Part shown: positions 1 to 64,000 of the stretch, piece after piece
How the letters are laid out: the number at the start of each line of letters is the position of its first letter
How positions within the stretch are numbered: the stretch's first letter is position 1
Origin: Acetobacterium woodii DSM 1030
Lineage (GTDB): Bacteria; Bacillota; Clostridia; Eubacteriales; Eubacteriaceae
Direction: 5' to 3'
DNA length: 64,000 nucleotides
Assembly: GCF_000247605.1 (NCBI RefSeq)
Contig: NC_016894.1
Coordinates: 310,001 to 374,000 of the forward strand
Notes under the pieces: model-generated
The model's database searches: none
Told to the model about the DNA's origin: nothing
The model's input: only the letters and a program-made list of their open reading frames with translations
Made by a program: the position numbers and the translations under genes

Positions 1-1061
1 AGTTTTTGAATTAATTTAAATCGCGGCATGGCAATCGTGAAAACAGTGATGATGATCGCCAGAATCGCAATCACGGCAACAAGAATAATCCACCCCATCG
101 ACGTGGTTCGTCGCAAAGCCATAATAATACCACCAATTGCTAGAATCGGTGAGTAGAGTAAAATTCGGATTGCCATAATCAAAAAGGTTTGAATCTGGGT
201 GATATCATTGGTATTTCGGGTAATTAATGATGCCGTTGAAAACTTATCAAATTCCGTATTCGAAAAACATTGAACCTTCCTAAAAATATCTTTTCGCAAA
301 CTTTGCGAGATTCCGGCAGCAATTCGGGCGGAGAAAAATCCGACTGCGATCGCAGCTAAGATACTGATTAAGGACAATAATAACATCATGACGCCAATCT
401 TAATAATATAGCTGTTCTGAATGGCACCAATATCGACACCCAGTTCGGTGTAAAATTGTTTAGTGAATTGGACCGCTGTTTGAACCTGCATCGTTTCCGG
501 CGTTTGGGCGGCCTGAATCCGAGCGTCATCAAAGGTTGAAGCTGGCAAACGGGTTAACATTGGCAGAAATTCATAAATTTTTGTAAAATCCAAATCGGTG
601 GTACTTGTGGTCGAACTCGAATTGGCAGAATCGGTATTTAAAGACTGCATATAATTAATAAAAGTCCAGGTGGACTGGCCAAAAATAGGATCAAGGGTGT
701 CAAATGTTTGTGAATCAGCAGTATTGAGAACATAAATATTTTGGTTTTCTATTTCCGGGAAACGTTTCAACGTCGTTTCATATTGAGGTGCTGAAACGTC
801 GTTTGAAGTGACCAGCGTATAATTTTCGGAGACCGTGTTTTTTTGATCATCCGTCATAAAGGCGGTCATCAGTGTATAACCATCTTCACTGATCGCTTCT
901 GGGGTTGCATGTTCAATACCATTTTGCTGAATACCAACATTAACAATATCCGACATATAATTTGGTAAATTCAAATCAGAGATGGCTTGGACAAAAAGCA
1001 ATATCAGTACAGCAAGAAGAACGATAAAATAGGGTTTGAGATAGCGTGCTAGTTTGATCAT
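1..1061 (-). CDS. ABC exporter, N-terminal permease fragment (runs off window)
   Basis: First 353 residues of an ABC exporter half-transporter; the frame stays open to the left window edge, so the ATPase domain is not seen. TM1 is at about residues 11-27, TM2 at about 219-241, and two further helices follow near the edge. Between TM1 and TM2 is a hydrophilic outside segment of about 190 residues with a Ser/Thr-rich patch near 145-156, much longer than in typical exporters. The cytoplasmic loop STASLITRNTNDI is typical of the MdlB/YknV exporter family. It starts with an ATG that overlaps the stop of the MarR gene by 4 bp (ATGA), so the two are one operon. By family precedent a second half-transporter probably follows. 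Substrate unknown, drug or peptide export being usual. Confidence 0.85.
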   Translation of the reverse strand, partial: MIKLARYLKPYFIVLLAVLILLFVQAISDLNLPNYMSDIVNVGIQQNGIEHATPEAISEDGYTLMTAFMTDDQKNTVSENYTLVTSNDVSAPQYETTLKRFPEIENQNIYVLNTADSQTFDTLDPIFGQSTWTFINYMQSLNTDSANSSSTTSTTDLDFTKIYEFLPMLTRLPASTFDDARIQAAQTPETMQVQTAVQFTKQFYTELGVDIGAIQNSYIIKIGVMMLLLSLISILAAIAVGFFSARIAAGISQSLRKDIFRKVQCFSNTEFDKFSTASLITRNTNDITQIQTFLIMAIRILLYSPILAIGGIIMALRRTTSMGWIILVAVIAILAIIITVFTIAMPRFKLIQK

Positions 1062-1585
1062 GTAGTTTTCCTTTCTTTTTTGTGTTTTTTTTCTAAGTCA
1101 ATTTGGTCTTTGTCAATCTGATTAAAGGTGTTGGCTAATTTGTCTAATAAAGAAATCAGGGTCTGCGTATCATCTTCGCCTAAAATATCGGCGGCTTCTT
1201 CATAAATTTCAAAAAAAGAATGGGAAACGTCAGCTTCGACTTTTTTACCGGCGGCGGTTAGCGCAACGTAAACCAAACGGCGGTCTGAATGAGAAGCGGT
1301 TCGATAAACAAAACCGCGTTTTTCCAAGGTTGAAATTGTTTGGGAAACGCCGGGCATAGAAATGGAAGAAACACGGCTGATTTCAGAAATTTTAACCCCG
1401 GGAGCAAGTGGGGTATGGTTTAATTCAGTTTCCAGTTTTTGTTCTTCACGCAAATTTTTTAGCGTCGTTAGCATAAAAAATTCATGGGGTTTAAGGTTAT
1501 GGATAAAATTTTTATGAAAACGACCAATGCTGGATTTTTTTATTCGATGAAATGCTTGAAACAGTTCGTGTCCGTGATTATACAA
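1058..1585 (-). CDS. MarR family transcriptional regulator
   Basis: Winged-helix repressor of 175 residues. The recognition helix and wing are seen as ISRVSSISMPGVSQTISTLEKRG followed in sequence by the DRRLVYVALT wing strand (about residues 65-115), the MarR signature. Start is TTG at 1585, chosen because AAAGGAGA sits 6 nt upstream; no better ATG follows. It is the first gene of an operon with the ABC exporter, with translational overlap, so it most likely represses its own operon and releases it on binding an exported compound. The AT-rich upstream region 1605-1660 holds several TTAACTA/TTAATTAAC half-sites suited to a MarR operator. Confidence 0.9.
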   Translation of the reverse strand: MYNHGHELFQAFHRIKKSSIGRFHKNFIHNLKPHEFFMLTTLKNLREEQKLETELNHTPLAPGVKISEISRVSSISMPGVSQTISTLEKRGFVYRTASHSDRRLVYVALTAAGKKVEADVSHSFFEIYEEAADILGEDDTQTLISLLDKLANTFNQIDKDQIDLEKKHKKERKTT

Positions 1586-1604
1586 TTAAAATCTCCTTTC
1601 GCAA

Positions 1605-1660
1605 GTTAATAATTAACTAACATAATTGTTAATTTACTTAACTACTATAGTATAATCAAA
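1605..1660. promoter_or_regulatory. AT-rich operator/promoter region between MarR and azlC
   Basis: Several imperfect inverted TTAATTAACTAA and TTGTTAATTTACTTAA elements cluster here just upstream of the MarR start, in a region dense in promoter-like AT hexamers. A MarR dimer site is likely; exact bounds are inferred. Confidence 0.4.
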
Positions 1661-1752
1661 AATTAATTAGATGCAAGTAAAAAATTAAATGTAAACCAAC
1701 AGCAAGATATATTTATGTTATAATAGCTTCTGTAACTTAAGAGAAATTAAGA

Positions 1753-2484
1753 ATGAGGAGTAAGCAAAACGAAATGACAAAGACAAAAGAAACTTTTCAA
1801 TATGCATTTATTCAAACATTGCCAGTTTTATTTGGTTATGTTTTTATGGGGATTGCCTTTGGCATCCTTTTACAAAAAGCTGGGTATCATTTTATCTGGG
1901 CCTTTTTTATCAGTCTGATTATTTACGCCGGTTCAATGCAATTTGTATTAATTGGGTTGTTGGGTGGCGGAATGGGTTTTTTATCACTGATTATTTTAAC
2001 TTTATCGGTTCAAAGCCGACACATCTTCTACGGATTATCCTTTATCGAAAAATTTAAAGCGATGGGAAAATGGGGATGGTATATGATTTTTTCATTGACC
2101 GACGAAACCTATTCACTTTTGTGTGGTATGAATATACCCAAAGAACTTAATGAAAAACAGGTGTTTTTTACGGTTGCCGCTTTGGACCAAAGCTACTGGG
2201 TTATCGGCTGTACGCTGGGGGGAATTATCGGAAGTTTTATCGGCTTTGATACGACCGGGATCGATTTCGCCATGACCGCTTTGTTTGTGGTGATCTTTAT
2301 TGAACAGTGGTATAGTTATAAATCCCATTTGCCGGCGTTGGTGGGAATCGTTTGCGGGGTGGTAGCGTTGTTGATTTTTGGAGCGGGTGCGTTTATTTTG
2401 CCGGCGCTGATGGGGTCGGTAGGTTTATTATTAATCTTTAAAAATAACATTAAAATAGGCGAAGAACAGGAGGCATGTCAATGA
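1753..2484 (+). CDS. azlC: Branched-chain amino acid exporter large subunit AzlC
   Basis: Membrane protein of 236-243 residues of the AzlC (LIV-E) family, which exports branched-chain amino acids together with the small partner AzlD. It shows the family hallmarks GYVFMGIAFGILLQKAGY near the N-terminus and YAGSMQFVLIGLL at about residues 60-75, with the repeated hydrophobic helices of a 7-8 TM protein. The start is ambiguous: ATG at 1753 has a poor ribosome site, ATG at 1774 lies 13 nt after GAGGAG. The stop overlaps azlD by 4 bp, so both are cotranslated. Confidence 0.9.
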   Translation: MRSKQNEMTKTKETFQYAFIQTLPVLFGYVFMGIAFGILLQKAGYHFIWAFFISLIIYAGSMQFVLIGLLGGGMGFLSLIILTLSVQSRHIFYGLSFIEKFKAMGKWGWYMIFSLTDETYSLLCGMNIPKELNEKQVFFTVAALDQSYWVIGCTLGGIIGSFIGFDTTGIDFAMTALFVVIFIEQWYSYKSHLPALVGIVCGVVALLIFGAGAFILPALMGSVGLLLIFKNNIKIGEEQEACQ

Positions 2485-2813
2485 ATTCTGAATTTTTAAC
2501 ACCGTTAATCGTTATTTTAGTGGTGGCGGGCTGTACGTTTTTAACGCGATTTTTGCCCTTTATCCTTTTTGGCGGAGGGAAGGAAGTGCCCGCACTGGTA
2601 AAAAATTTAGGGGAGCTGCTTCCGCCGGCAGTGATTGCCATTTTGGTTGTTTATTGTTTAAAAGGCGTGAGTTTTATGGTTCCGCCGCATGGCTTGCCGG
2701 AATTTATTGCCGTGGGAATTGTGGCGTTGCTTCATATTTGGAAACGAAATAATCTGCTCAGCATTGGCGGCGGAACGGTTGCGTATATGGTGATGATTCA
2801 GCTGATATTTTGA
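2481..2813 (+). CDS. azlD: Branched-chain amino acid exporter small subunit AzlD
   Basis: Small membrane protein of 110 residues with four hydrophobic helices and the AzlD family pattern TFLTRFLPFILFGG followed by LPPAVIAILVVYCLK. ATG at 2481 is preferred over ATG at 2475 because AGGAGG ends 7 nt upstream of it. The ATGA overlap with azlC marks translational coupling, and the two together form the export complex. A hairpin terminator follows directly. Confidence 0.9.
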   Translation: MNSEFLTPLIVILVVAGCTFLTRFLPFILFGGGKEVPALVKNLGELLPPAVIAILVVYCLKGVSFMVPPHGLPEFIAVGIVALLHIWKRNNLLSIGGGTVAYMVMIQLIF

Positions 2814-2822
2814 TAAGCTTTA

Positions 2823-2860
2823 AAAAAAGCCCGAAAGTGTGATACTTTTGGGCTTTTTTA
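2823..2860. terminator. Intrinsic terminator between azlD and the HxlR gene
   Basis: Stem AAGCCCGAAAGT / ACTTTTGGGCTT with a 5-nt loop, flanked by A-runs on the left and T-runs on the right, so it can work in both directions for the two convergent genes. Confidence 0.85.
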
Positions 2861-2880
2861 AAATTGGTTGTCATTTTAAA

Positions 2881-3237
2881 TCATTTGCTGGCATTTTTTC
2901 CCCAGGCTGAAAGGCTGCCGAGAATCGGAAGCAGACTATTCGTGTTGGGGGTTAATTCGTATTCAACGCGTAAAGGCATTTCGTTGTATTGGGTGCGAAG
3001 GATCAGACCATCGGCCTCGAGTTCTTTTAATGAAGAGGCGAGCATCGTATTGGTGATACCTCGAATTTTTTTTCGTAAAGCATTATAACGGGTCGGACCG
3101 TCGTTATATAACGAACAGAGAATCGGAATCTTCCATTTTCCGCCAATGATCTCAAGGGCAGCAGAAAGTGGACATTTGTCTTGACACGGGCAGATGCTTC
3201 CGGAACAGAGGGAAGTTGAATTTTTTGAGGCACTCAT
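2881..3237 (-). CDS. HxlR family regulator with cysteine-rich N-terminus
   Basis: Winged-helix protein of 118 residues. The HxlR core is clear: ALEIIGGKWKIPILCSL, RYNALRKKIRGITNTMLASSLKELEADGLI and the wing region VEYELTP. Most family members have one conserved Cys before the first helix; this one has C11, C16, C18 and C22 in a 12-residue stretch, which suggests thiol redox or metal sensing (inference). It is divergent from a flavin-oxidase-like protein at 3376, with which it shares a 140-bp control region. ATG start at 3237; upstream ribosome site is weak. Confidence 0.88.
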   Translation of the reverse strand: MSASKNSTSLCSGSICPCQDKCPLSAALEIIGGKWKIPILCSLYNDGPTRYNALRKKIRGITNTMLASSLKELEADGLILRTQYNEMPLRVEYELTPNTNSLLPILGSLSAWGKNASK

Positions 3238-3375
3238 TTTTTTCTTAGCTACTTTCTATTTTCGTATTTGGTTATATTTTTTTGCGTAGTTTACAAGCTT
3301 TTTTATTGGTACTATAATTATATCAGGTAGTAATTACGGAGTCAATTGCTATACTAAACTTTGGAGGAATTTATA
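3238..3375. promoter_or_regulatory. Divergent control region, HxlR gene and flavoprotein gene
   Basis: Contains TATAATTATA-like promoter elements around 3312-3322, and a GGTACTATAATTATATC / GGTAGTAATTACGG area with short inverted repeats. HxlR regulators commonly bind such divergent regions; the exact operator is not resolved. Confidence 0.4.
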
Positions 3376-3684
3376 ATGGTTATCAATGAAGAAATGAAAA
3401 GTGTTATCGAAAATTCAGCGTTCCTGACAATTGTGACAATGTGTCCCGATGGCAACCCGCATCCAATTATTGTTGGTAGTGGCACCGTTGAAGGTGACGA
3501 TATTACGGTTGGTGTCTACGCAATGAAGGTGACGCAGGAAAACCTTAAGAAAAATGACTGTGCGATGGTATTGGCGGCTCAAAAAGTTGAAGGCGGCGCC
3601 AAAGGTTGTCGTTTTACCGGCAGTGCCAAAGTGAGCGATGGAAAATTTGTATTTACAGCAACGAAGGCGGAAGCCCTGATTTAA
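3376..3684 (+). CDS. Pyridoxamine 5'-phosphate oxidase-like FMN-binding protein
   Basis: Protein of 102 residues with the split-barrel flavin-binding fold of the PNPOx-like family: residues about 10-50 give FLTIVTMCPDGNPHPIIVGSG, followed by a strand pair ending VYAMKVTQENLKKN and a final GCRFTGSAKV strand. Such short members usually bind FMN or F420-like cofactors and have unassigned substrates. ATG at 3376 is chosen because GGAGG lies 8 nt upstream. Divergent from the Cys-rich HxlR regulator, which probably controls it in response to redox or electrophile stress. Confidence 0.75.
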   Translation: MVINEEMKSVIENSAFLTIVTMCPDGNPHPIIVGSGTVEGDDITVGVYAMKVTQENLKKNDCAMVLAAQKVEGGAKGCRFTGSAKVSDGKFVFTATKAEALI

Positions 3685-3709
3685 ATTACTGAAGCGCTAA
3701 TCGCGATTA

Positions 3710-3770
3710 AATAAAAACCACTGATTATGAAAGATGTGAACGTCTTTGCAATCAGTGGTTTTTATTTATT
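3710..3770 (+). terminator. Intrinsic terminator after the flavoprotein gene
   Basis: Long stem AAATAAAAACCACTGATT pairing with AATCAGTGGTTTTTATTT, about 23-nt loop, ending in T-rich sequence. Confidence 0.85.
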
Positions 3771-3893
3771 TGCGGATGTGTTAACATAATTGTTAAGAAG
3801 ACAAGCACGTTTAATGATGAGGCCTAAAAATTGGCGTTTGTTTTTATTCGGGTCGACTTTTTAATAGTGGAGGGATTTATTTGAGAGGATGAG

Positions 3894-4715
3894 ATGTTTA
3901 AAATAGGTGAGTTTTCAAAATTAACGCAGGTTTCAATTCGGATGCTTCGCTATTATGATGAAACAGCGTTGCTTAAACCAACCAGAATCGACCCGGATAC
4001 GAGTTATCGATTTTATTCGTTAGCACAAATTCCGGTACTCCAAAAAATTATTTTTTTAAGAGATCTCGGTTATACGGTTGCAGAGATCAAAGTTGCCTTG
4101 GAACACTGGAGTGGGGATTTTATTACTGAACAACTCCGAAACAAACAAACGGAAGTCAGACGTTCGCTGGAATTGGAACAGGAAAAGTTGAAAAAAATTG
4201 AAAGGGCAATGGCAAGTATCCAAAAAGATAAAATTGATATTCGTTATGATTTTACCATTAAACGGTTGCCATCATACCCGGTGATTTCATTGCGGCGGGT
4301 GATCCCGGATTATTTCGGGGAGGGAATATTGTGGCAGGAACTGACCGAATTAATAAGTCAGACCAAGATCGACCTACCGACAAAGGAGCAATGTTTTGCC
4401 ATTTATCATGATACTGAGTTTAAAGAAAAAGATGTCGACGTCGAAGTTTGCATCGTTGTTAATAATCAGAAGCATGGTTCGAAGTGTTTGGCGTTTAGGG
4501 AAATCAAGGCAGTTGAAAGGATGGCATGTACCATGGTTTATGGACCTTATCAAAATATATCCGGTGTCTTTCAGTCATTTGCTTATTGGCTGACCCAAAA
4601 TGCCGATTTTAAAATGATCGGAAAAAATCGCCAAATCTGTCATCGCGGACCGTGGAACGAAACGAATCCGGAACATTATTTGACGGAAATCCAGATTGAA
4701 CTGGAAAAAATCTAA
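3894..4715 (+). CDS. MerR family regulator with GyrI-like effector domain
   Basis: Protein of 273 residues. Residues 1-70 are a MerR helix-turn-helix (FKIGEFSKLTQVSIRMLRYYD, then SYRFYSLAQI), 75-115 a coiled-coil dimer helix rich in Glu/Lys, and about 120-273 an AraC-effector/GyrI-like ligand domain of the BmrR type (TIKRLPSYPVISLRR near its start). This architecture senses hydrophobic or cationic drugs. No exporter lies beside it. ATG at 3894 follows GAGAGGATGAG. A MerR-type promoter exists at 5348-5378, 630 bp downstream, and could be its target. Confidence 0.88.
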   Translation: MFKIGEFSKLTQVSIRMLRYYDETALLKPTRIDPDTSYRFYSLAQIPVLQKIIFLRDLGYTVAEIKVALEHWSGDFITEQLRNKQTEVRRSLELEQEKLKKIERAMASIQKDKIDIRYDFTIKRLPSYPVISLRRVIPDYFGEGILWQELTELISQTKIDLPTKEQCFAIYHDTEFKEKDVDVEVCIVVNNQKHGSKCLAFREIKAVERMACTMVYGPYQNISGVFQSFAYWLTQNADFKMIGKNRQICHRGPWNETNPEHYLTEIQIELEKI

Positions 4716-4722
4716 GTAGTTA

Positions 4723-4835
4723 TAGGTAATTGCGAAAATGCCGTGAGCTTTGGGCCCAGTTTCGCACGAAATTGTTTGTGAAAACTGAACCCAAAGCAAC
4801 CACTGTTCGATGTTTTTTTATTTTGCAATTACCTA
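4723..4835. repeat. Small mobile-looking repeat, copy A (full length)
   Basis: 113-bp element with terminal inverted repeats TAGGTAATTGCGAAA / TTTTGCAATTACCTA and an inner inverted pair GCTTTGGGCCCAGTTT / AAACTGAACCCAAAGC. Related copies occur at 9675, 55583 and 61476 and a fragment at 42862. No coding sequence inside, so it is a MITE/REP-like element. Confidence 0.75.
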
Positions 4836-4871
4836 AGTAAGCAGTTAATAAAGGAAACGGGGAATAAACCG

Positions 4872-5213
4872 TTATTTGAGATACCGATTAAATGCTTTAT
4901 CGACATCGAAATGAACGTCTTTAAAAAATAGAAACAGCCAAAGGACTAAGGAAGCGATAGCGAAATAAAAGCTGATGAAATGTGAGAGCACAGCGCCAGC
5001 TAATAAAATGAGCGCCCATAAGGCGAATTGATTGCGCATATCTTTGCTCATCCGTTGGGTGTCATAGGAGCGTCGCAGTTCTTGAGGTAAGGTATTGAAG
5101 CCGCTAATTAAAATCGCCGCTTTTTCTTTTAAGAGCGCAAAAATAAATGCCAATAATACAAAAATGATTGCCAGAACAAAACAAGAGATAGCGAATATAT
5201 CATTAATAGCCAT
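4872..5213 (-). CDS. DUF3784-like small membrane protein
   Basis: 113 residues with TM helix 1 at about 7-27, a polar middle containing LISGFNTLPQELRRSYD, and two helices at about 68-97. This layout and the GFNT-x-RRSYD type loop match the DUF3784 family of unknown function common in Firmicutes. ATG at 5213 follows AGGAGG by 7 nt. It stands alone. Function not known. Confidence 0.65.
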   Translation of the reverse strand: MAINDIFAISCFVLAIIFVLLAFIFALLKEKAAILISGFNTLPQELRRSYDTQRMSKDMRNQFALWALILLAGAVLSHFISFYFAIASLVLWLFLFFKDVHFDVDKAFNRYLK

Positions 5214-5347
5214 AAGTGGACCTCCTAAAGTTACTTAATGTATTCTGATTTTAAATTTCAAATTATTTTCATTATAAAGTAAGCAGTTGGTGATGTCAAT
5301 GCAACAGGTTGAGCGAAAATAGGCCGGTGGGGTTTTAATTAAAGCTA

Positions 5348-5378
5348 TTGACTCTCACACCATGGTAGGGTCTAGAAT
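5348..5378 (+). promoter_or_regulatory. MerR-type promoter/operator (19-bp spacer) upstream of trmO
   Basis: TTGACT at 5348-5353 and TAGAAT at 5373-5378 are separated by 19 bp, longer than the normal 17. Inside the spacer are the inverted arms GACTCT and AGGGTC, 11 bp apart, around a CACACCATGGT centre. This spacing with a centred dyad is the hallmark of promoters that MerR-family activators distort. The nearest MerR gene is at 3894-4715. Confidence 0.6.
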
Positions 5379-5453
5379 AATAAATAGGTGGTTGCAAAAC
5401 ATATAAAATGGGTGTAATTGCCGAATAAACTATAGCATTACGGAGGTAAGCAC

Positions 5454-5930
5454 ATGGAAAGCTATCATTTAAAAGCAATTGGAACAATTCACAATCAGGA
5501 AATGGAAACGTTTATTGAGCTGGACGAAAGTTATCGTCAAGGGTTGGTCGGGTTAAATGGATTTTCGCACATTAATGTGTTATGGTGGTTTAGTGAATTT
5601 GACAACGACGAAGCCCGCGGGATGCTTTCATCACCGCAACCCTATAAACAGGCACCGGCGGTGATGGGGGTTTTTGCCACGCGTTCTCCGATTCGGCCAA
5701 ATCCTTTGGCATTGACTGCAGTTTCGGTATTGGATCTTGACGAGCAAACCGGAATTATTAAGATTGCTTATATCGATGCTAATGATGGAACCCCGGTTTT
5801 GGATATCAAACCTTATACTCCCAGCCTTGATCGGATTGACAAGCCAGCGGTGCCTGAGTGGTGTCGCCATTGGCCTAAAAGTGTTGAAACGTCGGGCGCT
5901 TTTAACTGGGCAGAGGAGTTTAATTTTTAA
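5454..5930 (+). CDS. trmO: tRNA (N6-threonylcarbamoyladenosine-37) methyltransferase TrmO
   Basis: 158-residue protein of the TsaA/YaeB family, SAM-dependent methylation of t6A37 in tRNA. Diagnostic stretches are IGTIH near the start, GVFATRSPIRPNPLALT at about residues 75-91 and DGTPVLDIKPYTP at about 110-122. This is the compact form that lacks the C-terminal extension of the E. coli protein. ATG at 5454 follows GGAGG by 8 nt. It lies behind the MerR-type promoter at 5348, an unexpected partner for a tRNA modification gene. Confidence 0.88.
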   Translation: MESYHLKAIGTIHNQEMETFIELDESYRQGLVGLNGFSHINVLWWFSEFDNDEARGMLSSPQPYKQAPAVMGVFATRSPIRPNPLALTAVSVLDLDEQTGIIKIAYIDANDGTPVLDIKPYTPSLDRIDKPAVPEWCRHWPKSVETSGAFNWAEEFNF

Positions 5931-5960
5931 TAATTGAGCTTCGCCAAATTTAGTTAAATC

Positions 5961-6134
5961 AGATTGTCAAAAAAACTAACGTCGGACCGACAATTGTTAG
6001 ATCATGTTGTATGCCTCAAGGCGAACAGTTGCCGTGAAAAGGCTTTCTTTAGCCAAAACTTTAATTGCAACTGTCCGAATTGCGCGCATGCAACAGATTA
6101 ACAATTGGTCGGTCCGGTCGTTTATTGACAACCT
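5961..6134. repeat. Long-hairpin MITE-like element
   Basis: About 170 bp forming an almost complete inverted repeat. Left arm segments GATTGTCAA, CGGACCGACAATTGTTA, GTTGTATGC and ACAGTTGC are mirrored by GCAACTGT, GCATGCAAC, TAACAATTGGTCGGTCCG and TTGACAACC. The centre is a short A/T-rich loop. It has no credible gene and looks like a non-autonomous mobile element or folded RNA. Confidence 0.7.
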
Positions 6135-6135
6135 C

Positions 6136-6172
6136 AAGCGGTAACATAAATAATTTGTGTTACCGCTTTTTT
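6136..6172 (+). terminator. Intrinsic terminator after trmO region
   Basis: Stem AAGCGGTAACA / TGTTACCGCTT with an 11-nt loop and a run of T, oriented for the plus strand. Confidence 0.8.
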
Positions 6173-6175
6173 GCG

Positions 6176-6829
6176 TTACCAACTGGCAATCAGAAATTTA
6201 ATCTTAAGGCCCTGTTCAACATACATTTTTTCGTGTTCGGTTTCAATGTTGCCGGGATAAGTTAAAGTGTGGAGGTCGGGGATCAGGGTTTTGATGGTAA
6301 AACCGGTTTGTTCAAAATATTTAAGAGAATCGGCAAAAAGCGCATCATTATCGGTTTTAAAATAAATTTCACCATCTTTAGCCAACAAATTTTTATATTT
6401 TAGCAGTTGTTTGTTATGGGTCAAGCGTTTTTTCTGGTAACGCCGCCGCGGCCAGGGATTGCAAAAATTAATATAAATCCGTTCGACACCATCCGCTGGA
6501 GCGAGGATGGAATCAATCCGTTCAATGTCCCAGGACATGATCTGGACATTGTCAAGCGGTTGCTCGGCATTCGCATAAGCAGTTTCAATATTACGTTTGG
6601 TCAGACCCAGGACGGCATCGATTAAGTCAATGGCCAGAAAATTGATATCCGGATGAGAACTTCCCAATTGCGAAATGAAGGTGCCTTTACCGCAGCCTAA
6701 TTCAATATGAAGCGGTTGCTTTTTTTTAAATAATTGTTGCCATTGGCCGCGGTGATCGGGGGGATAAGCCTGAAAAAATCCGCAACTTTCGAGTTCCGGG
6801 CGGGCCCAGGGTTTTGGTCGTATGTGCAT
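6176..6829 (-). CDS. trmB: tRNA (guanine-N7-)-methyltransferase
   Basis: 217-residue SAM-dependent enzyme that makes m7G46 in tRNA. SAM motif I is IELGCGKGTFISQLG at about residues 42-56, followed by FLAIDL; the family motif YINFCNPWPRRRYQKKRL at about 119-136 corresponds to the canonical FPDPWPKKRHxKRR, with Asn-Phe-Cys-Asn in place of the usual FPDP start. YFKTDN is also typical. ATG at 6829 is preceded by AAAGGAG. Monocistronic here. Confidence 0.93.
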   Translation of the reverse strand: MHIRPKPWARPELESCGFFQAYPPDHRGQWQQLFKKKQPLHIELGCGKGTFISQLGSSHPDINFLAIDLIDAVLGLTKRNIETAYANAEQPLDNVQIMSWDIERIDSILAPADGVERIYINFCNPWPRRRYQKKRLTHNKQLLKYKNLLAKDGEIYFKTDNDALFADSLKYFEQTGFTIKTLIPDLHTLTYPGNIETEHEKMYVEQGLKIKFLIASW

Positions 6830-6913
6830 GGAATACTCCTTTAATGAATGAAATCATCATAAAATGGTAAAGTAACGGTGAGCGGTGTTTTTTACACAAC
6901 TTATCAATTGGTT

Positions 6914-8395
6914 TTAGGAAAGTTCGATAATTTTGGTCGCTACCTGATCGATAAAAGATCGATCGTGTTCAATAAAAACCATAGTTGGTGGGGTTTGAAG
7001 TAAAAGTGTTTCAATTTGTATCCGGGAAAGAACATCAATATGGTTAAGGGGTTCGTCCCACAAATATAAATGGGCGGGTTGACACAGGCTTCGGGCCAGA
7101 TAAACCTTTTTTTTCTGACCTTCGCTAAAGCTTGCCAGATCTTTTTCGAATTGTTCCCGGCTAAAGCCTAACTTTTGCAAAATGGTTTTAAATAAGCTTT
7201 CGTTGAGGTTTTGATCCTGAGCGTAACGGCGCAGATCACCCTTTAAAAAGCCTGTCTCCTGAGGGATATGTGAAAGTGTTAACTGACTGCCGCGGATCAA
7301 ATCGCCTTGAAAGGTGAGCGGTTCGCCAAGCAGCAGCTTTAAAAGGGAGGATTTCCCCGAACCGTTTTTTCCGATCAGGGCAATGCGATCCCCTTGATTG
7401 ATTGTCAAATTAAAATTTTTGATGATTTGACGCTCATCATAAAAAAGCGATAAATGATTGATTGATATCAGGCGCTCTTTTTTGTAACGTTGCGGTTTGA
7501 GTTGCAGGGAAGCTGACCAATCAATGTTTTTCAGGAGTTTTTCTTTTTCCTGAATATTCTTCTCCTGACGTTTTTCGAGTGATTTAGAGCGTTTCATCAT
7601 TTTGGCTGATTGATGACCGATGTGACCGCGATCGGGACGAAGTCCGGAAACCCGTTGGCCTTTTTTGGATTTTTCGATGGCCTGGGACCAATTTTCGGTT
7701 CGTTTGGCGGCAGTTTTTAAGTGACCGATTTCCTGTTTGAGTTTTTTATGCTGATTTAGTTCAAACTGGTCCTGGCGCTGTTTATTAAAGGCCCAACTGG
7801 AATAATTGCCTTTCTGGATATCAATGTCGGTTTTATTGATCGACAAGACATGATCGATACAGCCATCTAAAAAGTTGCGGTCATGAGAAACGAGAATAAA
7901 TCCGGATTTTTTATTCAAATAGTCACTGACAATCATGCGACCATCAAGATCCAGATGATTGGTTGGTTCGTCGATTAAGAGAAAGGAATTGGGCTTGAGA
8001 AATAACGCCACCAGTAAAATCTTTGTTTGTTCACCCCGGCTTAATGTTTCAAAACTGCGGTTTAGCACTTCGGGGTTTAGTTTTAACAGCGATAGTTCCT
8101 TATCAAGTTCCCAGGGTTCGTAATCATCAAAAATTGAATCGACAATGAAAATCGTCGAAAGGCTCGGGTCGGGGACGTCAAAGGGAAAATATTCAAAATT
8201 GACGCTGCTGCTGATGACTCCCGAATAGTCATAAAGACCCATCAGTAATTTTAAAAAGGTTGTTTTGCCCCGACCATTTCGACCAATAAAACCTAATTTC
8301 CAGTTGCTGTCAATGGTAAAAGAAACATCTTCAAAAATTTTGTGATAACTGTTTTCGTAGTTAAATGTGAGTTGTGATATGTTAATTTGCGACAT
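6914..8395 (-). CDS. ABC-F ribosome protection protein (Lsa/Vga-like)
   Basis: 493-residue protein with two ATPase domains and no membrane segment. Walker A motifs are GRNGRGKTT and GKNGSGKSS; signature motifs are LSRGEQTK and FSEGQKKK; Walker B is LLIDEPTNHLD in the first half and LYLWDEPLNHID in the second. The charged interdomain linker (about residues 210-300, rich in Lys/Gln/Glu) is the part that reaches into the ribosome in this family. Degenerate signatures and length fit antibiotic-resistance ABC-F proteins acting on lincosamides, pleuromutilins or streptogramin A; the spectrum is not deducible. ATG at 8395 is chosen for its GGAGG 8 nt upstream. A 240-nt attenuator leader precedes it, fitting drug-induced expression. 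Confidence 0.88.
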   Translation of the reverse strand: MSQINISQLTFNYENSYHKIFEDVSFTIDSNWKLGFIGRNGRGKTTFLKLLMGLYDYSGVISSSVNFEYFPFDVPDPSLSTIFIVDSIFDDYEPWELDKELSLLKLNPEVLNRSFETLSRGEQTKILLVALFLKPNSFLLIDEPTNHLDLDGRMIVSDYLNKKSGFILVSHDRNFLDGCIDHVLSINKTDIDIQKGNYSSWAFNKQRQDQFELNQHKKLKQEIGHLKTAAKRTENWSQAIEKSKKGQRVSGLRPDRGHIGHQSAKMMKRSKSLEKRQEKNIQEKEKLLKNIDWSASLQLKPQRYKKERLISINHLSLFYDERQIIKNFNLTINQGDRIALIGKNGSGKSSLLKLLLGEPLTFQGDLIRGSQLTLSHIPQETGFLKGDLRRYAQDQNLNESLFKTILQKLGFSREQFEKDLASFSEGQKKKVYLARSLCQPAHLYLWDEPLNHIDVLSRIQIETLLLQTPPTMVFIEHDRSFIDQVATKIIELS

Positions 8396-8441
8396 GATTA
8401 GTACCTCCACGGCAAAGCCATATAGTTTGACTTTGACAAGT

Positions 8442-8471
8442 AAAAAACCGCAAGAAAATTATCCTGCGGTT
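8442..8471 (-). terminator. Attenuator hairpin in the ABC-F leader
   Basis: On the minus strand AACCGCA, a 12-nt loop, TGCGGTT and then T's form an intrinsic terminator about 50 nt before the ABC-F start and after its promoter, i.e. inside the leader. Confidence 0.75.
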
Positions 8472-8613
8472 CAATCGTAGACAGCACAAAAAATCCTAAT
8501 TAACGGAGTTTGGTGAGGCTAAAGAAGCAGTGATTTTCTCGTAATTTTCTTGCTTGAGCACACAAAAACAAGCACTTTAACCGCGCTGTTTAAATGTCCG
8601 ATCCAATTGTTTA

Positions 8614-8634
8614 TTAGCAAGATAAATTACGCAT
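8614..8634 (-). CDS. Six-codon leader peptide of the ABC-F gene
   Basis: Reads MRNLSC then TAA. ATG at 8634 follows an AAAGGAG plus GAGAGG region on the minus strand and lies about 70 nt downstream of a good promoter. Translation stalled on such a short frame by a drug could change folding of the leader so that the terminator at 8442-8471 does not form. Leader peptides of this kind are known for resistance ABC-F and erm genes; the peptide here is inferred from position and ribosome site alone. Confidence 0.55.
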   Translation of the reverse strand: MRNLSC

Positions 8635-8701
8635 CCTCTCGACTCCTTTTTTTATTTTGATTTGGTTAAGCAGTTTTGCAACGGCTTATTGTGTTGATCT
8701 T

Positions 8702-8730
8702 ATTTTAACACTTTTGGCGGTTGATTTCAA
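8702..8730 (-). promoter_or_regulatory. Promoter of the ABC-F leader
   Basis: Minus-strand TTGAAA (8725-8730) and TAAAAT (8702-8707) with an exact 17-bp spacer, upstream of the leader peptide. Confidence 0.7.
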
Positions 8731-8744
8731 TCCCGGTTGATCAT

Positions 8745-9647
8745 TTAAGGTTTTAGAAATGTAAGCTGTTTTTCTGATGGTTCGTAAACTTTCAGTTTCT
8801 CCTTAATTGGTTTGCTGTAGCTGTTGGATAAGCCAAAAGCCTGGCGTAACGGATTGAGTCGGCGATAAAGTTCGTCCTTATATGTTTTAGGAGCGCCGCC
8901 TTTTTGGTATAATTCCCATAGCAAAGCAAATTTTTCCGGGAAGCAGGTTTTGATAAAGTCAAAAAAAGCGGGTCGGGTCGCCCCCCGTAGATAAAGCACC
9001 CCGGGGAGGACATAATCGATAGTGGCAGCTCTTGCGGCGGTAAATAAGGCTGTTAAGGTGTCAGTGTCATCGGTCAGGCCGGGAATAATGGGCATCAGAT
9101 GAAAACCGATGGAGGCATTGGTTTTCCGGAATGTTTTTAGCATTTCAAAACGGGCCCGAGAGGATACCGCCCCTGGTTCTAATTTTTTTTGAAGGGCTTC
9201 ATCCATAGTGGTAACGGTAGCAGCGACATTAATGTAGGTAATCCGGGAGAGTTCATCTATCAGATCATAATCCCGAAGAATTAAATCTGACTTAGTTGAA
9301 ATAATGGCGGGGGTTTTATATTGAATCAGTAGTTTTAAAATTGCCGGCATCAGCTGATAGTTGCTTTCGGCTGGTTGATAGGAATCGGTGACACCACCAA
9401 GATTGACAATCTCCCGTTTCCAGTTGGGGGAACGGAGTTGTTTTTCGAGAGCCTCGACAATGTTGGTTTTAACGGCAACGTTTGTTGAAAAATCGCGATA
9501 ACCGCTAAAACCATGGGTGCCCATGGCGTAGCAATACCGGCAGCCATGGCTACAGCCCCGATAAGGATTAAGATCCCAGCCGTAGGGAATTTTTCGTTTT
9601 AGTTCATGAAGTGCACTGGTGCAGGTGATGGGACGACATGGTGGCAT
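8745..9647 (-). CDS. Radical SAM protein, SPL/Rv2578c-type
   Basis: 300-residue radical SAM protein. The cluster motif CSHGCRYCYA (C-x3-C-x2-C, about residues 32-41) binds the 4Fe-4S cluster and SAM. NLGGVTDSYQPAE, ISTKSDLILRD and HLMPIIPGLTDD are typical of the group often annotated as spore-photoproduct-lyase-like or DNA repair photolyase; actual substrate is unknown. The C-terminal part has no added Fe-S cysteines. ATG at 9647 follows AAAGGAGAG. It is upstream of the ABC-F gene on the same strand but separated by that gene's own promoter. Confidence 0.85.
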   Translation of the reverse strand: MPPCRPITCTSALHELKRKIPYGWDLNPYRGCSHGCRYCYAMGTHGFSGYRDFSTNVAVKTNIVEALEKQLRSPNWKREIVNLGGVTDSYQPAESNYQLMPAILKLLIQYKTPAIISTKSDLILRDYDLIDELSRITYINVAATVTTMDEALQKKLEPGAVSSRARFEMLKTFRKTNASIGFHLMPIIPGLTDDTDTLTALFTAARAATIDYVLPGVLYLRGATRPAFFDFIKTCFPEKFALLWELYQKGGAPKTYKDELYRRLNPLRQAFGLSNSYSKPIKEKLKVYEPSEKQLTFLKP

Positions 9648-9674
9648 AATAACTCTCCTTTGATATGAAGGATT

Positions 9675-9744
9675 TAGGTAATGGCGAAATTAAAAAACAT
9701 CGAACAACTGCACCCAAAGCTCACGGCATTTTTGCAATTACGTA
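9675..9744. repeat. Small mobile-looking repeat, copy B (internally deleted)
   Basis: Ends TAGGTAATGGCG / TTGCAATTACGTA. It matches copy A read on the opposite strand, sharing AAACATCGAAC on the left and CCAAAGCTCACGGCAT on the right, but lacks the central ~43-bp hairpin. Confidence 0.7.
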
Positions 9745-9924
9745 CATGTAGGATTGGTTTGGCAAGGATCGACGTTTACCGAATTTCTTTAGCTTTTTAA
9801 GTATATGTCATAAAAGTTTAGACTGTCTATAAGATTATATGATAAAATTATTTACTATTTAACTGACATTTTAGGATTAAATTTGAATAAGAAAAATAAA
9901 TTTTAACGAAGGGGGGTAACTGGT

Positions 9925-11103
9925 GTGAATAATCGTAATCGAGGCGGAGCTAAAGTTATCGCGGTTATCATCATTTCCGTACTGATTATGCTGTTACTAT
10001 CAGCCGGCGCATATCTGGCTTTAACCGATTTAAATTTGGTTGGAAAGGCTAATAACTTAGTAAAACGGATTGATATTGGATCATTTTTTGACGATGGCAA
10101 AGCCGCAAAAACTGAATTTGAAAGTGTTAATTCACAGCAGCGATTTGACGGTTATGCCTTTCTCCAGGAAAATGAAAAACAGGCTTATATCCAGATCGTT
10201 CAGATGCTTAATGATTTTGATGAAGATGTGAAAGTCCGCAATGTCAATACAACAGAAATTGAACGGGTCTTAAGCGCAATCGATTATGACTATCCGGAAA
10301 TATTCTGGGCGGGAGAGTTTTCCTATTATTTTGATGAAATTGATCAAAGTGTCAGCAAGGTAATGGTGGCTTATCCTTATGATGAAGCAGAAAAAGATCG
10401 GCGTCAGGTCGAGATTGATGCGGCTTTTGGGGAATATAGCGCGGGTATTAATAATAATATGAGCGAATATGAAAAAGTTAAATATACCTATGAATACGTC
10501 ATTAAAAATACTGTTTATCGCGAAGATCTTGAAGATGATCAGAATATTTACAGTGTTTTTGGAAAAAAAGGATCGGTTTGCGCGGGTTATTCCAAGGCGA
10601 TTCAATATCTGTTAAAACGGATTGGCATTGAGTGTTCATATGTAGCGGGTGAAGCCATTGGCCAGGGCGCTCACGCCTGGAATATTGTTCGGGTTGATGG
10701 TGACTATTATTATCTCGATGCCACCTGGGGCGAATTTAACAATGAAGACAATGAAGATCCGGAAAAAAGTATCTTTTATGATTATTTCTGTGTTACCAGT
10801 GCGGAGTTGTTAAAATCACATCAACTGGACCAATCATTAATCACCTATCCGGAACTTACGGCTACTGCCGCAAATTACTTTGTCAAAGAAAATAAAATTT
10901 ATGATTTAAACAAAAAAAGCGAACAAAATCGTTTTGAAGGGGATCTGGAAACGGCGATTAATGAAGGTGAAAAATATTTTCATTATGCAATTACCGATGC
11001 CAACAGTATTGGCACGGCAGAAAACCTGATGGATGAAATTTTAGGTTCTTATTACTGGTTTTCGAGTGATGACAACATGTCAAATACCGTCGAACTTTAT
11101 TAA
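9925..11103 (+). CDS. Membrane-anchored transglutaminase-like protein
   Basis: 392 residues. An N-terminal basic start is followed by TM helix at about 10-32, so the bulk is outside the cell. The transglutaminase/protease-like core lies at about 185-285 with the catalytic triad visible: Cys219 in GSVCAGYSKA, His250 in GAHAWN and Asp265 in YLDATWG. Such proteins act as peptidases, amidases or cross-linkers at the cell surface; substrate unknown. The start is GTG at 9925 after a GGGGGG-rich ribosome site. Monocistronic, followed by a strong terminator. Confidence 0.85.
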   Translation: MNNRNRGGAKVIAVIIISVLIMLLLSAGAYLALTDLNLVGKANNLVKRIDIGSFFDDGKAAKTEFESVNSQQRFDGYAFLQENEKQAYIQIVQMLNDFDEDVKVRNVNTTEIERVLSAIDYDYPEIFWAGEFSYYFDEIDQSVSKVMVAYPYDEAEKDRRQVEIDAAFGEYSAGINNNMSEYEKVKYTYEYVIKNTVYREDLEDDQNIYSVFGKKGSVCAGYSKAIQYLLKRIGIECSYVAGEAIGQGAHAWNIVRVDGDYYYLDATWGEFNNEDNEDPEKSIFYDYFCVTSAELLKSHQLDQSLITYPELTATAANYFVKENKIYDLNKKSEQNRFEGDLETAINEGEKYFHYAITDANSIGTAENLMDEILGSYYWFSSDDNMSNTVELY

Positions 11104-11106
11104 ACA

Positions 11107-11154
11107 AGGGCCCCCGTTTTAAGGTTAACCTTAAGACGGGGGCCCTATTTTATT
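11107..11154. terminator. Strong bidirectional terminator
   Basis: AGGGCCCCCGTTTTAAGG pairs with CCTTAAGACGGGGGCCCT, then ATTTTATT; lies between convergent genes. Confidence 0.9.
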
Positions 11155-11584
11155 CCATGGCAATCAGCTGAACGCCATGAACACCATCCAATTCGTCAAG
11201 CATGTTCATCAATTCATCGATGCTGATGAGCAGATTCTTACCATCCAGGGTAACAATCACAACGGCAGCCTGGTTAATCGGAATATCCTGATGAATCGTA
11301 ATGATGCTGGTTTGATGGTCGCGAAGGATATTAAGAATCTTTGATAAGATCCCCTGCCGGTCATCTAACTTAAATGAAAGCGTGAATTTTCGGCCATAAT
11401 TTTCCGAAGGGGTAAAAATATAATCCTTGTATTTATAATAGGTACTGCGGCTGATACCGACTTTTTTGACGGCATCGCTGACGGATTTACATTGTGCGGA
11501 TTCCATTAAAGAGCGGGCTTCAACAACCTTAGAATAATAATCGGGCAATATTTTTTTGTTAACAATAAGATAATCTTTAATCAA
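11150..11584 (-). CDS. ACT domain protein of the UPF0735/PheB type
   Basis: 144 residues. The first 60 contain a helix-turn-helix-like stretch (SVSDAVKKVGISRSTYYKYKD), the last 75 an ACT amino-acid-binding domain (LSFKLDDRQGILSKILNILR). This family is often encoded beside hom and thrB and is assumed to sense an amino acid, but its role is unsettled. It begins with TTG at 11584; the ribosome site AGGAGG overlaps the last codons of thrB, whose stop is 4 nt upstream, so the gene is translationally coupled to thrB. Confidence 0.85.
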   Translation of the reverse strand: MIKDYLIVNKKILPDYYSKVVEARSLMESAQCKSVSDAVKKVGISRSTYYKYKDYIFTPSENYGRKFTLSFKLDDRQGILSKILNILRDHQTSIITIHQDIPINQAAVVIVTLDGKNLLISIDELMNMLDELDGVHGVQLIAME

Positions 11585-11588
11585 TCGT

Positions 11589-12479
11589 TCAACCTCCTAA
11601 AACTTGAACACCGGTATGATCAGGCGCTAAAGGAAGGATTTGCCATCCCGGTGATTTCTCAGCTAAATAGGCTGACATTTTTGTTTGAAAATGGAGGTTA
11701 GCTACCGAATTAATAACTAAAATGGTTGGACCAGCCCCGCTGATACAAGTGTTCAGACAACCCATCTCTTTAGCTTTTTTGGTGATGGTATCGTAATGAT
11801 GAATGAGTTTTTTACGATAGGGTTGGTGCAGGCGATCCTTCATACTTAATCGGAGAATATCCTCAGAACCATTGGTCAAGGCCAGATAGGTCATGGTTGC
11901 CCGGGGCAGGTTGTGGGTCGCATCGCCGAAGCTGATTTTTTTTGGTAAAACCTGACGGGCATCAGCGGTTGACAAAGGAAAGTCGGGAACCAGGGCATAA
12001 AATTCGTAACCGGGATGGACCGAGCTTTTGATATAAATATTTTTACCATGATCATTCATAGAAACAACCAAACCACCATAGATGGCTGGGGCCACATTGT
12101 CTGGATGTCCTTCCAGTTCCACGGCCATATCAAACAGTTCATCAGTTGTCAGTGGGGCCCCAATCAAAGTGTTGGCTCCAAATAATCCGCCGACAATGCA
12201 GGTGGCTGAACTGCCAAGTCCGCGACTGATCGGGACTTCTACCGCGGAATGAAGATAAAGACCTTGGGGACGATAAGCTACTTTTTTAAAGACTTTTTGC
12301 ATTGACCGATAAACCAGGTTGGTATCGCTCTGATACTTGCGTTCAACCCCGCGAATGGTCAGTTTGCCATCGTTTTTTTCTTCAAAGCTAAACGTATTAT
12401 AGATTGACAAAGCAAGGCCAAAGGCGTCAAAACCGGGGCCAAGATTGGCGCTGGTGCCGGGAACTTGGATCTTAATCAT
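11589..12479 (-). CDS. thrB: Homoserine kinase
   Basis: 296-residue GHMP kinase that phosphorylates L-homoserine for threonine synthesis. The N-terminal VPGTSANLGPGFDAFGLAL and the ATP-binding loop PISRGLGSSATCIVGG (about residues 82-97) are diagnostic, and the third GHMP motif is CISGAGPTIL near 235-244. ATG at 12479 overlaps the stop of thrC by 8 bp with GGAG upstream inside thrC. Middle gene of the thrC-thrB-ACT operon. Confidence 0.96.
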   Translation of the reverse strand: MIKIQVPGTSANLGPGFDAFGLALSIYNTFSFEEKNDGKLTIRGVERKYQSDTNLVYRSMQKVFKKVAYRPQGLYLHSAVEVPISRGLGSSATCIVGGLFGANTLIGAPLTTDELFDMAVELEGHPDNVAPAIYGGLVVSMNDHGKNIYIKSSVHPGYEFYALVPDFPLSTADARQVLPKKISFGDATHNLPRATMTYLALTNGSEDILRLSMKDRLHQPYRKKLIHHYDTITKKAKEMGCLNTCISGAGPTILVINSVANLHFQTKMSAYLAEKSPGWQILPLAPDHTGVQVLGG

Positions 12480-13977
12480 TGGCGTGCTCCTGATGATTTA
12501 AGAAATCGAGAACCGCTTTTGACATGTCGGTTTTATCACATTGAGATTGGTGGTGATTGTCTTTTTTATCCAGATCTTTTAGTGGTAAAGGCACGGTAGT
12601 ACCGGTTTTTTCAGCGAGCAGACTTAATAATGCATAATCATTTGCGTCACAGGCACCAAAAATACTTTCATAAACCGAACGGGCAAACTTATAAGGGCTG
12701 GCGGTTGAGACAATTACTGTTTTGGTCGAATCACCAGTCTCCTTGCGATAGTCGTCATAAACTTTGTTGGCGACAGCAGTATGCGGATCCATCAGATAAC
12801 TGCTTTGATCAAAAACAGATTTGATCGCTTGTGAGGTTTCCGTTTCATCGGCGGTACCGGCATAAAAGAGCTGAGTTTTTTCCATCAGGGTTTTAGAAAC
12901 TTGGTAAGTACCATCGTTTTTAAGTTGCTCCATAAGGGTTTTTACGGAATCTGAATCGCAATCGGATAAATCATAAAGCAAACGTTCCAGATTGCTTGAA
13001 ATGAGAATATCCATCGATGGCGATGAGGTTTTATAAAAATCCCGATTGCGGTTGTACTGACCGGTTTCAAAAAAATCGGTCAGCACTTTATTCGCATTTG
13101 AGGCGCAGATCAGTTTGTTTATCGGTAAACCAAGCCGAGCAGCGTAATAACCGGCCAGAATATTGCCAAAATTGCCGGTTGGGACAACAAAATTTATTTG
13201 TTCATCGGGTTGAATTTCGCCGCGTTTTAACAGGTCGTAATAGCTATAAAAATAATAGACAACCTGAGGCAATAAACGGCCGATATTGATTGAATTAGCA
13301 GATGAAAAGATGACGTTCGATGCGGCCAGTTTGGCGGCCATATGGGAATCATTAAGAATTATTTTGACGCCATTTTGAGTGTCATCGAAATTTCCATCAA
13401 CACCGACTACACAGGTGTTGGCACCAGTTTGGGTAAGCATTTGTTTTTCCTGAATGGTACTGACCCCGTCTTTGGGATAAAAGACGATAATACTGATATT
13501 GGCAACGTCGGCAAAACCTTCTAAGGCCGCTTTTCCGGTATCGCCGGAAGTAGCGGTTAAAATCATTATTTTCTTCTGATTATTTACATTTTTCATGGAT
13601 TCTACCATCAGATATGGTAAAATAGTCAAAGCCATATCTTTAAAAGCACAGGTCGGACCATGAAAGAGCTCAAGGAAATAACGATCGTTGACTTTTTTTA
13701 AAGCAACCGGTTCTTGATCTTCAAATTTACCGGAATAATAAGCGCCTTTAATGGCATCAGAAATTTGTTGTTCGGTGAAATCATTGAGGAACGCGGAGAA
13801 GATGACATTTGCCATTTCGCCGTAGCTTTTTCCGATCAGTTTTTGTGGATCGAATTGAATCTGATTGATAAAGTTGGGGACAAAAAGTCCACCATCCGGG
13901 GCTAATCCTTGCAGGATTCCTTGGGATGCAGAAACGTTGATGTCTTTGGATCGAGTGCTGTTGTAGCCTTTTTTCAT
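12472..13977 (-). CDS. thrC: Threonine synthase
   Basis: 501 residues, PLP enzyme converting O-phosphohomoserine to threonine. The PLP lysine is in HGPTCAFKDMALTILP (about residues 103-118); the phosphate loop area TSGDTGKAALEGF and VVPTGNFGNILAGYYA also fit. Length places it with the longer yeast/E. coli-type enzymes. The start is ATG at 13977 because GGAGG lies 7 nt upstream; an upstream in-frame ATG at 14025 lacks a ribosome site. First gene of the operon, divergent from hom-lysC. Confidence 0.95.
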   Translation of the reverse strand: MKKGYNSTRSKDINVSASQGILQGLAPDGGLFVPNFINQIQFDPQKLIGKSYGEMANVIFSAFLNDFTEQQISDAIKGAYYSGKFEDQEPVALKKVNDRYFLELFHGPTCAFKDMALTILPYLMVESMKNVNNQKKIMILTATSGDTGKAALEGFADVANISIIVFYPKDGVSTIQEKQMLTQTGANTCVVGVDGNFDDTQNGVKIILNDSHMAAKLAASNVIFSSANSINIGRLLPQVVYYFYSYYDLLKRGEIQPDEQINFVVPTGNFGNILAGYYAARLGLPINKLICASNANKVLTDFFETGQYNRNRDFYKTSSPSMDILISSNLERLLYDLSDCDSDSVKTLMEQLKNDGTYQVSKTLMEKTQLFYAGTADETETSQAIKSVFDQSSYLMDPHTAVANKVYDDYRKETGDSTKTVIVSTASPYKFARSVYESIFGACDANDYALLSLLAEKTGTTVPLPLKDLDKKDNHHQSQCDKTDMSKAVLDFLNHQEHAND

Positions 13978-14023
13978 GTAATTCCTCCAAAAATTTATGG
14001 TGTGGGGGAAAAAAATCTTCCCC

Positions 14024-14079
14024 ATAGGGTATTGAATAACCTATAAGTATATGATAGAATGTTTTCACTGAAAAAACAA
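14024..14079. promoter_or_regulatory. Overlapping divergent promoters of thrC and hom with a palindrome
   Basis: Minus strand: TTGTTT (14074-14079) and TATCAT (14051-14056), 17-bp spacer, toward thrC. Plus strand: TTGAAT (14032-14037) and TAGAAT (14055-14060), 17-bp spacer, toward hom. The near-perfect palindrome ATAGGGTATTGAATAACCT at 14024 onward (21 bp to 14044) covers the hom -35 and the thrC start region, so one regulator could act on both operons. Confidence 0.6.
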
Positions 14080-14117
14080 GTGTTTTTAGAATAAATACAT
14101 ATACGAGGTGAACTTTA

Positions 14118-15371
14118 TTGAATATTGCACTATTGGGCTTTGGAACGATTGGTTCCGGGGTTTATGAACTCATCAATTTAAATAAAGGCAAGTTCTCGGG
14201 AAACTTCACAGACATGGAATCCCGAAAAGCGAGCCCAGTGATTACCAAGGTACTGGAACGTGATACCACTAAGGATCTCGGCGATACCGTTGGTAAAATT
14301 GTGACCCATCCCAGTGAAATACTGGAAGATGAGAGTATTGGTCTTGTGATTGCCCTGATGGGAGGCATGGACTTTGAATATGAAATGATCAAAGAATGTC
14401 TTAAGGCGGGAAAACACGTAGTAACTGCCAATAAGGCAGTGATCTCGGAATATTTTGAAGAATTACTCACCCTGGCCGAAGAAAATGGCGTGGTTTTACG
14501 TTATGAGGCTTCCGTGGGGGGCGGAATTCCGATTATTGGTAGCCTTAAAGAAGAAATGAAAATTAATCGGGTTACCGAAATTAAGGGAATTTTGAATGGC
14601 ACGACAAATTTTATCTTATCAAAAATGACCGAAGAAGGGGCCGATTTTGGCGAAACCCTGGCTTTGGCACAGTCGATCGGTTTTGCTGAAGCAGATCCCA
14701 CGGCTGACGTGGAAGGATATGATGTATCCCGAAAGTTATCAATACTTTCATCAATGGCTTATGAAAGTATTATTCGTGATGAAGATGTTTATAAGCGCGG
14801 AATTACGGATGTCCGGGCTGCCGATATCGAGATGATTGGCAGCATGGGTTATGTCGTTAAATATCTGGGCCATTCGATTTTGGAGCATAAAAATGTTTAT
14901 ACCACCGTCGAACCGGTGTTATTTAAAGAAGCATCAATTATGAGCAATGTTAACAGTGAGTTTAATATTATCTCCATTACCGGAGATATTATTGGCGAGT
15001 TGCAGTTTTATGGAAAAGGTGCTGGTAAAGATGCCACGGCTAATGCTGTCGTTGGTGATGTGCTTTACATTCTTAATATTGTCAAAGAACAAAATTATCC
15101 TAAACCATTGCGATTAAATCGGAAACTTAATAAAATCGGAACCGATATTTTCAAGGGAAAATATTATTTAAGAGCGAATTTAGATGATAAAGAAATGCTG
15201 GATACCGTATTGACCGCAGTAGAAACAGTGGCGGCCCGAAAAACGGTGATTGTTAATGATAATCAGGTTTATGTGGTAACCAGTGTGATTGCCGCTAATG
15301 ATTTTAACACCATGGCAGAAAAATTAAAAGAAACGGTGCCTGAATTGTTTTATGCCCGGATCTATGAATAA
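14118..15371 (+). CDS. hom: Homoserine dehydrogenase
   Basis: 417 residues; reduces aspartate semialdehyde to homoserine. The N-terminal Rossmann motif is ALLGFGTIGSGVYEL; the catalytic core shows ANKAVIS, GGGIPIIGSLKE, GILNGTTNFIL and FAEADPTADVEGYD. The last ~75 residues form an ACT domain (RANLDDKEMLDTV), expected to mediate feedback by threonine. The start is TTG at 14118 with GAGGTG 7 nt upstream. First gene of hom-lysC. Confidence 0.96.
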   Translation: MNIALLGFGTIGSGVYELINLNKGKFSGNFTDMESRKASPVITKVLERDTTKDLGDTVGKIVTHPSEILEDESIGLVIALMGGMDFEYEMIKECLKAGKHVVTANKAVISEYFEELLTLAEENGVVLRYEASVGGGIPIIGSLKEEMKINRVTEIKGILNGTTNFILSKMTEEGADFGETLALAQSIGFAEADPTADVEGYDVSRKLSILSSMAYESIIRDEDVYKRGITDVRAADIEMIGSMGYVVKYLGHSILEHKNVYTTVEPVLFKEASIMSNVNSEFNIISITGDIIGELQFYGKGAGKDATANAVVGDVLYILNIVKEQNYPKPLRLNRKLNKIGTDIFKGKYYLRANLDDKEMLDTVLTAVETVAARKTVIVNDNQVYVVTSVIAANDFNTMAEKLKETVPELFYARIYE

Positions 15372-15391
15372 GAAAAGAGTGACAGAGGTAA

Positions 15392-16600
15392 ATGCAAGAT
15401 TTAATCGTACAAAAATATGGCGGCTCCAGTGTCGCCAATGTGGAAAGAATAAAACGTGTTGCTGGTCGGATTATTGAGACCAAGAAAAAAGGAAAAAAAG
15501 TAGTGGTCGTTGTTTCGGCAATGGGCGATACCACCGATGATCTGATTGATCTGGCTCAAAAAATCAACGAGCACCCTCCCAGCCGGGAAATGGATATGTT
15601 GCTGGCAACCGGAGAACAAGTTTCGATTTCGTTATTAGCCATTGCAATCCAGTCGATGGGACATGATGTCGTCAGTTTAACCGGGGCTCAATGCGGGATT
15701 GTAACTTCCAATGTCCATAAACGGGCTCGGATCAATGAAATTAAAACAAATCGGATTGAAAAAGAACTGGAAGCAGGCAAGATTGTTATCGTGGCCGGTT
15801 TTCAGGGAATTAATGAAAATAAAGATATTACCACGCTTGGCCGTGGCGGGTCAGACACTTCAGCCGTGGCCGTGGCGGCGGCCTTAGAAGCTGAATTATG
15901 TGAAATCTATACCGATGTTGACGGCGTCTACACCGCCGATCCCCGAATTGTTAAAACGGCATCAAAAATCGATGAAATCTCATATGAAGAGGTTTTGGAG
16001 ATGGCCAGCACCGGGGCGAAGGTGCTGCATCCCCGTTCGGTGGAAATGGCTGAAAAATTCAAGGTGCCACTGGTGGTACGATCAAGCTATAATTATAATG
16101 AAGGAACCATTATTAAGGAGGACGTTATTATGGAAAAAGTATTAGTTCGAGGGGTATCTCTTGATGAAAATATCGCGAAAATTTCAATCTTTGAAGTGCC
16201 GGATCAACCGGGGATCGCATTTAAATTGTTTAGTGCCTTGGCAAAATCAAATATTCACGTCGATATGATTGTTCAAAACGTTAACCGCACCGCAGTCAAT
16301 GATATTTCTTTTACCATCGATGTCGATGAATTGCAGGAAGCCGTATCGGTTGCTCAGAAATTTGCCTTTGAGGTTAATGCTCAAAAGGTTGAATACGATC
16401 AAGGCGTTGCCAAACTTTCCGTGATTGGCACCGGGATTGTAGCCAATGCCGAAATCGCATCTAAATTTTTCGAAGCCTTGTTTGAACTGGGCATTAATAT
16501 TCAAACCATCAGTACCTCGGAAATCAAGATCTCCTGTCTGATTGACAAAGAACGTGGGAAAGAAGCGATGGTTCATATTCATAAAAAATTTGATATGTAA
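15392..16600 (+). CDS. lysC: Aspartate kinase
   Basis: 402 residues, first step of the aspartate family pathway. The kinase domain starts with VQKYGGSSVANVERIKRVA, with TTLGRGGSDTSAVA at about residues 149-162 and the TDVDGVYTADPRI loop; two ACT domains follow from about residue 265. Length matches the B. subtilis LysC class. It sits 20 bp after hom and ends at a terminator. It contains an in-frame internal start at 16130 for a separate regulatory subunit (listed separately). Confidence 0.96.
   Translation: MQDLIVQKYGGSSVANVERIKRVAGRIIETKKKGKKVVVVVSAMGDTTDDLIDLAQKINEHPPSREMDMLLATGEQVSISLLAIAIQSMGHDVVSLTGAQCGIVTSNVHKRARINEIKTNRIEKELEAGKIVIVAGFQGINENKDITTLGRGGSDTSAVAVAAALEAELCEIYTDVDGVYTADPRIVKTASKIDEISYEEVLEMASTGAKVLHPRSVEMAEKFKVPLVVRSSYNYNEGTIIKEDVIMEKVLVRGVSLDENIAKISIFEVPDQPGIAFKLFSALAKSNIHVDMIVQNVNRTAVNDISFTIDVDELQEAVSVAQKFAFEVNAQKVEYDQGVAKLSVIGTGIVANAEIASKFFEALFELGINIQTISTSEIKISCLIDKERGKEAMVHIHKKFDM
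16130..16600 (+). CDS. lysC: Aspartate kinase beta subunit from an internal start in lysC
   Basis: In-frame ATG (codon 247 of lysC) preceded by the perfect ribosome site AAGGAGGA at 16115-16122, 7 nt away. It would give a 156-residue protein holding only the ACT regulatory domains. Known precedent: B. subtilis and Corynebacterium aspartokinases are alpha2beta2 with beta made from just such an internal start. Function as a separate product is inferred from the strength of the internal site. Confidence 0.75.
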   Translation: MEKVLVRGVSLDENIAKISIFEVPDQPGIAFKLFSALAKSNIHVDMIVQNVNRTAVNDISFTIDVDELQEAVSVAQKFAFEVNAQKVEYDQGVAKLSVIGTGIVANAEIASKFFEALFELGINIQTISTSEIKISCLIDKERGKEAMVHIHKKFDM

Positions 16601-16604
16601 TTTT

Positions 16605-16656
16605 AAAAAAACCTTGCCACTGTTGCTATTAAACAGTGGCAAGGTTTTTTATTTTT
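16605..16656 (+). terminator. Terminator of hom-lysC
   Basis: Stem AACCTTGCCACTGTT / AACAGTGGCAAGGTT with a 7-nt loop, followed by T-rich sequence. Confidence 0.92.
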
Positions 16657-16772
16657 GTCGCTAATGCTAAAGCGGTGCTTTAATAAATTTTATTTTGATG
16701 ACCTACGGCAAGGATAATGATTTTTATCTTATTAGCTTTGATTAAAATAAGGGGATCGATATTCATAATTTG

Positions 16773-16819
16773 ATATATAAAATACTGGCACTCGTTTTAC
16801 ACGGTATTTTATGATATAT
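16773..16819. promoter_or_regulatory. Inverted repeat upstream of the TetR gene
   Basis: ATATATAAAATAC at 16773-16785 is mirrored by GTATTTTATGATATAT at 16804-16819, 18 bp apart, about 40 bp before the TetR start. Probable operator or promoter-overlapping site. Confidence 0.45.
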
Positions 16820-16857
16820 TAAAAAATGAAATTGACAAATCATCAAGGAGGTTTACA

Positions 16858-17526
16858 TTGGCAACAAAAAAACAAGAGGAAATGCAAGCAGAAATTATTA
16901 GATGTTCAAAAAATTTGTTTGAAATTTATGGATATGCCAATACATCCATTCGAATGATTTCCAAAGAGATGGGTTTTAAAAACCAGGCATCTTTTTATAT
17001 ATATTTTGAAAGCAAAGACAAAATGGCGGCCTTAATTTTGCAAAAAAACGCCCATATAGTACGGCAATACATTAAAAATCTCAATTTAAAAGATACTGGT
17101 TCAGTACAGCTATTGTTGTTAGAAAATTTGATCATAACAGAAATGTTAAGGGATGAATTTAACAGAAAATTCTATACTGAGGCACAGGGCGCTCAAAATT
17201 TTTCAAATATGGTTGATCAAATACCTGGTTATACTCAGAATTTGTACGAAAATATAATAACAGAAATAACTGATTTAACTTTTGATGAGTTGCAATTGAA
17301 TTTATTTGCTTATATAAAAGGTGTCTGCGGCGTATTTCAGGCGATAGATAGTAAAGAATCACAAGTATCCTTTGATAATGCAACAAAAAGATTGCCTTAT
17401 GTCTTTCTTGAATTAATGGGAGTTGATTATCATCGGCAAGAAAAGATCATTGAAGAAACACGTAAAATCTTTAGTAATATACCCGAAGAAGATTTGAAAA
17501 ATTTATATTTTTTTGCTAAATGCTGA
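16858..17526 (+). CDS. TetR family regulator of the adjacent methyltransferase
   Basis: 222 residues. Residues about 10-60 form the TetR DNA-binding domain (EIIRCSKNLFEIYGYANTSIRMISKEMGF, then FYIYFESKDKMAALIL). The C-terminal ligand domain is not recognisable beyond being helical and aromatic-rich. Start is TTG at 16858 after AAGGAGG; no ATG is nearby. The gene directly precedes the UroD-type methyltransferase, whose promoter carries two identical palindromes, so local repression is likely. Confidence 0.85.
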   Translation: MATKKQEEMQAEIIRCSKNLFEIYGYANTSIRMISKEMGFKNQASFYIYFESKDKMAALILQKNAHIVRQYIKNLNLKDTGSVQLLLLENLIITEMLRDEFNRKFYTEAQGAQNFSNMVDQIPGYTQNLYENIITEITDLTFDELQLNLFAYIKGVCGVFQAIDSKESQVSFDNATKRLPYVFLELMGVDYHRQEKIIEETRKIFSNIPEEDLKNLYFFAKC

Positions 17527-17548
17527 TCGCCAGATCAGTTTTTTTTTT
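17523..17548 (+). terminator. Terminator of the TetR gene
   Basis: Compact hairpin CTGATC GCCA GATCAG followed by ten T's; the stem overlaps the TetR stop codon. Confidence 0.9.
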
Positions 17549-17554
17549 CGCACA

Positions 17555-17624
17555 ATAAACGCGTTTATGTTTTGCTTGACAAGGTTTTCAATGCGATGTA
17601 ACATAATAACATAAACGCGTTTAT
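17555..17624 (+). promoter_or_regulatory. Methyltransferase promoter flanked by two 14-bp palindromes
   Basis: Perfect palindrome ATAAACGCGTTTAT occurs at 17555-17568 and again at 17611-17624, centres 56 bp apart. Between them lie TTGACA (17576-17581) and TAACAT (17599-17604) with a 17-bp spacer; the second palindrome covers the transcription start. This is a textbook repressor layout, presumably for the upstream TetR. Confidence 0.8.
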
Positions 17625-17655
17625 TTACGAAAATAAAATTTAGGAGGAAGCTTTT

Positions 17656-18801
17656 ATGACAAGATCAGCATTTAGCGAAGATGAGTTTAAAGTCGTGGGG
17701 ATGTATCCGGGGATTGAAAAATTCGCAGTTTTGGGGGCACAGTTTACAGTACCAGAGAGTCCTAAATACAATCGACCAATAACGCAACGGGAGAATTGGA
17801 AATTATTACTTGAAGGAAAAAAACCTTTTTGGATTCCTGAAACAGGTTGGATTTTTTGTGATCAGGTGCAATTTAGACCAAGATTAAATCCCGATAATGT
17901 CGCAAATCATCAGATTTTTGATGGCGGACCAAGTATTGATTATGATGCCTTAGGGAAAGTTGTCCACAGTAGTTGGTTTAATCTGGATTGGGAATGGGAT
18001 TATGCAATCTCAGGTGCCAGTGTTAGGCCTGGAAATCCCAAGGTGCCAGATATCAATCATTGGGAAGATTATATTAGCATCCCTGATCTTGATGAATTGG
18101 ATTGGAAGCTCTATAAAAAAGAAAATGACGAATATTTAAAAATTGATAAACTGAGAGAGTTAGGAATTCAGATGAGCTTATGGGAACGGCTGATGTGTCT
18201 TATGGATGTTGATAATGCTGCGATCGCCCTTGTTGATGAGGATCAACAAGAAGGGGTACACAGATTTTTTGATAAACTTTGTGAATTTTATGATGACTAC
18301 ATTGGGAGAATGGCGGAATTATACGACATTGACTGCATATATCTGCATGATGATTGGGGTCATCAGCGAGGGGCCTTTTTTTCAATCAATACAGCTCGGG
18401 AAATGTTATTGCCATATATGAAACGAATTGTTGAGTCGGCACATCAACGGGGACTATATTTTGAACAGCATAGTTGTGGAAAAGTGGAATCGCTTGTTCC
18501 GGTTATGATTGAAGCAGGTGTCGATATGTGGTGTGGTCAGCCGGAAATAAACGATCAGGATATGTTGGCTCAAAAATATAAAGATGAACCAATTGTTATT
18601 GGGGTCGGTAATCCGCCAATACCTAGTGGTGCTTCTGATGAAGAAGTTAAAAAGCTGGCACATGATTGGGTACAACGTTATAAAGATTGTCATGTTGCGG
18701 CGGAGTTTGGTTTTGCAGCAAACTTTGGAGAATCAGCGTATCAGAAATTCAGAAATTACGTTTATGAAGAGAGTCGTAAAGTATTTCAGGATTACGAGTA
18801 A
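17656..18801 (+). CDS. Uroporphyrinogen decarboxylase-family (corrinoid) methyltransferase
   Basis: 381-residue protein of the UroD/MtaA-like superfamily. In anaerobes these proteins mostly move methyl groups between substrates, corrinoid proteins and tetrahydrofolate or thiols rather than make heme. A TIM-barrel with the likely zinc ligands is seen at about residues 270-300: EQHSCGKVE and EAGVDMWCGQPE. The typical partners (corrinoid-binding protein, activating ATPase) are absent nearby, so this is an orphan methyltransferase, and its substrate (methoxylated aromatic, glycine betaine or similar) cannot be told. ATG at 17656 follows AGGAGG. Its own TetR-type promoter suggests induction by the substrate. 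Confidence 0.8.
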   Translation: MTRSAFSEDEFKVVGMYPGIEKFAVLGAQFTVPESPKYNRPITQRENWKLLLEGKKPFWIPETGWIFCDQVQFRPRLNPDNVANHQIFDGGPSIDYDALGKVVHSSWFNLDWEWDYAISGASVRPGNPKVPDINHWEDYISIPDLDELDWKLYKKENDEYLKIDKLRELGIQMSLWERLMCLMDVDNAAIALVDEDQQEGVHRFFDKLCEFYDDYIGRMAELYDIDCIYLHDDWGHQRGAFFSINTAREMLLPYMKRIVESAHQRGLYFEQHSCGKVESLVPVMIEAGVDMWCGQPEINDQDMLAQKYKDEPIVIGVGNPPIPSGASDEEVKKLAHDWVQRYKDCHVAAEFGFAANFGESAYQKFRNYVYEESRKVFQDYE

Positions 18802-19133
18802 GGATAAGATGAATTTGGGCAATACTGGTTTGAGAAACTTCATTTATTTGTCTTTGGGATCTATAAAAATTATTGAAGTGAATGATTTTGTTTAAAAATG
18901 CATCAAAAAAGGCATCAAAAAATGCGAAACACCCATGATCAAAGAGATAAGAAGAAACACCTTAATTCTGAATTTCAAAATCTTCTAAAAATATTGATGA
19001 CATTAATTGATCTATTTATACCTTTTATGTCATAATAAGAGGTATTCACATTAAGAGGTTAAAAACAGTAATTTTTAAAAGATTAAACCAACGAAAATTA
19101 AGAAATTGGTAATCAGGAAATAAGGAGAATAAA
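18802..19133. other. Intergenic region before leuC
   Basis: 332 bp, AT-rich, no gene seen. It contains a short direct repeat (GCATCAAAAAA twice near 18900-18920) and, close to leuC, a TGACAT / ATGTCA inverted pair around a promoter-like TTGATC-18 bp-CATAAT. No T-box or hairpin terminator was found. Confidence 0.4.
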
Positions 19134-20420
19134 ATGGGAAAAACAATTGCTGAAAAAATATTTGATGCACATCGCGTAAACGAACCATTTCCGGATACAC
19201 ATGTGTTAAAACTGGACCGGGTTTTCTGTCATGAAATCACGACCCCGATTGCGATTACAGATCTGATGGCGCGGGGGATGGATCGGGTTTTTGATCTCAC
19301 CAAGATCAAGGCGGTTATTGACCACGTCACACCGGCTAAAGATTCTAAAACAGCGGAACAAGGGAAAATCCTCCGGGATTGGGCCAGACGACATGAAATT
19401 AAAGACTTTTTTGATATCGGTAAAAATGGCGTTTGTCATGCGATTTTTCCAGAAAAAGGATTTGTGCGACCGGGATATACCATCATCATGGGTGACTCTC
19501 ATACCTGTACTCATGGGGCTTTTGGTGCTTTTGCGGCCGGGATTGGGACAACCGACCTTGAAGTAGGGATTCTAAAAGGTGTTTGTGCCTTCCATTTTCC
19601 TAAAACGATTAAGATTGTGCTAAACGGCGCCTTAAAACCAGGTGTATATGCGAAGGATTTGATCCTGTTTATTATTAAAGAATTGACGGTTAATGGGGCA
19701 ACCAATATGGTGATCGAATTCACTGGCCCGGTTGTCGAGGCGATGTCGATGGAATCGCGGATGACGCTTTGTAATATGGCCATTGAAGCCGGTGGCACGT
19801 GTGGAATCTGTTATCCGGATATGACGACGGTCGATTATTTGTGGGAATTTATTCAAGATGAGTACGCAACCAAAGCAGATGCTTTAAACGATTATGCTAA
19901 ATGGGTGTCCGATGCTGATGCCGAATATGAACGGATCTGTGAATATGATGTTTCACAATTGGAACCGCTGGTAACGGTTGGTTTTAAGCCGGATCAGGTT
20001 AAGAGCGTGAAAGAAATGGCAGGCACCAAGGTTGATCAAATCTATATTGGCAGTTGTACTAACGGCCGGATTGAAGATTTACGAATTGCGGCGGCTGTCT
20101 TAAAAGGTAAAAAAATCAGTGACGAGGTGCGAGCGATTGTCAGCCCGGCAACGCCAGCGATCTATTCGATGGCCTTAAAAGAGGGCCTGATTGAAATCTT
20201 TCAGGATGCCGGTTTCTGCGTAACGAATCCGACTTGTGGCGCCTGTTTGGGGATGAGTAATGGCGTTCTTGCTGAAGGTGAAGTTTGTGCCTCAACCACT
20301 AACCGTAATTTTAATGGCAGAATGGGAAAAGGCGGGATGGTTCACCTGATGAGCCCGGCTACGGCAGCGGCGACAGCAATTACCGGAACGATCACGAATT
20401 CTAGCATAGTTCAAGTTTAA
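19134..20420 (+). CDS. leuC: 3-isopropylmalate/homoaconitate-type dehydratase, large subunit
   Basis: 428-residue aconitase-family large subunit. The 4Fe-4S ligands are in YIGSCTNGR and TNPTCGACLGM; MGDSHTCTHGAFGAFAAGIGTTD is the family signature. Family members include LeuC (leucine), HacA (lysine/2-oxoadipate) and DmdA (dimethylmalate). No leuA or leuB is adjacent, so the exact substrate is left open; leuC is the most common assignment. ATG at 19134 follows AAGGAG. Cotranscribed with leuD 14 bp downstream. Confidence 0.85.
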   Translation: MGKTIAEKIFDAHRVNEPFPDTHVLKLDRVFCHEITTPIAITDLMARGMDRVFDLTKIKAVIDHVTPAKDSKTAEQGKILRDWARRHEIKDFFDIGKNGVCHAIFPEKGFVRPGYTIIMGDSHTCTHGAFGAFAAGIGTTDLEVGILKGVCAFHFPKTIKIVLNGALKPGVYAKDLILFIIKELTVNGATNMVIEFTGPVVEAMSMESRMTLCNMAIEAGGTCGICYPDMTTVDYLWEFIQDEYATKADALNDYAKWVSDADAEYERICEYDVSQLEPLVTVGFKPDQVKSVKEMAGTKVDQIYIGSCTNGRIEDLRIAAAVLKGKKISDEVRAIVSPATPAIYSMALKEGLIEIFQDAGFCVTNPTCGACLGMSNGVLAEGEVCASTTNRNFNGRMGKGGMVHLMSPATAAATAITGTITNSSIVQV

Positions 20421-20434
20421 GTGGGAGAGCAGAA

Positions 20435-20956
20435 ATGAAAACATTTAATGGAAAAGTATTATTTTTAGATCGCAGTGATATCAATACAGATGAGATTATT
20501 CCGGCAAAATATTTAACCGAAATTACGAAAGCGGCATTAAAACCTAATTTGTTGGAGGACCTGGTGTTGCCCGGTTTTAGTAAAGAAGATATCCAGGATA
20601 AAGCCGTTATTGTTACCCGGGAAAACTTCGGTTGCGGTTCTTCACGTGAACATGCCCCCTGGGCCTTGGAAGTTAATGGCATTAATGTTGTAATTGCGGA
20701 AAGCTTTGCTCGCATTTTTAGACAGAATATGTATAATTGCGGGATGTTTGCAATTGAGTTACCAAAAGAAACCATCGATGCTTTATTTACGAAATACGCC
20801 GGGAAAGCGGTATCAATGGCAATTGATGTTGATCAGAGTACGATTAAAATAAGTGCCGACGGGGAATGCGAAACAATTGCTTTCGAAGTTGGCGAATTTG
20901 ATAAGACCCTCGTTAAAGAAGGCGGATGGGTTGGATACGCCGATAAGAATTACTAA
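20435..20956 (+). CDS. leuD: 3-isopropylmalate/homoaconitate-type dehydratase, small subunit
   Basis: 173-residue small (swivel) subunit partnering the protein encoded upstream. DINTDEIIPAKYL at about residues 15-27 and the active-site loop RENFGCGSSREHAPWAL at about 63-79 are diagnostic. The substrate-selecting loop after IPAKYL reads TEI rather than the LRT or VYK types I associate with characterised enzymes, so specificity remains open. A terminator follows. Confidence 0.87.
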   Translation: MKTFNGKVLFLDRSDINTDEIIPAKYLTEITKAALKPNLLEDLVLPGFSKEDIQDKAVIVTRENFGCGSSREHAPWALEVNGINVVIAESFARIFRQNMYNCGMFAIELPKETIDALFTKYAGKAVSMAIDVDQSTIKISADGECETIAFEVGEFDKTLVKEGGWVGYADKNY

Positions 20957-20985
20957 AATAACGGGGTAAAAAGTTAAGAAAAAAA

Positions 20986-21036
20986 GAGAACCGCTAAAAT
21001 GATTGAAAAAATCGATTTTATGCGGTTCCTTTTTTG
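20986..21036 (+). terminator. Terminator of leuCD
   Basis: GAACCGCTAAAAT pairs with ATTTTATGCGGTTC across a 14-nt loop, then CTTTTTTG. Confidence 0.88.
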
Positions 21037-21200
21037 TTTGCCGACAAACGCAATCAGGCCGTTAACCGTTGATCAAGGTTAGCTAATCATCATCTGTTTA
21101 ATAATTTGAGATGAGGTGTATTTCGATGGATTTATAGTTGCAAATCAGATATACTAAAATCAATAAATACTCGAAATAAATGAAATCAATTGGAGACGAG

Positions 21201-22865
21201 ATGAAAGAAAACATGTTGGTTTTGGAAATGCTGCTTAAAAATCAGCTGATCACCAGACAAAACATTGCTGAACGCATTGATGAAGTCCGGCAGACAGGTA
21301 ATTCAATGCTCAATTTATTATTAAAAGACCGGATTATTACGCAAAAAAATATCGTGTTGCTTTTTCATAACGAGTGGGGATTTGATCTTTACGATCCCCA
21401 CAAGGACCTGATCGATAAGCGCTTGTTGGGCGTGTTTTCCAAAGAACAAGCGCGCAAATATTTGGTTTTTCCGGTGAACCAGGGGCAGGCGGAGCAGTTG
21501 ACGGTATTGATGGCCGATCCGATTCACGAAGACACGCTTCGCAATGTCAAACGGATCGCCGGCAAACGACTTAAAATATTGGTTGCTGAAAAGGATTGCA
21601 TTCTCAATTTGATTGATCAAAACTATCACCAAAAACGATTAAGTCAGGAAAAAATTGATTTACAAAAGGAGCAGGAAAATAAAAAAACAGCCGCCCAACC
21701 AAGTATCATTACGCTTGTGAATCATTTGATTGAAGAAGGTGTTTTTCAAGGCGCCAGTGATATTCATATTGAAGCATTTCCGCAAAAAATTCAAGTGCGG
21801 TTTCGAATTGATGGGATGTTAAAAACCGTTCGGACATTAAAAAAAGATGTTTGGCGAGGGGTGGTAACCCGTTTAAAGATATTGGGGAACTGTGATATTG
21901 CTGAACATCGGCTGCCGCAGGATGGCGCTTTTACAACTACCTATGAGGGCCGACAGATCGACGTGCGGGTGGCGATTATACCGACTATTCACGGGGAAAA
22001 GATCGTCTTAAGGTTGCTTGATGAACAAAAATTTCTGATGTCAATAGATGATTTAGGTTTTTCAAGCGAACAAAAATATTTGTTGGCAGAAATAATGGAA
22101 GCCCCGCACGGGATGTTATTAGTGAGTGGTCCGACGGGAAGCGGTAAATCAACGACCTTATATAGTTTGTTAAATAATATTGATGCCCAAACTCAAAATA
22201 TCATCACCATTGAAGATCCGGTGGAGTTTCAAATGGCTGATATTAATCAAATTCAGGTAAATGAAAAAACCGGACTGGATTTTGCAACTGGACTCCGGGC
22301 GATTTTAAGACAGGATCCGAATGTTATTATGGTAGGCGAAATCCGGGATGAAGAGACGGCGGAAATAGCTATTCGAGCGGCGATTACCGGACATCTGGTC
22401 TTATCCACGATTCACACCAATAACGCCATTGCTTCGATCACGCGGCTGATGGATATGAAAATTCCGCTTTATCTATTATCGGTGGCCTTAAGAGGTGTGA
22501 TTTCACAAAAATTGCTCAAACGATTATGTCCGGACTGTTGTAAAAAAGAACCGGCAACGGCGGCCGAAAAAAAGTTGCTGGGGCTTACCAATAAAGAATT
22601 TGATTTGTATTATCCGGTTGGTTGTCCGAAGTGTCAAGAGACGGGGTTTCGGGGCCGAATCGCGATTCAGGAAGTACTAAAAGTCTCACGAAAGATTCGG
22701 GAAGCGATTGGAAAAGGAGAGAACTACGACAGCATTCGCAAAATAGCCATCGCCGAAGGGCTAAAACCGATTGAAGATTCATTGAAGTGGCATATATTGA
22801 TGGGGAACACCTCACTTTCCGAAGGGCTGGAAATTTTAACGTTTGAAAATGATTGGCATCGTTAA
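21201..22865 (+). CDS. pilB: Type IV pilus/type II secretion assembly ATPase PilB
   Basis: 554-residue GspE/PilB ATPase. The N-terminal T2SSE_N-like domain covers about 1-140; the ATPase domain has Walker A GPTGSGKSTTLYSLL, the Asp box IEDPVEF, Walker B-like DPNVIMVGEIRD and the His box THLVLSTIHTNNA-type region. The tetracysteine zinc motif is LCPDCC ... CPKC. This extension-type ATPase powers pilus or pseudopilus assembly. ATG at 21201 is preferred because TTGGAG is 5 nt upstream. Only pilC follows; no pilin, pilT, pilM-P or prepilin peptidase is in the window. Confidence 0.92.
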   Translation: MKENMLVLEMLLKNQLITRQNIAERIDEVRQTGNSMLNLLLKDRIITQKNIVLLFHNEWGFDLYDPHKDLIDKRLLGVFSKEQARKYLVFPVNQGQAEQLTVLMADPIHEDTLRNVKRIAGKRLKILVAEKDCILNLIDQNYHQKRLSQEKIDLQKEQENKKTAAQPSIITLVNHLIEEGVFQGASDIHIEAFPQKIQVRFRIDGMLKTVRTLKKDVWRGVVTRLKILGNCDIAEHRLPQDGAFTTTYEGRQIDVRVAIIPTIHGEKIVLRLLDEQKFLMSIDDLGFSSEQKYLLAEIMEAPHGMLLVSGPTGSGKSTTLYSLLNNIDAQTQNIITIEDPVEFQMADINQIQVNEKTGLDFATGLRAILRQDPNVIMVGEIRDEETAEIAIRAAITGHLVLSTIHTNNAIASITRLMDMKIPLYLLSVALRGVISQKLLKRLCPDCCKKEPATAAEKKLLGLTNKEFDLYYPVGCPKCQETGFRGRIAIQEVLKVSRKIREAIGKGENYDSIRKIAIAEGLKPIEDSLKWHILMGNTSLSEGLEILTFENDWHR

Positions 22866-22875
22866 AGGTGGGATG

Positions 22876-24102
22876 ATGAATAAACCGTTTATTTATAAAG
22901 CAAAAGATCAGCAAGGAGAGACCATAACCGGAACGGCAATGGGACGAACATCCCGCGAGATTGCCATGGAATTACAGAGTCAAAATCTGATTGTTTTGGA
23001 GATCAAAGAACAAAGACGGTCAGAAAGTATTTTGGATAAGACTTTTTATTTTCGCATTCGGGCAGTGACGGAGGCGGAGCTCGGTCAATTTTGTCGACAG
23101 TTTCAAGTCTTGTTAAAAGCGGGGATTCCTATTTTGAAATCATTGGAGCTGATTCAGGCAGAAACAAAAAACAAAGGTTTTGGCAGTGATTTACAGGGGT
23201 TATGCAACCGGATTCAAGCAGGGGAAAGTCTCTCAATGGCGATGGCGTTTTATCCCAAAACCTTTCCGGCATTGCTGATTTTTATGGTAGAAGCTGGCGA
23301 AATCAGCGGAAATCTCGATGAAATCCTGTTAGGAATGGCTGAACATTATGAAACAGAAGTAAAAAACCGCCAACAATTACAACAAACGCTTTTTTATCCA
23401 ATGATCTTGAGTGTGGTGTTTTTAGTCGTTTTGATTTTTTTGATTACGTATGTCCTACCAACTTTTACGGGTATGTTTGCAGTAATGAATGCCGAACTAC
23501 CCGCACCAACGCGGTTTTTGTTGGCAATTAGTCAAGCAGTGATGAATGGGTGGCCGATAATGATATTAGTTTTGCTGGGGAGTGGCGTTGGCGGATCATA
23601 TTTACTTAAAAATGTGACCATTGCGACAGCTAAAGATTGGCTTGTTATTAACTTGCCGTTGATTGGAATGCTTCATTACAAGCGGGCATTAGCAAGAATA
23701 GCAACAACGATGGGAATGTTGTTGCGAAGCGGGATCGATCTTTTAACGGTGCTAAACCGTTTGGAAGGGGTCACTGCTAATCGCTATCTAAAAAAAGAAT
23801 TAGTGAAACTGAGAGAAACGGTGGCCAATGGAAAAAGTTTAGGTCAGGGAATGGCCGAAACCGACGTTTTTCCGAGTTTGTTTTGTCAATTGGTTGTTAT
23901 TGGCGAAACCTCAGGGACGTTACCGGACGTATTGGAAACCCTTAATCTGATTTATAAAGATGAGGTAGATAACCAAATTAAATTGTTTAACACCTCTTTG
24001 GAGCCGCTGCTGTTGATGGTATTTGGTGGGATGGTGTTATTTATTTTAGCGGCGATTATGCTGCCGGTTTTTGATATCTACGCAGCTTATGCTAATATGT
24101 AA
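22876..24102 (+). CDS. pilC: Type IV pilus inner-membrane platform protein PilC
   Basis: 408 residues, GspF/PilC family with the duplicated T2SSF domain. First copy: FCRQFQVLLKAGIPILKSLEL; second copy: RIATTMGMLLRSGIDLLTVLNRL. Three TM helices at about 170-195, 215-240 and 375-400. It forms the membrane platform with PilB. ATG at 22876 has AGGTGG 4 nt upstream, and the gene begins 10 nt after pilB ends. Confidence 0.92.
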   Translation: MNKPFIYKAKDQQGETITGTAMGRTSREIAMELQSQNLIVLEIKEQRRSESILDKTFYFRIRAVTEAELGQFCRQFQVLLKAGIPILKSLELIQAETKNKGFGSDLQGLCNRIQAGESLSMAMAFYPKTFPALLIFMVEAGEISGNLDEILLGMAEHYETEVKNRQQLQQTLFYPMILSVVFLVVLIFLITYVLPTFTGMFAVMNAELPAPTRFLLAISQAVMNGWPIMILVLLGSGVGGSYLLKNVTIATAKDWLVINLPLIGMLHYKRALARIATTMGMLLRSGIDLLTVLNRLEGVTANRYLKKELVKLRETVANGKSLGQGMAETDVFPSLFCQLVVIGETSGTLPDVLETLNLIYKDEVDNQIKLFNTSLEPLLLMVFGGMVLFILAAIMLPVFDIYAAYANM

Positions 24103-24221
24103 ATGCGATCAGGAATGGTTTGAATGGTTAGCTTTATTTAAGATCGTCGTTGTTTTATTAGATCAGCAAGAGGAATTTTTCTGGGGGTTATGGCTGCTAG
24201 GTAGTGACACTTAGAAAAAAA

Positions 24222-24262
24222 GAAAAGGATTTTCTCATAGGAAATGAGAAAATCCTTTAATA
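24222..24262. terminator. Terminator between pilC and the small hypothetical gene
   Basis: Stem AAAGGATTTTCTCAT / ATGAGAAAATCCTTT. The T-run lies on the minus strand, so it chiefly ends the 24273-24560 gene; pilC is convergent. Confidence 0.8.
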
Positions 24263-24272
24263 AATTCACGGA

Positions 24273-24560
24273 CTACAGCGGCTTGCGCCCAGATAAAATG
24301 GCACGGCATTCATTGTAGTAGAATTTTTTTGCATCACTGACAGTTAATTCATCAAAAAGATGATAGAGCGTGATTGCTAATGTTTGAGTTGTTTTGATAT
24401 CAAGATTTGTGCGTTGACAGGTTTTAAGAAAGTACCCCATACAGGCTTCCTTATTCCAATCGTCGCCACCCAAAAATAATCGACGTAACTCTTCTTTGAT
24501 CTCTTTTTCGGTCCATTGCGAGTCAGCTGAAGAAAAATCGGAATCATTTGTTTCGGTCAT
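24273..24560 (-). CDS. Small protein of unknown function
   Basis: 95 residues, acidic N-terminus then helical; TEKEIKEELRRLFLGGDD and a middle with two Cys (CMGYFLKTCQR). No signal peptide or TM and no family recognised. ATG at 24560 is preferred to a further upstream ATG because GAAAGGAGCTGG lies just before it. Alone on its strand; soluble cytoplasmic protein presumably. Confidence 0.6.
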   Translation of the reverse strand: MTETNDSDFSSADSQWTEKEIKEELRRLFLGGDDWNKEACMGYFLKTCQRTNLDIKTTQTLAITLYHLFDELTVSDAKKFYYNECRAILSGRKPL

Positions 24561-24748
24561 TTTACCAGCTCCTTTCGTATCAGATGAATTTTTAATCAAT
24601 GTCATTATAACACAGCTAAAAAGAAACCGTAATCCTAAAGCGGGTAAAAATTTTATTAAAGCTTTGTTAGACAATCATAGCAAAAATAGTAAAATGAAAA
24701 AATATTAAAAAAAACAAAATAATACTGGATTTTTAAAATGTAATCGTA

Positions 24749-24834
24749 TATAATTAACACATGGTGTGAAAACGTTTTAATTTCCTTTCTTAATTTTCTT
24801 AAAAAAGAGGTGCGACGAGCATCTCTTTTTTATT
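24749..24834 (+). ncRNA. Candidate small RNA with own promoter and terminator
   Basis: TATAAT at 24749-24754, with a weak -35 TGGATT 17 bp upstream, would start RNA near 24761. The RNA would open with the small hairpin CACATGGTGTG and end in the terminator AAAAAGAGGTG / GCATCTCTTTTTT at 24799-24834, about 75 nt in all. No frame of use is inside and the next gene is 400 bp away. Could also be an abandoned leader. Confidence 0.35.
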
Positions 24835-24859
24835 TTATGCGCCGGATATGGGTGCAATC

Positions 24860-25156
24860 TAAACGGTGAAAATTCCGACTACCGGGCAGGTAGTGTCAAG
24901 TGGCATCGCTGATAGCAAGGGTGTTCTCGGCGAGGATGGGATGATGATTATCGGTAAGCGATGATGTAAACGTTGGAATCGTTGGATACCGGATAGGACA
25001 TACGGTGTGCAGGAACTCGGTTGATCAGTTAATGAGCAGCTCGCTGGAATAAAATTATTTGCGGCAGCGGTGCTTGAAAAATCTGGGGCTAATAAGTTAA
25101 ATGAATTTAATAAATTCATTAAAAAAAAAGTCTTTGAAATCCCGCTACATTCTTAA
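24860..25156 (+). pseudogene. Possible decayed gene remnant
   Basis: GC content is visibly higher than in neighbouring intergenic DNA, and protein-like stretches continue across frames: IPTTGQVVSSGIADSKGVLG with a stop soon after, then VNVGIVGYRIGHTVCRNSVD in another frame, then QLAGIKLFAAAVLEKSGANK back in the first. This looks like a gene broken by two frameshifts. I do not recognise the family. Confidence 0.3.
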
Positions 25157-25173
25157 TGATTCGTATTTTTCGC

Positions 25174-25202
25174 TTGAATTAATTTGGGTTTAAGGTTATA
25201 TT
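25174..25202 (+). promoter_or_regulatory. Promoter of fprA
   Basis: TTGAAT (25174-25179) and TATATT (25197-25202) with a 17-bp spacer, 37 bp before the fprA start. Confidence 0.6.
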
Positions 25203-25238
25203 TAAGTTCGAGAAAACATAAAGAAAGTGGGAAATAAT

Positions 25239-26429
25239 ATGAATGCAGTGAAAATTAAAGATGATATTTTTTGGGTCGGCGTTAATGATTATCAAACATC
25301 ACTTTTTGAGGGATTATGGCCAATTGATCAGGAAGGTGTTTCTTATAACGCCTATATGATTATCGATGAAAAAGTAGCCATTATTGATACAGTTAAAACC
25401 ATTAAAGCAGATGAATTTATAGAAAAAATCAAATCAATTATTGGGGATAGAAAAGTTGATTATTTGATTGTTAACCATATGGAACCAGATCACTCCAGTG
25501 GAATTACCAGTTTACTGGCGGAATATCCAGATATAAAAATCGTCGGGAATAAAAAAACCTTTCCGATTATGAATAACTTTTATGAAATTACCGAAAACCT
25601 CCATGAAGTTGCTGAGGGAGATACCCTTAGTTTAGGAAAACACACGCTTAAGTTTTTTATGACGCCAATGGTTCATTGGCCGGAATCGATGGTTACCTAT
25701 GACCTGATGGATGAAGTGCTTTTTTCAATGGACATCTTTGGAACCTTTAAAACGCCGGAAGGAAGCATTTTTGATGATGAAAATGATCTGGCCGCCTTTG
25801 AAGAGCCAACCCGTCGCTATTACGCCTGTATTGTAGGGAAAGTAGCGGGCCAGGCTTTAAAAGCCTTAAATAAACTTTGTGATGTTAAAATGGGAACGAT
25901 TTGTCCCTCACACGGTTTAATTTGGCGGGATAATCCAAAACATATTTTAGATATGTATGTGAAAATGAGCAAAAAGGAGACCGTTCCCGGGGTTGTTATT
26001 GCTTATGGCTCGATGTATGGTTGTACCCAAAAAGCCGCGGAAATTTTGGCGATTGCTTTAAAAAATGAAGGCGTCAAAGAGGTAAAACTATATGATGTCG
26101 CGAAAACCGATATTTCTTTTATTATTGCCGATATCTGGAAATATAAGGGATTGTTTTTAGGCGCACCATCTTATTACGGTCAGATTTTTCCCAAAATGGC
26201 CAGTTTACTTTATAAATTGGGCGAAATAAAAGTTGATAATCACAAAGTTGGATTTTTTGCAGATTATAGTTGGAGTGGCGGTGCCGATAAAAACTTTAAT
26301 TATTTTATCAATGAAGCGAAGGTTGATACTATTGATGAAATACTGATGATAAAAGGAACGCCAACTGAGCAGGATGTCATAAGCTTAAATGAACTGGCTC
26401 AAAAAATGGCAAAAGAAATGATCCAGTAG
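25239..26429 (+). CDS. fprA: Flavodiiron protein (oxygen/NO reductase) FprA
   Basis: 396 residues. A metallo-beta-lactamase-like domain (1-250) carries the diiron ligands: HMEPDHSSG around 80-88, later MVHWPES and PSHGLIW. A flavodoxin domain (about 253-396) begins VVIAYGSMYGCTQKAAE and binds FMN through APSYYGQ and YSWSGGA. In anaerobes the enzyme reduces O2 or NO to protect the cell, fed by rubredoxin or F420H2-like donors. ATG at 25239 is taken; an in-frame GTG lies 12 nt upstream and the ribosome site is modest for both. Confidence 0.95.
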   Translation: MNAVKIKDDIFWVGVNDYQTSLFEGLWPIDQEGVSYNAYMIIDEKVAIIDTVKTIKADEFIEKIKSIIGDRKVDYLIVNHMEPDHSSGITSLLAEYPDIKIVGNKKTFPIMNNFYEITENLHEVAEGDTLSLGKHTLKFFMTPMVHWPESMVTYDLMDEVLFSMDIFGTFKTPEGSIFDDENDLAAFEEPTRRYYACIVGKVAGQALKALNKLCDVKMGTICPSHGLIWRDNPKHILDMYVKMSKKETVPGVVIAYGSMYGCTQKAAEILAIALKNEGVKEVKLYDVAKTDISFIIADIWKYKGLFLGAPSYYGQIFPKMASLLYKLGEIKVDNHKVGFFADYSWSGGADKNFNYFINEAKVDTIDEILMIKGTPTEQDVISLNELAQKMAKEMIQ

Positions 26430-27551
<1,122 letters not shown>

Positions 27552-27570
27552 TAAGCCCGGTTTTAGGCAT

Positions 27571-27611
27571 AAAAGAGCAATCTTAATTTAGCTTGCTCTT
27601 TTATTTTTTTT
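27571..27611 (+). terminator. Terminator of mnmA
   Basis: AAAAGAGCAA / TTGCTCTTTT with a 12-nt loop, then ATTTTTTTT. Confidence 0.9.
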
Positions 27612-27742
27612 GAGAAAAAATCGGAGTTTTATGGTAAACTATACACAATGACATCAATAGAATGGGTGAAGACCGTGAAACAGCAATGAAAAGCACAATT
27701 CATAAAAATATTAAGCAGGATGATAGGGAAGGATTGTAGAAA

Positions 27743-29806
27743 ATGAAAACACCATGTAATAAATGTGGGAAGACAATCGGTTTTTTTGACAGAAATTATA
27801 AAATAGATAATGAAAAATTGAATATAAAATACGATGTTCTTTGTGGAGAATGCCATACTGGTTTAAAAAGAGGCATTGAAAAACTGGAAGATATGTATCA
27901 AAGGATGATCAACAACCTTAAAAAAAATAAGGATGTTCAAAAAAATGGCATGGTTTCGGTTGAAGCAGATTTGCTTATTCTTTTAGCGGTGGAAGCACTT
28001 TTTTCGGTAGCACCAGATTATTGTGATTTGGATTCACCGCTTAATCAGACCTTCATTCGGGCGAAAGAAAGCCGTGGCGTGGACCGACAACGGGATATTG
28101 TGCGAATCGTGCATATCCTGCTGCTTTATGGGTTCGAAATGAATTTGAAAGAACAGGGATTGGATTCGACTCGAAATTTTGTTGCCTATATGATTCAAAA
28201 CGAACAATTTCTGGAAGAGGTGGAGGTTAATTGTGGGGTTGAAGATGAACTGATAAAAGCCAACGTGTTCTTGAGCCGGAGAGGTTTGATCATCGATACC
28301 CTTGATAATCCTAAATTGATTTATATTTCGATCCCCAGCGATTTATTAGTAGACTATCAGGTTGAATCGTCTGAAATTATTAATGAAGTGATTTTGAAAA
28401 ATGTTTTTTATCCGTGGGATAAGAAAAAAAAGGTCGTTTTAACGCTCGTTTCGGAAAGCCTTTTATTTGCGGTGGCCACGGCCATTGATCGGTTTAACCA
28501 AAAGACCGGGAAGCTTCAGGAAAAGCTTAAAAAAGATAGCTTGGAATACTTTAACAGTCGCGTGGTAAAAGATTTGGAAAAAATAAAACCGGGTGAATTT
28601 ATCGAGGCAATCCATCTGGATTGTTTGCTTTTGTGTATTATCAAAAATTTAAAAAGTCAGAAAATGTTTTCGATGGAAGCGTTGTTTGATCCCAAAGGGA
28701 CAACGATTGAATTGCTTTGGGCTTATTATCGTCAGAATTTGCGAAACATGGGGATCGATAACAGTGAAAAAATAGTGACTTATTTGCTGAAAAATTGTCT
28801 TTATACCGAAGGTTTTCATATTAAACACGGCAATAAACCCAGTGATAAAGGGTGGGGATTTTTTACCACCAAAGGTTATATTATTTATTTCAAACGCAGT
28901 CGACAGGTGTTTTTTATTTATACCGAAACATTCCCGAATGCTCTTTATCACCCCTGCAATCGCGTCATCTATGAAGGCAAACAATATCTGCAGCTCGTGA
29001 TGAATAATGGACGAAGTTTAGGCGAGGAACAGCATGAACTGGATGAATTGATTTTTTACAGTGATGAACCGGAAACAATTGCGCAAATGGAGCGTTTTTT
29101 CGAACGCCATAACCTTTATTATCAAATGGAAACTTTCCTCAAAAAGCAAAAAGAAGTGCAGCGAAAACGGGAAAAATATTTACAGGTTCAGCGCATTATC
29201 AATCATATTTTCAACGATTTTGGGTTTTTGCCTTATTGTATATACGATGAGTGGTTTGTGATTCAGAATGAATTAAAAGCAGATGATATTTTATTAAATA
29301 AACTGATTGATACCGATGCCGGGCTTAGAAAAAACTATACTTTAGGTCAAATAACCTATGCCCCTAAAATTATTGAAGCGTTTAATCGTGGGGCCCAAGA
29401 GGTTCAGAAGTCACTAAATATCGTTGAAGATTCAGTAGCTAAGGCAATCTTATGGGTGGCTTTTAAGGACTCAGTGACCGAAACCTTGTCCCAGGAATGG
29501 GTTCGCATTGCTGGTGAAATTTTGGATAAAGACGACAATGCGTTGTCAGCATTTTTTAAATATGTTAATCTTAAAAACATTGAACCGGACAAGGTTTATT
29601 TTATGGGATTATTTATTTATCATCTGATGGAACGCGAAGTGCTTCAATCAGATAACTTTTTGGAAAACTATGAGGGTGCGGTGCGAATTTTTCTGGAATG
29701 TCGGCGGGTTATAGAAGAACCCGAATATCAAGGGACGATTTTGCCGATGGACGAGCTTCTGGAATCCGTATTTCCGGAGAAAAAAATAGAAAAAAGCAAC
29801 CTTTAG
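27743..29806 (+). CDS. Large protein of unknown function with N-terminal zinc ribbon
   Basis: 687 residues, soluble, no TM or signal. The N-terminus has CNKCG (C5, C8) and CGEC (C34, C37), a probable zinc ribbon in a 40-residue module. The rest is mostly helical with long Glu/Lys stretches (about 430-490) and several repeated themes such as IVHILLLYGFEMNLKEQGLD and LLWAYYRQNLRNMGIDNSEK, which look like paralogous internal blocks (DSTRNFVAYMIQN versus DNSEKIVTYLLKN). I recognise no family. It begins with ATG after a weak site and sits 12 nt before a response regulator, so it is the first gene of a four-gene operon with the sensor system and an alcohol dehydrogenase. Confidence 0.7.
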   Translation: MKTPCNKCGKTIGFFDRNYKIDNEKLNIKYDVLCGECHTGLKRGIEKLEDMYQRMINNLKKNKDVQKNGMVSVEADLLILLAVEALFSVAPDYCDLDSPLNQTFIRAKESRGVDRQRDIVRIVHILLLYGFEMNLKEQGLDSTRNFVAYMIQNEQFLEEVEVNCGVEDELIKANVFLSRRGLIIDTLDNPKLIYISIPSDLLVDYQVESSEIINEVILKNVFYPWDKKKKVVLTLVSESLLFAVATAIDRFNQKTGKLQEKLKKDSLEYFNSRVVKDLEKIKPGEFIEAIHLDCLLLCIIKNLKSQKMFSMEALFDPKGTTIELLWAYYRQNLRNMGIDNSEKIVTYLLKNCLYTEGFHIKHGNKPSDKGWGFFTTKGYIIYFKRSRQVFFIYTETFPNALYHPCNRVIYEGKQYLQLVMNNGRSLGEEQHELDELIFYSDEPETIAQMERFFERHNLYYQMETFLKKQKEVQRKREKYLQVQRIINHIFNDFGFLPYCIYDEWFVIQNELKADDILLNKLIDTDAGLRKNYTLGQITYAPKIIEAFNRGAQEVQKSLNIVEDSVAKAILWVAFKDSVTETLSQEWVRIAGEILDKDDNALSAFFKYVNLKNIEPDKVYFMGLFIYHLMEREVLQSDNFLENYEGAVRIFLECRRVIEEPEYQGTILPMDELLESVFPEKKIEKSNL

Positions 29807-29818
29807 AGGAGAAAAACC

Positions 29819-30502
29819 ATGCGTGTTCTTTTAGTTGAGGATGAAAAACCATTGGCAGCAGCACTGGGAAAAATCTTTGAAAAAAATAAAATATTGATTG
29901 ATGTTGTCAACGATGGGATCGAAGGTAAATTACTGAGTGAAAATGATGTTTATGATGTGATTATTCTCGATATTATGCTACCGGGGATGTCTGGTCTGGA
30001 GATCTTAAAAGAGATCAGAGCGGCCGGAAAAAATGTCCCCATTCTTTTGTTAACGGCTAAAGATGATACTAAAGACAAGGTCAACGGATTGAATATGGGC
30101 GCCGATGATTATCTGGTCAAACCGTTTGTGACGGAAGAATTGATTGCCAGGGTAAGAGCTTTGGGACGACGGCCCTGGGAAGTGTATCAGGACAATGTCA
30201 TTCATTTTGCGAATATCTCACTCAATATTAACTCTGGCGAATTGTATGTTGACGACGTTTTAAACCGATTAACCGCCAAAGAAGCGCAATTATTGGAGAT
30301 GTTTATTAGAAATCCCGGGATGACTATTTCGAAAGAACAGATTTTAGATCGAATTTGGGGAATCGAAAGCATGGCAATGGAAAATAGCGTCGAAATCTAT
30401 GTGCATTATTTAAGGAAAAAGCTGGAGACATCCCAGACCTATATTAAAACGATTCGGGGGATGGGTTATGTTTTAAAGGAGCGGGAGAATGTTAAGCCTT
30501 AA
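29819..30502 (+). CDS. OmpR-family response regulator
   Basis: 227 residues. Receiver domain with acidic pocket VEDEK, phosphorylation site Asp51 in IILDIMLP, TAKDD and Lys in YLVKPF; the C-terminal winged helix starts near residue 130 and ends with YVHYLRKKLE ... IRGMGYVL. ATG at 29819 follows AGAGGAG. Its stop overlaps the partner kinase by 14 bp. Its DNA targets are unknown; the neighbouring alcohol dehydrogenase in the same operon suggests a metabolic or stress input. Confidence 0.95.
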   Translation: MRVLLVEDEKPLAAALGKIFEKNKILIDVVNDGIEGKLLSENDVYDVIILDIMLPGMSGLEILKEIRAAGKNVPILLLTAKDDTKDKVNGLNMGADDYLVKPFVTEELIARVRALGRRPWEVYQDNVIHFANISLNINSGELYVDDVLNRLTAKEAQLLEMFIRNPGMTISKEQILDRIWGIESMAMENSVEIYVHYLRKKLETSQTYIKTIRGMGYVLKERENVKP

Positions 30503-31805
30503 TAAGCTTCGAATCAATCTTACCCTCATGAATACAGGAGTCCTGATTGGGCTCCTATTATTTATTTCTATTTTTTTATATGTCGTCTTGAGCATGGATG
30601 TTGAAACAAATGTGAATAACAACCTTAAAATATACTGTTCCCAACTGGCCAACGAAGTGGAATATTTAGAGCGCCTGGAAGCCGGGCAAGCGGTCACCGA
30701 AGAAGAGGAGCAGGGTTATTTTGAATACACCCGAAGCCTTGTTCAAAACAATATTTCCTATGTTATTTTTGATCAACAATTCAGAGTATTAGACCAATCC
30801 TACTCATTGCCGTTAGAAGAAGAAAAACTTGTTGAAATTTCAAAACATTATTTTGGCAAAAAAAATGAAAAATACTTGATCAGCGATTATAAACAAAACG
30901 ATCGCGAATATAAGATTTGTACTTATATGGTAATTAATAAAAATGGCGAAATGAAAATTGTTCAATCGATGAAAAATATGGCTTCAGAGCGGTCGCTGTT
31001 AGGGAATGCGCAAGAATTAGTCGGATTTACGGTCCTGATTGGGGCTTCATTATCTTTTTTAGGGGGATATTTTCTATCCGGACGTTCACTGATTCCGATC
31101 AAAAAAAGTGTTGAACGTCAACAGGAATTTTTAGCCGATGCTTCCCATGAATTAAGAACGCCAATCGCCGTTATTCAGACCAATTTGGAAGTAGTTAAAG
31201 CCAGTATGGACGAAAGTGTTGAAAGCCAGATCATGTGGATCAATAATGCCTATGATGAGGTTCAGTGGATGCAGCATATTGTTGAAGACCTGATGCTTTT
31301 AGCGCGGGCGGATTCCGGGAATATGGTGGTTCAACGAGAAGCGATTGACTTGAATTATCTGATTCGGGTCGTTTGCGAAAAAATGGCGCCAATCGCCGGG
31401 AAAAAGGGCATTAAGTTTATTAATAAACTCGAAGAAAATTTGAAAATTAATGGCGATGAAAAACAAATTACGCAATTGATTGTGATTCTATTAGATAATG
31501 CGATTAAGTACAGCAATAAAAATACGACGATTCGAGTCATTGGAAAAAACACGATTTCAGGAGTGATGGTGGAAGTGATTGATCAAGGGATTGGAATTCC
31601 CCAAGATGAGATTAATCGCGTGACCCAACGTTTTTATCGGGTGGATAAAGCCCGCTCACGAACGGAAGGTGGAACGGGTTTGGGATTGTCGATTGCTAAT
31701 TGGATTGTTGATGAACACCATGCCGGGATGATTATCGAAAGTGAAGAAAAAAAAGGAACTAAAATTATCTTGAATTTTGATCGAGGAGGCGAAAAAAATG
31801 AGTAG
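30489..31805 (+). CDS. Sensor histidine kinase
   Basis: 438 residues. TM1 at about 15-35, an outside domain of about 140 residues, TM2 at about 176-197. HisKA has the phospho-His at 220 in LADASHELRTPIAV; the ATPase domain shows ILLDNAIKYSN, GIGIPQDE and GGTGLGLSIANWIV. Cognate of the response regulator whose gene it overlaps. The outside domain has no motif I can name. Confidence 0.93.
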   Translation: MLSLNKLRINLTLMNTGVLIGLLLFISIFLYVVLSMDVETNVNNNLKIYCSQLANEVEYLERLEAGQAVTEEEEQGYFEYTRSLVQNNISYVIFDQQFRVLDQSYSLPLEEEKLVEISKHYFGKKNEKYLISDYKQNDREYKICTYMVINKNGEMKIVQSMKNMASERSLLGNAQELVGFTVLIGASLSFLGGYFLSGRSLIPIKKSVERQQEFLADASHELRTPIAVIQTNLEVVKASMDESVESQIMWINNAYDEVQWMQHIVEDLMLLARADSGNMVVQREAIDLNYLIRVVCEKMAPIAGKKGIKFINKLEENLKINGDEKQITQLIVILLDNAIKYSNKNTTIRVIGKNTISGVMVEVIDQGIGIPQDEINRVTQRFYRVDKARSRTEGGTGLGLSIANWIVDEHHAGMIIESEEKKGTKIILNFDRGGEKNE

Positions 31806-32931
31806 TTTAAAATTTTATGGAGACGAGATTATCACTGGACCGGGTACTTTAAAGACGATCCCGGATATTGTCGGACAACGGGTTGTGATTGTAACCGGAA
31901 AGTCGGCGTTATTTAAAAATGGGACCATTAACCGGATCGAGACGTTGTTACAAGCCCAAAATAAAGTTTACGAGATTATCAGTGGCATTGGGGCAAACCC
32001 CAGTGTTGCCGATGTGGAAGCCGGGTTAATCAAAATGAACGGTTTTAATCCCGATACGGTTATTGCCATTGGGGGCGGATCGGTTTTGGATGCGGCTAAA
32101 GTGATGACGTTGATGTGTGAATACCCGGAATTGACGATTACCGCAATTAGAAACGGTAAGGCCCCGCAGAAAAGGGAACGCATTAAGTTAATTGCAGTGC
32201 CGTCAACATCGGGAACAGCCTCAGAAGTCACCCGCGCGGCAGTTATTACATTTACCCGGGAAAACATTAAAATCGGCCTAAAAACAAAAGCTTTTATTCC
32301 CGATATTGCAATTTTAGATGGCGAGCTGACGTTGTCAATGCCCCAAAATGTGATGGCAGATTCGGGAATGGATGCCTTAACCCATGGTTTGGAAGCCTAC
32401 ATTAATAAAAATGCTGATGATTTTACCAAAACAATGGCAAAAGGCGCAGTGGTAGGACTGCTTAAATATCTTCGTCAATCGTTTGAAACGGGTGATCTAA
32501 ACAGTCGCCAACATGTTCATAATTTTCAGTGTTTAGCCGGCTTTGCTTTTCAGAATGCCGGTTTGGGGATGGATCATGGGATTGCGCACGCCTTTGGCGG
32601 TCGTTTTGGAACCAGTCACGGACTGCTTAATGCCATTGCCTTGCCCTATGTGTTGGAATACAATCAAAGCGATCCCCAAGTTAAAGCAGATTTAGCGCAG
32701 TTATCTCGGGAAATTGGAAAAGATATTATTGAAGAAATAAAAGAGCTCAATAAAACCTTTAAGATTCCATCATCTTTTCAGGCGGCGGGAATAATAGAAT
32801 CCGAATTTATCGAAAACTATGATGAGCTGTTGCAAAATTCGTTAATGGGTTCGACGCAAAGAAATCCGATAAAGATGGAGGCAGCAGAAATGGATCAGGT
32901 TTTAAAAAATATTTATTATGGCAAAAATTAG
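31798..32931 (+). CDS. Iron-containing (group III) alcohol dehydrogenase
   Basis: 377 residues. NAD(P)-binding GGSVLDAAK near residue 95, and the family signatures STSGTASEVTRAAV and the metal-binding region MDALTHGLEAY ... DHGIAHAFGG ... HGLLNAIALP. It interconverts an aldehyde and alcohol, or a related substrate such as butanol or lactaldehyde; not resolved. ATG at 31798 overlaps the kinase stop by 8 bp, with GAGGAGG upstream, so it is translationally coupled to the two-component system. Confidence 0.9.
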   Translation: MSSLKFYGDEIITGPGTLKTIPDIVGQRVVIVTGKSALFKNGTINRIETLLQAQNKVYEIISGIGANPSVADVEAGLIKMNGFNPDTVIAIGGGSVLDAAKVMTLMCEYPELTITAIRNGKAPQKRERIKLIAVPSTSGTASEVTRAAVITFTRENIKIGLKTKAFIPDIAILDGELTLSMPQNVMADSGMDALTHGLEAYINKNADDFTKTMAKGAVVGLLKYLRQSFETGDLNSRQHVHNFQCLAGFAFQNAGLGMDHGIAHAFGGRFGTSHGLLNAIALPYVLEYNQSDPQVKADLAQLSREIGKDIIEEIKELNKTFKIPSSFQAAGIIESEFIENYDELLQNSLMGSTQRNPIKMEAAEMDQVLKNIYYGKN

Positions 32932-33220
32932 ATTAATAATTAAAACAAATTAGGTGATTGTAAAATTCACAACATAACTGCAAATGATCTTGATTGATAA
33001 TTAACGCAATTCCGGCAGCCATTATATCGCACGGGAAATAGAGCGTTCGGCGTCAAATTGATCAAACATAAGCATTATTGCGGCGATAAAAGTTTAAAGC
33101 GGCAACCAGAGGGTTAAAAGAGAAATCCGGCGGCTGGGGCGAACCTTTTATGGCAATGACCAATGCAGGTTGTGGTAGGTTGACAATTGGCCAAACTGAA
33201 AAAAATATTTAGGAGAATTC

Positions 33221-35428
33221 ATGAGTTTATTAGACGGTTTAAACAGTCGGCAACGGGAAGCAGCAGAAACCACAGAAGGACCATTATTAATCCTGGCGGG
33301 AGCCGGATCAGGAAAAACACGAACCATTATCCATCGAATTGCCCATATCATTGAAACGGAACGGGCCTGGCCATCACAAATCCTGGCCATTACCTTTACT
33401 AATAAAGCCGCCGGGGAAATGCGGGAACGTATTGCCAAAATGAACATTCAGGACAGTAAGCGGATTTGGATGGCAACATTTCACGCCATGTGCGCACGAA
33501 TCATGCGAACGCATAGCCAATGGTTAGGTTACGACGATAATTTTGTTATTTATGACACGGATGACCAGAAACGTTTATATAAAAGTTTGATCAAAGAATT
33601 AGGATTGAATGATAAATACTTTACCAGCCAATTTTTAGGCGGGGAAATTTCCACGGCCAAAAATAACTTTATCAGTCCCGAAGCTTACAGCAAAGAAAAT
33701 AGCGGTGATTTTAGAAAAGAAAAGGTCGGCATTTATTATAAACGCTACCAGGAAAGTTTAAAGGCAAATAATGCCATGGATTTTGATGACCTTATCTATA
33801 ATACCCTGGTTTTATTTAAAGGTTTTCCGGAAATTTTGGAACAATATCAAAATCGTTTTAAATATATTATGGTTGATGAATATCAAGATACCAACCATAG
33901 CCAATATGAACTGGTTAATATGCTGGCGGCTAAAAATAAAAATATTTGTGTCTGCGGTGATGATGATCAGAGTATTTACGGATGGCGGGGCGCTGATATC
34001 AGCAATATCCTTGATTTTGAAAAAGATTATACCAATGCCAAGGTTGTCAAATTGGAAGAAAATTACCGTTCCACCCAGACCATTTTGGATTGTGCCAATG
34101 GCGTAATCGTCAGAAATACCGGTCGTAAAGAAAAGGCCTTATGGACGAACAATGCTGGTGACGAAAAGATCATGATCTCATCATTTAACCAGGGTTATGA
34201 TGAGGCCCGCTTCGTTGTTGATGAAATTAACGACAATATTGCCAAAGGAAATGGCATTTATGGTGATTTTGCGATTCTTTATCGGACAAATGCCCAGTCC
34301 CGATTATTCGAAGAAGCGCTGATGCGGGCCGGGTTGCCTTATCAGTTAATCGGGGGAACCGGGTTTTATTCACGGGTCGAAATTAAAGATACCATCGCAT
34401 ATTTAAATGTGCTTAGCAATCCCAAAGATAATATGGGCTTTATGCGAATTGTCAATGTTCCCAAGCGGGGGATTGGATCGGCAACCATTGAAAAAATAGC
34501 CGAGTACGCTAATTTTAAAAGTTTTAGTTTAATGGAGGCATTTCATCATGTCGAAGAAATTCCAGAGTTAAGCCCCAGTGTCAAAAATAAGGTTCGAGCG
34601 TTTAGTGAGTTAATGAAAACACTCGAAAAGATCCAGGAAACGGCAAATTTAAGTGAATTGATTGCGGCCGTGATTGAAAAAACCGGATATCTTAATATGC
34701 TGGAAACCGGAAAAATGGATAAAGGCGAAAGCCGCTTAGAAAATCTCCAGGAGTTATTATCTTCGGCGGCTGATTTTGAAAAAAATAGCGATGATCAAAG
34801 TTTGAGTGCATATTTAGAAACGGTTGCTTTGTCTTCAGAAACCGATAAATACGATGGCGATGAAGGAAAAGTATTGTTAATGACGCTTCATAATGCCAAG
34901 GGACTGGAATTCCCGATTGTTTTTATTCCGGGATTGGAAGAAGGAATTTTCCCGCATGGACGAGCCCTGGATTCGCCAGAAGATATTGAAGAGGAACGGC
35001 GGATTTGTTATGTTGGCATTACCCGGGCGATGAAACGTCTTTATTTGTCATGGGCCGCCGAAAGAACCCTGTATGGACGGCGCCAGATACAAAGCCCATC
35101 ACGGTTTTTAAAAGAAATGCCGGATGAAGTTTGTGTTGAAAACAAGCAACGTTACGAACGTAAACCGGAAATTGATGTTGAAACAAAGAAAAACAAAACC
35201 TTTTCAGAGCGAGTGACGCAGTCAAAAGTAGCCATTCGTCGAAATAATTCGCACGCGGTTAATCATCATATCAATCAAGTTGAAAACACTTTTGGGTTAA
35301 CGGACAAAGTGAAACATAAAAAGTTTGGAATTGGCACCGTTGTTGAAGTTAAAAATAATATGATTTCGGTGGCTTTTCCGGGGGTTGGGATAAAGAAAAT
35401 GGACCCTACTTTTGTTGAAAAAGCCTAG
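33221..35428 (+). CDS. pcrA: ATP-dependent DNA helicase PcrA (UvrD family)
   Basis: 735 residues, superfamily 1A helicase for repair and plasmid/recombination control. Motif I ILAGAGSGKTRT; Ia AITFTNKAAGEMRERI; II VDEYQDTN; III CGDDDQSIYGWRGA; IV ILYRTNAQSR; V VLLMTLHNAKGLEF; VI RRICYVGITRA. The last ~50 residues contain a Tudor-like end (DKVKHKKFGIGTVVEV) as in other Firmicute PcrA. ATG follows AGGAG. ligA follows 39 bp on. Confidence 0.97.
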   Translation: MSLLDGLNSRQREAAETTEGPLLILAGAGSGKTRTIIHRIAHIIETERAWPSQILAITFTNKAAGEMRERIAKMNIQDSKRIWMATFHAMCARIMRTHSQWLGYDDNFVIYDTDDQKRLYKSLIKELGLNDKYFTSQFLGGEISTAKNNFISPEAYSKENSGDFRKEKVGIYYKRYQESLKANNAMDFDDLIYNTLVLFKGFPEILEQYQNRFKYIMVDEYQDTNHSQYELVNMLAAKNKNICVCGDDDQSIYGWRGADISNILDFEKDYTNAKVVKLEENYRSTQTILDCANGVIVRNTGRKEKALWTNNAGDEKIMISSFNQGYDEARFVVDEINDNIAKGNGIYGDFAILYRTNAQSRLFEEALMRAGLPYQLIGGTGFYSRVEIKDTIAYLNVLSNPKDNMGFMRIVNVPKRGIGSATIEKIAEYANFKSFSLMEAFHHVEEIPELSPSVKNKVRAFSELMKTLEKIQETANLSELIAAVIEKTGYLNMLETGKMDKGESRLENLQELLSSAADFEKNSDDQSLSAYLETVALSSETDKYDGDEGKVLLMTLHNAKGLEFPIVFIPGLEEGIFPHGRALDSPEDIEEERRICYVGITRAMKRLYLSWAAERTLYGRRQIQSPSRFLKEMPDEVCVENKQRYERKPEIDVETKKNKTFSERVTQSKVAIRRNNSHAVNHHINQVENTFGLTDKVKHKKFGIGTVVEVKNNMISVAFPGVGIKKMDPTFVEKA

Positions 35429-35443
35429 TGATCAAGGGCCTGA

Positions 35444-37459
<2,016 letters not shown>

Positions 37460-37573
37460 TGAAGGGTGATTTTTAGAATCAGACTGACAACTCACGTTGT
37501 TAAAATAGAACACCAATAAAAGGATGCTAAAAACAAGCAGCAACCGCAAGAACAATAAAGAAAGGATAATAAG

Positions 37574-37861
37574 ATGAGTTTATCACGAGAAGATGTCACC
37601 TACGTGGCCAATCTTGCCCGTTTGGAATTTACCGAGGATGAAGTAACCGCCCTCGCCGATCAACTGGGTGCCGTATTGGATTATGCCGAAACGCTTAACG
37701 GATTGGATACATCACAGATCAAAGCAACTGAACACGTATTAGCGGTACAAAATGTTTTTCGGGAGGATGAAATTAAACCTTGCCTGACGAATGAAGAAGC
37801 GCTGGCCAATGCACCAGAAAGTGAAGCCGGGTGCTTTAAGGTTCCCCGGGTTATGGAATAG
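37574..37861 (+). CDS. gatC: Asp/Glu-tRNA amidotransferase subunit C
   Basis: 95 residues, the small linker subunit of GatCAB that stabilises GatA and GatB. YVANLARLEFTEDEV and the C-terminal FKVPRVME are diagnostic. ATG at 37574 follows AAAGGA. gatA begins 9 nt later. Confidence 0.96.
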   Translation: MSLSREDVTYVANLARLEFTEDEVTALADQLGAVLDYAETLNGLDTSQIKATEHVLAVQNVFREDEIKPCLTNEEALANAPESEAGCFKVPRVME

Positions 37862-37870
37862 GAGGCAACA

Positions 37871-39343
37871 ATGGAATTAAGTCAAAAAACGATACATGAA
37901 ATTAATGACCTTCTGGATAAAAAAGAAGTTACGGTTACCGAGGTAACTCAAGCCGTGGTTAATCGCATTAACAGCGTTGAAAAAGCGACCGACGCTTACC
38001 TCAGCCTGCAAACCGAAGCTGCCTTAGAAACGGCTAAAACTTTAGATTCCGAGTTGTCTAAAAGAGACAAAAAAAGCCCTCTGGAAGGGATTCCTTATGG
38101 CTTAAAAGATAACATGTGCACAAAAGGGATCTTAACGACGTGTGCATCTAAAATGTTAAATAATTTCAACCCGCCGTATAATGCCCAAGTTTATGATTGT
38201 CTGACTGAAGCGGGAGGGATTCTGTTGGGAAAAACCAACTTGGATGAATTTGCGATGGGTTCCTCAACCGAAAATTCGGCCTATAAAGTGACACATAATC
38301 CCTGGAATTTAAACAAGGTTCCGGGCGGTTCCAGTGGTGGTTCAGCAGTCGCTGTTGCTGCTGATAGCGCTTATTTTGCGTTGGGATCAGATACGGGCGG
38401 ATCAATTCGGCAACCGGCATCATTTTGCGGAGTTGTGGGGATGAAACCAACCTATGGTTTAGTCTCTCGATATGGTCTGGTGGCATTTGCATCCTCCTTA
38501 GATCAGATTGGTCCCTTTACTAAAGATGTTGAAGATTGTGCCTTGGTTTTAAATGCCATTGTTGGCCATGATGCCAAAGATTCGACCTCGCTTAAACTGG
38601 CAAAAATTGACTATACACAAAACTTACAACAAGGGGTTAAGGGGTTAAAAGTGGGAGTGGCCAAAGAATTTTTTGGCGAGGGCTTGCAACCGGAAGTCCG
38701 GCAGAAACTGGAAGATGCCATTGCCATTTATAAAGCGCTGGGAGCTGAAATTGTTGATGTATCCTTCCAGCATTTAGATTATGCGCTGTCAGCTTATTAT
38801 ATGATTTCATCAGCCGAAGCCAGTTCCAATCTGGCCCGTTATGACGGAATCCGTTATGGTTTTAGAGCCGAAGAATATAGCGATCTCGTTGACTTATATA
38901 AGAAAACGCGCAGCCAGGGTTTTGGCGCTGAGGTTAAACGACGGATTATGTTGGGAACCTATGCCCTCAGCTCCGGTTATTATGATGCTTATTATAAAAA
39001 AGCGATGCAGGTACGAACGATCATTAAGGAAGATTTTGATCAGGCTTTTGCCGGATGTGATGTGTTATTAACACCAACAGCGCCAACCACAGCTTTTGGG
39101 ATTGGCGAAAAAACCAGCAGTCCCCTGGAAATGTATTTAACCGATATTTATACGGTGCCGGTAAACATTGCCGGAATTCCCGGGGTTTCCATTCCTTGTG
39201 GTTTAGATAACAGCGGGATGCCGATTGGAATGCAATTGTTGGGCCCGATCTTAAGTGAAGAAACGCTCTTAAAAGTAGCCTGGGCATTTGAAAATGAATC
39301 CGGTTTGAAGAATTTAAAAGCACCATTGGAAACGGAGGTCTAA
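37871..39343 (+). CDS. gatA: Asp/Glu-tRNA amidotransferase subunit A
   Basis: 490 residues, amidase subunit that frees ammonia from glutamine. The Ser-cisSer-Lys triad is visible: Lys in PYGLKDNM, cis-Ser in [14 protein letters not shown], nucleophile Ser in [19 protein letters not shown] follows AGGAGG. Allows correct Gln-tRNA (and Asn-tRNA) formation where glutaminyl-tRNA synthetase is missing. gatB starts 3 nt after its stop. Confidence 0.97.
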
Positions 39344-39346
39344 ATC

Positions 39347-40783
39347 ATGGAATATGAAATGGTCATTGGAATGGAAATCCATGTTGAGTTAGGCACAAAA
39401 ACAAAGATATTCTGTTCCTGTCCAACCGCGTTTGGTCAGGATGAAAATACTCATACCTGCCCGGTTTGTCTGGGGATGCCGGGAGTTTTGCCAGTGCTTA
39501 ATGAAAAAGTTGTCGAATATGCAACTCGCGCCGGTTTAGCCTTAAATTGTGAAATTGCCCACTTTAGCAAAATGGACCGGAAAAATTATTTTTATCCGGA
39601 TTTACCAAAAGCTTATCAAACTTCGCAGTTTGATCTGCCAATCTGTACGGGTGGAATTGTTCAAATTGATATCGATGGTGTTAAAAAAGATATTGGTATT
39701 ACCCGAATCCATATTGAAGAAGATGCCGGAAAACTGCTTCATGAATCAGCTGACGGAACCTTGGTCGATGTGAACCGATGCGGGGTACCACTGATTGAGA
39801 TTGTTACCGAACCAGATCTGCGCAGTGCCGAAGAAGCCAGAGCATTCGCCGAAAAAATCCGAAATATTCTTGAGTATACCGGGGTATCGGACTGTAAGAT
39901 GGAACAAGGTTCGATGCGTTTTGATGTAAATCTGTCAATTCGCGAAAAAGGATCAGAGGTATTAGGAACGCGAACGGAAATGAAAAACCTTAACTCGTTC
40001 CGGGCCTTGATTCGAGCCGTGCAATATGAAAGCAAACGACAAATTATCGAGTTAAAAAAAGGTCACCGAATTATTCAGGAAACGCGAAAATGGGATGATA
40101 CCAAAGGGATCTCATCATCGCTTCGAAGTAAAGAAGAAGCGCACGATTACCGCTATTTCCCGGAACCGGATCTGGTGCCGATTGTGCTTGCACCGGAATA
40201 CATCGCAAAGATAAAAAGTGAGTTGCCGGAATTGCCGGAAGCCAAGAAACAACGTTATATCGATGAATATAAATTACCCGAATACGATGCCGGGGTATTA
40301 ACGACCACCGGTGTGACGGCCCGATTTTTTGAAGAAGCGGTGGCACAATATCATGAACCGAAACAAATTTCAAACTGGCTGATGGTTGAAATTCCACCAT
40401 TACTTAAAGAAAAAGAATTAACCATGGAAAATATTACCATCACGCCGTTACAACTGGTGGAACTGCTGAAATTGGTAAAAAACAATGAAATCAGCGGCAA
40501 TACCGGAAAAGAAGTATTAAAAGAGATGTTTAATACCGGCAAGAATCCCGGTGTTATTGTTAAAGAACAAGGACTTGCGCAAATGAGTGATACTGGTGAA
40601 CTGGAAGCGATTATCGAAAAAATTGTTGCGGATAATCCTAAATCAGTTGAGGATATTGGCGCCGGCAATGAAAAAGCTTACGGTTTCTTAACCGGACAGG
40701 TGATGAAAGCAACTAAAGGCAAAGCCAATGCGCAGGTCGCAAATGAAATTATTCGGGCAGTTGTCGCTAAACAGTTAGCGTAA
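39347..40783 (+). CDS. gatB: Asp/Glu-tRNA amidotransferase subunit B
   Basis: 478 residues, tRNA-binding and kinase subunit. The opening YEMVIGMEIHVELGTKTKIFC, the Zn-type Cys set CSCPTAF ... CPVCLGMPG, and the DRKNYFYPDLPKAYQTSQ motif are diagnostic; the C-terminal YqeY-like tail covers about 330-478. ATG at 39347 has GGAGG upstream in the end of gatA. Third gene of the operon, followed by a hairpin. Confidence 0.97.
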   Translation: MEYEMVIGMEIHVELGTKTKIFCSCPTAFGQDENTHTCPVCLGMPGVLPVLNEKVVEYATRAGLALNCEIAHFSKMDRKNYFYPDLPKAYQTSQFDLPICTGGIVQIDIDGVKKDIGITRIHIEEDAGKLLHESADGTLVDVNRCGVPLIEIVTEPDLRSAEEARAFAEKIRNILEYTGVSDCKMEQGSMRFDVNLSIREKGSEVLGTRTEMKNLNSFRALIRAVQYESKRQIIELKKGHRIIQETRKWDDTKGISSSLRSKEEAHDYRYFPEPDLVPIVLAPEYIAKIKSELPELPEAKKQRYIDEYKLPEYDAGVLTTTGVTARFFEEAVAQYHEPKQISNWLMVEIPPLLKEKELTMENITITPLQLVELLKLVKNNEISGNTGKEVLKEMFNTGKNPGVIVKEQGLAQMSDTGELEAIIEKIVADNPKSVEDIGAGNEKAYGFLTGQVMKATKGKANAQVANEIIRAVVAKQLA

Positions 40784-40846
40784 TCAAACGGTAATCAGAT
40801 TATCGCACTTGGTTGGTGTTCGCACACGTAAACAGCTTAACAAGCT

Positions 40847-40882
40847 AAGGGATTATCGCACTCGTTTGGCGATAGTCCCTTA
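40847..40882 (+). terminator. Hairpin after gatB
   Basis: AAGGGATTATCGC / GCGATAGTCCCTT with a 9-nt loop, followed by AAATAATAA rather than T's; weak terminator or processing signal. Confidence 0.55.
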
Positions 40883-40907
40883 AATAATAAATAGATTAAG
40901 GAAAAAA

Positions 40908-41681
40908 ATGGAAACTATCAAAGAAATAAAAACATTAGAATTAGCCAATCAACGGATCGATGGTCGAAAAGCCAACGAGTTAAGACCAATGACCGTCACC
41001 CGTCATTTTATTAAGCATGCCTCGGGATCGGTTTTGATTGAAGTCGGAGACACCAAGGTAATTTGTACGGCGATGGTGGAAGAAAAAGTGCCGCCGTTTT
41101 TAAAAGGCCAAAAAAAGGGCTGGATTACCGCTGAATATGAAATGTTACCGGGGTCAACCAATACGCGTAAAAGCCGGGATCGGAACCGGGGCAAAATTGA
41201 CGGGCGTACGATGGAAATACAACGGCTAATCGGTCGAAGTTTGCGCTCAATTATTGATCTGAACAAGTTGGGAGAACGGACGTTGTGGATTGATTGCGAT
41301 GTCATCCAAGCCGATGGGGGAACCCGGACAGCTGCGATTACGGGGGCTTTTATTGCGCTCCATGATGCTTTAACCGAACTGTTAAAAAAAGGCAAGATTA
41401 AAGAAATGCCGATTACCAATTTTGTGGCGGCAACCAGCGTCGGCGTTTATCAAGGGGAAGCAATTGTCGATTTGTGTTATGAAGAAGACTCTAATGCTGA
41501 GGTTGATATGAATATGGTGATGACAGCGTCTGGTGACATCATTGAGATTCAGGGAACGGGCGAAGAACGTCCTTTTAATAAAGAAGAACTTCACAAGATG
41601 ATGGCGTTGGGAGAAGCGAACATCAAAAAAATTATTGCTTTTCAAAAAGAAACCTTATTGGAAGGAGTCAATAACGAATGA
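40908..41681 (+). CDS. rph: Ribonuclease PH
   Basis: 257 residues, phosphorolytic 3'-exonuclease that matures tRNA ends. The N-terminal [57 protein letters not shown] in its middle (positions about 75-115), and [18 protein letters not shown]-type sequence are diagnostic. ATG at 40908 after AAGGAAA. Its last 4 bases overlap the start of rdgB (ATGA), an arrangement common in Firmicutes. Confidence 0.96.
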
Positions 41682-42280
41682 CGCGAACAATACTTTTAGC
41701 CACTGGAAATCAGGACAAGGCGAAAGAGCTAAAAGCAATGCTGGGTGATGATTTTGAAGTTCTGACGATGAAGGATTTAGGGATAAAGCTTGAAATCATT
41801 GAAGATGGCTTGACTTATGAAGCTAATGCGTTGATCAAGGTGCGGGCATTAAAACCTTATGTAAAAGATAAAGCGCTGATTATTATGGGTGACGATTCCG
41901 GATTATCGGTAGATTGTTTAAATGGCGATCCCGGGATTTATTCGGCTCGTTATGCGGGGGAAAATGTTAGCTATCGGGACAACAATAAAAAATTATTAAA
42001 AGCGATGGCCAATGTTCCCGAAGCCAATCGAGGCGCCGCCTTTATTACTGCGATCGCAATGATATTGCCAGATGGTCGCGAATTAACCTGTGAGGGTTTA
42101 GTTCGGGGTAAAATAGCTTTTGATTATTGCGGTGAAGGCGGATTTGGTTATGATCCACTGTTTATCCACGAAGCATCGGGACGTTGTTATGGTGATATGA
42201 CCAAAGCCGAAAAAAACAGTTTGAGTCATCGCGCCGTAGCGGTTGAAAAAGCACGGCAACTATTGAATCAGGTATTTTAA
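41678..42280 (+). CDS. rdgB: XTP/dITP pyrophosphatase (RdgB/HAM1)
   Basis: 200 residues; cleaves non-canonical purine triphosphates to keep them out of [20 protein letters not shown] at the N-terminus, [25 protein letters not shown] at about 71-95 and FGYDPLFI near 158 are the family marks. Coupled to rph by a 4-bp overlap. Confidence 0.96.
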
Positions 42281-42340
42281 TAAAGGTCCAGTTATAATTC
42301 GTAGCGGTTTAAATTGAAATGAAATAGGATGGGGGATATT

Positions 42341-42823
42341 ATGAAAATTGGAATAATGAGCGATAGCCATGGGAATTTAAAAGCTGTTAAACAAGCAGTT
42401 GATGAAATGGGACCGGTTGATGTCATCATACATCTTGGCGATTATGTTGAAGACGCCCTTTATTTGCGAACGATTACCAATACCCCTGTCCATATCCTTA
42501 AAGGCAACTTGGATTCGTATGCGAATGAAGGCAGTATGGTTTTAGAAACCACATTAGGGGGCTTTACGTTTTTTGCCAGTCATGGACATAAATATGGGGT
42601 GAAAAATAATTTGGATCGTCTCTATTATGCGGGAATGGAAAAAAACGCCCAGGTGGTTTTATATGGCCACACCCATCAGGCCTACATTAATGATGACGGT
42701 CGAATGCTGGTGATGAACCCCGGTTCGGTGGGGGCACCAAGAATGGGTGATCCCGAAAGTTATGGTTTGATTACCATTGAAAAAGGAAACCTGGATGCGA
42801 AAATTATCCCACTTTGGGGGTAA
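42341..42823 (+). CDS. yfcE: YfcE/MJ0936-type metallophosphoesterase
   Basis: 160 residues. Metal ligands are seen in MSDSHGN (D-x-H), HLGDYVEDA, LKGNLDSYA, SHGHKYG and YGHTHQAY, the metallophosphatase set. Family members hydrolyse phosphodiesters; natural substrate unknown. ATG at 42341 is preferred over the ATG at 42329 because the latter lies in the G-rich ribosome site. Third of the rph-rdgB-yfcE run. Confidence 0.9.
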   Translation: MKIGIMSDSHGNLKAVKQAVDEMGPVDVIIHLGDYVEDALYLRTITNTPVHILKGNLDSYANEGSMVLETTLGGFTFFASHGHKYGVKNNLDRLYYAGMEKNAQVVLYGHTHQAYINDDGRMLVMNPGSVGAPRMGDPESYGLITIEKGNLDAKIIPLWG

Positions 42824-42861
42824 ATAAATGGTTGTTTACAAACTACCGAATTAGTAGTTAG

Positions 42862-42893
42862 TGGTAATTGCGAAACGACGCTGCGTTTTTGCG
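42862..42893. repeat. Fragment of the small repeat family (copy E)
   Basis: Only the left end GGTAATTGCGAAACG is recognisable, followed by unrelated ACGCTGCG. It lies directly before the ArsR promoter. Confidence 0.35.
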
Positions 42894-42929
42894 TTGACAA
42901 AATACGATTGTTCGATTATTATAGAACAA
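42894..42929 (+). promoter_or_regulatory. ArsR promoter and operator overlapping the start codon
   Basis: TTGACA (42894-42899) and TATTAT (42917-42922) with a 17-bp spacer. The inverted repeat TTGTTC-N10-GAACAA (42908-42929) covers the -10 element and ends on the A of the ATG, so a bound repressor would block polymerase. Confidence 0.75.
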
Positions 42930-43237
42930 TGGAAACAATCGATTTAGTAAAAATTTTCAAAGCACTTTCGAGTGAACAACGATTAAATATTTTTAAAATG
43001 CTGTATCAATGGAATCAGTCTGCTACTGAGGGGACGGAATGCCTATGCCTGGAAGAAGGGGTTGAAAAGTGTTTTACCAAAACCTGTGATTGCTTGAATT
43101 TATCAAAGTCAACCATTTCGCACCATTTTAAGGAGCTTGAAAATGCCGGTTTAATTACCTGTACTCGGGTGGGACAAAGTTCTGTTTGCAAGATTAACAT
43201 GGAAGCGGTAGCAGCGATCAGGGGTTTTTTAAATTAA
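42929..43237 (+). CDS. ArsR family regulator, cysteine-rich, probably leaderless
   Basis: 102 residues of winged-helix ArsR type: IFKALSSEQRLNIFKML, then the recognition helix CLNLSKSTISHHFKELENAGLI. Between the first helices and the recognition helix lie C38, C40, C48, C53 and C55 (ECLC ... KCFTKTCDC), a likely metal- or thiol-sensing cluster. The ATG at 42929 lies only 6 nt after the -10 TATTAT and has no ribosome site, so transcription should begin at or next to the A of ATG. The same operator recurs before the downstream ABC exporter genes, which it probably controls. Confidence 0.85.
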   Translation: METIDLVKIFKALSSEQRLNIFKMLYQWNQSATEGTECLCLEEGVEKCFTKTCDCLNLSKSTISHHFKELENAGLITCTRVGQSSVCKINMEAVAAIRGFLN

Positions 43238-43254
43238 GTTTTTTTTGAAATGAA

Positions 43255-43277
43255 TGTTCGATTATTATAGAACAATG
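43255..43277 (+). promoter_or_regulatory. Second ArsR operator before the ABC exporter
   Basis: Exact 23-bp copy of the ArsR operator region: TGTTC (43255-43259) and GAACA (43270-43274) around TATTAT. The -35 region here is only a T-run, so this promoter may be weaker. An ATG follows at the same spacing and opens a six-codon frame, MKHMKS. Confidence 0.7.
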
Positions 43278-43327
43278 AAACACATGAAAAGCTAAGCAGA
43301 GATAATTATTAGAAAAGAGGGTAAATG

Positions 43328-44233
43328 ATGCTGAATATTAGCAATGTATCAATGATCTATCAGAAAGGAAAAAAAGAAGCGTTAAAAGATATCAATTTAA
43401 ATATTGCCGAGGGTGAATTTACAGCCTTATTAGGACAAAATGGCGCCGGCAAAAGCACGTTGATTAATATCTTAGCCGGTAACGTAAAAAAGACGCAGGG
43501 AACTGTAAAAATCGGCGGGTATAGCATTGATCGAAATGAACTTGAAACAAAAAAGATCATTGGCATTGTACCTCAAGATACCGGTTATGATTTTGTTTTT
43601 ACAATCGATGAAGCGTTAAAAAAACAATCGGGATATTTTGGAATCAAAAATAATCACGAATATATCGATGAACTATTGGCAGAACTTTATTTAACGGAAA
43701 AAAGAGGGGCCCGATTGCGTGACCTTTCAGGTGGTATGCGAAGAAGATTTTTGATCGCAAAGGCATTGGTGCATAAACCCAAAATCCTGATTTTAGATGA
43801 ACCAACGGCGGGTGTTGATATTGAAATGCGTCATACCTTATATGACTTTTTAATTAAACTGCATCAATCGGGAACCACAATTATTCTGACGACGCATTAC
43901 ATTGAAGAAGCCGAAAAATTATGCAAACGGATTGTAATCATTAATGATGGCAAGATTATTGCGGATGAACCAAAAGAAGAGCTGATGGAGACATTCTCAA
44001 AAGAAGTCATTGTTGAGGTTCATTTTGAAGACGAACTGAAACTTACTGATTTTGAGTTTTTGAAAGAATACGCTCCGCAGATTGAAGAAAAAACCAAATT
44101 ACAGTTAAAAACATCCAAAAAAGATTTGTCAAAAGTCTTTAAAAAATTAGCTGATCAAAACATGGCGTTTACTAATCTTGTGGTTGAAAAACCCAAATTA
44201 GAAGATATTTATTTAGATATTATCAAGCATTAG
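43328..44233 (+). CDS. ABC-2 exporter ATP-binding protein
   Basis: 301-302 residues. Walker A LGQNGAGKSTLINIL, signature LSGGMRRRFLIAKAL, Walker B ILILDEPTAGVD, then THYIEEAEKLC as in DrrA/CcmA-type exporters. The C-terminal ~80 residues are an extension with alternating charged strands. Two adjacent ATGs (43325 and 43328) follow GAGGGTAA; either may be used. Operon with the permease 9 nt downstream. Confidence 0.92.
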   Translation: MLNISNVSMIYQKGKKEALKDINLNIAEGEFTALLGQNGAGKSTLINILAGNVKKTQGTVKIGGYSIDRNELETKKIIGIVPQDTGYDFVFTIDEALKKQSGYFGIKNNHEYIDELLAELYLTEKRGARLRDLSGGMRRRFLIAKALVHKPKILILDEPTAGVDIEMRHTLYDFLIKLHQSGTTIILTTHYIEEAEKLCKRIVIINDGKIIADEPKEELMETFSKEVIVEVHFEDELKLTDFEFLKEYAPQIEEKTKLQLKTSKKDLSKVFKKLADQNMAFTNLVVEKPKLEDIYLDIIKH

Positions 44234-44242
44234 GAGAAACAG

Positions 44243-45028
44243 ATGAAAAAAAGTATCATGTTTTATAACCGGATCGGTTTTATAACCTTGTTAAACAGAG
44301 AGATTCATCGCTTTATGAAGGTACCGGTACAGACGATTCTGGCACCACTTATTTCCAATATCCTTTATATGGCAATTTTTGGGGGGATGCTACAGACTCG
44401 GTCTGTAGGGATTGATGGGGTCAGTTATCTGCATTTTCTGGTTCCTGGTTTAGCAACGATGGGAGCGATTTTTGCAGCCTTTCAAAATCCGGCTTTTTCG
44501 ATTATTTCCCAGAAATTTCAGAATACGATTCAAGATCTGAACAGTTACCCGATTTCGATTACGGAAAAAATTCTGGCCTTTGTTTTTGGCGGGATGTTTA
44601 GAGGCGTTTTAGTAGGGGTGCTAACTTATGCGGCCACAATTTTTTTTGTCGGATATGAAGTTGTGCATCCACTATTTTTTGTATTAGCTTTGATGGCGAC
44701 ATCGTTTGTTTTTGCATCAATAGGTTTAATCGCGGGATTGATCTTAGATAATTTTGAGAAAATGAATTTTATCCTTGCAATTATCATTACTCCGCTCACT
44801 TATCTCGGCGGCGTTTTTTTTGAGATTTCAAAGTTGCCGGGGTTTTTGTCGGCAATTAAATATATTAACCCCATTTTCCCGTTAGTGAATGTCTCACGAT
44901 ATGCCTATATTGGTGTTTGCGAAGGAAACATAACAATCCATATCGTTATCACACTGGCTTTGGTTTTGAGTTCGTTTTTTATTGCGGCTTATGTATTTAA
45001 AAAGGGGATTGGTATTAAAACGATATAA
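44243..45028 (+). CDS. ABC-2 type exporter permease
   Basis: 261 residues, six predicted TM helices. The ABC-2 signature region TPLTYLGGVFFEISKLPGFLSAI (about 180-200 in the chain) is clear, and the N-terminus is LLNREIHRFMKVPVQTILAP. Partner of the ATPase just upstream. The Cys-rich ArsR in front suggests export of a metal, thiol-reactive or antimicrobial compound; this is inference. Confidence 0.88.
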   Translation: MKKSIMFYNRIGFITLLNREIHRFMKVPVQTILAPLISNILYMAIFGGMLQTRSVGIDGVSYLHFLVPGLATMGAIFAAFQNPAFSIISQKFQNTIQDLNSYPISITEKILAFVFGGMFRGVLVGVLTYAATIFFVGYEVVHPLFFVLALMATSFVFASIGLIAGLILDNFEKMNFILAIIITPLTYLGGVFFEISKLPGFLSAIKYINPIFPLVNVSRYAYIGVCEGNITIHIVITLALVLSSFFIAAYVFKKGIGIKTI

Positions 45029-45192
45029 TTCTTTTTTATTATGAAGGCTGGAGAGAAACGTTTTATTTTCGATATCATGATTGTGAACCGATGCTACAAA
45101 TGAAATAATTCCTTGAACTTTAGTCTGAAATACTTTTTTATTTTATGCGTATATTTTTATTGGAACATCTAGACAAAGGCTTTAGATAGTGG

Positions 45193-45308
45193 TATCATTA
45201 TTTCGTAAATAATGATAATTAAGTGAAACTAATTTTTGTCTTGTAGATTTGAGCAAGACAAAAATTAAAAGGTAACATCGATTAAGGATAATAAATACGG
45301 GATGTTAC
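45193..45308. other. Three tandem hairpins
   Basis: Hairpin 1: TATCATTATTT CGT AAATAATGATA (45193-45217). Hairpin 2: TAATTTTTGTCTTG, 10-nt loop, CAAGACAAAAATTA (45230-45267). Hairpin 3: GTAACATC (45272-45279) / GATGTTAC (45301-45308). Arms are perfect. Possibly a folded regulatory RNA or multiple binding sites. Confidence 0.5.
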
Positions 45309-45535
45309 AACTTAAAGTAAAGACAATATATTTAATTTTAAAAAGTCGATTTTCAGAGTGGTTCACACCAGTCAATGGGAATAATTTTATTATGAAATTG
45401 ATGATGCGAAAAAATAGGAGATAATTCAGACCTACTTATAATGCCAATGAAAACGTTTAAAAAAAGCAATACTGATTCAGAGATTTTAAAGTTCATTTTT
45501 GATTTGTTGATAAAAGAATAGGATGCGACACAGTG

Positions 45536-45581
45536 ACAACCTTAAACAATTAGTTTTTAGTTATCGTGAGGTTGTTTTTTT
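45536..45581 (+). terminator. Terminator-like hairpin upstream of the MFS gene
   Basis: ACAACCT pairs with AGGTTGT across a 26-nt loop, followed by seven T's. It could end an RNA that starts in the hairpin region. Confidence 0.55.
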
Positions 45582-45716
45582 GTTGGAGCTATCTGTTATG
45601 GAATTAATAATTCCATTTTATTATCAATATAAATGGGGATGTTTTTGTAATTATGATTTATCTACGTATATGCAACAATATGCGCAATAAATAAATTTTT
45701 TAGGAGGTCTTATTTT

Positions 45717-46886
45717 ATGGCACAAAAGAATTCATTTATTACAACGGTCGCTATTATGTCCATTTTCTTTATCGCAATGGGCGTAGGAACGATTACACCG
45801 GCGCTTAATAGTATTATGCTGGCGTTTCCAGATTTATCGGTATCGACAATTTACTTAACATCAACCTTACCGTCCTTGACGTGTATACCGGCAACGCTTT
45901 TTGCTGGGGCGGTCGCCGGTAGCAAAGTAAGATTTAAGACACTCGGAATTATTGGTGTTGCATTGTTTGTTGTTGGTGGCGTGATCCCTTTCTTTATAAC
46001 CGATTTCACCATGATTCTAATTGCCCGCGCAATTTTTGGTATTGGTCTTGGGATTATTTCTCCAATCGGAAATGCCATCATTATCGGTTTGTACGAAGGG
46101 GAGAAGCAAGCAAGCTTACTCGGAATCGGTACGGTAATGATGAATGTTGGTGGTATTATTTTGCAATTTTTAGGTGGTGCATTGGCAGGTATTGGTTGGA
46201 ATTATGCGTTTCTTCCACATCTCTTAGGGATCTTGACACTCTTATTAGTGATGTTTTTTTTGCCGGAACCAGAAAAAATCGAACATCCTGAAGGAACTGA
46301 AAAACCGAAAATTGTTATCAAATCCAGTATTTGGATCGTAGCAATTCTTTTTGGAGTAGTAATGTTTATTGATTATCCGATGTTGATGGGGATGTCAACA
46401 TTTTTGGCAAATAATAATATTGGAGGTCCGACAACTGCAGCGATTGTGTTAGCGTTTTTTACTGTCGGAGGGATGGTTGGCGGAGCCATCTTTGCTAGTG
46501 TGTTCAAATTTGCAAAAAGATTTACGGTTGGAATTGGTTTGTTATTTATGGCGGTAGCTTATGTGTTTGTTTTGTATACTGGGAATGTTGCACTTATTAC
46601 AGTTGGTGCTGCATTTGAAGGGATTGGTTTTTCAATTCTGATGCCATCAGTATTTACAATTGTTGGAATGACCGCATCGCCACAATCCGTTCCGATGTGT
46701 GCTTCCATTATCCTTGCTGTCATGAATGCATTTGCATTTGTATCAACCTATTGGATTGCTTTAATTGGTGGTATTACCGGTGACGCAGTCGGAGGACCAA
46801 TGTTTGCAGCAATGATAATAGCAGCAGTTGGCGGTGTGATCTTCTTGTTTGTTGATCCATTCCCCCAAATGCCAAAAGCCGAATAA
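45717..46886 (+). CDS. Major facilitator superfamily transporter
   Basis: 389 residues, 12 hydrophobic helices. The MFS motif A region appears as AGAVAGSKVRFKTLGIIG and the helix-4 stretch LIARAIFGIGLGIISPIGNAI; the central cytoplasmic loop is EPEKIEHPEGTEKPK. Of the drug/organic-acid carrier type without a substrate clue. ATG at 45717 follows AGGAGG by 10 nt. Single gene with its own regulatory region. Confidence 0.87.
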   Translation: MAQKNSFITTVAIMSIFFIAMGVGTITPALNSIMLAFPDLSVSTIYLTSTLPSLTCIPATLFAGAVAGSKVRFKTLGIIGVALFVVGGVIPFFITDFTMILIARAIFGIGLGIISPIGNAIIIGLYEGEKQASLLGIGTVMMNVGGIILQFLGGALAGIGWNYAFLPHLLGILTLLLVMFFLPEPEKIEHPEGTEKPKIVIKSSIWIVAILFGVVMFIDYPMLMGMSTFLANNNIGGPTTAAIVLAFFTVGGMVGGAIFASVFKFAKRFTVGIGLLFMAVAYVFVLYTGNVALITVGAAFEGIGFSILMPSVFTIVGMTASPQSVPMCASIILAVMNAFAFVSTYWIALIGGITGDAVGGPMFAAMIIAAVGGVIFLFVDPFPQMPKAE

Positions 46887-46916
46887 TTAATTATTATTAA
46901 CTTATTTTAGATGGAT

Positions 46917-46955
46917 GTGCAGCAAAATAACTTGATCTTGCTGCACGTCTTTTTG
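46917..46955 (+). terminator. Terminator of the MFS gene
   Basis: GTGCAGCA / TGCTGCAC with a 14-nt loop, then GTCTTTTT. Confidence 0.8.
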
Positions 46956-47251
46956 CTGCAAAATGGATGGGGGGATTTAATAGCTGAAAGTCCGAGTGTC
47001 GATTGATAAGGTTTCGCTCAAGAACATTGAAGGAAGTGAATGGAACAGAGGAAGAATGATTATGGATTGTGATGGAAATAAACACCGACAACTTAATGAG
47101 GAAGCTAAGGTGTAAAAGGTATTGATGAAGTTAACGACAGAAATTTGTGAACGAGTAAAAATAATTGAAACCATTAGATATAAGCAAAAGTAACACACCG
47201 GGATATAAGCAAAAGTGGTTCATATAAAAAAGAAAAAAGATTAAAAAAGAG
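46956..47251. other. Region before the tRNA cluster with short frames and a direct repeat
   Basis: Two short same-strand frames, a GTG-started one at 46996-47115 (39 codons) and an ATG-started one at 47125-47193 (22 codons), followed by the direct repeat GATATAAGCAAAAGT at about 47178 and 47202. Neither frame matches a family I know; this may be the remnant of an insertion element. Confidence 0.3.
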
Positions 47252-47280
47252 TTGACAGGATCGCTTATTTCAAGTATACT
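47252..47280 (+). promoter_or_regulatory. Promoter of the tRNA cluster
   Basis: Consensus TTGACA (47252-47257) and TATACT (47275-47280), 17-bp spacer, 25 bp before the first tRNA. Confidence 0.8.
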
Positions 47281-47305
47281 AACACTTGTCTCTAAGAGAG
47301 GCAAT

Positions 47306-47379
47306 GCGGGTGTAGCTCAGTGGTAGAGCCCTGGCCTTCCAAGCCAGTCGCGAGGGTTCGATTCCCTTCACCCGCTCCA
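47306..47379 (+). tRNA. tRNA-Gly(TCC)
   Basis: Acceptor GCGGGTG / CACCCGC, D-arm GCTCAGTGGTAGAGC, anticodon stem CTGGC / GCCAG around CTTCCAA (anticodon TCC), T-arm with GGTTCGATTCC, encoded CCA. Confidence 0.95.
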
Positions 47380-47398
47380 TTTTTGCGAAAAGGATTGA

Positions 47399-47475
47399 GC
47401 GCCTGTAGCTCAGTAGGATAGAGCAACGGCCTTCTAAGCCGTGTGCCAGGGGTTCGAATCCCTTCAGGCGCACCA
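47399..47475 (+). tRNA. tRNA-Arg(TCT)
   Basis: Acceptor GCGCCTG / CAGGCGC, anticodon stem ACGGC / GCCGT around CTTCTAA (anticodon TCT), T-loop GGTTCGAATCC, encoded CCA. Confidence 0.95.
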
Positions 47476-47509
47476 TTTTTTAGATATCGGGTTTTTATTT
47501 TTATATCGT

Positions 47510-47587
47510 GGTGGGTATAGTTCAATCGGTTAGAGCGCCAGATTGTGGTTCTGGATGTTGTGGGTTCGAGTCCCATTATCCACCCCA
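47510..47587 (+). tRNA. tRNA-His(GTG)
   Basis: Acceptor GTGGGTA / TATCCAC with the extra G at -1 (47510) facing discriminator C, as expected for tRNA-His; anticodon stem CCAGA / TCTGG around TTGTGGT; encoded CCA. Confidence 0.95.
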
Positions 47588-47609
47588 TTTCTATATCATT
47601 ATTTTTTAT

Positions 47610-47686
47610 AGGGGTATAGCCAAGTTGGTAAGGCACCAGATTTTGATTCTGGCATTTCGTAGGTTCGAGTCCTGCTACCCCTGCCA
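47610..47686 (+). tRNA. tRNA-Gln(TTG)
   Basis: Acceptor AGGGGTA / TACCCCT, anticodon stem CCAGA / TCTGG around TTTTGAT (anticodon TTG), discriminator G, encoded CCA. Fits with gatCAB serving Gln-tRNA in this organism. Confidence 0.93.
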
Positions 47687-47702
47687 TTTTATTCGGCAGA
47701 GC

Positions 47703-47844
47703 AAACAGAATTAAATAATTATCATGACCCATTAGCTCAGTTGGTATAAGCAGAGAACCAAAAATGCACGAATGAAATGAGTGAACATTTTTGCGTGAAT
47801 CGCTTAGTCAGGCAAACTAGTGGATTACACAAACCGATGAAGAC
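47703..47844 (+). ncRNA. tRNA-Lys-derived hairpin element, copy 1
   Basis: Starts with a 44-bp stretch (47703-47746) identical to 47985-48028, i.e. the upstream region plus first 21 bases of tRNA-Lys, then leaves the tRNA. Folds: P1 CCATTAG (47729) / CTAGTGG (47817), P2 AAGC (47748) / GCTT (47802), P3 CAAAAATG (47759) / CATTTTTG (47786), P4 CAC (47767) / GTG (47781). It lacks an anticodon arm and cannot be a working tRNA. Paired with copy 2, which preserves the fold by compensatory changes. Confidence 0.6.
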
Positions 47845-47984
47845 AAACAAAATTAAATATTTTATAATCCATTAGCTTAGTTGGTATAAGTAGAGAGCCC
47901 AAAATAGACGAGTGTAACGAGTCAATATTTTGGTGCGAATCACTTAGTCAGGCAAATTAACGGATTACACAAACCGATGAAGAC
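47845..47984 (+). ncRNA. tRNA-Lys-derived hairpin element, copy 2
   Basis: Diverged repeat of copy 1, 140 bp. P1 TCCATTAG (47868) / TTAACGGA (47957, one mismatch), P2 AAGT (47888) / ACTT (47942), P3 CCAAAATA (47899) / TATTTTGG (47926), P4 GAC (47907) / GTC (47921). Compared with copy 1, four base pairs changed on both sides. The tail GGATTACACAAACCGATGAA and onward is the same in both copies. The tRNA-like start here is more decayed (AATCCATTAGCTTAG). Confidence 0.6.
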
Positions 47985-48007
47985 AAACAGAATTAAATAA
48001 TTATCAT

Positions 48008-48083
48008 GACCCATTAGCTCAGTTGGTAGAGCATCTGACTTTTAATCAGGGTGTCGGGCGTTCAAGTCGCCCATGGGTCACCA
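48008..48083 (+). tRNA. tRNA-Lys(TTT)
   Basis: Acceptor GACCCAT / ATGGGTC, D-arm GCTCAGTTGGTAGAGC, anticodon stem CTGAC / loop TTTTAAT (anticodon TTT), T-arm CGGGCGTTCAAGTCGCCC, encoded CCA. Intact gene at the end of the cluster. Confidence 0.95.
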
Positions 48084-48094
48084 TTTAAAATCAC

Positions 48095-48130
48095 AACCGC
48101 AGATCATAACGATCATGCGGTTTTTATTTT
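48095..48130 (+). terminator. Terminator of the tRNA cluster
   Basis: AACCGCAGATC / GATCATGCGGTT with a 5-nt loop then TTTATTTT. Confidence 0.88.
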
Positions 48131-48261
48131 GCCCAAAAAGCAAATTAAGCTTTACTTTACCAAAGATAGTAATTAACCAAAAGAAGATAATTGGTATTTT
48201 ATCTTGAAATAGGGTATAAATGAATCGTCGTAAGTGGTAAAAAAACTAAAAGGATGTTTAG

Positions 48262-49002
48262 ATGAGCGAAAAAAAGAATTTTAAAAAGGCGATCAAAATT
48301 GCCGCTATTATTTTTACGGCTTTGATCATTGGAATATTGACTTATCTGGGCGATTATTACCGGGGCGATCAAACCGCCCATGAGGCGATGCAATCAAACG
48401 AACAGGTGAAGGTGCAAGAAGAAGGCAACTTGATTATTTTTACGCCGACAACTGATGCAGGCGAAACAGGTTTTATTTTTTATCCCGGCGGGAAGGTAGA
48501 AGCGATTGCCTATGCACCATTAATGCAATTGTTGGCAAAACAAGGGTTTACAGCCGTGATTGTAAAGATGCCGTTTAATTTGGCGGTTTTGAATCCCGAT
48601 GGCGCAAATGAAGCGGTTGCAGCTTTACCGGAGATAAACGATTGGGTCATTGGTGGCCACTCGTTAGGTGGGGTGATGGCAGCGGATTATGTCGCTAATC
48701 ATCCGGATCAGGTTGAAGGGTTAGTTCTATTGGGTGCTTATGCCAATAAAGATTTATCGCAAAGTAAGGTCACCGCTTTAAGTTTATTTGGAACGGAAGA
48801 TTGGGGTTTGAAACCGGAAGCATTTGCAGCGGCAAAAAATAAAATGCCGGAAAAGACGACTTACTTTGAGATGATTGGTGCAAACCATAGTGGCTTTGGC
48901 AATTATGGGGCGCAAGCTGGTGATGGGACTGCGTTTATTTCAGCGGAGGAGCAACAAGCGCTAACCGTTGAAAAAATTATGGAAATCTGGAAAGGAAACT
49001 GA
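48262..49002 (+). CDS. Membrane-anchored alpha/beta hydrolase
   Basis: 246 residues. TM helix or signal anchor at about 11-29, so the enzyme faces outside. The nucleophile elbow is GGHSLGGVMA (Ser near 134), Asp in LFGTEDWGL near 176 and His in GANHSGFGNYG near 213 complete the triad. Matches the small alpha/beta hydrolase group (PF12695-like). ATG follows AAAGGA. msrA begins 1 nt after its stop, so both are coupled. Confidence 0.85.
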   Translation: MSEKKNFKKAIKIAAIIFTALIIGILTYLGDYYRGDQTAHEAMQSNEQVKVQEEGNLIIFTPTTDAGETGFIFYPGGKVEAIAYAPLMQLLAKQGFTAVIVKMPFNLAVLNPDGANEAVAALPEINDWVIGGHSLGGVMAADYVANHPDQVEGLVLLGAYANKDLSQSKVTALSLFGTEDWGLKPEAFAAAKNKMPEKTTYFEMIGANHSGFGNYGAQAGDGTAFISAEEQQALTVEKIMEIWKGN

Positions 49003-49003
49003 A

Positions 49004-49531
49004 ATGGAAGATAATATAAAAGAAATAACATTGGCTGGAGGTTGTTTTTGGGGAACCCAAAGGTATTTTCAAGCGATTAAAGGGGTGGTTCAAACGGAGG
49101 TTGGTTATGCCAATGGGAAAACCAAAAAACCAACGTACCAAGATGTCTGTCAGCATAATACCGGACATGCCGAGGTCGTAAAGGTTTTTTATGATCAGCA
49201 AATGATCACGCTGCCGTTTTTATTAACACTATATTTTGAAATCATCGATCCGGTAGCGGTAAATCGGCAGGGAAATGATGTTGGAAGTCAGTATCGTACG
49301 GGTATTTATTATCAGGACCCCGCAGATCAGGAAGTGATTTTAAAATCAGTACATGAATTAAGGCTGGAAATGGGTGTTCCGTTGGCGATTGAAGTGTTGC
49401 CACTGGAAAATTACAGTCCGGCCGAGGCGTATCATCAGGAATATCTTAAGAAGAATCCCGGTGGCTATTGTCATATTGGGAGTCAAGAATTTAACAAAGC
49501 GGCCAAAGCGATAGATCCATCAATTAAATAA
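49004..49531 (+). CDS. msrA: Peptide methionine sulfoxide reductase MsrA
   Basis: 175 residues; reduces methionine-S-sulfoxide. The catalytic Cys is in AGGCFWGTQRYF; after GCFWG many homologs carry a conserved Glu where this has Gln. VGYANGKTKKPTYQDVC, HAEVVKVFYD and DPVAVNRQGNDVGSQYRTGIYY confirm the family; a second Cys (GYCHIGSQ) sits near the C-terminus as possible resolving residue. ATG at 49004 follows AAAGGA. No msrB domain is attached. Confidence 0.94.
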   Translation: MEDNIKEITLAGGCFWGTQRYFQAIKGVVQTEVGYANGKTKKPTYQDVCQHNTGHAEVVKVFYDQQMITLPFLLTLYFEIIDPVAVNRQGNDVGSQYRTGIYYQDPADQEVILKSVHELRLEMGVPLAIEVLPLENYSPAEAYHQEYLKKNPGGYCHIGSQEFNKAAKAIDPSIK

Positions 49532-49554
49532 AAGATAATGAAAAGGGGAAATAC

Positions 49555-49926
49555 ATGCGTATTATTGGGAATATCATTTGGATTATATTTGGTGGCTTGA
49601 TCATGGCAATTGTCTGGCTGCTGGCGGGGATTCTTTGCTGTATCACGATTATTGGCATCCCTCTGGGGTTGCAGGCTTTTAAAATGGCACAACTGGTGTT
49701 TTGGCCTTTTGGGAAAAGTGTCGATTATTCGGGGATGGGAACCGGTTCGGTGATTTTGAATATTTTATGGATTCTTATTTTTGGTTGGGGGTTGGCATTG
49801 GGGTCGGCAGTTTTAGGTTTGGTTTATTGTATTACGGTTATCGGCATTCCGTTTGGATTACAATGGCTTAAATTTGCCAAGTTGGCGCTGTTTCCATTTG
49901 GCGCACAAATCATTGATATTCAATGA
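49555..49926 (+). CDS. yccF: YccF domain membrane protein
   Basis: 123 residues made of two similar halves, each with hydrophobic helices followed by a conserved IGIPLGLQAFKMAQLVFWPFG (first, residues 34-54) or IGIPFGLQWLKFAKLALFPFG (second) block, the YccF (DUF307) repeat. Membrane protein of unknown function. ATG at 49555 follows AAAGGGG. Last gene of hydrolase-msrA-yccF. Confidence 0.88.
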   Translation: MRIIGNIIWIIFGGLIMAIVWLLAGILCCITIIGIPLGLQAFKMAQLVFWPFGKSVDYSGMGTGSVILNILWILIFGWGLALGSAVLGLVYCITVIGIPFGLQWLKFAKLALFPFGAQIIDIQ

Positions 49927-49944
49927 GGAATTAAGCTATTAAGC

Positions 49945-50000
49945 TTGACAAGAAAATGAAATCGATACTATAATAAACGGTGGGTGATTTATAAACCCAC
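49945..50000 (+). promoter_or_regulatory. met promoter with 5' hairpin
   Basis: TTGACA (49945-49950) and TATAAT (49969-49974), 18-bp spacer. A hairpin GTGGGT / ACCCAC (49980-50000) sits at the expected RNA 5' end, then TGTTTTAG. The remaining 200 nt of leader show no SAM-I riboswitch or T-box pattern. Confidence 0.6.
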
Positions 50001-50219
50001 TGTTTTAGTATAATCACGCTTTCTTTAAAAAAATAATAATACCAAACTGTATTTTTGATTCAGCGACAGGGCGTTTTTGAATGTCAGAAAAAGACGGACA
50101 GTTTATAAAGCAGTTTGCTGACCGTATTTTAAGGATGTCGAAGATAATCGGAAAAGTTTTGTGCGATTGTTTTTGTTGAGCAAGTAAATTTGTGAATGAG
50201 GAGGGTAAGGAGCATCGAA

Positions 50220-51245
50220 ATGAAGAAGACGTCCCCAAAACCCATTATTGAAATAAGAGATCTGGGCAAAACATTTCGCCCCAAAAGTGGTGAAGTAAAA
50301 GCTTTAGATGGGATTAATCTAAATATTAATCAAGGTGATATTTATGGCATTATCGGCATGAGCGGGGCTGGAAAAAGTACCTTGGTACGTTGTATTAATT
50401 TGCTTGAAAAACCGACCAGTGGGAGTGTTTTTATCGATGGTCAGGATATTTCCCAGCTAACCGAAAAAGAACTGCGGACGGTACGCTATTCGGTGGGAAT
50501 GATTTTTCAGCAATTTAATTTGCTGATGCAGCGGAGCTCAGAAAAAAATATTCTTTTTCCGCTGGAAATTGCCGGAGTAGATAAAGAAACGGCGAAAAAA
50601 AGAACCGCGGAACTGTTAGAATTGGTGGGTCTGCCGGATAAAGCCAAAGCTTATCCGGCACAATTATCAGGCGGACAAAAACAACGAATTGCGATAGCCA
50701 GAGCATTAGCTAATAATCCTAAAATTCTTTTGTGCGATGAAGCGACTTCGGCCCTTGATCCTTCAACAACCAACTCCATTCTGAAGCTATTAAAAGAAAT
50801 TAATCAAAAATTGGGAATTACAATAGTGATTATTACGCATGAAATGAGTGTGGTTGAGCAGATTTGCAGCCATGTGGCGATTATCGATAAAAGCAAGATT
50901 GCCGAGGATGGGGAAGTCGAAGAAATATTTAAAAACCCCCAAACCGAAATTGCCAAGAAAATGATTTTTTCTGAAAATGATCAAGGTCAGGTGGCAATGG
51001 GTAAGAATCGTTATCGGATTGTTTTTGATGAAAAATCATCATCCGAGTCAGTAATCGCCGAAATGATTTTGGAAACAAAATGTAGGGTTAATATTCTTCA
51101 TGCTGATATGAAAAATATTGACGGCATCACTTTTGGGCAAATGGTGATTCAGTTGCCGGAAGACGAACTGAGTGCATCCCGGGCCATTCACTATTTGAAG
51201 TCCCACCAAATTACAGTTGAGGAGGTGGGAAGACATGTGGGATAG
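50220..51245 (+). CDS. metN: Methionine ABC transporter ATPase
   Basis: 341 residues. Walker A GMSGAGKSTLVRCINLL, signature LSGGQKQRIAIARAL, Walker B KILLCDEATSALD. The C-terminal ~80 residues form the NIL domain that senses methionine (MILETKCRVNILHADMKNIDG). ATG at 50220 follows TAAGGAG; an upstream in-frame ATG at 50196 is less likely. Overlaps metI by 11 bp. Confidence 0.95.
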   Translation: MKKTSPKPIIEIRDLGKTFRPKSGEVKALDGINLNINQGDIYGIIGMSGAGKSTLVRCINLLEKPTSGSVFIDGQDISQLTEKELRTVRYSVGMIFQQFNLLMQRSSEKNILFPLEIAGVDKETAKKRTAELLELVGLPDKAKAYPAQLSGGQKQRIAIARALANNPKILLCDEATSALDPSTTNSILKLLKEINQKLGITIVIITHEMSVVEQICSHVAIIDKSKIAEDGEVEEIFKNPQTEIAKKMIFSENDQGQVAMGKNRYRIVFDEKSSSESVIAEMILETKCRVNILHADMKNIDGITFGQMVIQLPEDELSASRAIHYLKSHQITVEEVGRHVG

Positions 51246-51894
51246 TTCAATGACAGCATTGATTATTCAAGGAACCTTTGAAACTTTGTATATGACATTA
51301 GCTTCAACATTGCTGGCTTATCTTATCGGATTGCCCATGGGGGTATTGTTAGTCACCAGTGATTCGGAAGGGATTGTCCCGATAAAAAGTCTTAATACCG
51401 TGTTGAATATTATTGTCAATATTACCCGGTCGATTCCGTTTTTAATTTTATTAATTGCGGTGATTCCGTTAACGCGACTGATTACCGGAACAACCATTGG
51501 TTCGACCGCAACAATTGTTCCGTTGGTGATCGCAGCGGCTCCGTTTATTGCCCGGCTGGTTGAATCTTCGATTAAAGAAGTGGACTATGGAATTATTGAA
51601 GCATCTCTTTCAATGGGCGCCAGTCCCCTGCAAGTGGTGACAAAGGTGATGATTCCAGAAGCCAAACCTTCGTTAATTATTGGCGCAGCGATCGCAACAA
51701 CAACGATTTTAGGGTACTCAGCGATGGCGGGAATTGTTGGTGGCGGCGGACTTGGTGATATTGCCATTCGCTTTGGTTATTATCGATATGAAACCGGTAT
51801 GATGGTGGTTACCGTGGTATTGCTGGTTTTAGTTGTTCAGATCTTTCAGGAAGTTGGAATGAAAATCGCTCAGAAACAGGATCGGAGAAAATAA
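51235..51894 (+). CDS. metI: Methionine ABC transporter permease
   Basis: 219 residues, five helices; the BPD loop EASLSMGASPLQVVTKVMIPEAKPSL is the ATPase contact. QGTFETLYMTLASTLLAYLIGLP is typical of MetI. ATG at 51235 follows GAGGAGG inside metN. Confidence 0.95.
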   Translation: MWDSSMTALIIQGTFETLYMTLASTLLAYLIGLPMGVLLVTSDSEGIVPIKSLNTVLNIIVNITRSIPFLILLIAVIPLTRLITGTTIGSTATIVPLVIAAAPFIARLVESSIKEVDYGIIEASLSMGASPLQVVTKVMIPEAKPSLIIGAAIATTTILGYSAMAGIVGGGGLGDIAIRFGYYRYETGMMVVTVVLLVLVVQIFQEVGMKIAQKQDRRK

Positions 51895-51930
51895 AGCAAG
51901 GAGATTTTATGACCAAAAACTCGATTTGAG

Positions 51931-51959
51931 TTGACAGGTTATACGCTTCGTGCTATATT
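51931..51959 (+). promoter_or_regulatory. Separate promoter of metQ
   Basis: TTGACA (51931-51936) and TATATT (51954-51959), 17-bp spacer, 53 bp before metQ. Confidence 0.65.
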
Positions 51960-52012
51960 ACATATTATTCAAGTAGGAATTGTATGCAAAAGAGAATGAA
52001 AAGGAGAAGATC

Positions 52013-52825
52013 ATGAAAAAATTAGGTACAGTATTATTGATTAGTGTTCTTGGTTTGGCATTATTCACTGGCTGCACAGCTAAAGGCAGCGATGAAAAAA
52101 CGATTGTTGTTGGTGCCAGTCCAACACCGCACGCTGAGATTTTGGCGGTCGCCGGGGAAGTATTAAAAGAAGAAGGTTATACCCTTGAAGTTAAAGAATT
52201 TACGGATTATGTTCAGCCGAATTTAACCTTGGCAAATAAAGAGTTGGATGCCAACTTTTTTCAACATCTGCCATATCTGGAAGACTTTAATGACAAAAAT
52301 AACACCAAGCTGGTGAGTGCCGGAGCTGTTCATTATGAACCATTAGGTTTATATCCGGGGAAAATAAAAACTTTGGATGCGATTGTTGATGGCTCAACCA
52401 TTGCTATTCCGAATGACACCACGAACGAAGCGCGAGCGTTATTACTGCTGGAAACAATTGGATTGATTAAAGTTGATCCGAATGCCGGCCTGGAAGCAAC
52501 GCCCAAAGATGTGATTGAAAATCCCAAAAACATCGCGTTTAAAGAACTTGAAGCGGCACAACTGGCACGCTCTTTACAGGATGTTGATTTGGCGGTCATT
52601 AACGGAAATTATGCAATTGAAGCCGGATTAAACGTCAAAACAGATGCAATTGCTAAAGAAGAAAAAGATTCGCTGGCGGCTCAGACCTATGCAAATATTG
52701 TCGCAGTTCGTGCCGGTGATGAAAAGAGCGATAAAACAGTCGCTTTAATGAAAGCATTAACCAGTGAGAAAGTTAAAGCTTACATCGAAGATACTTATCA
52801 AGGGGCAGTAGTTCCAATTTTTTAA
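52013..52825 (+). CDS. metQ: Methionine-binding lipoprotein
   Basis: 270 residues, secreted lipoprotein with lipobox LFTGC (Cys21). NlpA/MetQ motifs: GASPTPHAEILAVAGEVLKEEGYTLEV, NFFQHLPYLEDFN and PNDTTNEARALLLLE. It delivers methionine to MetNI. ATG at 52013 follows AAAGGAG. Its own promoter lets the binding protein be made in excess of the transporter. Confidence 0.95.
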   Translation: MKKLGTVLLISVLGLALFTGCTAKGSDEKTIVVGASPTPHAEILAVAGEVLKEEGYTLEVKEFTDYVQPNLTLANKELDANFFQHLPYLEDFNDKNNTKLVSAGAVHYEPLGLYPGKIKTLDAIVDGSTIAIPNDTTNEARALLLLETIGLIKVDPNAGLEATPKDVIENPKNIAFKELEAAQLARSLQDVDLAVINGNYAIEAGLNVKTDAIAKEEKDSLAAQTYANIVAVRAGDEKSDKTVALMKALTSEKVKAYIEDTYQGAVVPIF

Positions 52826-52835
52826 ATAAACACAT

Positions 52836-52878
52836 AAAAACATCCGTTGGAAGATTTTCTTCCAACGGATGTTTTTTT
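52836..52878 (+). terminator. Terminator of metQ
   Basis: ACATCCGTTGGAAG / CTTCCAACGGATGT with a 5-nt loop and seven T's. Confidence 0.93.
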
Positions 52879-52891
52879 AAGGGGAAAAGAG

Positions 52892-53224
52892 TTATCGAGT
52901 TCTTCCCCCATGTCGCATGCCACTGCCATCTTGAGGACGGGTGCCGCCACCAACATCACAAACGCCATCGCCATTTTCATCAATAAATTCTCCAGAGCCG
53001 GCGCCATAACCGGAGCCAACGGGATTCCCGGTAAGATCACAGATACCGTCACCATCGGCATCGCCGGTTCCCTGACAATTTGAATATTGTGGGACGCCGC
53101 CATTACCTTGACCGAGGCCAGACCCATCACGAGCACCATGTCCATTGCCGTTGGCGGCAAAGGTGGTACCTGCGGTTGCTAACATTAAGGCCAACGATGT
53201 GATAAGAATTACTTTTGCTTTCAT
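52892..53224 (-). CDS. Secreted small protein with DxDGDG calcium-type loops, paralog 1
   Basis: 110 residues. Signal peptide KAKVILITSLALMLATAGTTFA (about 2-23). The mature part is Gly/Asp/Asn-rich with two EF-hand-like loops, GDADGDGICD and DENGDGVCD, each with a following Cys, plus one Cys earlier in YSNCQGTG. Such loops bind calcium in dockerin/excalibur-type proteins. The C-terminus is RHGGRTR. ATG at 53224 follows GGAGG by 9 nt. A tandem paralog lies upstream and both have the same RR-type box. Confidence 0.75.
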   Translation of the reverse strand: MKAKVILITSLALMLATAGTTFAANGNGHGARDGSGLGQGNGGVPQYSNCQGTGDADGDGICDLTGNPVGSGYGAGSGEFIDENGDGVCDVGGGTRPQDGSGMRHGGRTR

Positions 53225-53280
53225 TATAAATTCCTCCGTTTTTTTATTTTTTGTTTCTTTCAATGTTTGTATTATAAGAT

Positions 53281-53304
53281 AGTTGTATGTCATTTATGTG
53301 TCAA
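53281..53304 (-). promoter_or_regulatory. Regulator box 1 upstream of secreted paralog 1
   Basis: Minus-strand TTGACACATAAATGACATAC (24 bp with ACAACT-type end), a TGACA repeat at 11-bp period. TATAAT lies 4 nt further on (53271-53276), so the box sits where -35 should be. Same arrangement in box 2. Confidence 0.6.
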
Positions 53305-53331
53305 ATGAATGTTTGAAAATTTATTTAAAGA

Positions 53332-53637
53332 CTAGCGACCGCGATGCATCCCTGATCCGTCTTGAGGATGAGTACCACCACCGACATCGCAAACACCGTC
53401 GCCGTCAGCGTCGATAAATTCGCCGGAGCCAACGGGATTCCCGGTAAGATCACAGATACCGTCACCATCGGCGTCGCCGGTTCCCTGACAATTTGAATAG
53501 TGTGGGACGCCGCCATTACCTTGACCGAGACCAGATCCATCACGGGCGCCTTGGCCATTGCCATTGGCGGCAAAGGTGGTACCTGCGGTTGCTAACATTA
53601 AGGCTAATGATGTTACTAAGATTAATTTTGCTTTCAT
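53332..53637 (-). CDS. Secreted small protein with DxDGDG calcium-type loops, paralog 2
   Basis: 101 residues, about 85% identical to the neighbour by eye: same signal peptide, the loops GDADGDGICD and DADGDGVCD, but lacking the GYGAGS insert and with a shorter C-terminus HRGR. ATG at 53637 follows GGAGG by 8 nt. The duplication includes the promoter and regulator box. Probably exported and free or wall-associated; partner unknown. Confidence 0.75.
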   Translation of the reverse strand: MKAKLILVTSLALMLATAGTTFAANGNGQGARDGSGLGQGNGGVPHYSNCQGTGDADGDGICDLTGNPVGSGEFIDADGDGVCDVGGGTHPQDGSGMHRGR

Positions 53638-53702
53638 TGTAAATTCCTCCGTTTTTTTTTATTTTTTATTTTTTGTTTCTTTCGATGTTTGTATTATAGG
53701 AT

Positions 53703-53726
53703 GGTTGTATGTCATTTAGGTGTCAA
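53703..53726 (-). promoter_or_regulatory. Regulator box 2 upstream of secreted paralog 2
   Basis: Minus-strand TTGACACCTAAATGACATAC, two differences from box 1 over 24 bp, again followed after 4 nt by TATAAT. Confidence 0.6.
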
Positions 53727-53985
53727 AATAAAAGAAATTTTAATTTAGTTAAGGGGAGTTAAAAAAATAGATAATTACAAAACGGTCGTGAGCGTTGTGA
53801 TCCGTTTGGCTTGATTAAGAAAAAAGTGGTGAGGGCAGAATAAAAGACGATTAGTTAGCAGATCATGATTTTGTGCTGTTGATATTTTAAAAGCAACAGC
53901 GCGGGAGCATCAACTGATAATAAATCGTCTCTAGCGAAGAAAAATATTGAAATAGAATGGTGATTATTGGTATCGTAACAATTAG
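53727..53985. other. Intergenic region with a nested hairpin
   Basis: No gene seen. Nested inverted repeats: outer AGACGATT (53845) / AATCGTCT (53923), AGTT (53853) / AACT (53912), inner GTGCTGTTG (53873) / CAACAGCGC (53894). Could be an untranslated RNA or termination structure for the operon on the minus strand. Confidence 0.45.
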
Positions 53986-54735
53986 TTATTCGGCAATTTG
54001 AACTGAAATGACGGAAAAGTCAAGACCATTGGCATTACAATAATCTTTTATCGTCATCGACATATCCGGAATCGGCCCACCGATTGCGGTTTCAATTTTG
54101 GCCTGGGAAATACCTAAAGAGATTGCTTCGGCAAAGGTTGTTTTTCCTTTCACCAGTTTATCGGCGTTTTCGCCAGTACCAGAGCCGGAACCCGTCCCCG
54201 TTCCAGTGCCCGTCCCTGTCCCACTTTCGGTATTGGTTGCAGGAGTAGTTTCAGCATTTAATTCGCTGGCAGTGACAAAATGGGTGTTTAAATAGTCAAT
54301 TTGGCTGGCGGTCGGAGAACCTTCAGAGAGGATGACATCGCGACCGGCTTCTAATAGGTAGGCATCTTTGGGATCAATCTCAAAACCTTTATAGGCCGCG
54401 ACAAAAAAACGAACCGAGCCGGTGCCGATTTCAACGGGACTCTTTTGGTACATACTTTCCAAGGTTTTACATTGGAAAGTAGCAACATTTTCGGTGACAT
54501 TAAAGGCTTTTCCCAAGCTGTCCAGAGGGATTTCAAAAAGCACTGAAATATCCTCAAAAGTATAAGAACCGCGAATATCGGAAGGGTTGTACTCGCCGGC
54601 ATTTTCCCCGGAAGTGAAAGTTATCGGAACTTTTTCCGTTTGGGTATTCCATAAACCAAGAGCAACGGCACCACCGATACCAACAACTAAGATAATTAAG
54701 ACGATCGTTATAGCATAGTTTGGTTTAAGCTTCAT
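53986..54735 (-). CDS. Membrane-anchored protein with Gly/Thr repeat linker
   Basis: 249 residues. TM helix at about 9-30, outside domain with TFEDISVLFEIPLDSLGKAFNV (helical repeat) at about 57-78, DAYLLEAGRDVILSEG near 127, then a low-complexity ESGTGTGTGTGTGSGSGTGE linker at about 173-192, and a second small helical domain (TTFAEAISLGISQAKIETAIGG) at the end. These helical modules are known from membrane Fe-S proteins of clostridia, where their role is unclear. ATG at 54735 follows GGAGG. It overlaps the NapH-like gene by 11 bp and is cotranscribed. Confidence 0.7.
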   Translation of the reverse strand: MKLKPNYAITIVLIILVVGIGGAVALGLWNTQTEKVPITFTSGENAGEYNPSDIRGSYTFEDISVLFEIPLDSLGKAFNVTENVATFQCKTLESMYQKSPVEIGTGSVRFFVAAYKGFEIDPKDAYLLEAGRDVILSEGSPTASQIDYLNTHFVTASELNAETTPATNTESGTGTGTGTGTGSGSGTGENADKLVKGKTTFAEAISLGISQAKIETAIGGPIPDMSMTIKDYCNANGLDFSVISVQIAE

Positions 54736-55555
54736 GATTTTTACCTCCAATTAGTTTAATTTCAACCGTGTCACTAACTGGACAATTTTGTTCACTGGTA
54801 CATTGGTGACAAGAAATGCATTGGTGGTTGCGAATAACTTCTTTTTGTGAGACTTCAATGTTCATTGGACAAACCTTATCGCATTTTTTACAATCGATAC
54901 AGGTGGCGCTATTTCGTTTGAGTTGGAAAATTCGAAAGGTATTAAAAATTCCTAAGACGGCCCCGTAAGGACATAAATATTTACACCAGGGACGTTCAAT
55001 AATCAGCGATAAGACCATCGTTAAACCAAGAATGATGAAGGCCGTGATCGCGACTTCACCGGTGAAAAAATTAAAGAAGGCATAAAAGGGGTCCCAATCC
55101 TGAAAGAGTAACTTGGTGGTAACGGCAGTAAAATAGACGACAATGATTAAAACAAGGTAACGTCCATAACGGAGGACGGTATCGATTTTTTTGGGGATCA
55201 TTTTGTTAAATTGTTTGGGAAATAGACGTTTTCCTAATTTGCCAAGCCATTCTTCCAGGGTTCCCAGGGGACAAATGTAACCACAAAAAATGGAACCAAA
55301 AAGCAAGGCGACAAAAAGAAAAATAAGCATCAAGATCATCGATGAATCATGGATTTTTTGAACATAAGCACCGGTTGTTAAAAATGTGTAAATCGAAACA
55401 ACTCCGCCAAAAGGACAAATGGCATGGAGTGAGATCTTAGAGAGCACCGGAACAACAATGTTTGAACTAATTAACCACTTACTGAAGGTAACGGCAAAGG
55501 TGAAAATAAAAAAGAAGGCCTGAACAATGGGACGTACGGAAAACTGCTTTTTCAT
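54725..55555 (-). CDS. NapH/NosR-like polyferredoxin membrane protein
   Basis: 276 residues with five or so TM helices and cysteine motifs. HAICPFGGVVS and CGYICPLGTLEEWLGKLGKRLF are the double CxxxCP signatures of NapH-type quinol or electron-transfer proteins; YLCPYGAVLG is a third. The C-terminal part has two 4Fe-4S motifs, CIDCKKCDKVCP and CISCHQCTSEQNCP. Probably moves electrons between a membrane donor and an outside or cytoplasmic acceptor. ATG at 55555 follows AAAGGAG. First gene of the two-gene operon, divergent from the two-component system. Confidence 0.85.
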   Translation of the reverse strand: MKKQFSVRPIVQAFFFIFTFAVTFSKWLISSNIVVPVLSKISLHAICPFGGVVSIYTFLTTGAYVQKIHDSSMILMLIFLFVALLFGSIFCGYICPLGTLEEWLGKLGKRLFPKQFNKMIPKKIDTVLRYGRYLVLIIVVYFTAVTTKLLFQDWDPFYAFFNFFTGEVAITAFIILGLTMVLSLIIERPWCKYLCPYGAVLGIFNTFRIFQLKRNSATCIDCKKCDKVCPMNIEVSQKEVIRNHQCISCHQCTSEQNCPVSDTVEIKLIGGKNHEA

Positions 55556-55582
55556 AAAAACTCCTTTCAAATTTGTGGAAAC

Positions 55583-55669
55583 TAAGCAATTGCGAAACGC
55601 ATAAACGTCGAACAGTCGTAGCTTTGGGTTTAGTTTTTACAAAGCTTATGGCAGTTACGCAATTACCCA
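55583..55669. repeat. Small mobile-looking repeat, copy D
   Basis: Diverged copy with ends AGCAATTGCGAAACG / ACGCAATTACCC and the inner GCTTTGGGTTTAGTTT / AAAGCTTATGGC blocks. It lies between the NapH-like gene and its likely promoter region. Confidence 0.55.
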
Positions 55670-55722
55670 TTGTAGGAACTGAAAAGGTAAGACAAAAATG
55701 AATAGCTTATGTTAAGATAGAT

Positions 55723-55746
55723 ATTATCTACATAATTATTATCTAC
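55723..55746. repeat. Direct repeat ATTATCTAC pair
   Basis: ATTATCTAC at 55723-55731 and 55738-55746, 15-bp period, in the divergent control region; possible binding site for a second regulator. Confidence 0.35.
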
Positions 55747-55774
55747 CCGTTATAAAATTAATAAAACAGGAGTT

Positions 55775-55798
55775 TTGACACAAAATTGCCATCAAAAA
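55775..55798 (+). promoter_or_regulatory. Regulator box 3 upstream of the response regulator
   Basis: TTGACACAAAATTGCCATCA, matching boxes 1 and 2 in the core (TTGACAC, then T-G-x-CA at the same phase), 39 bp before the response regulator start. Suggests autoregulation. Confidence 0.45.
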
Positions 55799-55836
55799 AT
55801 GATAAGCTGATAAAATGGATTGTGGAGGTATAAGAG

Positions 55837-56508
55837 ATGAAAGGTATTCGCATATTAGTGGCTGAAGATGAAGATAAACTGCGGGAAATTATTCTGAAAT
55901 ATTTGAAAAAAGAAGGTTATGAAGGATTTGGAGCGGCCGATGGCGAAATTGCGTTGGATCTTTGGGCTGAAAAAAAGCCGGATTGCATTATTTTGGATGT
56001 GACGATGCCAAAAATGGATGGCTTTGAAGTGTTGGAAGAAATCAGGGAAACGGATAATGTCCCGGTCATCATGCTGACTGCCCGCAGAGAAGAAGAAGAT
56101 AAAATCCAAGGCTTTGAAGTTGGTGCCGATGATTATGTTACCAAACCTTTTAGTCCCCGTGAGTTGATGGTACGAATCAAAGCATTATTAAAAAGAAGCG
56201 GCGTGGCAACAACCGAAAACAAACTGGATGTTTGCGGAATGATCTTAAATTCGGATGAACGCCAAATCATGATCGATCATGAAAAGATTAATCTGACCCA
56301 AAAAGAATATGAGATTTTAAGTTACTTTATTAATCATCAAAAATTGGTATTAACCAGAGAACAAATTCTCGATCGCATTTGGGGATACGAATACGAGGGT
56401 GATATCCGTGTGGTTGATACCACGATTAAACGATTACGAAAAAAAATGGGAGATAAAGGAGAATGTATTCAAACCGTTCGCGGGATGGGATATAAATTTA
56501 AAGAATGA
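55837..56508 (+). CDS. OmpR-family response regulator
   Basis: 223 residues. Receiver domain AEDEDK, phosphorylation Asp54 in IILDVTMPKMDG, TARREEED, YVTKPF; winged helix from about 125 with TIKRLRKKMGDKG and [12 protein letters not shown] at 55837. Its stop overlaps the kinase start (ATGA). Likely controller of the neighbouring secreted-protein genes through the TGACA boxes, by shared box and neighbourhood. Confidence 0.95.
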   Translation: MKGIRILVAEDEDKLREIILKYLKKEGYEGFGAADGEIALDLWAEKKPDCIILDVTMPKMDGFEVLEEIRETDNVPVIMLTARREEEDKIQGFEVGADDYVTKPFSPRELMVRIKALLKRSGVATTENKLDVCGMILNSDERQIMIDHEKINLTQKEYEILSYFINHQKLVLTREQILDRIWGYEYEGDIRVVDTTIKRLRKKMGDKGECIQTVRGMGYKFKE

Positions 56509-58223
56509 GACGTTCGATTTTTTCAAGATTGATGCTTTATCTCGGCATTTTTTTTCTGATCCTCTGTAGTTTAACCTATTATGTTCTGAGTTCTTATTTT
56601 GAAGTGTATTACACACAAAGTAGGACTGAATCGTTGATTGAAAAAACGGAAGAAGTGCGAACAATTTACAATCAGGATGGTTTAACGCCGGAACTGCAGG
56701 CATTGATTGATCTTGCCGCCGAAGAAGGGACAGTGATCCAAATTATCCAGAAAAAAACCAGCACGGAGGATGTATCTTTAGAACAAACCGGCGTTTTAAA
56801 AAATGCACAGGGGTTAGAAATTGACTTCTATGAGGGACTGCTATCGCCTGCCCTTAATGAAAAAAGCGTTGAAAAATGGCGTTTGGCGGCTGGCGGCGAA
56901 CATAAAGGGAATGGATCGGGATCAGGCAGTGGCCCGGAAACGGGAACAGGATCTGAAGTTGGCACTGGCGGTAGCTCCGATAACGGTTCCGGTAGCGGCT
57001 CTGGTAGTGGTTCCGGCAGCGGAGCAGGCAGTGGTTCCGGTAGTGGTTCCGGTAACGGATCAGGCAGCGGTTCCGGCAACGGATCAGGAAATGGCAGCGG
57101 AGCAGGCCAGGGACAATTAAATAGTATTGAAAGTCAGATTGAGGATCATCATGAAGGTGAAAGTTTTGTGATTGTTTTAGGAAATAACGAGCATCAGGTG
57201 GAATGGTTGACCCATAAAGTTATTGCCAACGATGGAGCTCAGATTATTGGACGAATTCCCTTGTATTCGGTACATGATGTTATCGAAATTGTCCAGAAAT
57301 TTTTGCTGACTTTTTTAGTGATTGTTTTTATCTTTTCGTTAGTATTTGCGTATTTTTTTGCGCGTGGGATCTCCAAGCCGATTATTCGTTTAAATCGGAT
57401 TTCCAAAGAAATGGGAAATCTTAATTTTTCTCAAAAATACCAGGGTAATCGAAAAGATGAAATTGGCCAATTAGGAGAAACGTTAAATCACATTTCGGAT
57501 GAACTAGAAGGCGCAATCCAAAAACTTCAGGAAGAACTCAACAAAGAACGAACCTTTGAAAAAATGCGTCAGCGCTTTACGGCGCAGGTATCTCACGAAA
57601 TTCAAACGCCTTTAGCGGTCATTAAAAGTTATGCTGAAGCCCTGGAAGATGGCATTCTTGAGAATCGCGATGAAGAACGGGATTATTTTGTGACGATTCA
57701 GAAAGAAGCGGACAAGATCAGCGGAATTGCCAGTGATTTGCTTGATTTAGCGCAGATTGAATCGGGTGCCTATCAGCTTAAAAAGGAAACTGTTTTAGGT
57801 GTTGAAGTAATTGCTTCGGTGGTTGACCGTTTTACCCATACTTATCCCGAAAAAAATATTGTCTTTAAAAATAATTGTGATCTAAAACAAACGATTGATA
57901 TGGATCGGAAACGGATGGAACAAGTTTTTTATAATCTGTTAAATAATGCGATTAAACATGTTTATCCGGCGGATGGGATTATTCAGGTTGGTTGCGAAAC
58001 GCTGGGAAATGAGTGGATAGTATCTGTTTATAATGTGGGTAAGTCGATTCCGGAAAATGAGATCGATCAGATCTGGGAATACTTTTATAAGGCTAAATCG
58101 GATAAAAAAGGCACGGGATTGGGATTAGCAATCGTTAAAGGCATCATTGTTTGCCATAACGGCAAGGTGGCTGTGGATAACCGTGAAAACGGGGTATGGT
58201 TCGAGGTCCGTTTGCCAATATAA
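56505..58223 (+). CDS. Sensor histidine kinase with Gly/Ser-repeat outside domain
   Basis: 572 residues. TM1 at about 9-28, outside domain 30-258, TM2 at about 261-286, HAMP to about 340, HisKA with phospho-His364 in [13 protein letters not shown], ATPase domain with [10 protein letters not shown] and [12 protein letters not shown]. The outside domain contains residues 134-204 made almost only of Gly and Ser with some Asn, Thr and Ala, in [10 protein letters not shown]-like repeats, which is not a normal sensor feature. Flanking parts are helical. Partner of the response regulator. Confidence 0.93.
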
Positions 58224-58300
58224 ACTTTTAACATTTGGATTATTAAAGTCAATTGATATGTTATAATAAGAAAAAATAGTTGAAGCGACAGGAGTACAAA

Positions 58301-59353
58301 ATGAGTTTATTATTGGAAACATTGGAAAAAATTCAGCCTCTCAATGAAGAAATGATGCAAACCGCCAAAGAGCGAGTAGATTTTTTGCTTAAACCGGTAG
58401 GGAGTCTTGGAACGTTAGAAGAAATTGCCGTGCAATTGGCAGGCATAACCGGAGAAATGTATCCGGATATCAGTAAAAAAGCAATGCTTGTTTTTGCTGC
58501 TGATCATGGCGTCTTTGAAGAAGGGGTAGCCGCGGCACCACAGGAAGTTACTGACTTGATGGCGCAAATGATTATTGCCGGTAAAAGCGGCGTGGCGGCG
58601 TTAAGCAAGCAAGCCGGAGCGGATATTTTTGTCTGTGATGTGGGGATGGTGTCAGACCTTCCGCCAAACTCCAAAATCCTTGATAAAAAAATTAGAAAAG
58701 CTACCTCAAATATGCGAAAAGGTCCGGCTATGAGTCGGGAAGAAGCGGTTCAATCGCTGGAAATCGGTATTGATATGGCCCAACGCGCCATCAACAATGG
58801 TTACACGATTTTGGGAACCGGTGAAGTTGGGATTTCAAATACTACCGCCAGTGCGGCTATTATCGCAGCGCTCAGCGGGGTTGATCCGGGAGAATTGACT
58901 GGGGCTGGAGCTAATCTTTCGGAAGAAAAGATGATTGTTAAAGCCCAGGTTATTCGCGATGCGCTTACTTTAAATAAACCCGATAAAACCGATGCGCTTG
59001 ATGTTTTGGCAAAAGTCGGCGGATTTGAAATCGGAGCGATGGCCGGAGCCATGTTGGCTGGAGCAGCGAATCATATCCCCGTGTTGATTGATGGGTTTAT
59101 TTCGACGGCTGCAGCCGCGATTGCCATTGGGATTGATCCAAAAGTTAAAGGGTATCTGATTTGTTCTCATGCTTCAGCGGAAAAAGGGGCTGCTTATGCT
59201 TCTGAATTTATTGGCGCCAAACCATTCTTAAATATGGGCATGCGTTTGGGCGAAGGCAGCGGTGCGGCGATTGCGTTTAATATCGTCGAAGCAGCGTTGT
59301 TTATGAATCGTGAAATGGCAACCTATGGAGATGTTGGGTTGGGTGTGGTTTAA
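58301..59353 (+). CDS. cobT: Nicotinate-nucleotide-dimethylbenzimidazole phosphoribosyltransferase
   Basis: 350 residues; activates the lower-ligand base for cobamide assembly. LKPVGSLGTLEEIAVQLAGITG, VFAADHGVFEEGVAAAPQEVT and the catalytic Glu in MGMRLGEGSGAAIA are the family marks, and GEVGISNTTASAAI is also present. ATG at 58301 follows CAGGAG. Corrinoid biosynthesis fits an organism with corrinoid methyltransferases. No other cob gene is nearby. Confidence 0.95.
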   Translation: MSLLLETLEKIQPLNEEMMQTAKERVDFLLKPVGSLGTLEEIAVQLAGITGEMYPDISKKAMLVFAADHGVFEEGVAAAPQEVTDLMAQMIIAGKSGVAALSKQAGADIFVCDVGMVSDLPPNSKILDKKIRKATSNMRKGPAMSREEAVQSLEIGIDMAQRAINNGYTILGTGEVGISNTTASAAIIAALSGVDPGELTGAGANLSEEKMIVKAQVIRDALTLNKPDKTDALDVLAKVGGFEIGAMAGAMLAGAANHIPVLIDGFISTAAAAIAIGIDPKVKGYLICSHASAEKGAAYASEFIGAKPFLNMGMRLGEGSGAAIAFNIVEAALFMNREMATYGDVGLGVV

Positions 59354-59371
59354 AAACTGAATTAAAAGTCT

Positions 59372-59409
59372 CAAAGCCCTGCAAAAGCGAGATCTTTTGC
59401 AGGGCTTTG
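59372..59409. terminator. Hairpin between cobT and the ABC permease
   Basis: Perfect 16-bp stem CAAAGCCCTGCAAAAG / CTTTTGCAGGGCTTTG with a 6-nt loop but no T-run; serves two convergent genes. Confidence 0.65.
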
Positions 59410-59445
59410 GTGCGCGCGGGATTATTAAGGCGGGGCAAAAAGCGG

Positions 59446-60165
59446 TTAGAATTTTACGCGTTTTAAGATATAAATTTGACTGATCAATAACGCTAAACCA
59501 TAGATGATCCCCCAAACAACTGGCCATAACAGGGCTGGCAAGTTAAAAAAATCCATGCCGGTTAAGGCACCCAGGATCTCAAAAACAGGCGGAAAGACCA
59601 CGGTAATCCAGCGTGTTGGCGGGAAACTGGCGGCGAGTGCGCCTTTTGATAAACCCATGACGGTGAAAAAAAATAAGAGCAGCACCGCCAGCTTACGATT
59701 TTTTATAATGCGGGGATGAAAAAATGAACCCGTCAAGGCGCCTAAAAAGGCCATTAAACAATGCAGGAAAAATCCGCTCAAGATGTCTTCAAACTGGATA
59801 CTGCGGGTAAATAATTGATTGTGATTGACAATATTGGCGATCAGGGGATACAGGAGGCCAAGGATGCTCATCACAAAACCGATGATCATCAACACCATCA
59901 GACGACTAAGGTAATAAAGGGTGTCGTTTTGGAGTCGAAGTAAAACCAGTTGTTCAGTAACCGGGTTTTCAAGTTCAGCGAAACTAAAACCGACATAAGC
60001 CATTATAAAAAACAGGACTCCGGATGATTCGGAAAAACTCGAAACAATTGAAAAAGGCATGATGCCATAGGCAGCAAATAAGTAGATCAGATAGATTAAA
60101 AAAGGTAGCAACAACTTATACGATTTGAGATACGTTTTAAAATGATAAATTAGTAGATTTTTCAT
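59446..60165 (-). CDS. ABC transporter membrane protein
   Basis: 239 residues, about six hydrophobic helices, no ATPase motif. Sequence has the general look of small ABC-2-like permeases (LLLPFLIYLIYLFAAYGIM; LLFIMAYVGFSFAELENP) but no family signature. Its ATG at 60165 overlaps the ATPase stop by 4 bp, so it is the membrane half of the pair. Substrate unknown. Confidence 0.7.
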   Translation of the reverse strand: MKNLLIYHFKTYLKSYKLLLPFLIYLIYLFAAYGIMPFSIVSSFSESSGVLFFIMAYVGFSFAELENPVTEQLVLLRLQNDTLYYLSRLMVLMIIGFVMSILGLLYPLIANIVNHNQLFTRSIQFEDILSGFFLHCLMAFLGALTGSFFHPRIIKNRKLAVLLLFFFTVMGLSKGALAASFPPTRWITVVFPPVFEILGALTGMDFFNLPALLWPVVWGIIYGLALLISQIYILKRVKF

Positions 60166-60998
60166 TGATCAATTCCTTTCATGACCCGTAGTTTAAAGTC
60201 ATGGTTTAGCATCTCTTTCAAAACCAAGTCGCTGTGGTTTCTCGGAACAATTAATTTTAGCCGATTATGATCCCATTCGGCATGTTCAATTAAAGTTTGG
60301 ATAACAGATGTAATTTTTTGTTCCGATAAGGATTCAAAAATCATTACATCATATTCAATTTCGCAGAAAGCGGAAAAATCTAAGGGGACTAAGTGATGAT
60401 CCGATAGTTCAAAAGCGGTATGAGCGAGTTGATTGACGAGAAAACGTTCATGACAAGACATGATCGTGGCAACACCTTGCTGCTGGAGGTCCTGAACCAT
60501 CTGAATAAATAATTTTTGAGAATGAAGATCCTGACCGGATAACGGCTCATCGAGTAGTAAGATATCGGGGCGATTCAGCAAAGCCTGAATAACCGCGACT
60601 TTTTGAATGGTGCCCTTGGAAAGAAACTTAATCGGAACATCAACCATATCGGTCATTTGAAAGGCATCAAATAAATGATGGCTTTGGGTCGTGATATGCT
60701 CGAGTGATAAACCTTCAATCAAACCCATCGATTGGATGAATGCTTCGGGAGACAAATCAATTTTGGGAAAATTCTCAGGGATATAAGCGATTTTAAGCTG
60801 TGGAGCATAATCAATGTTACCGGCAGAAATTTTTGATAAACCGGCGATTATTTTTAGCAGGGTGCTTTTACCACTGCCATTATGACCGAGTAAGGCGATG
60901 GTGGAATTTTTGCTAATATTCAGATTGAGATCTTTTAGGACTAATTTTTTTCCAAAATATTTGGAAATCATATTGAGCGAAATAAGCGTAGTGTTCAT
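60162..60998 (-). CDS. ABC transporter ATP-binding protein
   Basis: 278 residues. Walker A LLGHNGSGKSTLLKIIAGL, signature FLSKGTIQKVAVIQALL, with Lys in place of one of the usual Gly residues, Walker B ILLLDEPLSGQD. The last ~80 residues are an extension of unknown function. ATG at 60998 follows AAGGAG. It is cotranslated with the permease. Exporter or lipid/peptide type by analogy. Confidence 0.85.
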   Translation of the reverse strand: MNTTLISLNMISKYFGKKLVLKDLNLNISKNSTIALLGHNGSGKSTLLKIIAGLSKISAGNIDYAPQLKIAYIPENFPKIDLSPEAFIQSMGLIEGLSLEHITTQSHHLFDAFQMTDMVDVPIKFLSKGTIQKVAVIQALLNRPDILLLDEPLSGQDLHSQKLFIQMVQDLQQQGVATIMSCHERFLVNQLAHTAFELSDHHLVPLDFSAFCEIEYDVMIFESLSEQKITSVIQTLIEHAEWDHNRLKLIVPRNHSDLVLKEMLNHDFKLRVMKGIDQ

Positions 60999-61143
60999 TA
61001 GCGACTCCTTAAAGTCATTTGAATAAATTAAAAATTAAAAAATAACCTACCTAATCCTATCATAGGTGCTTAAAAACAGCAATGGACTTGAGCGTTTTTA
61101 AGATCGAATAGCTTGATATCCCTGAAAAGTTACTAAAAAAATC

Positions 61144-61173
61144 TTGACATTATTTTGAAATTAGTAATATAAT
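61144..61173 (+). promoter_or_regulatory. Promoter of the T-box leader
   Basis: TTGACA (61144-61149) and TATAAT (61168-61173) with an 18-bp spacer. Confidence 0.8.
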
Positions 61174-61184
61174 AATTGAAATAA

Positions 61185-61480
61185 TTAAAAACGATGAACG
61201 AGGAAAGTAGTTGATGTTGGCGTCTTCAGAGAGTTGGAAATGCTGGGAACCAATGGCAATGACGTTAATGAAGTTCCCTCCGGAGTTGATCTGCTGAACC
61301 GGCGCGATATTAAGTGCGATATGCGTCCCGACATTAGGCAAATACGGTGTTCCTCATCGTTAAATAAGGAAAGAGCAGCGTGATAACCGTTTTGCTCGAC
61401 AAGGTGGATTAGTAACTAATCAAATTAGGTGGTACCGCGAGTCAGACTCGTCCTTTTTATTAAGGATGGGTCTTTTTGTT
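61185..61480 (+). promoter_or_regulatory. T-box riboswitch leader of paaK
   Basis: Shows the T-box parts in order: AGTAG of the specifier loop near 61208, AGAGAG at about 61230, GGGAACCAATG in the distal arm, the T-box AGGTGGTACCGCG at 61427-61439, and the terminator AGACTCGTCCT / AGGATGGGTCT plus T's (61445-61478). The likely specifier is TTC (Phe) at 61274-61276 in AATGAAGTTCCC, but the loop register is uncertain. A T-box in front of a phenylacetate-CoA ligase points to control by an aromatic amino acid. Confidence 0.88.
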
Positions 61481-61538
61481 TGTGAAAACTGCACCCAAAG
61501 CAACCGTTGTTCGATGTTTTTTAATTTCGCAATTACCT
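61476..61538. repeat. Small mobile-looking repeat, copy C (right half only)
   Basis: Starts in the T-box terminator tail and matches the right half of copy A: TTGTTTGTGAAAACTG, CCCAAAGCAACC, GTTCGATGTTTTTTA and the end TTTCGCAATTACCTA. The left half is missing. Confidence 0.7.
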
Positions 61539-61564
61539 AAAAATGAGAAAATATGGAGGAAGAA

Positions 61565-62863
61565 ATGTACTGGAATGAGAATTATGAATGCATGCCAAGA
61601 GAAAAATTGCAGGAAGTGCAATTGGAACGATTAAAGCGGATGGTTAATCGCATCTACCATGATGTCCCGTTTTATCGAAACAAATTTCAGGAAATAGACT
61701 TAATGCCCGAGGATATAAAATCGCTTGAGGACCTTCAGCAGTTGCCTTTTACAACAAAGGTTGACTTGCGGGATAATTATCCCTATGGGCTTTTTACGGT
61801 TCCATTAAAACAAATTGTCAGAATCCATGCGTCATCGGGAACAACCGGGAAACCAACGGTGGTGGGGTATACCCGAAATGATATTGCCATGTGGTCGGAA
61901 CTGATGGCACGATGTTTGGTAGCGACTGGTTCCGGACATGATTCGGTGATTCAAAATGCTTACGGATATGGCTTGTTTACTGGCGGCTTAGGGGTTCATT
62001 ATGGGGCGGAAAGACTGGGGGCATCGATTATTCCAATATCGGGAGGCAACACCGCAAAACAGATTATGATTATGCAGGATTTTGGATCAACGACTTTGAC
62101 CTGTACGCCATCATATGCGATTTATTTGGCGGACGCGTTAAAAGAAATGGGCATTGATCCAGAAAGTTTAGCCCTTAAAATGGGGATTTTTGGGGCTGAG
62201 CCATGGTCTGAAAACATTCGTAAAGAAATTGAGAAAAAGCTGAAAATTAAAGCTTATGATATTTATGGCTTATCCGAAATTATGGGACCAGGTGTCGCTA
62301 TTGAGTGCGAATGTCAGGATGGGCTTCATGTTTGGGAAGATCATTTTATTCCCGAAATTATTGATCCGGTAACCCTTAAAGTATTGCCGTATGGGGAACA
62401 GGGTGAATTGGTGATTACCACCATTACCAAAGAAGGAATTCCCATTTTGCGTTATAGAACGCGCGATATTACGACCATCAAAGCGGAACCATGTGGATGT
62501 GGACGAACGCATTTAAGAATCAATCGGCTGCAGGGACGAACTGATGATATGCTAATTATCCGTGGCGTTAATGTCTTCCCGACACAAATTGAAAGTGTGT
62601 TGCTGGAAATTGGCGAATTGGAACCGCATTATCAATTAGTTGTCAGAAGAGATGGTTCGTTGGATACTCTGGAGATTAAAGTGGAACTCAGTGACGGGTT
62701 GTTCTCAGACCGGATTAGCAATCTGGAAAACCTGGAAAAACGGATCAGGGAACGAATCCATTCAACCATTGGGGTGAGTTCTAAAGTGTCGCTGGTTGAA
62801 CCTAAAAGTCTTCCCCGCAGCGAAGGAAAAAGCCAGCGGGTTGTTGATTTAAGAAAAATTTAG
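61565..62863 (+). CDS. paaK: Phenylacetate-CoA ligase
   Basis: 432 residues, acyl-CoA synthetase that activates aryl acids. AMP-binding core [20 protein letters not shown] at about 91-110, then [32 protein letters not shown] and the Lys-containing end [11 protein letters not shown]. Matches PaaK and indolepyruvate-linked arylacetate ligases. ATG at 61565 follows GGAGG by 5 nt; an upstream ATG at 61553 lies in that site. Controlled by the T-box upstream. Operon with an ACT protein. Confidence 0.9.
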
Positions 62864-62874
62864 GAGGAGAAAAA

Positions 62875-63312
62875 ATGATACGACAAGTTTCCATTTTTAT
62901 TGAAAATCATGAAGGCCGTTTGAATAATATTTTGAAGATTCTGGCCGACAACAAAATCAATATTCGGTCGCTGAACATTGCTGACGCGACTGATTTTGGG
63001 ATTGTGCGTCTAATCTTGCAAGATACCGAAAAGGGGATTGAAGTTTTAAAAAGAAATGAAGTTATTACCTCCATAACACCGGTTTTAGCGGCGGAAATTT
63101 CAGATGATCCCGGGGGACTCAGTACGCTGGTCGATGCGTTGACACAGGCGAAAATAAATATTATCTATGCGTATTCATTTTTACCGAAAAATACCGATAA
63201 TGCGATTATCATTATTCGGGTAGATGATGAAAATCAGAAACAAGCAATCACGACCCTTGAAAGTGTACAAGGCGTTAATTTATTGGATAGAGAAACTTTA
63301 TTGCTGAAATAA
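62875..63312 (+). CDS. Tandem ACT domain protein
   Basis: 145 residues with two ACT domains: RQVSIFIENHEGRLNNILKIL at 3-23 and a second half from about residue 75 (EISDDPGGLSTLVDAL). This type often follows paaK and probably senses an aromatic amino acid or acid. ATG follows AGGAGG. No catalytic domain attached. Confidence 0.88.
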   Translation: MIRQVSIFIENHEGRLNNILKILADNKINIRSLNIADATDFGIVRLILQDTEKGIEVLKRNEVITSITPVLAAEISDDPGGLSTLVDALTQAKINIIYAYSFLPKNTDNAIIIIRVDDENQKQAITTLESVQGVNLLDRETLLLK

Positions 63313-63441
63313 TTTATCATTTTAGGGTAAAATTAGAAGTATTTGATAACTTTCTATTGACATTCAGTCAAACTTTTCGTAAGATCAAAGATAAGAATTA
63401 ATTGTAATTGAATAAACGATGCAAATTAGGAAAGGTAAAAC

Positions 63442-64000
63442 ATGGCTACGTCAAGAAAAGGAACGCAAACAAAAAGTAACATCATTAATACCGCGAAGGT
63501 TTTATTTTATGAAAATGGGTACAATAAAACCGGGATACAAGACATTGCAGATCGTGCTAATGTGAAGTTGGGAACCATTACTTATTATTATAAAAAGAAA
63601 GATGATATGATCACCGACATCTATAATGTGTTTTTTTTAGCATTATATGATTATGTTTCATCTGCTTCTGAGAACCTTAATCTTTATACAAAGTATTGTT
63701 ATTCGCTGGTATTGTATTATGAAGCAATATTAAATGATGAACATAATAAAACCTTATATTATGAAGTTTTGGTTAAAAATGTAAATCCGCATGGTCGCAC
63801 CAATATCACCAATACGCTGAATCGATCGTGTCTGGATTTTCTCAATAAAAATTACATTGAAGCAGATCTGGAAGTGATTGCCCGTTCAGAATACGGGGCC
63901 CGGAAAGAATTGTTTATTGATTTTTATGAAAAAAATATTAAATTTACCGGTCGGGCAATGATTTATTTCTTTATCAGAAATTTATTCAGACTGATGAATC
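63442..64000 (+). CDS. TetR family regulator (runs off window)
   Basis: First 186 residues, open at the right edge. TetR DNA-binding domain: NIINTAKVLFYENGYNKTGIQDIADRANVKLGTITYYYKKKDDM at about residues 12-55. The C-terminal part is helical with many Tyr. ATG at 63442 follows AAAGG. Target genes are outside the window. Confidence 0.85.
   Translation, partial: MATSRKGTQTKSNIINTAKVLFYENGYNKTGIQDIADRANVKLGTITYYYKKKDDMITDIYNVFFLALYDYVSSASENLNLYTKYCYSLVLYYEAILNDEHNKTLYYEVLVKNVNPHGRTNITNTLNRSCLDFLNKNYIEADLEVIARSEYGARKELFIDFYEKNIKFTGRAMIYFFIRNLFRLMN

Follow-up and report, generated by a model that had tools for sequence, protein, structure and literature searches.

Tandem hairpin units beside a tRNA-Lys gene of Acetobacterium woodii are probably copies of a small non-autonomous mobile DNA element

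The small dispersed repeats of Nostoc and the palindromic elements of Rickettsia are very small and mobile, they form nested insertions, and they lie inside both RNA and protein genes. To our knowledge, no enzyme is known for either of them, nor do we know of a form that restores its target at tRNA D-loops; the Nostoc repeats were reportedly studied by Elhai in 2008. The integrative elements and prophages that target tRNA genes measure kilobases, have an integrase, and it is usually the 3' part of the gene that they restore. REP and REPIN sequences are small non-autonomous hairpins with internal mismatches, which are thought to be moved in trans by a Y1 enzyme and may lie inside genes (PMC3733652, PMC3116915).

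Two tandem units between tRNA-Gln and tRNA-Lys of A. woodii DSM 1030 resemble each of these systems in part. Like the Nostoc and Rickettsia repeats, they belong to tiny and apparently mobile repeats that occur nested and within RNA and protein genes, although their sequence and hosts differ. With the tRNA-targeting integrative elements and prophages they share a piece of tRNA, probably carried along, and a gene left whole after insertion; however, the units comprise 120-140 nt, restore the 5' part and cut in the D-loop. Similarly to REP and REPIN, they are small, non-autonomous hairpins with internal mismatches that sometimes lie inside genes, whereas they carry no GTAG/CGTC tag, are present in few copies per genome, are concentrated in tRNA genes and come with a segment of their target, and the RAYT-like genes found here have no adjoining core. 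The miniature derivatives of IS200/IS605 likewise insert 3' of a short motif, have hairpin ends and lack a target duplication, as do the nested and intron copies of the present family, but the units form a single hairpin, revealed no relation to tnpA and use a looser target motif (YA). Topic searches of the literature yielded no description of such an element, and searches of 5.39 million papers, outside the subscription literature, for sequence strings of the core gave no relevant match; the family of roughly 140-base hairpin elements is previously undescribed.

The window is the whole stretch of 64,000 nt that was analysed (NC_016894.1, positions 310,001 to 374,000), and all positions are counted within it. 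The tRNA-Gln and tRNA-Lys genes are the last two of five consecutive tRNA genes in the window, and the region comprises the following features:

47610-47686: tRNA-Gln, left flank of the two-unit region
47703-47725, plus strand: leader of the left tRNA segment, repeated with 100% identity as the leader at 47985-48007
47726-47746, plus strand: left tRNA-Lys 5' segment (GACCCATTAGCTCAGTTGGTA), 0 mismatches in 21 nt compared with 48008-48028
47747-47807, plus strand: core hairpin 1, 61 nt, directly after GGTA; 51.0 bits with model R1
47808-47865, plus strand: 58 nt of unit 1 comprising its tail and AT-rich leader, without conserved structure
47866-47886, plus strand: right end of unit 1, a tRNA-Lys 5' segment with 3 mismatches when compared with tRNA-Lys
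47887-47947, plus strand: core hairpin 2, 61 nt; 50.3 bits with model R1
47948-48007, plus strand: 60 nt of unit 2 comprising its tail and AT-rich leader
48008-48083, plus strand: intact tRNA-Lys(TTT), the first 21 nt of which form the right end of unit 2

An earlier note on this DNA had described two tandem units of about 140 bp and a 44-bp identity covering the upstream region and the start of tRNA-Lys. Both are present: the units measure 140 and 142 bp, with 84% identity over 139 nt at a spacing of 140, and the direct repeat (47702-47746 and 47984-48028) extends over 45 nt that are 100% identical. While the repeat is real, the start of the unit at the tRNA leader had to be revised, and the better-fitting register starts at TAAG (47747, 47887) and closes with the GGTA in the following tRNA 5' segment (47886, 48028). 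The left tRNA-Lys segment ends precisely at the D-loop GGTA^ (the caret marks the junction throughout). The distance from the end of the core to GGTA^ is 79 nt in unit 1, where GGTA^ belongs to the right tRNA-Lys segment, and 81 nt in unit 2, where it lies inside the intact tRNA-Lys. In the window the two-sided motif TAAGYAGRGARCC-N10-40-GYGAATCRCTTAG was found only at 47747-47807 and 47887-47947, the shuffle expectation being 0. In the test for the cloverleaf of a functional tRNA or tRNA-like gene, with acceptor, anticodon and T arms, neither ARAGORN nor Rfam called a tRNA at 47703-48007. A T-box leader is located elsewhere in the window (61185-61458, plus strand, 120.8 bits).

The core has the family form TAAGYAGAGARCC-variable stem-GYGAATCRCTTAG. 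Four compensatory pairs had been reported between the two copies, namely AAGC/GCTT to AAGT/ACTT, CAAAAATG/CATTTTTG to CCAAAATA/TATTTTGG (two pairs) and CAC/GTG to GAC/GTC; all four are in the sequence, and an additional change from A-T to G-C (AGAGAACC..GTGAATC to AGAGAGCC..GCGAATC) brings the total to five. Units 1 and 2 as a whole are predicted to fold as the same long hairpin (z from -2.0 to -2.7 as RNA), and the window's two hairpins alone, folded as DNA, gave z values of -2.9 and -4.1; according to these predictions, the fold can be adopted by DNA as well as by RNA. Among 55 distinct 43-nt cores, 98.9% of the cells pair and 8 pairs are changed on both sides, compared with 2.8 in shuffles. 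The covariation score of 0.211 (0.090 when shuffled) was reached in 0 of 500 shuffles, and slid controls collapsed. Moreover, the fifth pair of the core is C-G in 87 and T-A in 54 of 141 distinct cores and nothing else, although the search motif also permitted C-A and T-G. In the internal loop GA/GAA the rare variants change in concert (GG/ACA, GC/GCA), which suggests a tandem G-A step.

No conserved pairing outside the core, or of the hairpin with the tRNA 5' segment or the tail, was found across the copies. Thus the proposed selection on a fold is supported, by covariation, for the hairpin only. A tRNA-like RNA with an acceptor stem built from the 5' segment and the tail was also considered and rejected, as the pairing CCATTAG/CTAGTGG seen in the window is lost in other copies. 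The ends of the hairpin are more conserved (0.91-0.95) than the tails and leaders (0.55-0.85), a difference that is partly ascertainment, since the cores were gathered by motif and the conservation of their ends is partly set by that search. Units found via the tRNA segment alone contained the core in all but one case.

The genome of A. woodii contains seven cores, every one at a tRNA: four at three tRNA-Lys loci, one at tRNA-Phe and two in tandem at tRNA-Leu(CAA). The sequence before each core is the 5' segment of the intact tRNA downstream, and unit 1 of the window shares 119 nt, with 100% identity, with the unit at the tRNA-Lys locus C1:3339932. As regards the check proposed in the earlier note, the hairpin indeed recurs with a conserved fold 5' of tRNA genes in related genomes. 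The exact two-sided motif was detected in 25 of 67 genomes of the order (the reversed control motif in 0), in 5 of 391 genomes of the class sample, all within the order, and in 3 of 399 genomes of the phylum sample. A scan of contigs revealed host genera including Acetobacterium, Eubacterium, Alkalibaculum, Sporomusa, Anaerosalibacter, Alkaliphilus and Tepidibacter, and the distribution is patchy over Eubacteriales, Tissierellales, Sporomusa and others. Rfam covariance models gave no match to the units up to E = 5, a plasmid search for the units gave no match, and the phage matches listed were all on the tRNA-Lys body. On the viral contig IMGVR_UViG_3300006226_000108 (L328:6172-6228) we observed a 57-nt copy that consists of a 46-nt core plus TTTCTCCACCA; it lies within an apparent open frame of this GC-rich contig, and by eye the frame stays open, as it likewise does with Rickettsia palindromic elements in proteins.

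At tRNA genes the layout follows sharp rules. For 129 of 194 distinct cores, the sequence in front is a tRNA 5' segment in agreement with the next tRNA, and in 121 of these 129 the junction is the D-loop GGTA^ or GGCA^. Each of the isotypes involved (Lys, Thr, Phe, Leu, Cys, Gly, Arg, Trp and Asn) shows a 5' segment of its own. In the near cases, with one exception, 50-64 nt separate the end of the core from the start of the intact tRNA; up to the GGYA^ inside the intact tRNA there are 73-85 nt, regardless of the length of the segment; the Cys copies have a longer segment of 25 nt and the same total distance. In a test blind to tRNAs, 139 of 198 cores proved to have the 14 nt on their left repeated downstream, in 134 of the 139 at a distance of 73-85 nt. 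These copies are partly kin by descent, so that the count does not represent independent events, and more weight lies with the range of isotypes and orders covered. The long form thus consists of the hairpin and 73-85 nt (about 119-143 nt in total), with the tRNA 5' segment repeated at its right end, so that the downstream tRNA gene is complete. Core types are common to differing tRNA isotypes and tails, which implies that cores move or are converted between loci. A simple tandem duplication was rejected on account of the junction and size rules.

Several other arrangements were observed around tRNA genes. Over the 198 cores, the distance from core to right junction has two peaks, at 76-77 and 81-82 nt, which appear to track tRNA isotype and clade. 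Some tRNA-Lys units of several species (L016, L018, L033, L035, L039) show the D-loop variant GTTGCAAAGC or GTTGCCAAGT in place of GTTGGTATAAGC. At L105:900-1500 (minus strand), L109 and L061, cores lie 3' of tRNA-Phe and a terminator, after a D-arm-like segment ending in GAGCA^ or AAGCA^; at L105 the core is followed by the 3' part of tRNA-Phe with a degenerate 5' part, and about 252 bp are repeated in tandem as a block. A separate subfamily (L020, L029, L031) follows tRNA-Asp with no tRNA segment in front, and GCTTATGCAATTATYGACA, located downstream of these cores, is common to the three genomes. The spacers from tRNA-Tyr to tRNA-Lys in Acetobacterium (L010, L012, L017, L037, L116) contain another palindromic repeat, AAGCTTTATCCCAATTTC..GAAATTGGTCGGAAGTTGAGCG..CGAAACGACAGTGATAAAGC.

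The hairpin also occurs outside tRNA genes. In genome G037, from another family of the order, the same layout was found antisense at the 3' end of 5S rRNA (...CGACCTACTCTCCCA^core-tail-...CGACCTACTCTCCCA^GGACG...), with 78-79 nt from the core. A short form comprises the hairpin and about 11 nt, 54 nt in total. Short-tail cores are nested inside other cores (L125, L151 twice, L158, L164), and removal of the 54 nt restores the host core. Furthermore, an occupied and an empty group II intron of genome G069 (L266 and L260) are distinguished by exactly 54 nt, at GTACACA^GAGAACC. Neither the nested nor the intron insertions have a target duplication beyond 1-2 ambiguous bases. Other cores start at the last base of 23S rRNA (L204), follow directly after the tRNA CCA in Sporomusa (L120, L196), or lie in hairpin-rich intergenic stretches and broken RHS-like genes. 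The cores of L133, L189 and L198 are followed by a second small hairpin (GTTCTATAGC..GCTATAGAAC); they are situated in RHS/YD-repeat-like coding regions, where they introduce stop codons.

Judging from sequence comparison, the two units of the window are probably copies of a small non-autonomous mobile DNA element. There is good support for the earlier suggestion that a mobile element enters tRNA-Lys and restores the gene, but the limitation to tRNA-Lys no longer holds: at least nine tRNA isotypes and 5S rRNA are involved, in several orders, along with exact insertions elsewhere. The covarying hairpin begins at TAAG, and the short site that lies 5' of it has YA as its end in most cases. An enzyme provided in trans, either a recombinase or a single-strand transposase, would recognise the folded hairpin and cut before TAAG and after the YA at the right end; the TAAG end would be joined to the base after the target YA^, and the right end of the element, also YA^, to the remaining target. 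With its right end in the D-loop of an adjacent tRNA, the resulting cassette would be able to enter that tRNA gene harmlessly. Tandem arrays may arise from repeated insertion at the same GGYA or from unequal recombination, and the outcome in the window would be the two units before tRNA-Lys. We infer from the shared hairpin that the short and the long form are linked, and spread within the same isotype could be due to homologous gene conversion. That the folded hairpin end, together with a right end at 73-85 nt defined by the target gene, constitutes a mode of transposition of its own, with self-repairing insertion, is a tentative proposal.

As to the enzyme, an IS200/IS605-type (HUH, Y1) transposase or RAYT acting on single-stranded hairpins is a possible but doubtful candidate. 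The absence of target-site duplication at the nested copies and at the occupied and empty introns (54 nt, exact), the insertion 3' of a short motif and the hairpin with an internal loop agree with such an enzyme, and a RAYT-sized Y1 gene (PF01797) is present in most genomes of the genus, with one in A. woodii at C1:3135876-3136205. However, no core flanks any such gene: the canonical core was found beside none of the Y1/RAYT-like genes in 20 neighbourhoods of the order, nor beside Y1 genes in 30 neighbourhoods of other core-bearing genomes, and Y1 neighbourhood matches with 4 mismatches allowed per half were judged to be chance. Thus the repeat copies that flank a RAYT gene in REP systems have no counterpart among the cores. 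Within the neighbourhoods of Y1 genes we found no full element encoding tnpA with shared ends. The GTAG or CGTC tag is also lacking, and the 55 distinct 43-nt cores start with a paired AAG-containing end, the first position being a T-A pair in 51 and an A-T pair in 2. Moreover, the core-bearing genome G829 had no Y1 match. MITEs (DDE type) are defined by terminal inverted repeats plus a short target duplication, and no short duplication beyond 1-2 ambiguous bases was seen at the exact sites.

It is rather unlikely that the hairpin and about 25 nt insert and make a long target duplication (45-60 bp) each time, for instance by reverse transcription or gap repair, without carrying the tRNA segment; the unit would still be a mobile element. 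At L023, L132 and L182 the direct repeats of leader plus tRNA segment measure 51, 60 and 50 nt, respectively, with leader repeats that reach 30-39 nt beyond the tRNA segment, and these fit a long target duplication equally well. The tails are also alike between isotypes within a genus (Lys/Phe, Thr/Leu). On the other hand, there are only 4-11 nt of native spacer between the upstream tRNA and the left segment at L019, L033, L021, L014, L046 and L108, where the leader repeat is absent, which implies that the leader of the unit need not come from the site. No such duplication exists at the group II intron and nested sites, and the fixed distance runs to the YA^ junction, not to the start of the repeat.

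It appears improbable that the unit is a structured RNA with a regulatory or processing role in tRNA operons, being co-transcribed with the pre-tRNA, with a protein or nuclease binding to the hairpin and the tRNA 5' segment serving as a decoy or processing signal. Such an RNA would account for the strong covariation, for the conserved hairpin ends within the limits of ascertainment given above, and for the orientation of the cores near tRNAs, of which 160 are sense and 2 antisense. Yet the hairpin has no conserved pairing to the tRNA segment or tail, and unit presence varies between orthologous spacers (the empty one in Eubacterium has 8 nt). The repetition of the layout antisense on 5S rRNA implies that the transcript sense of the target is irrelevant and argues for action at the DNA level, so that DNA-level mobility fits better than a tRNA-linked RNA. 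With the hairpin present also in group II introns, at intergenic sites and in RHS-like repeat genes, the new tRNA-linked RNA of the earlier note finds no support as a general explanation.

A group II intron domain turned SINE-like parasite of the intron reverse transcriptase is highly improbable. The hairpin does occupy one homologous intron site in distant genomes, and Rfam places the introns at L221 and L194 in RF02005, with the hairpin extra to that model; however, hairpin-free introns of the family match the Rfam model in full, and the units contain no group II catalytic domains. The intron is absent from most unit-bearing Acetobacterium, and RF02005 had no match in the genome of A. woodii itself, which speaks against mobilisation by the enzyme of that intron. 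Neutral debris of tandem tRNA duplication, to which the eroded units and relics could be ascribed, has next to no probability in view of the same precise junction and size across isotypes and orders, the covariation and the exact insertions elsewhere.

If the tentative proposal of self-repairing insertion into tRNA and rRNA genes is true, it would represent a mode of transposition outside the REP, IS200/IS605 and MITE models. On the mobile element reading, a parasite of about 120-140 bases would live within highly essential genes that it leaves unbroken. The rules are sharp and testable in culturable acetogens (the YA^ junction, the covarying hairpin and the fixed distance to the target copy), and they would offer a way into the long-standing question of how the tiny palindromic repeats of bacteria move. 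The tRNA 5' fragments beside tRNA genes in these genomes would then be insertion scars, not to be taken by default for pseudogenes or expressed tRNA halves.
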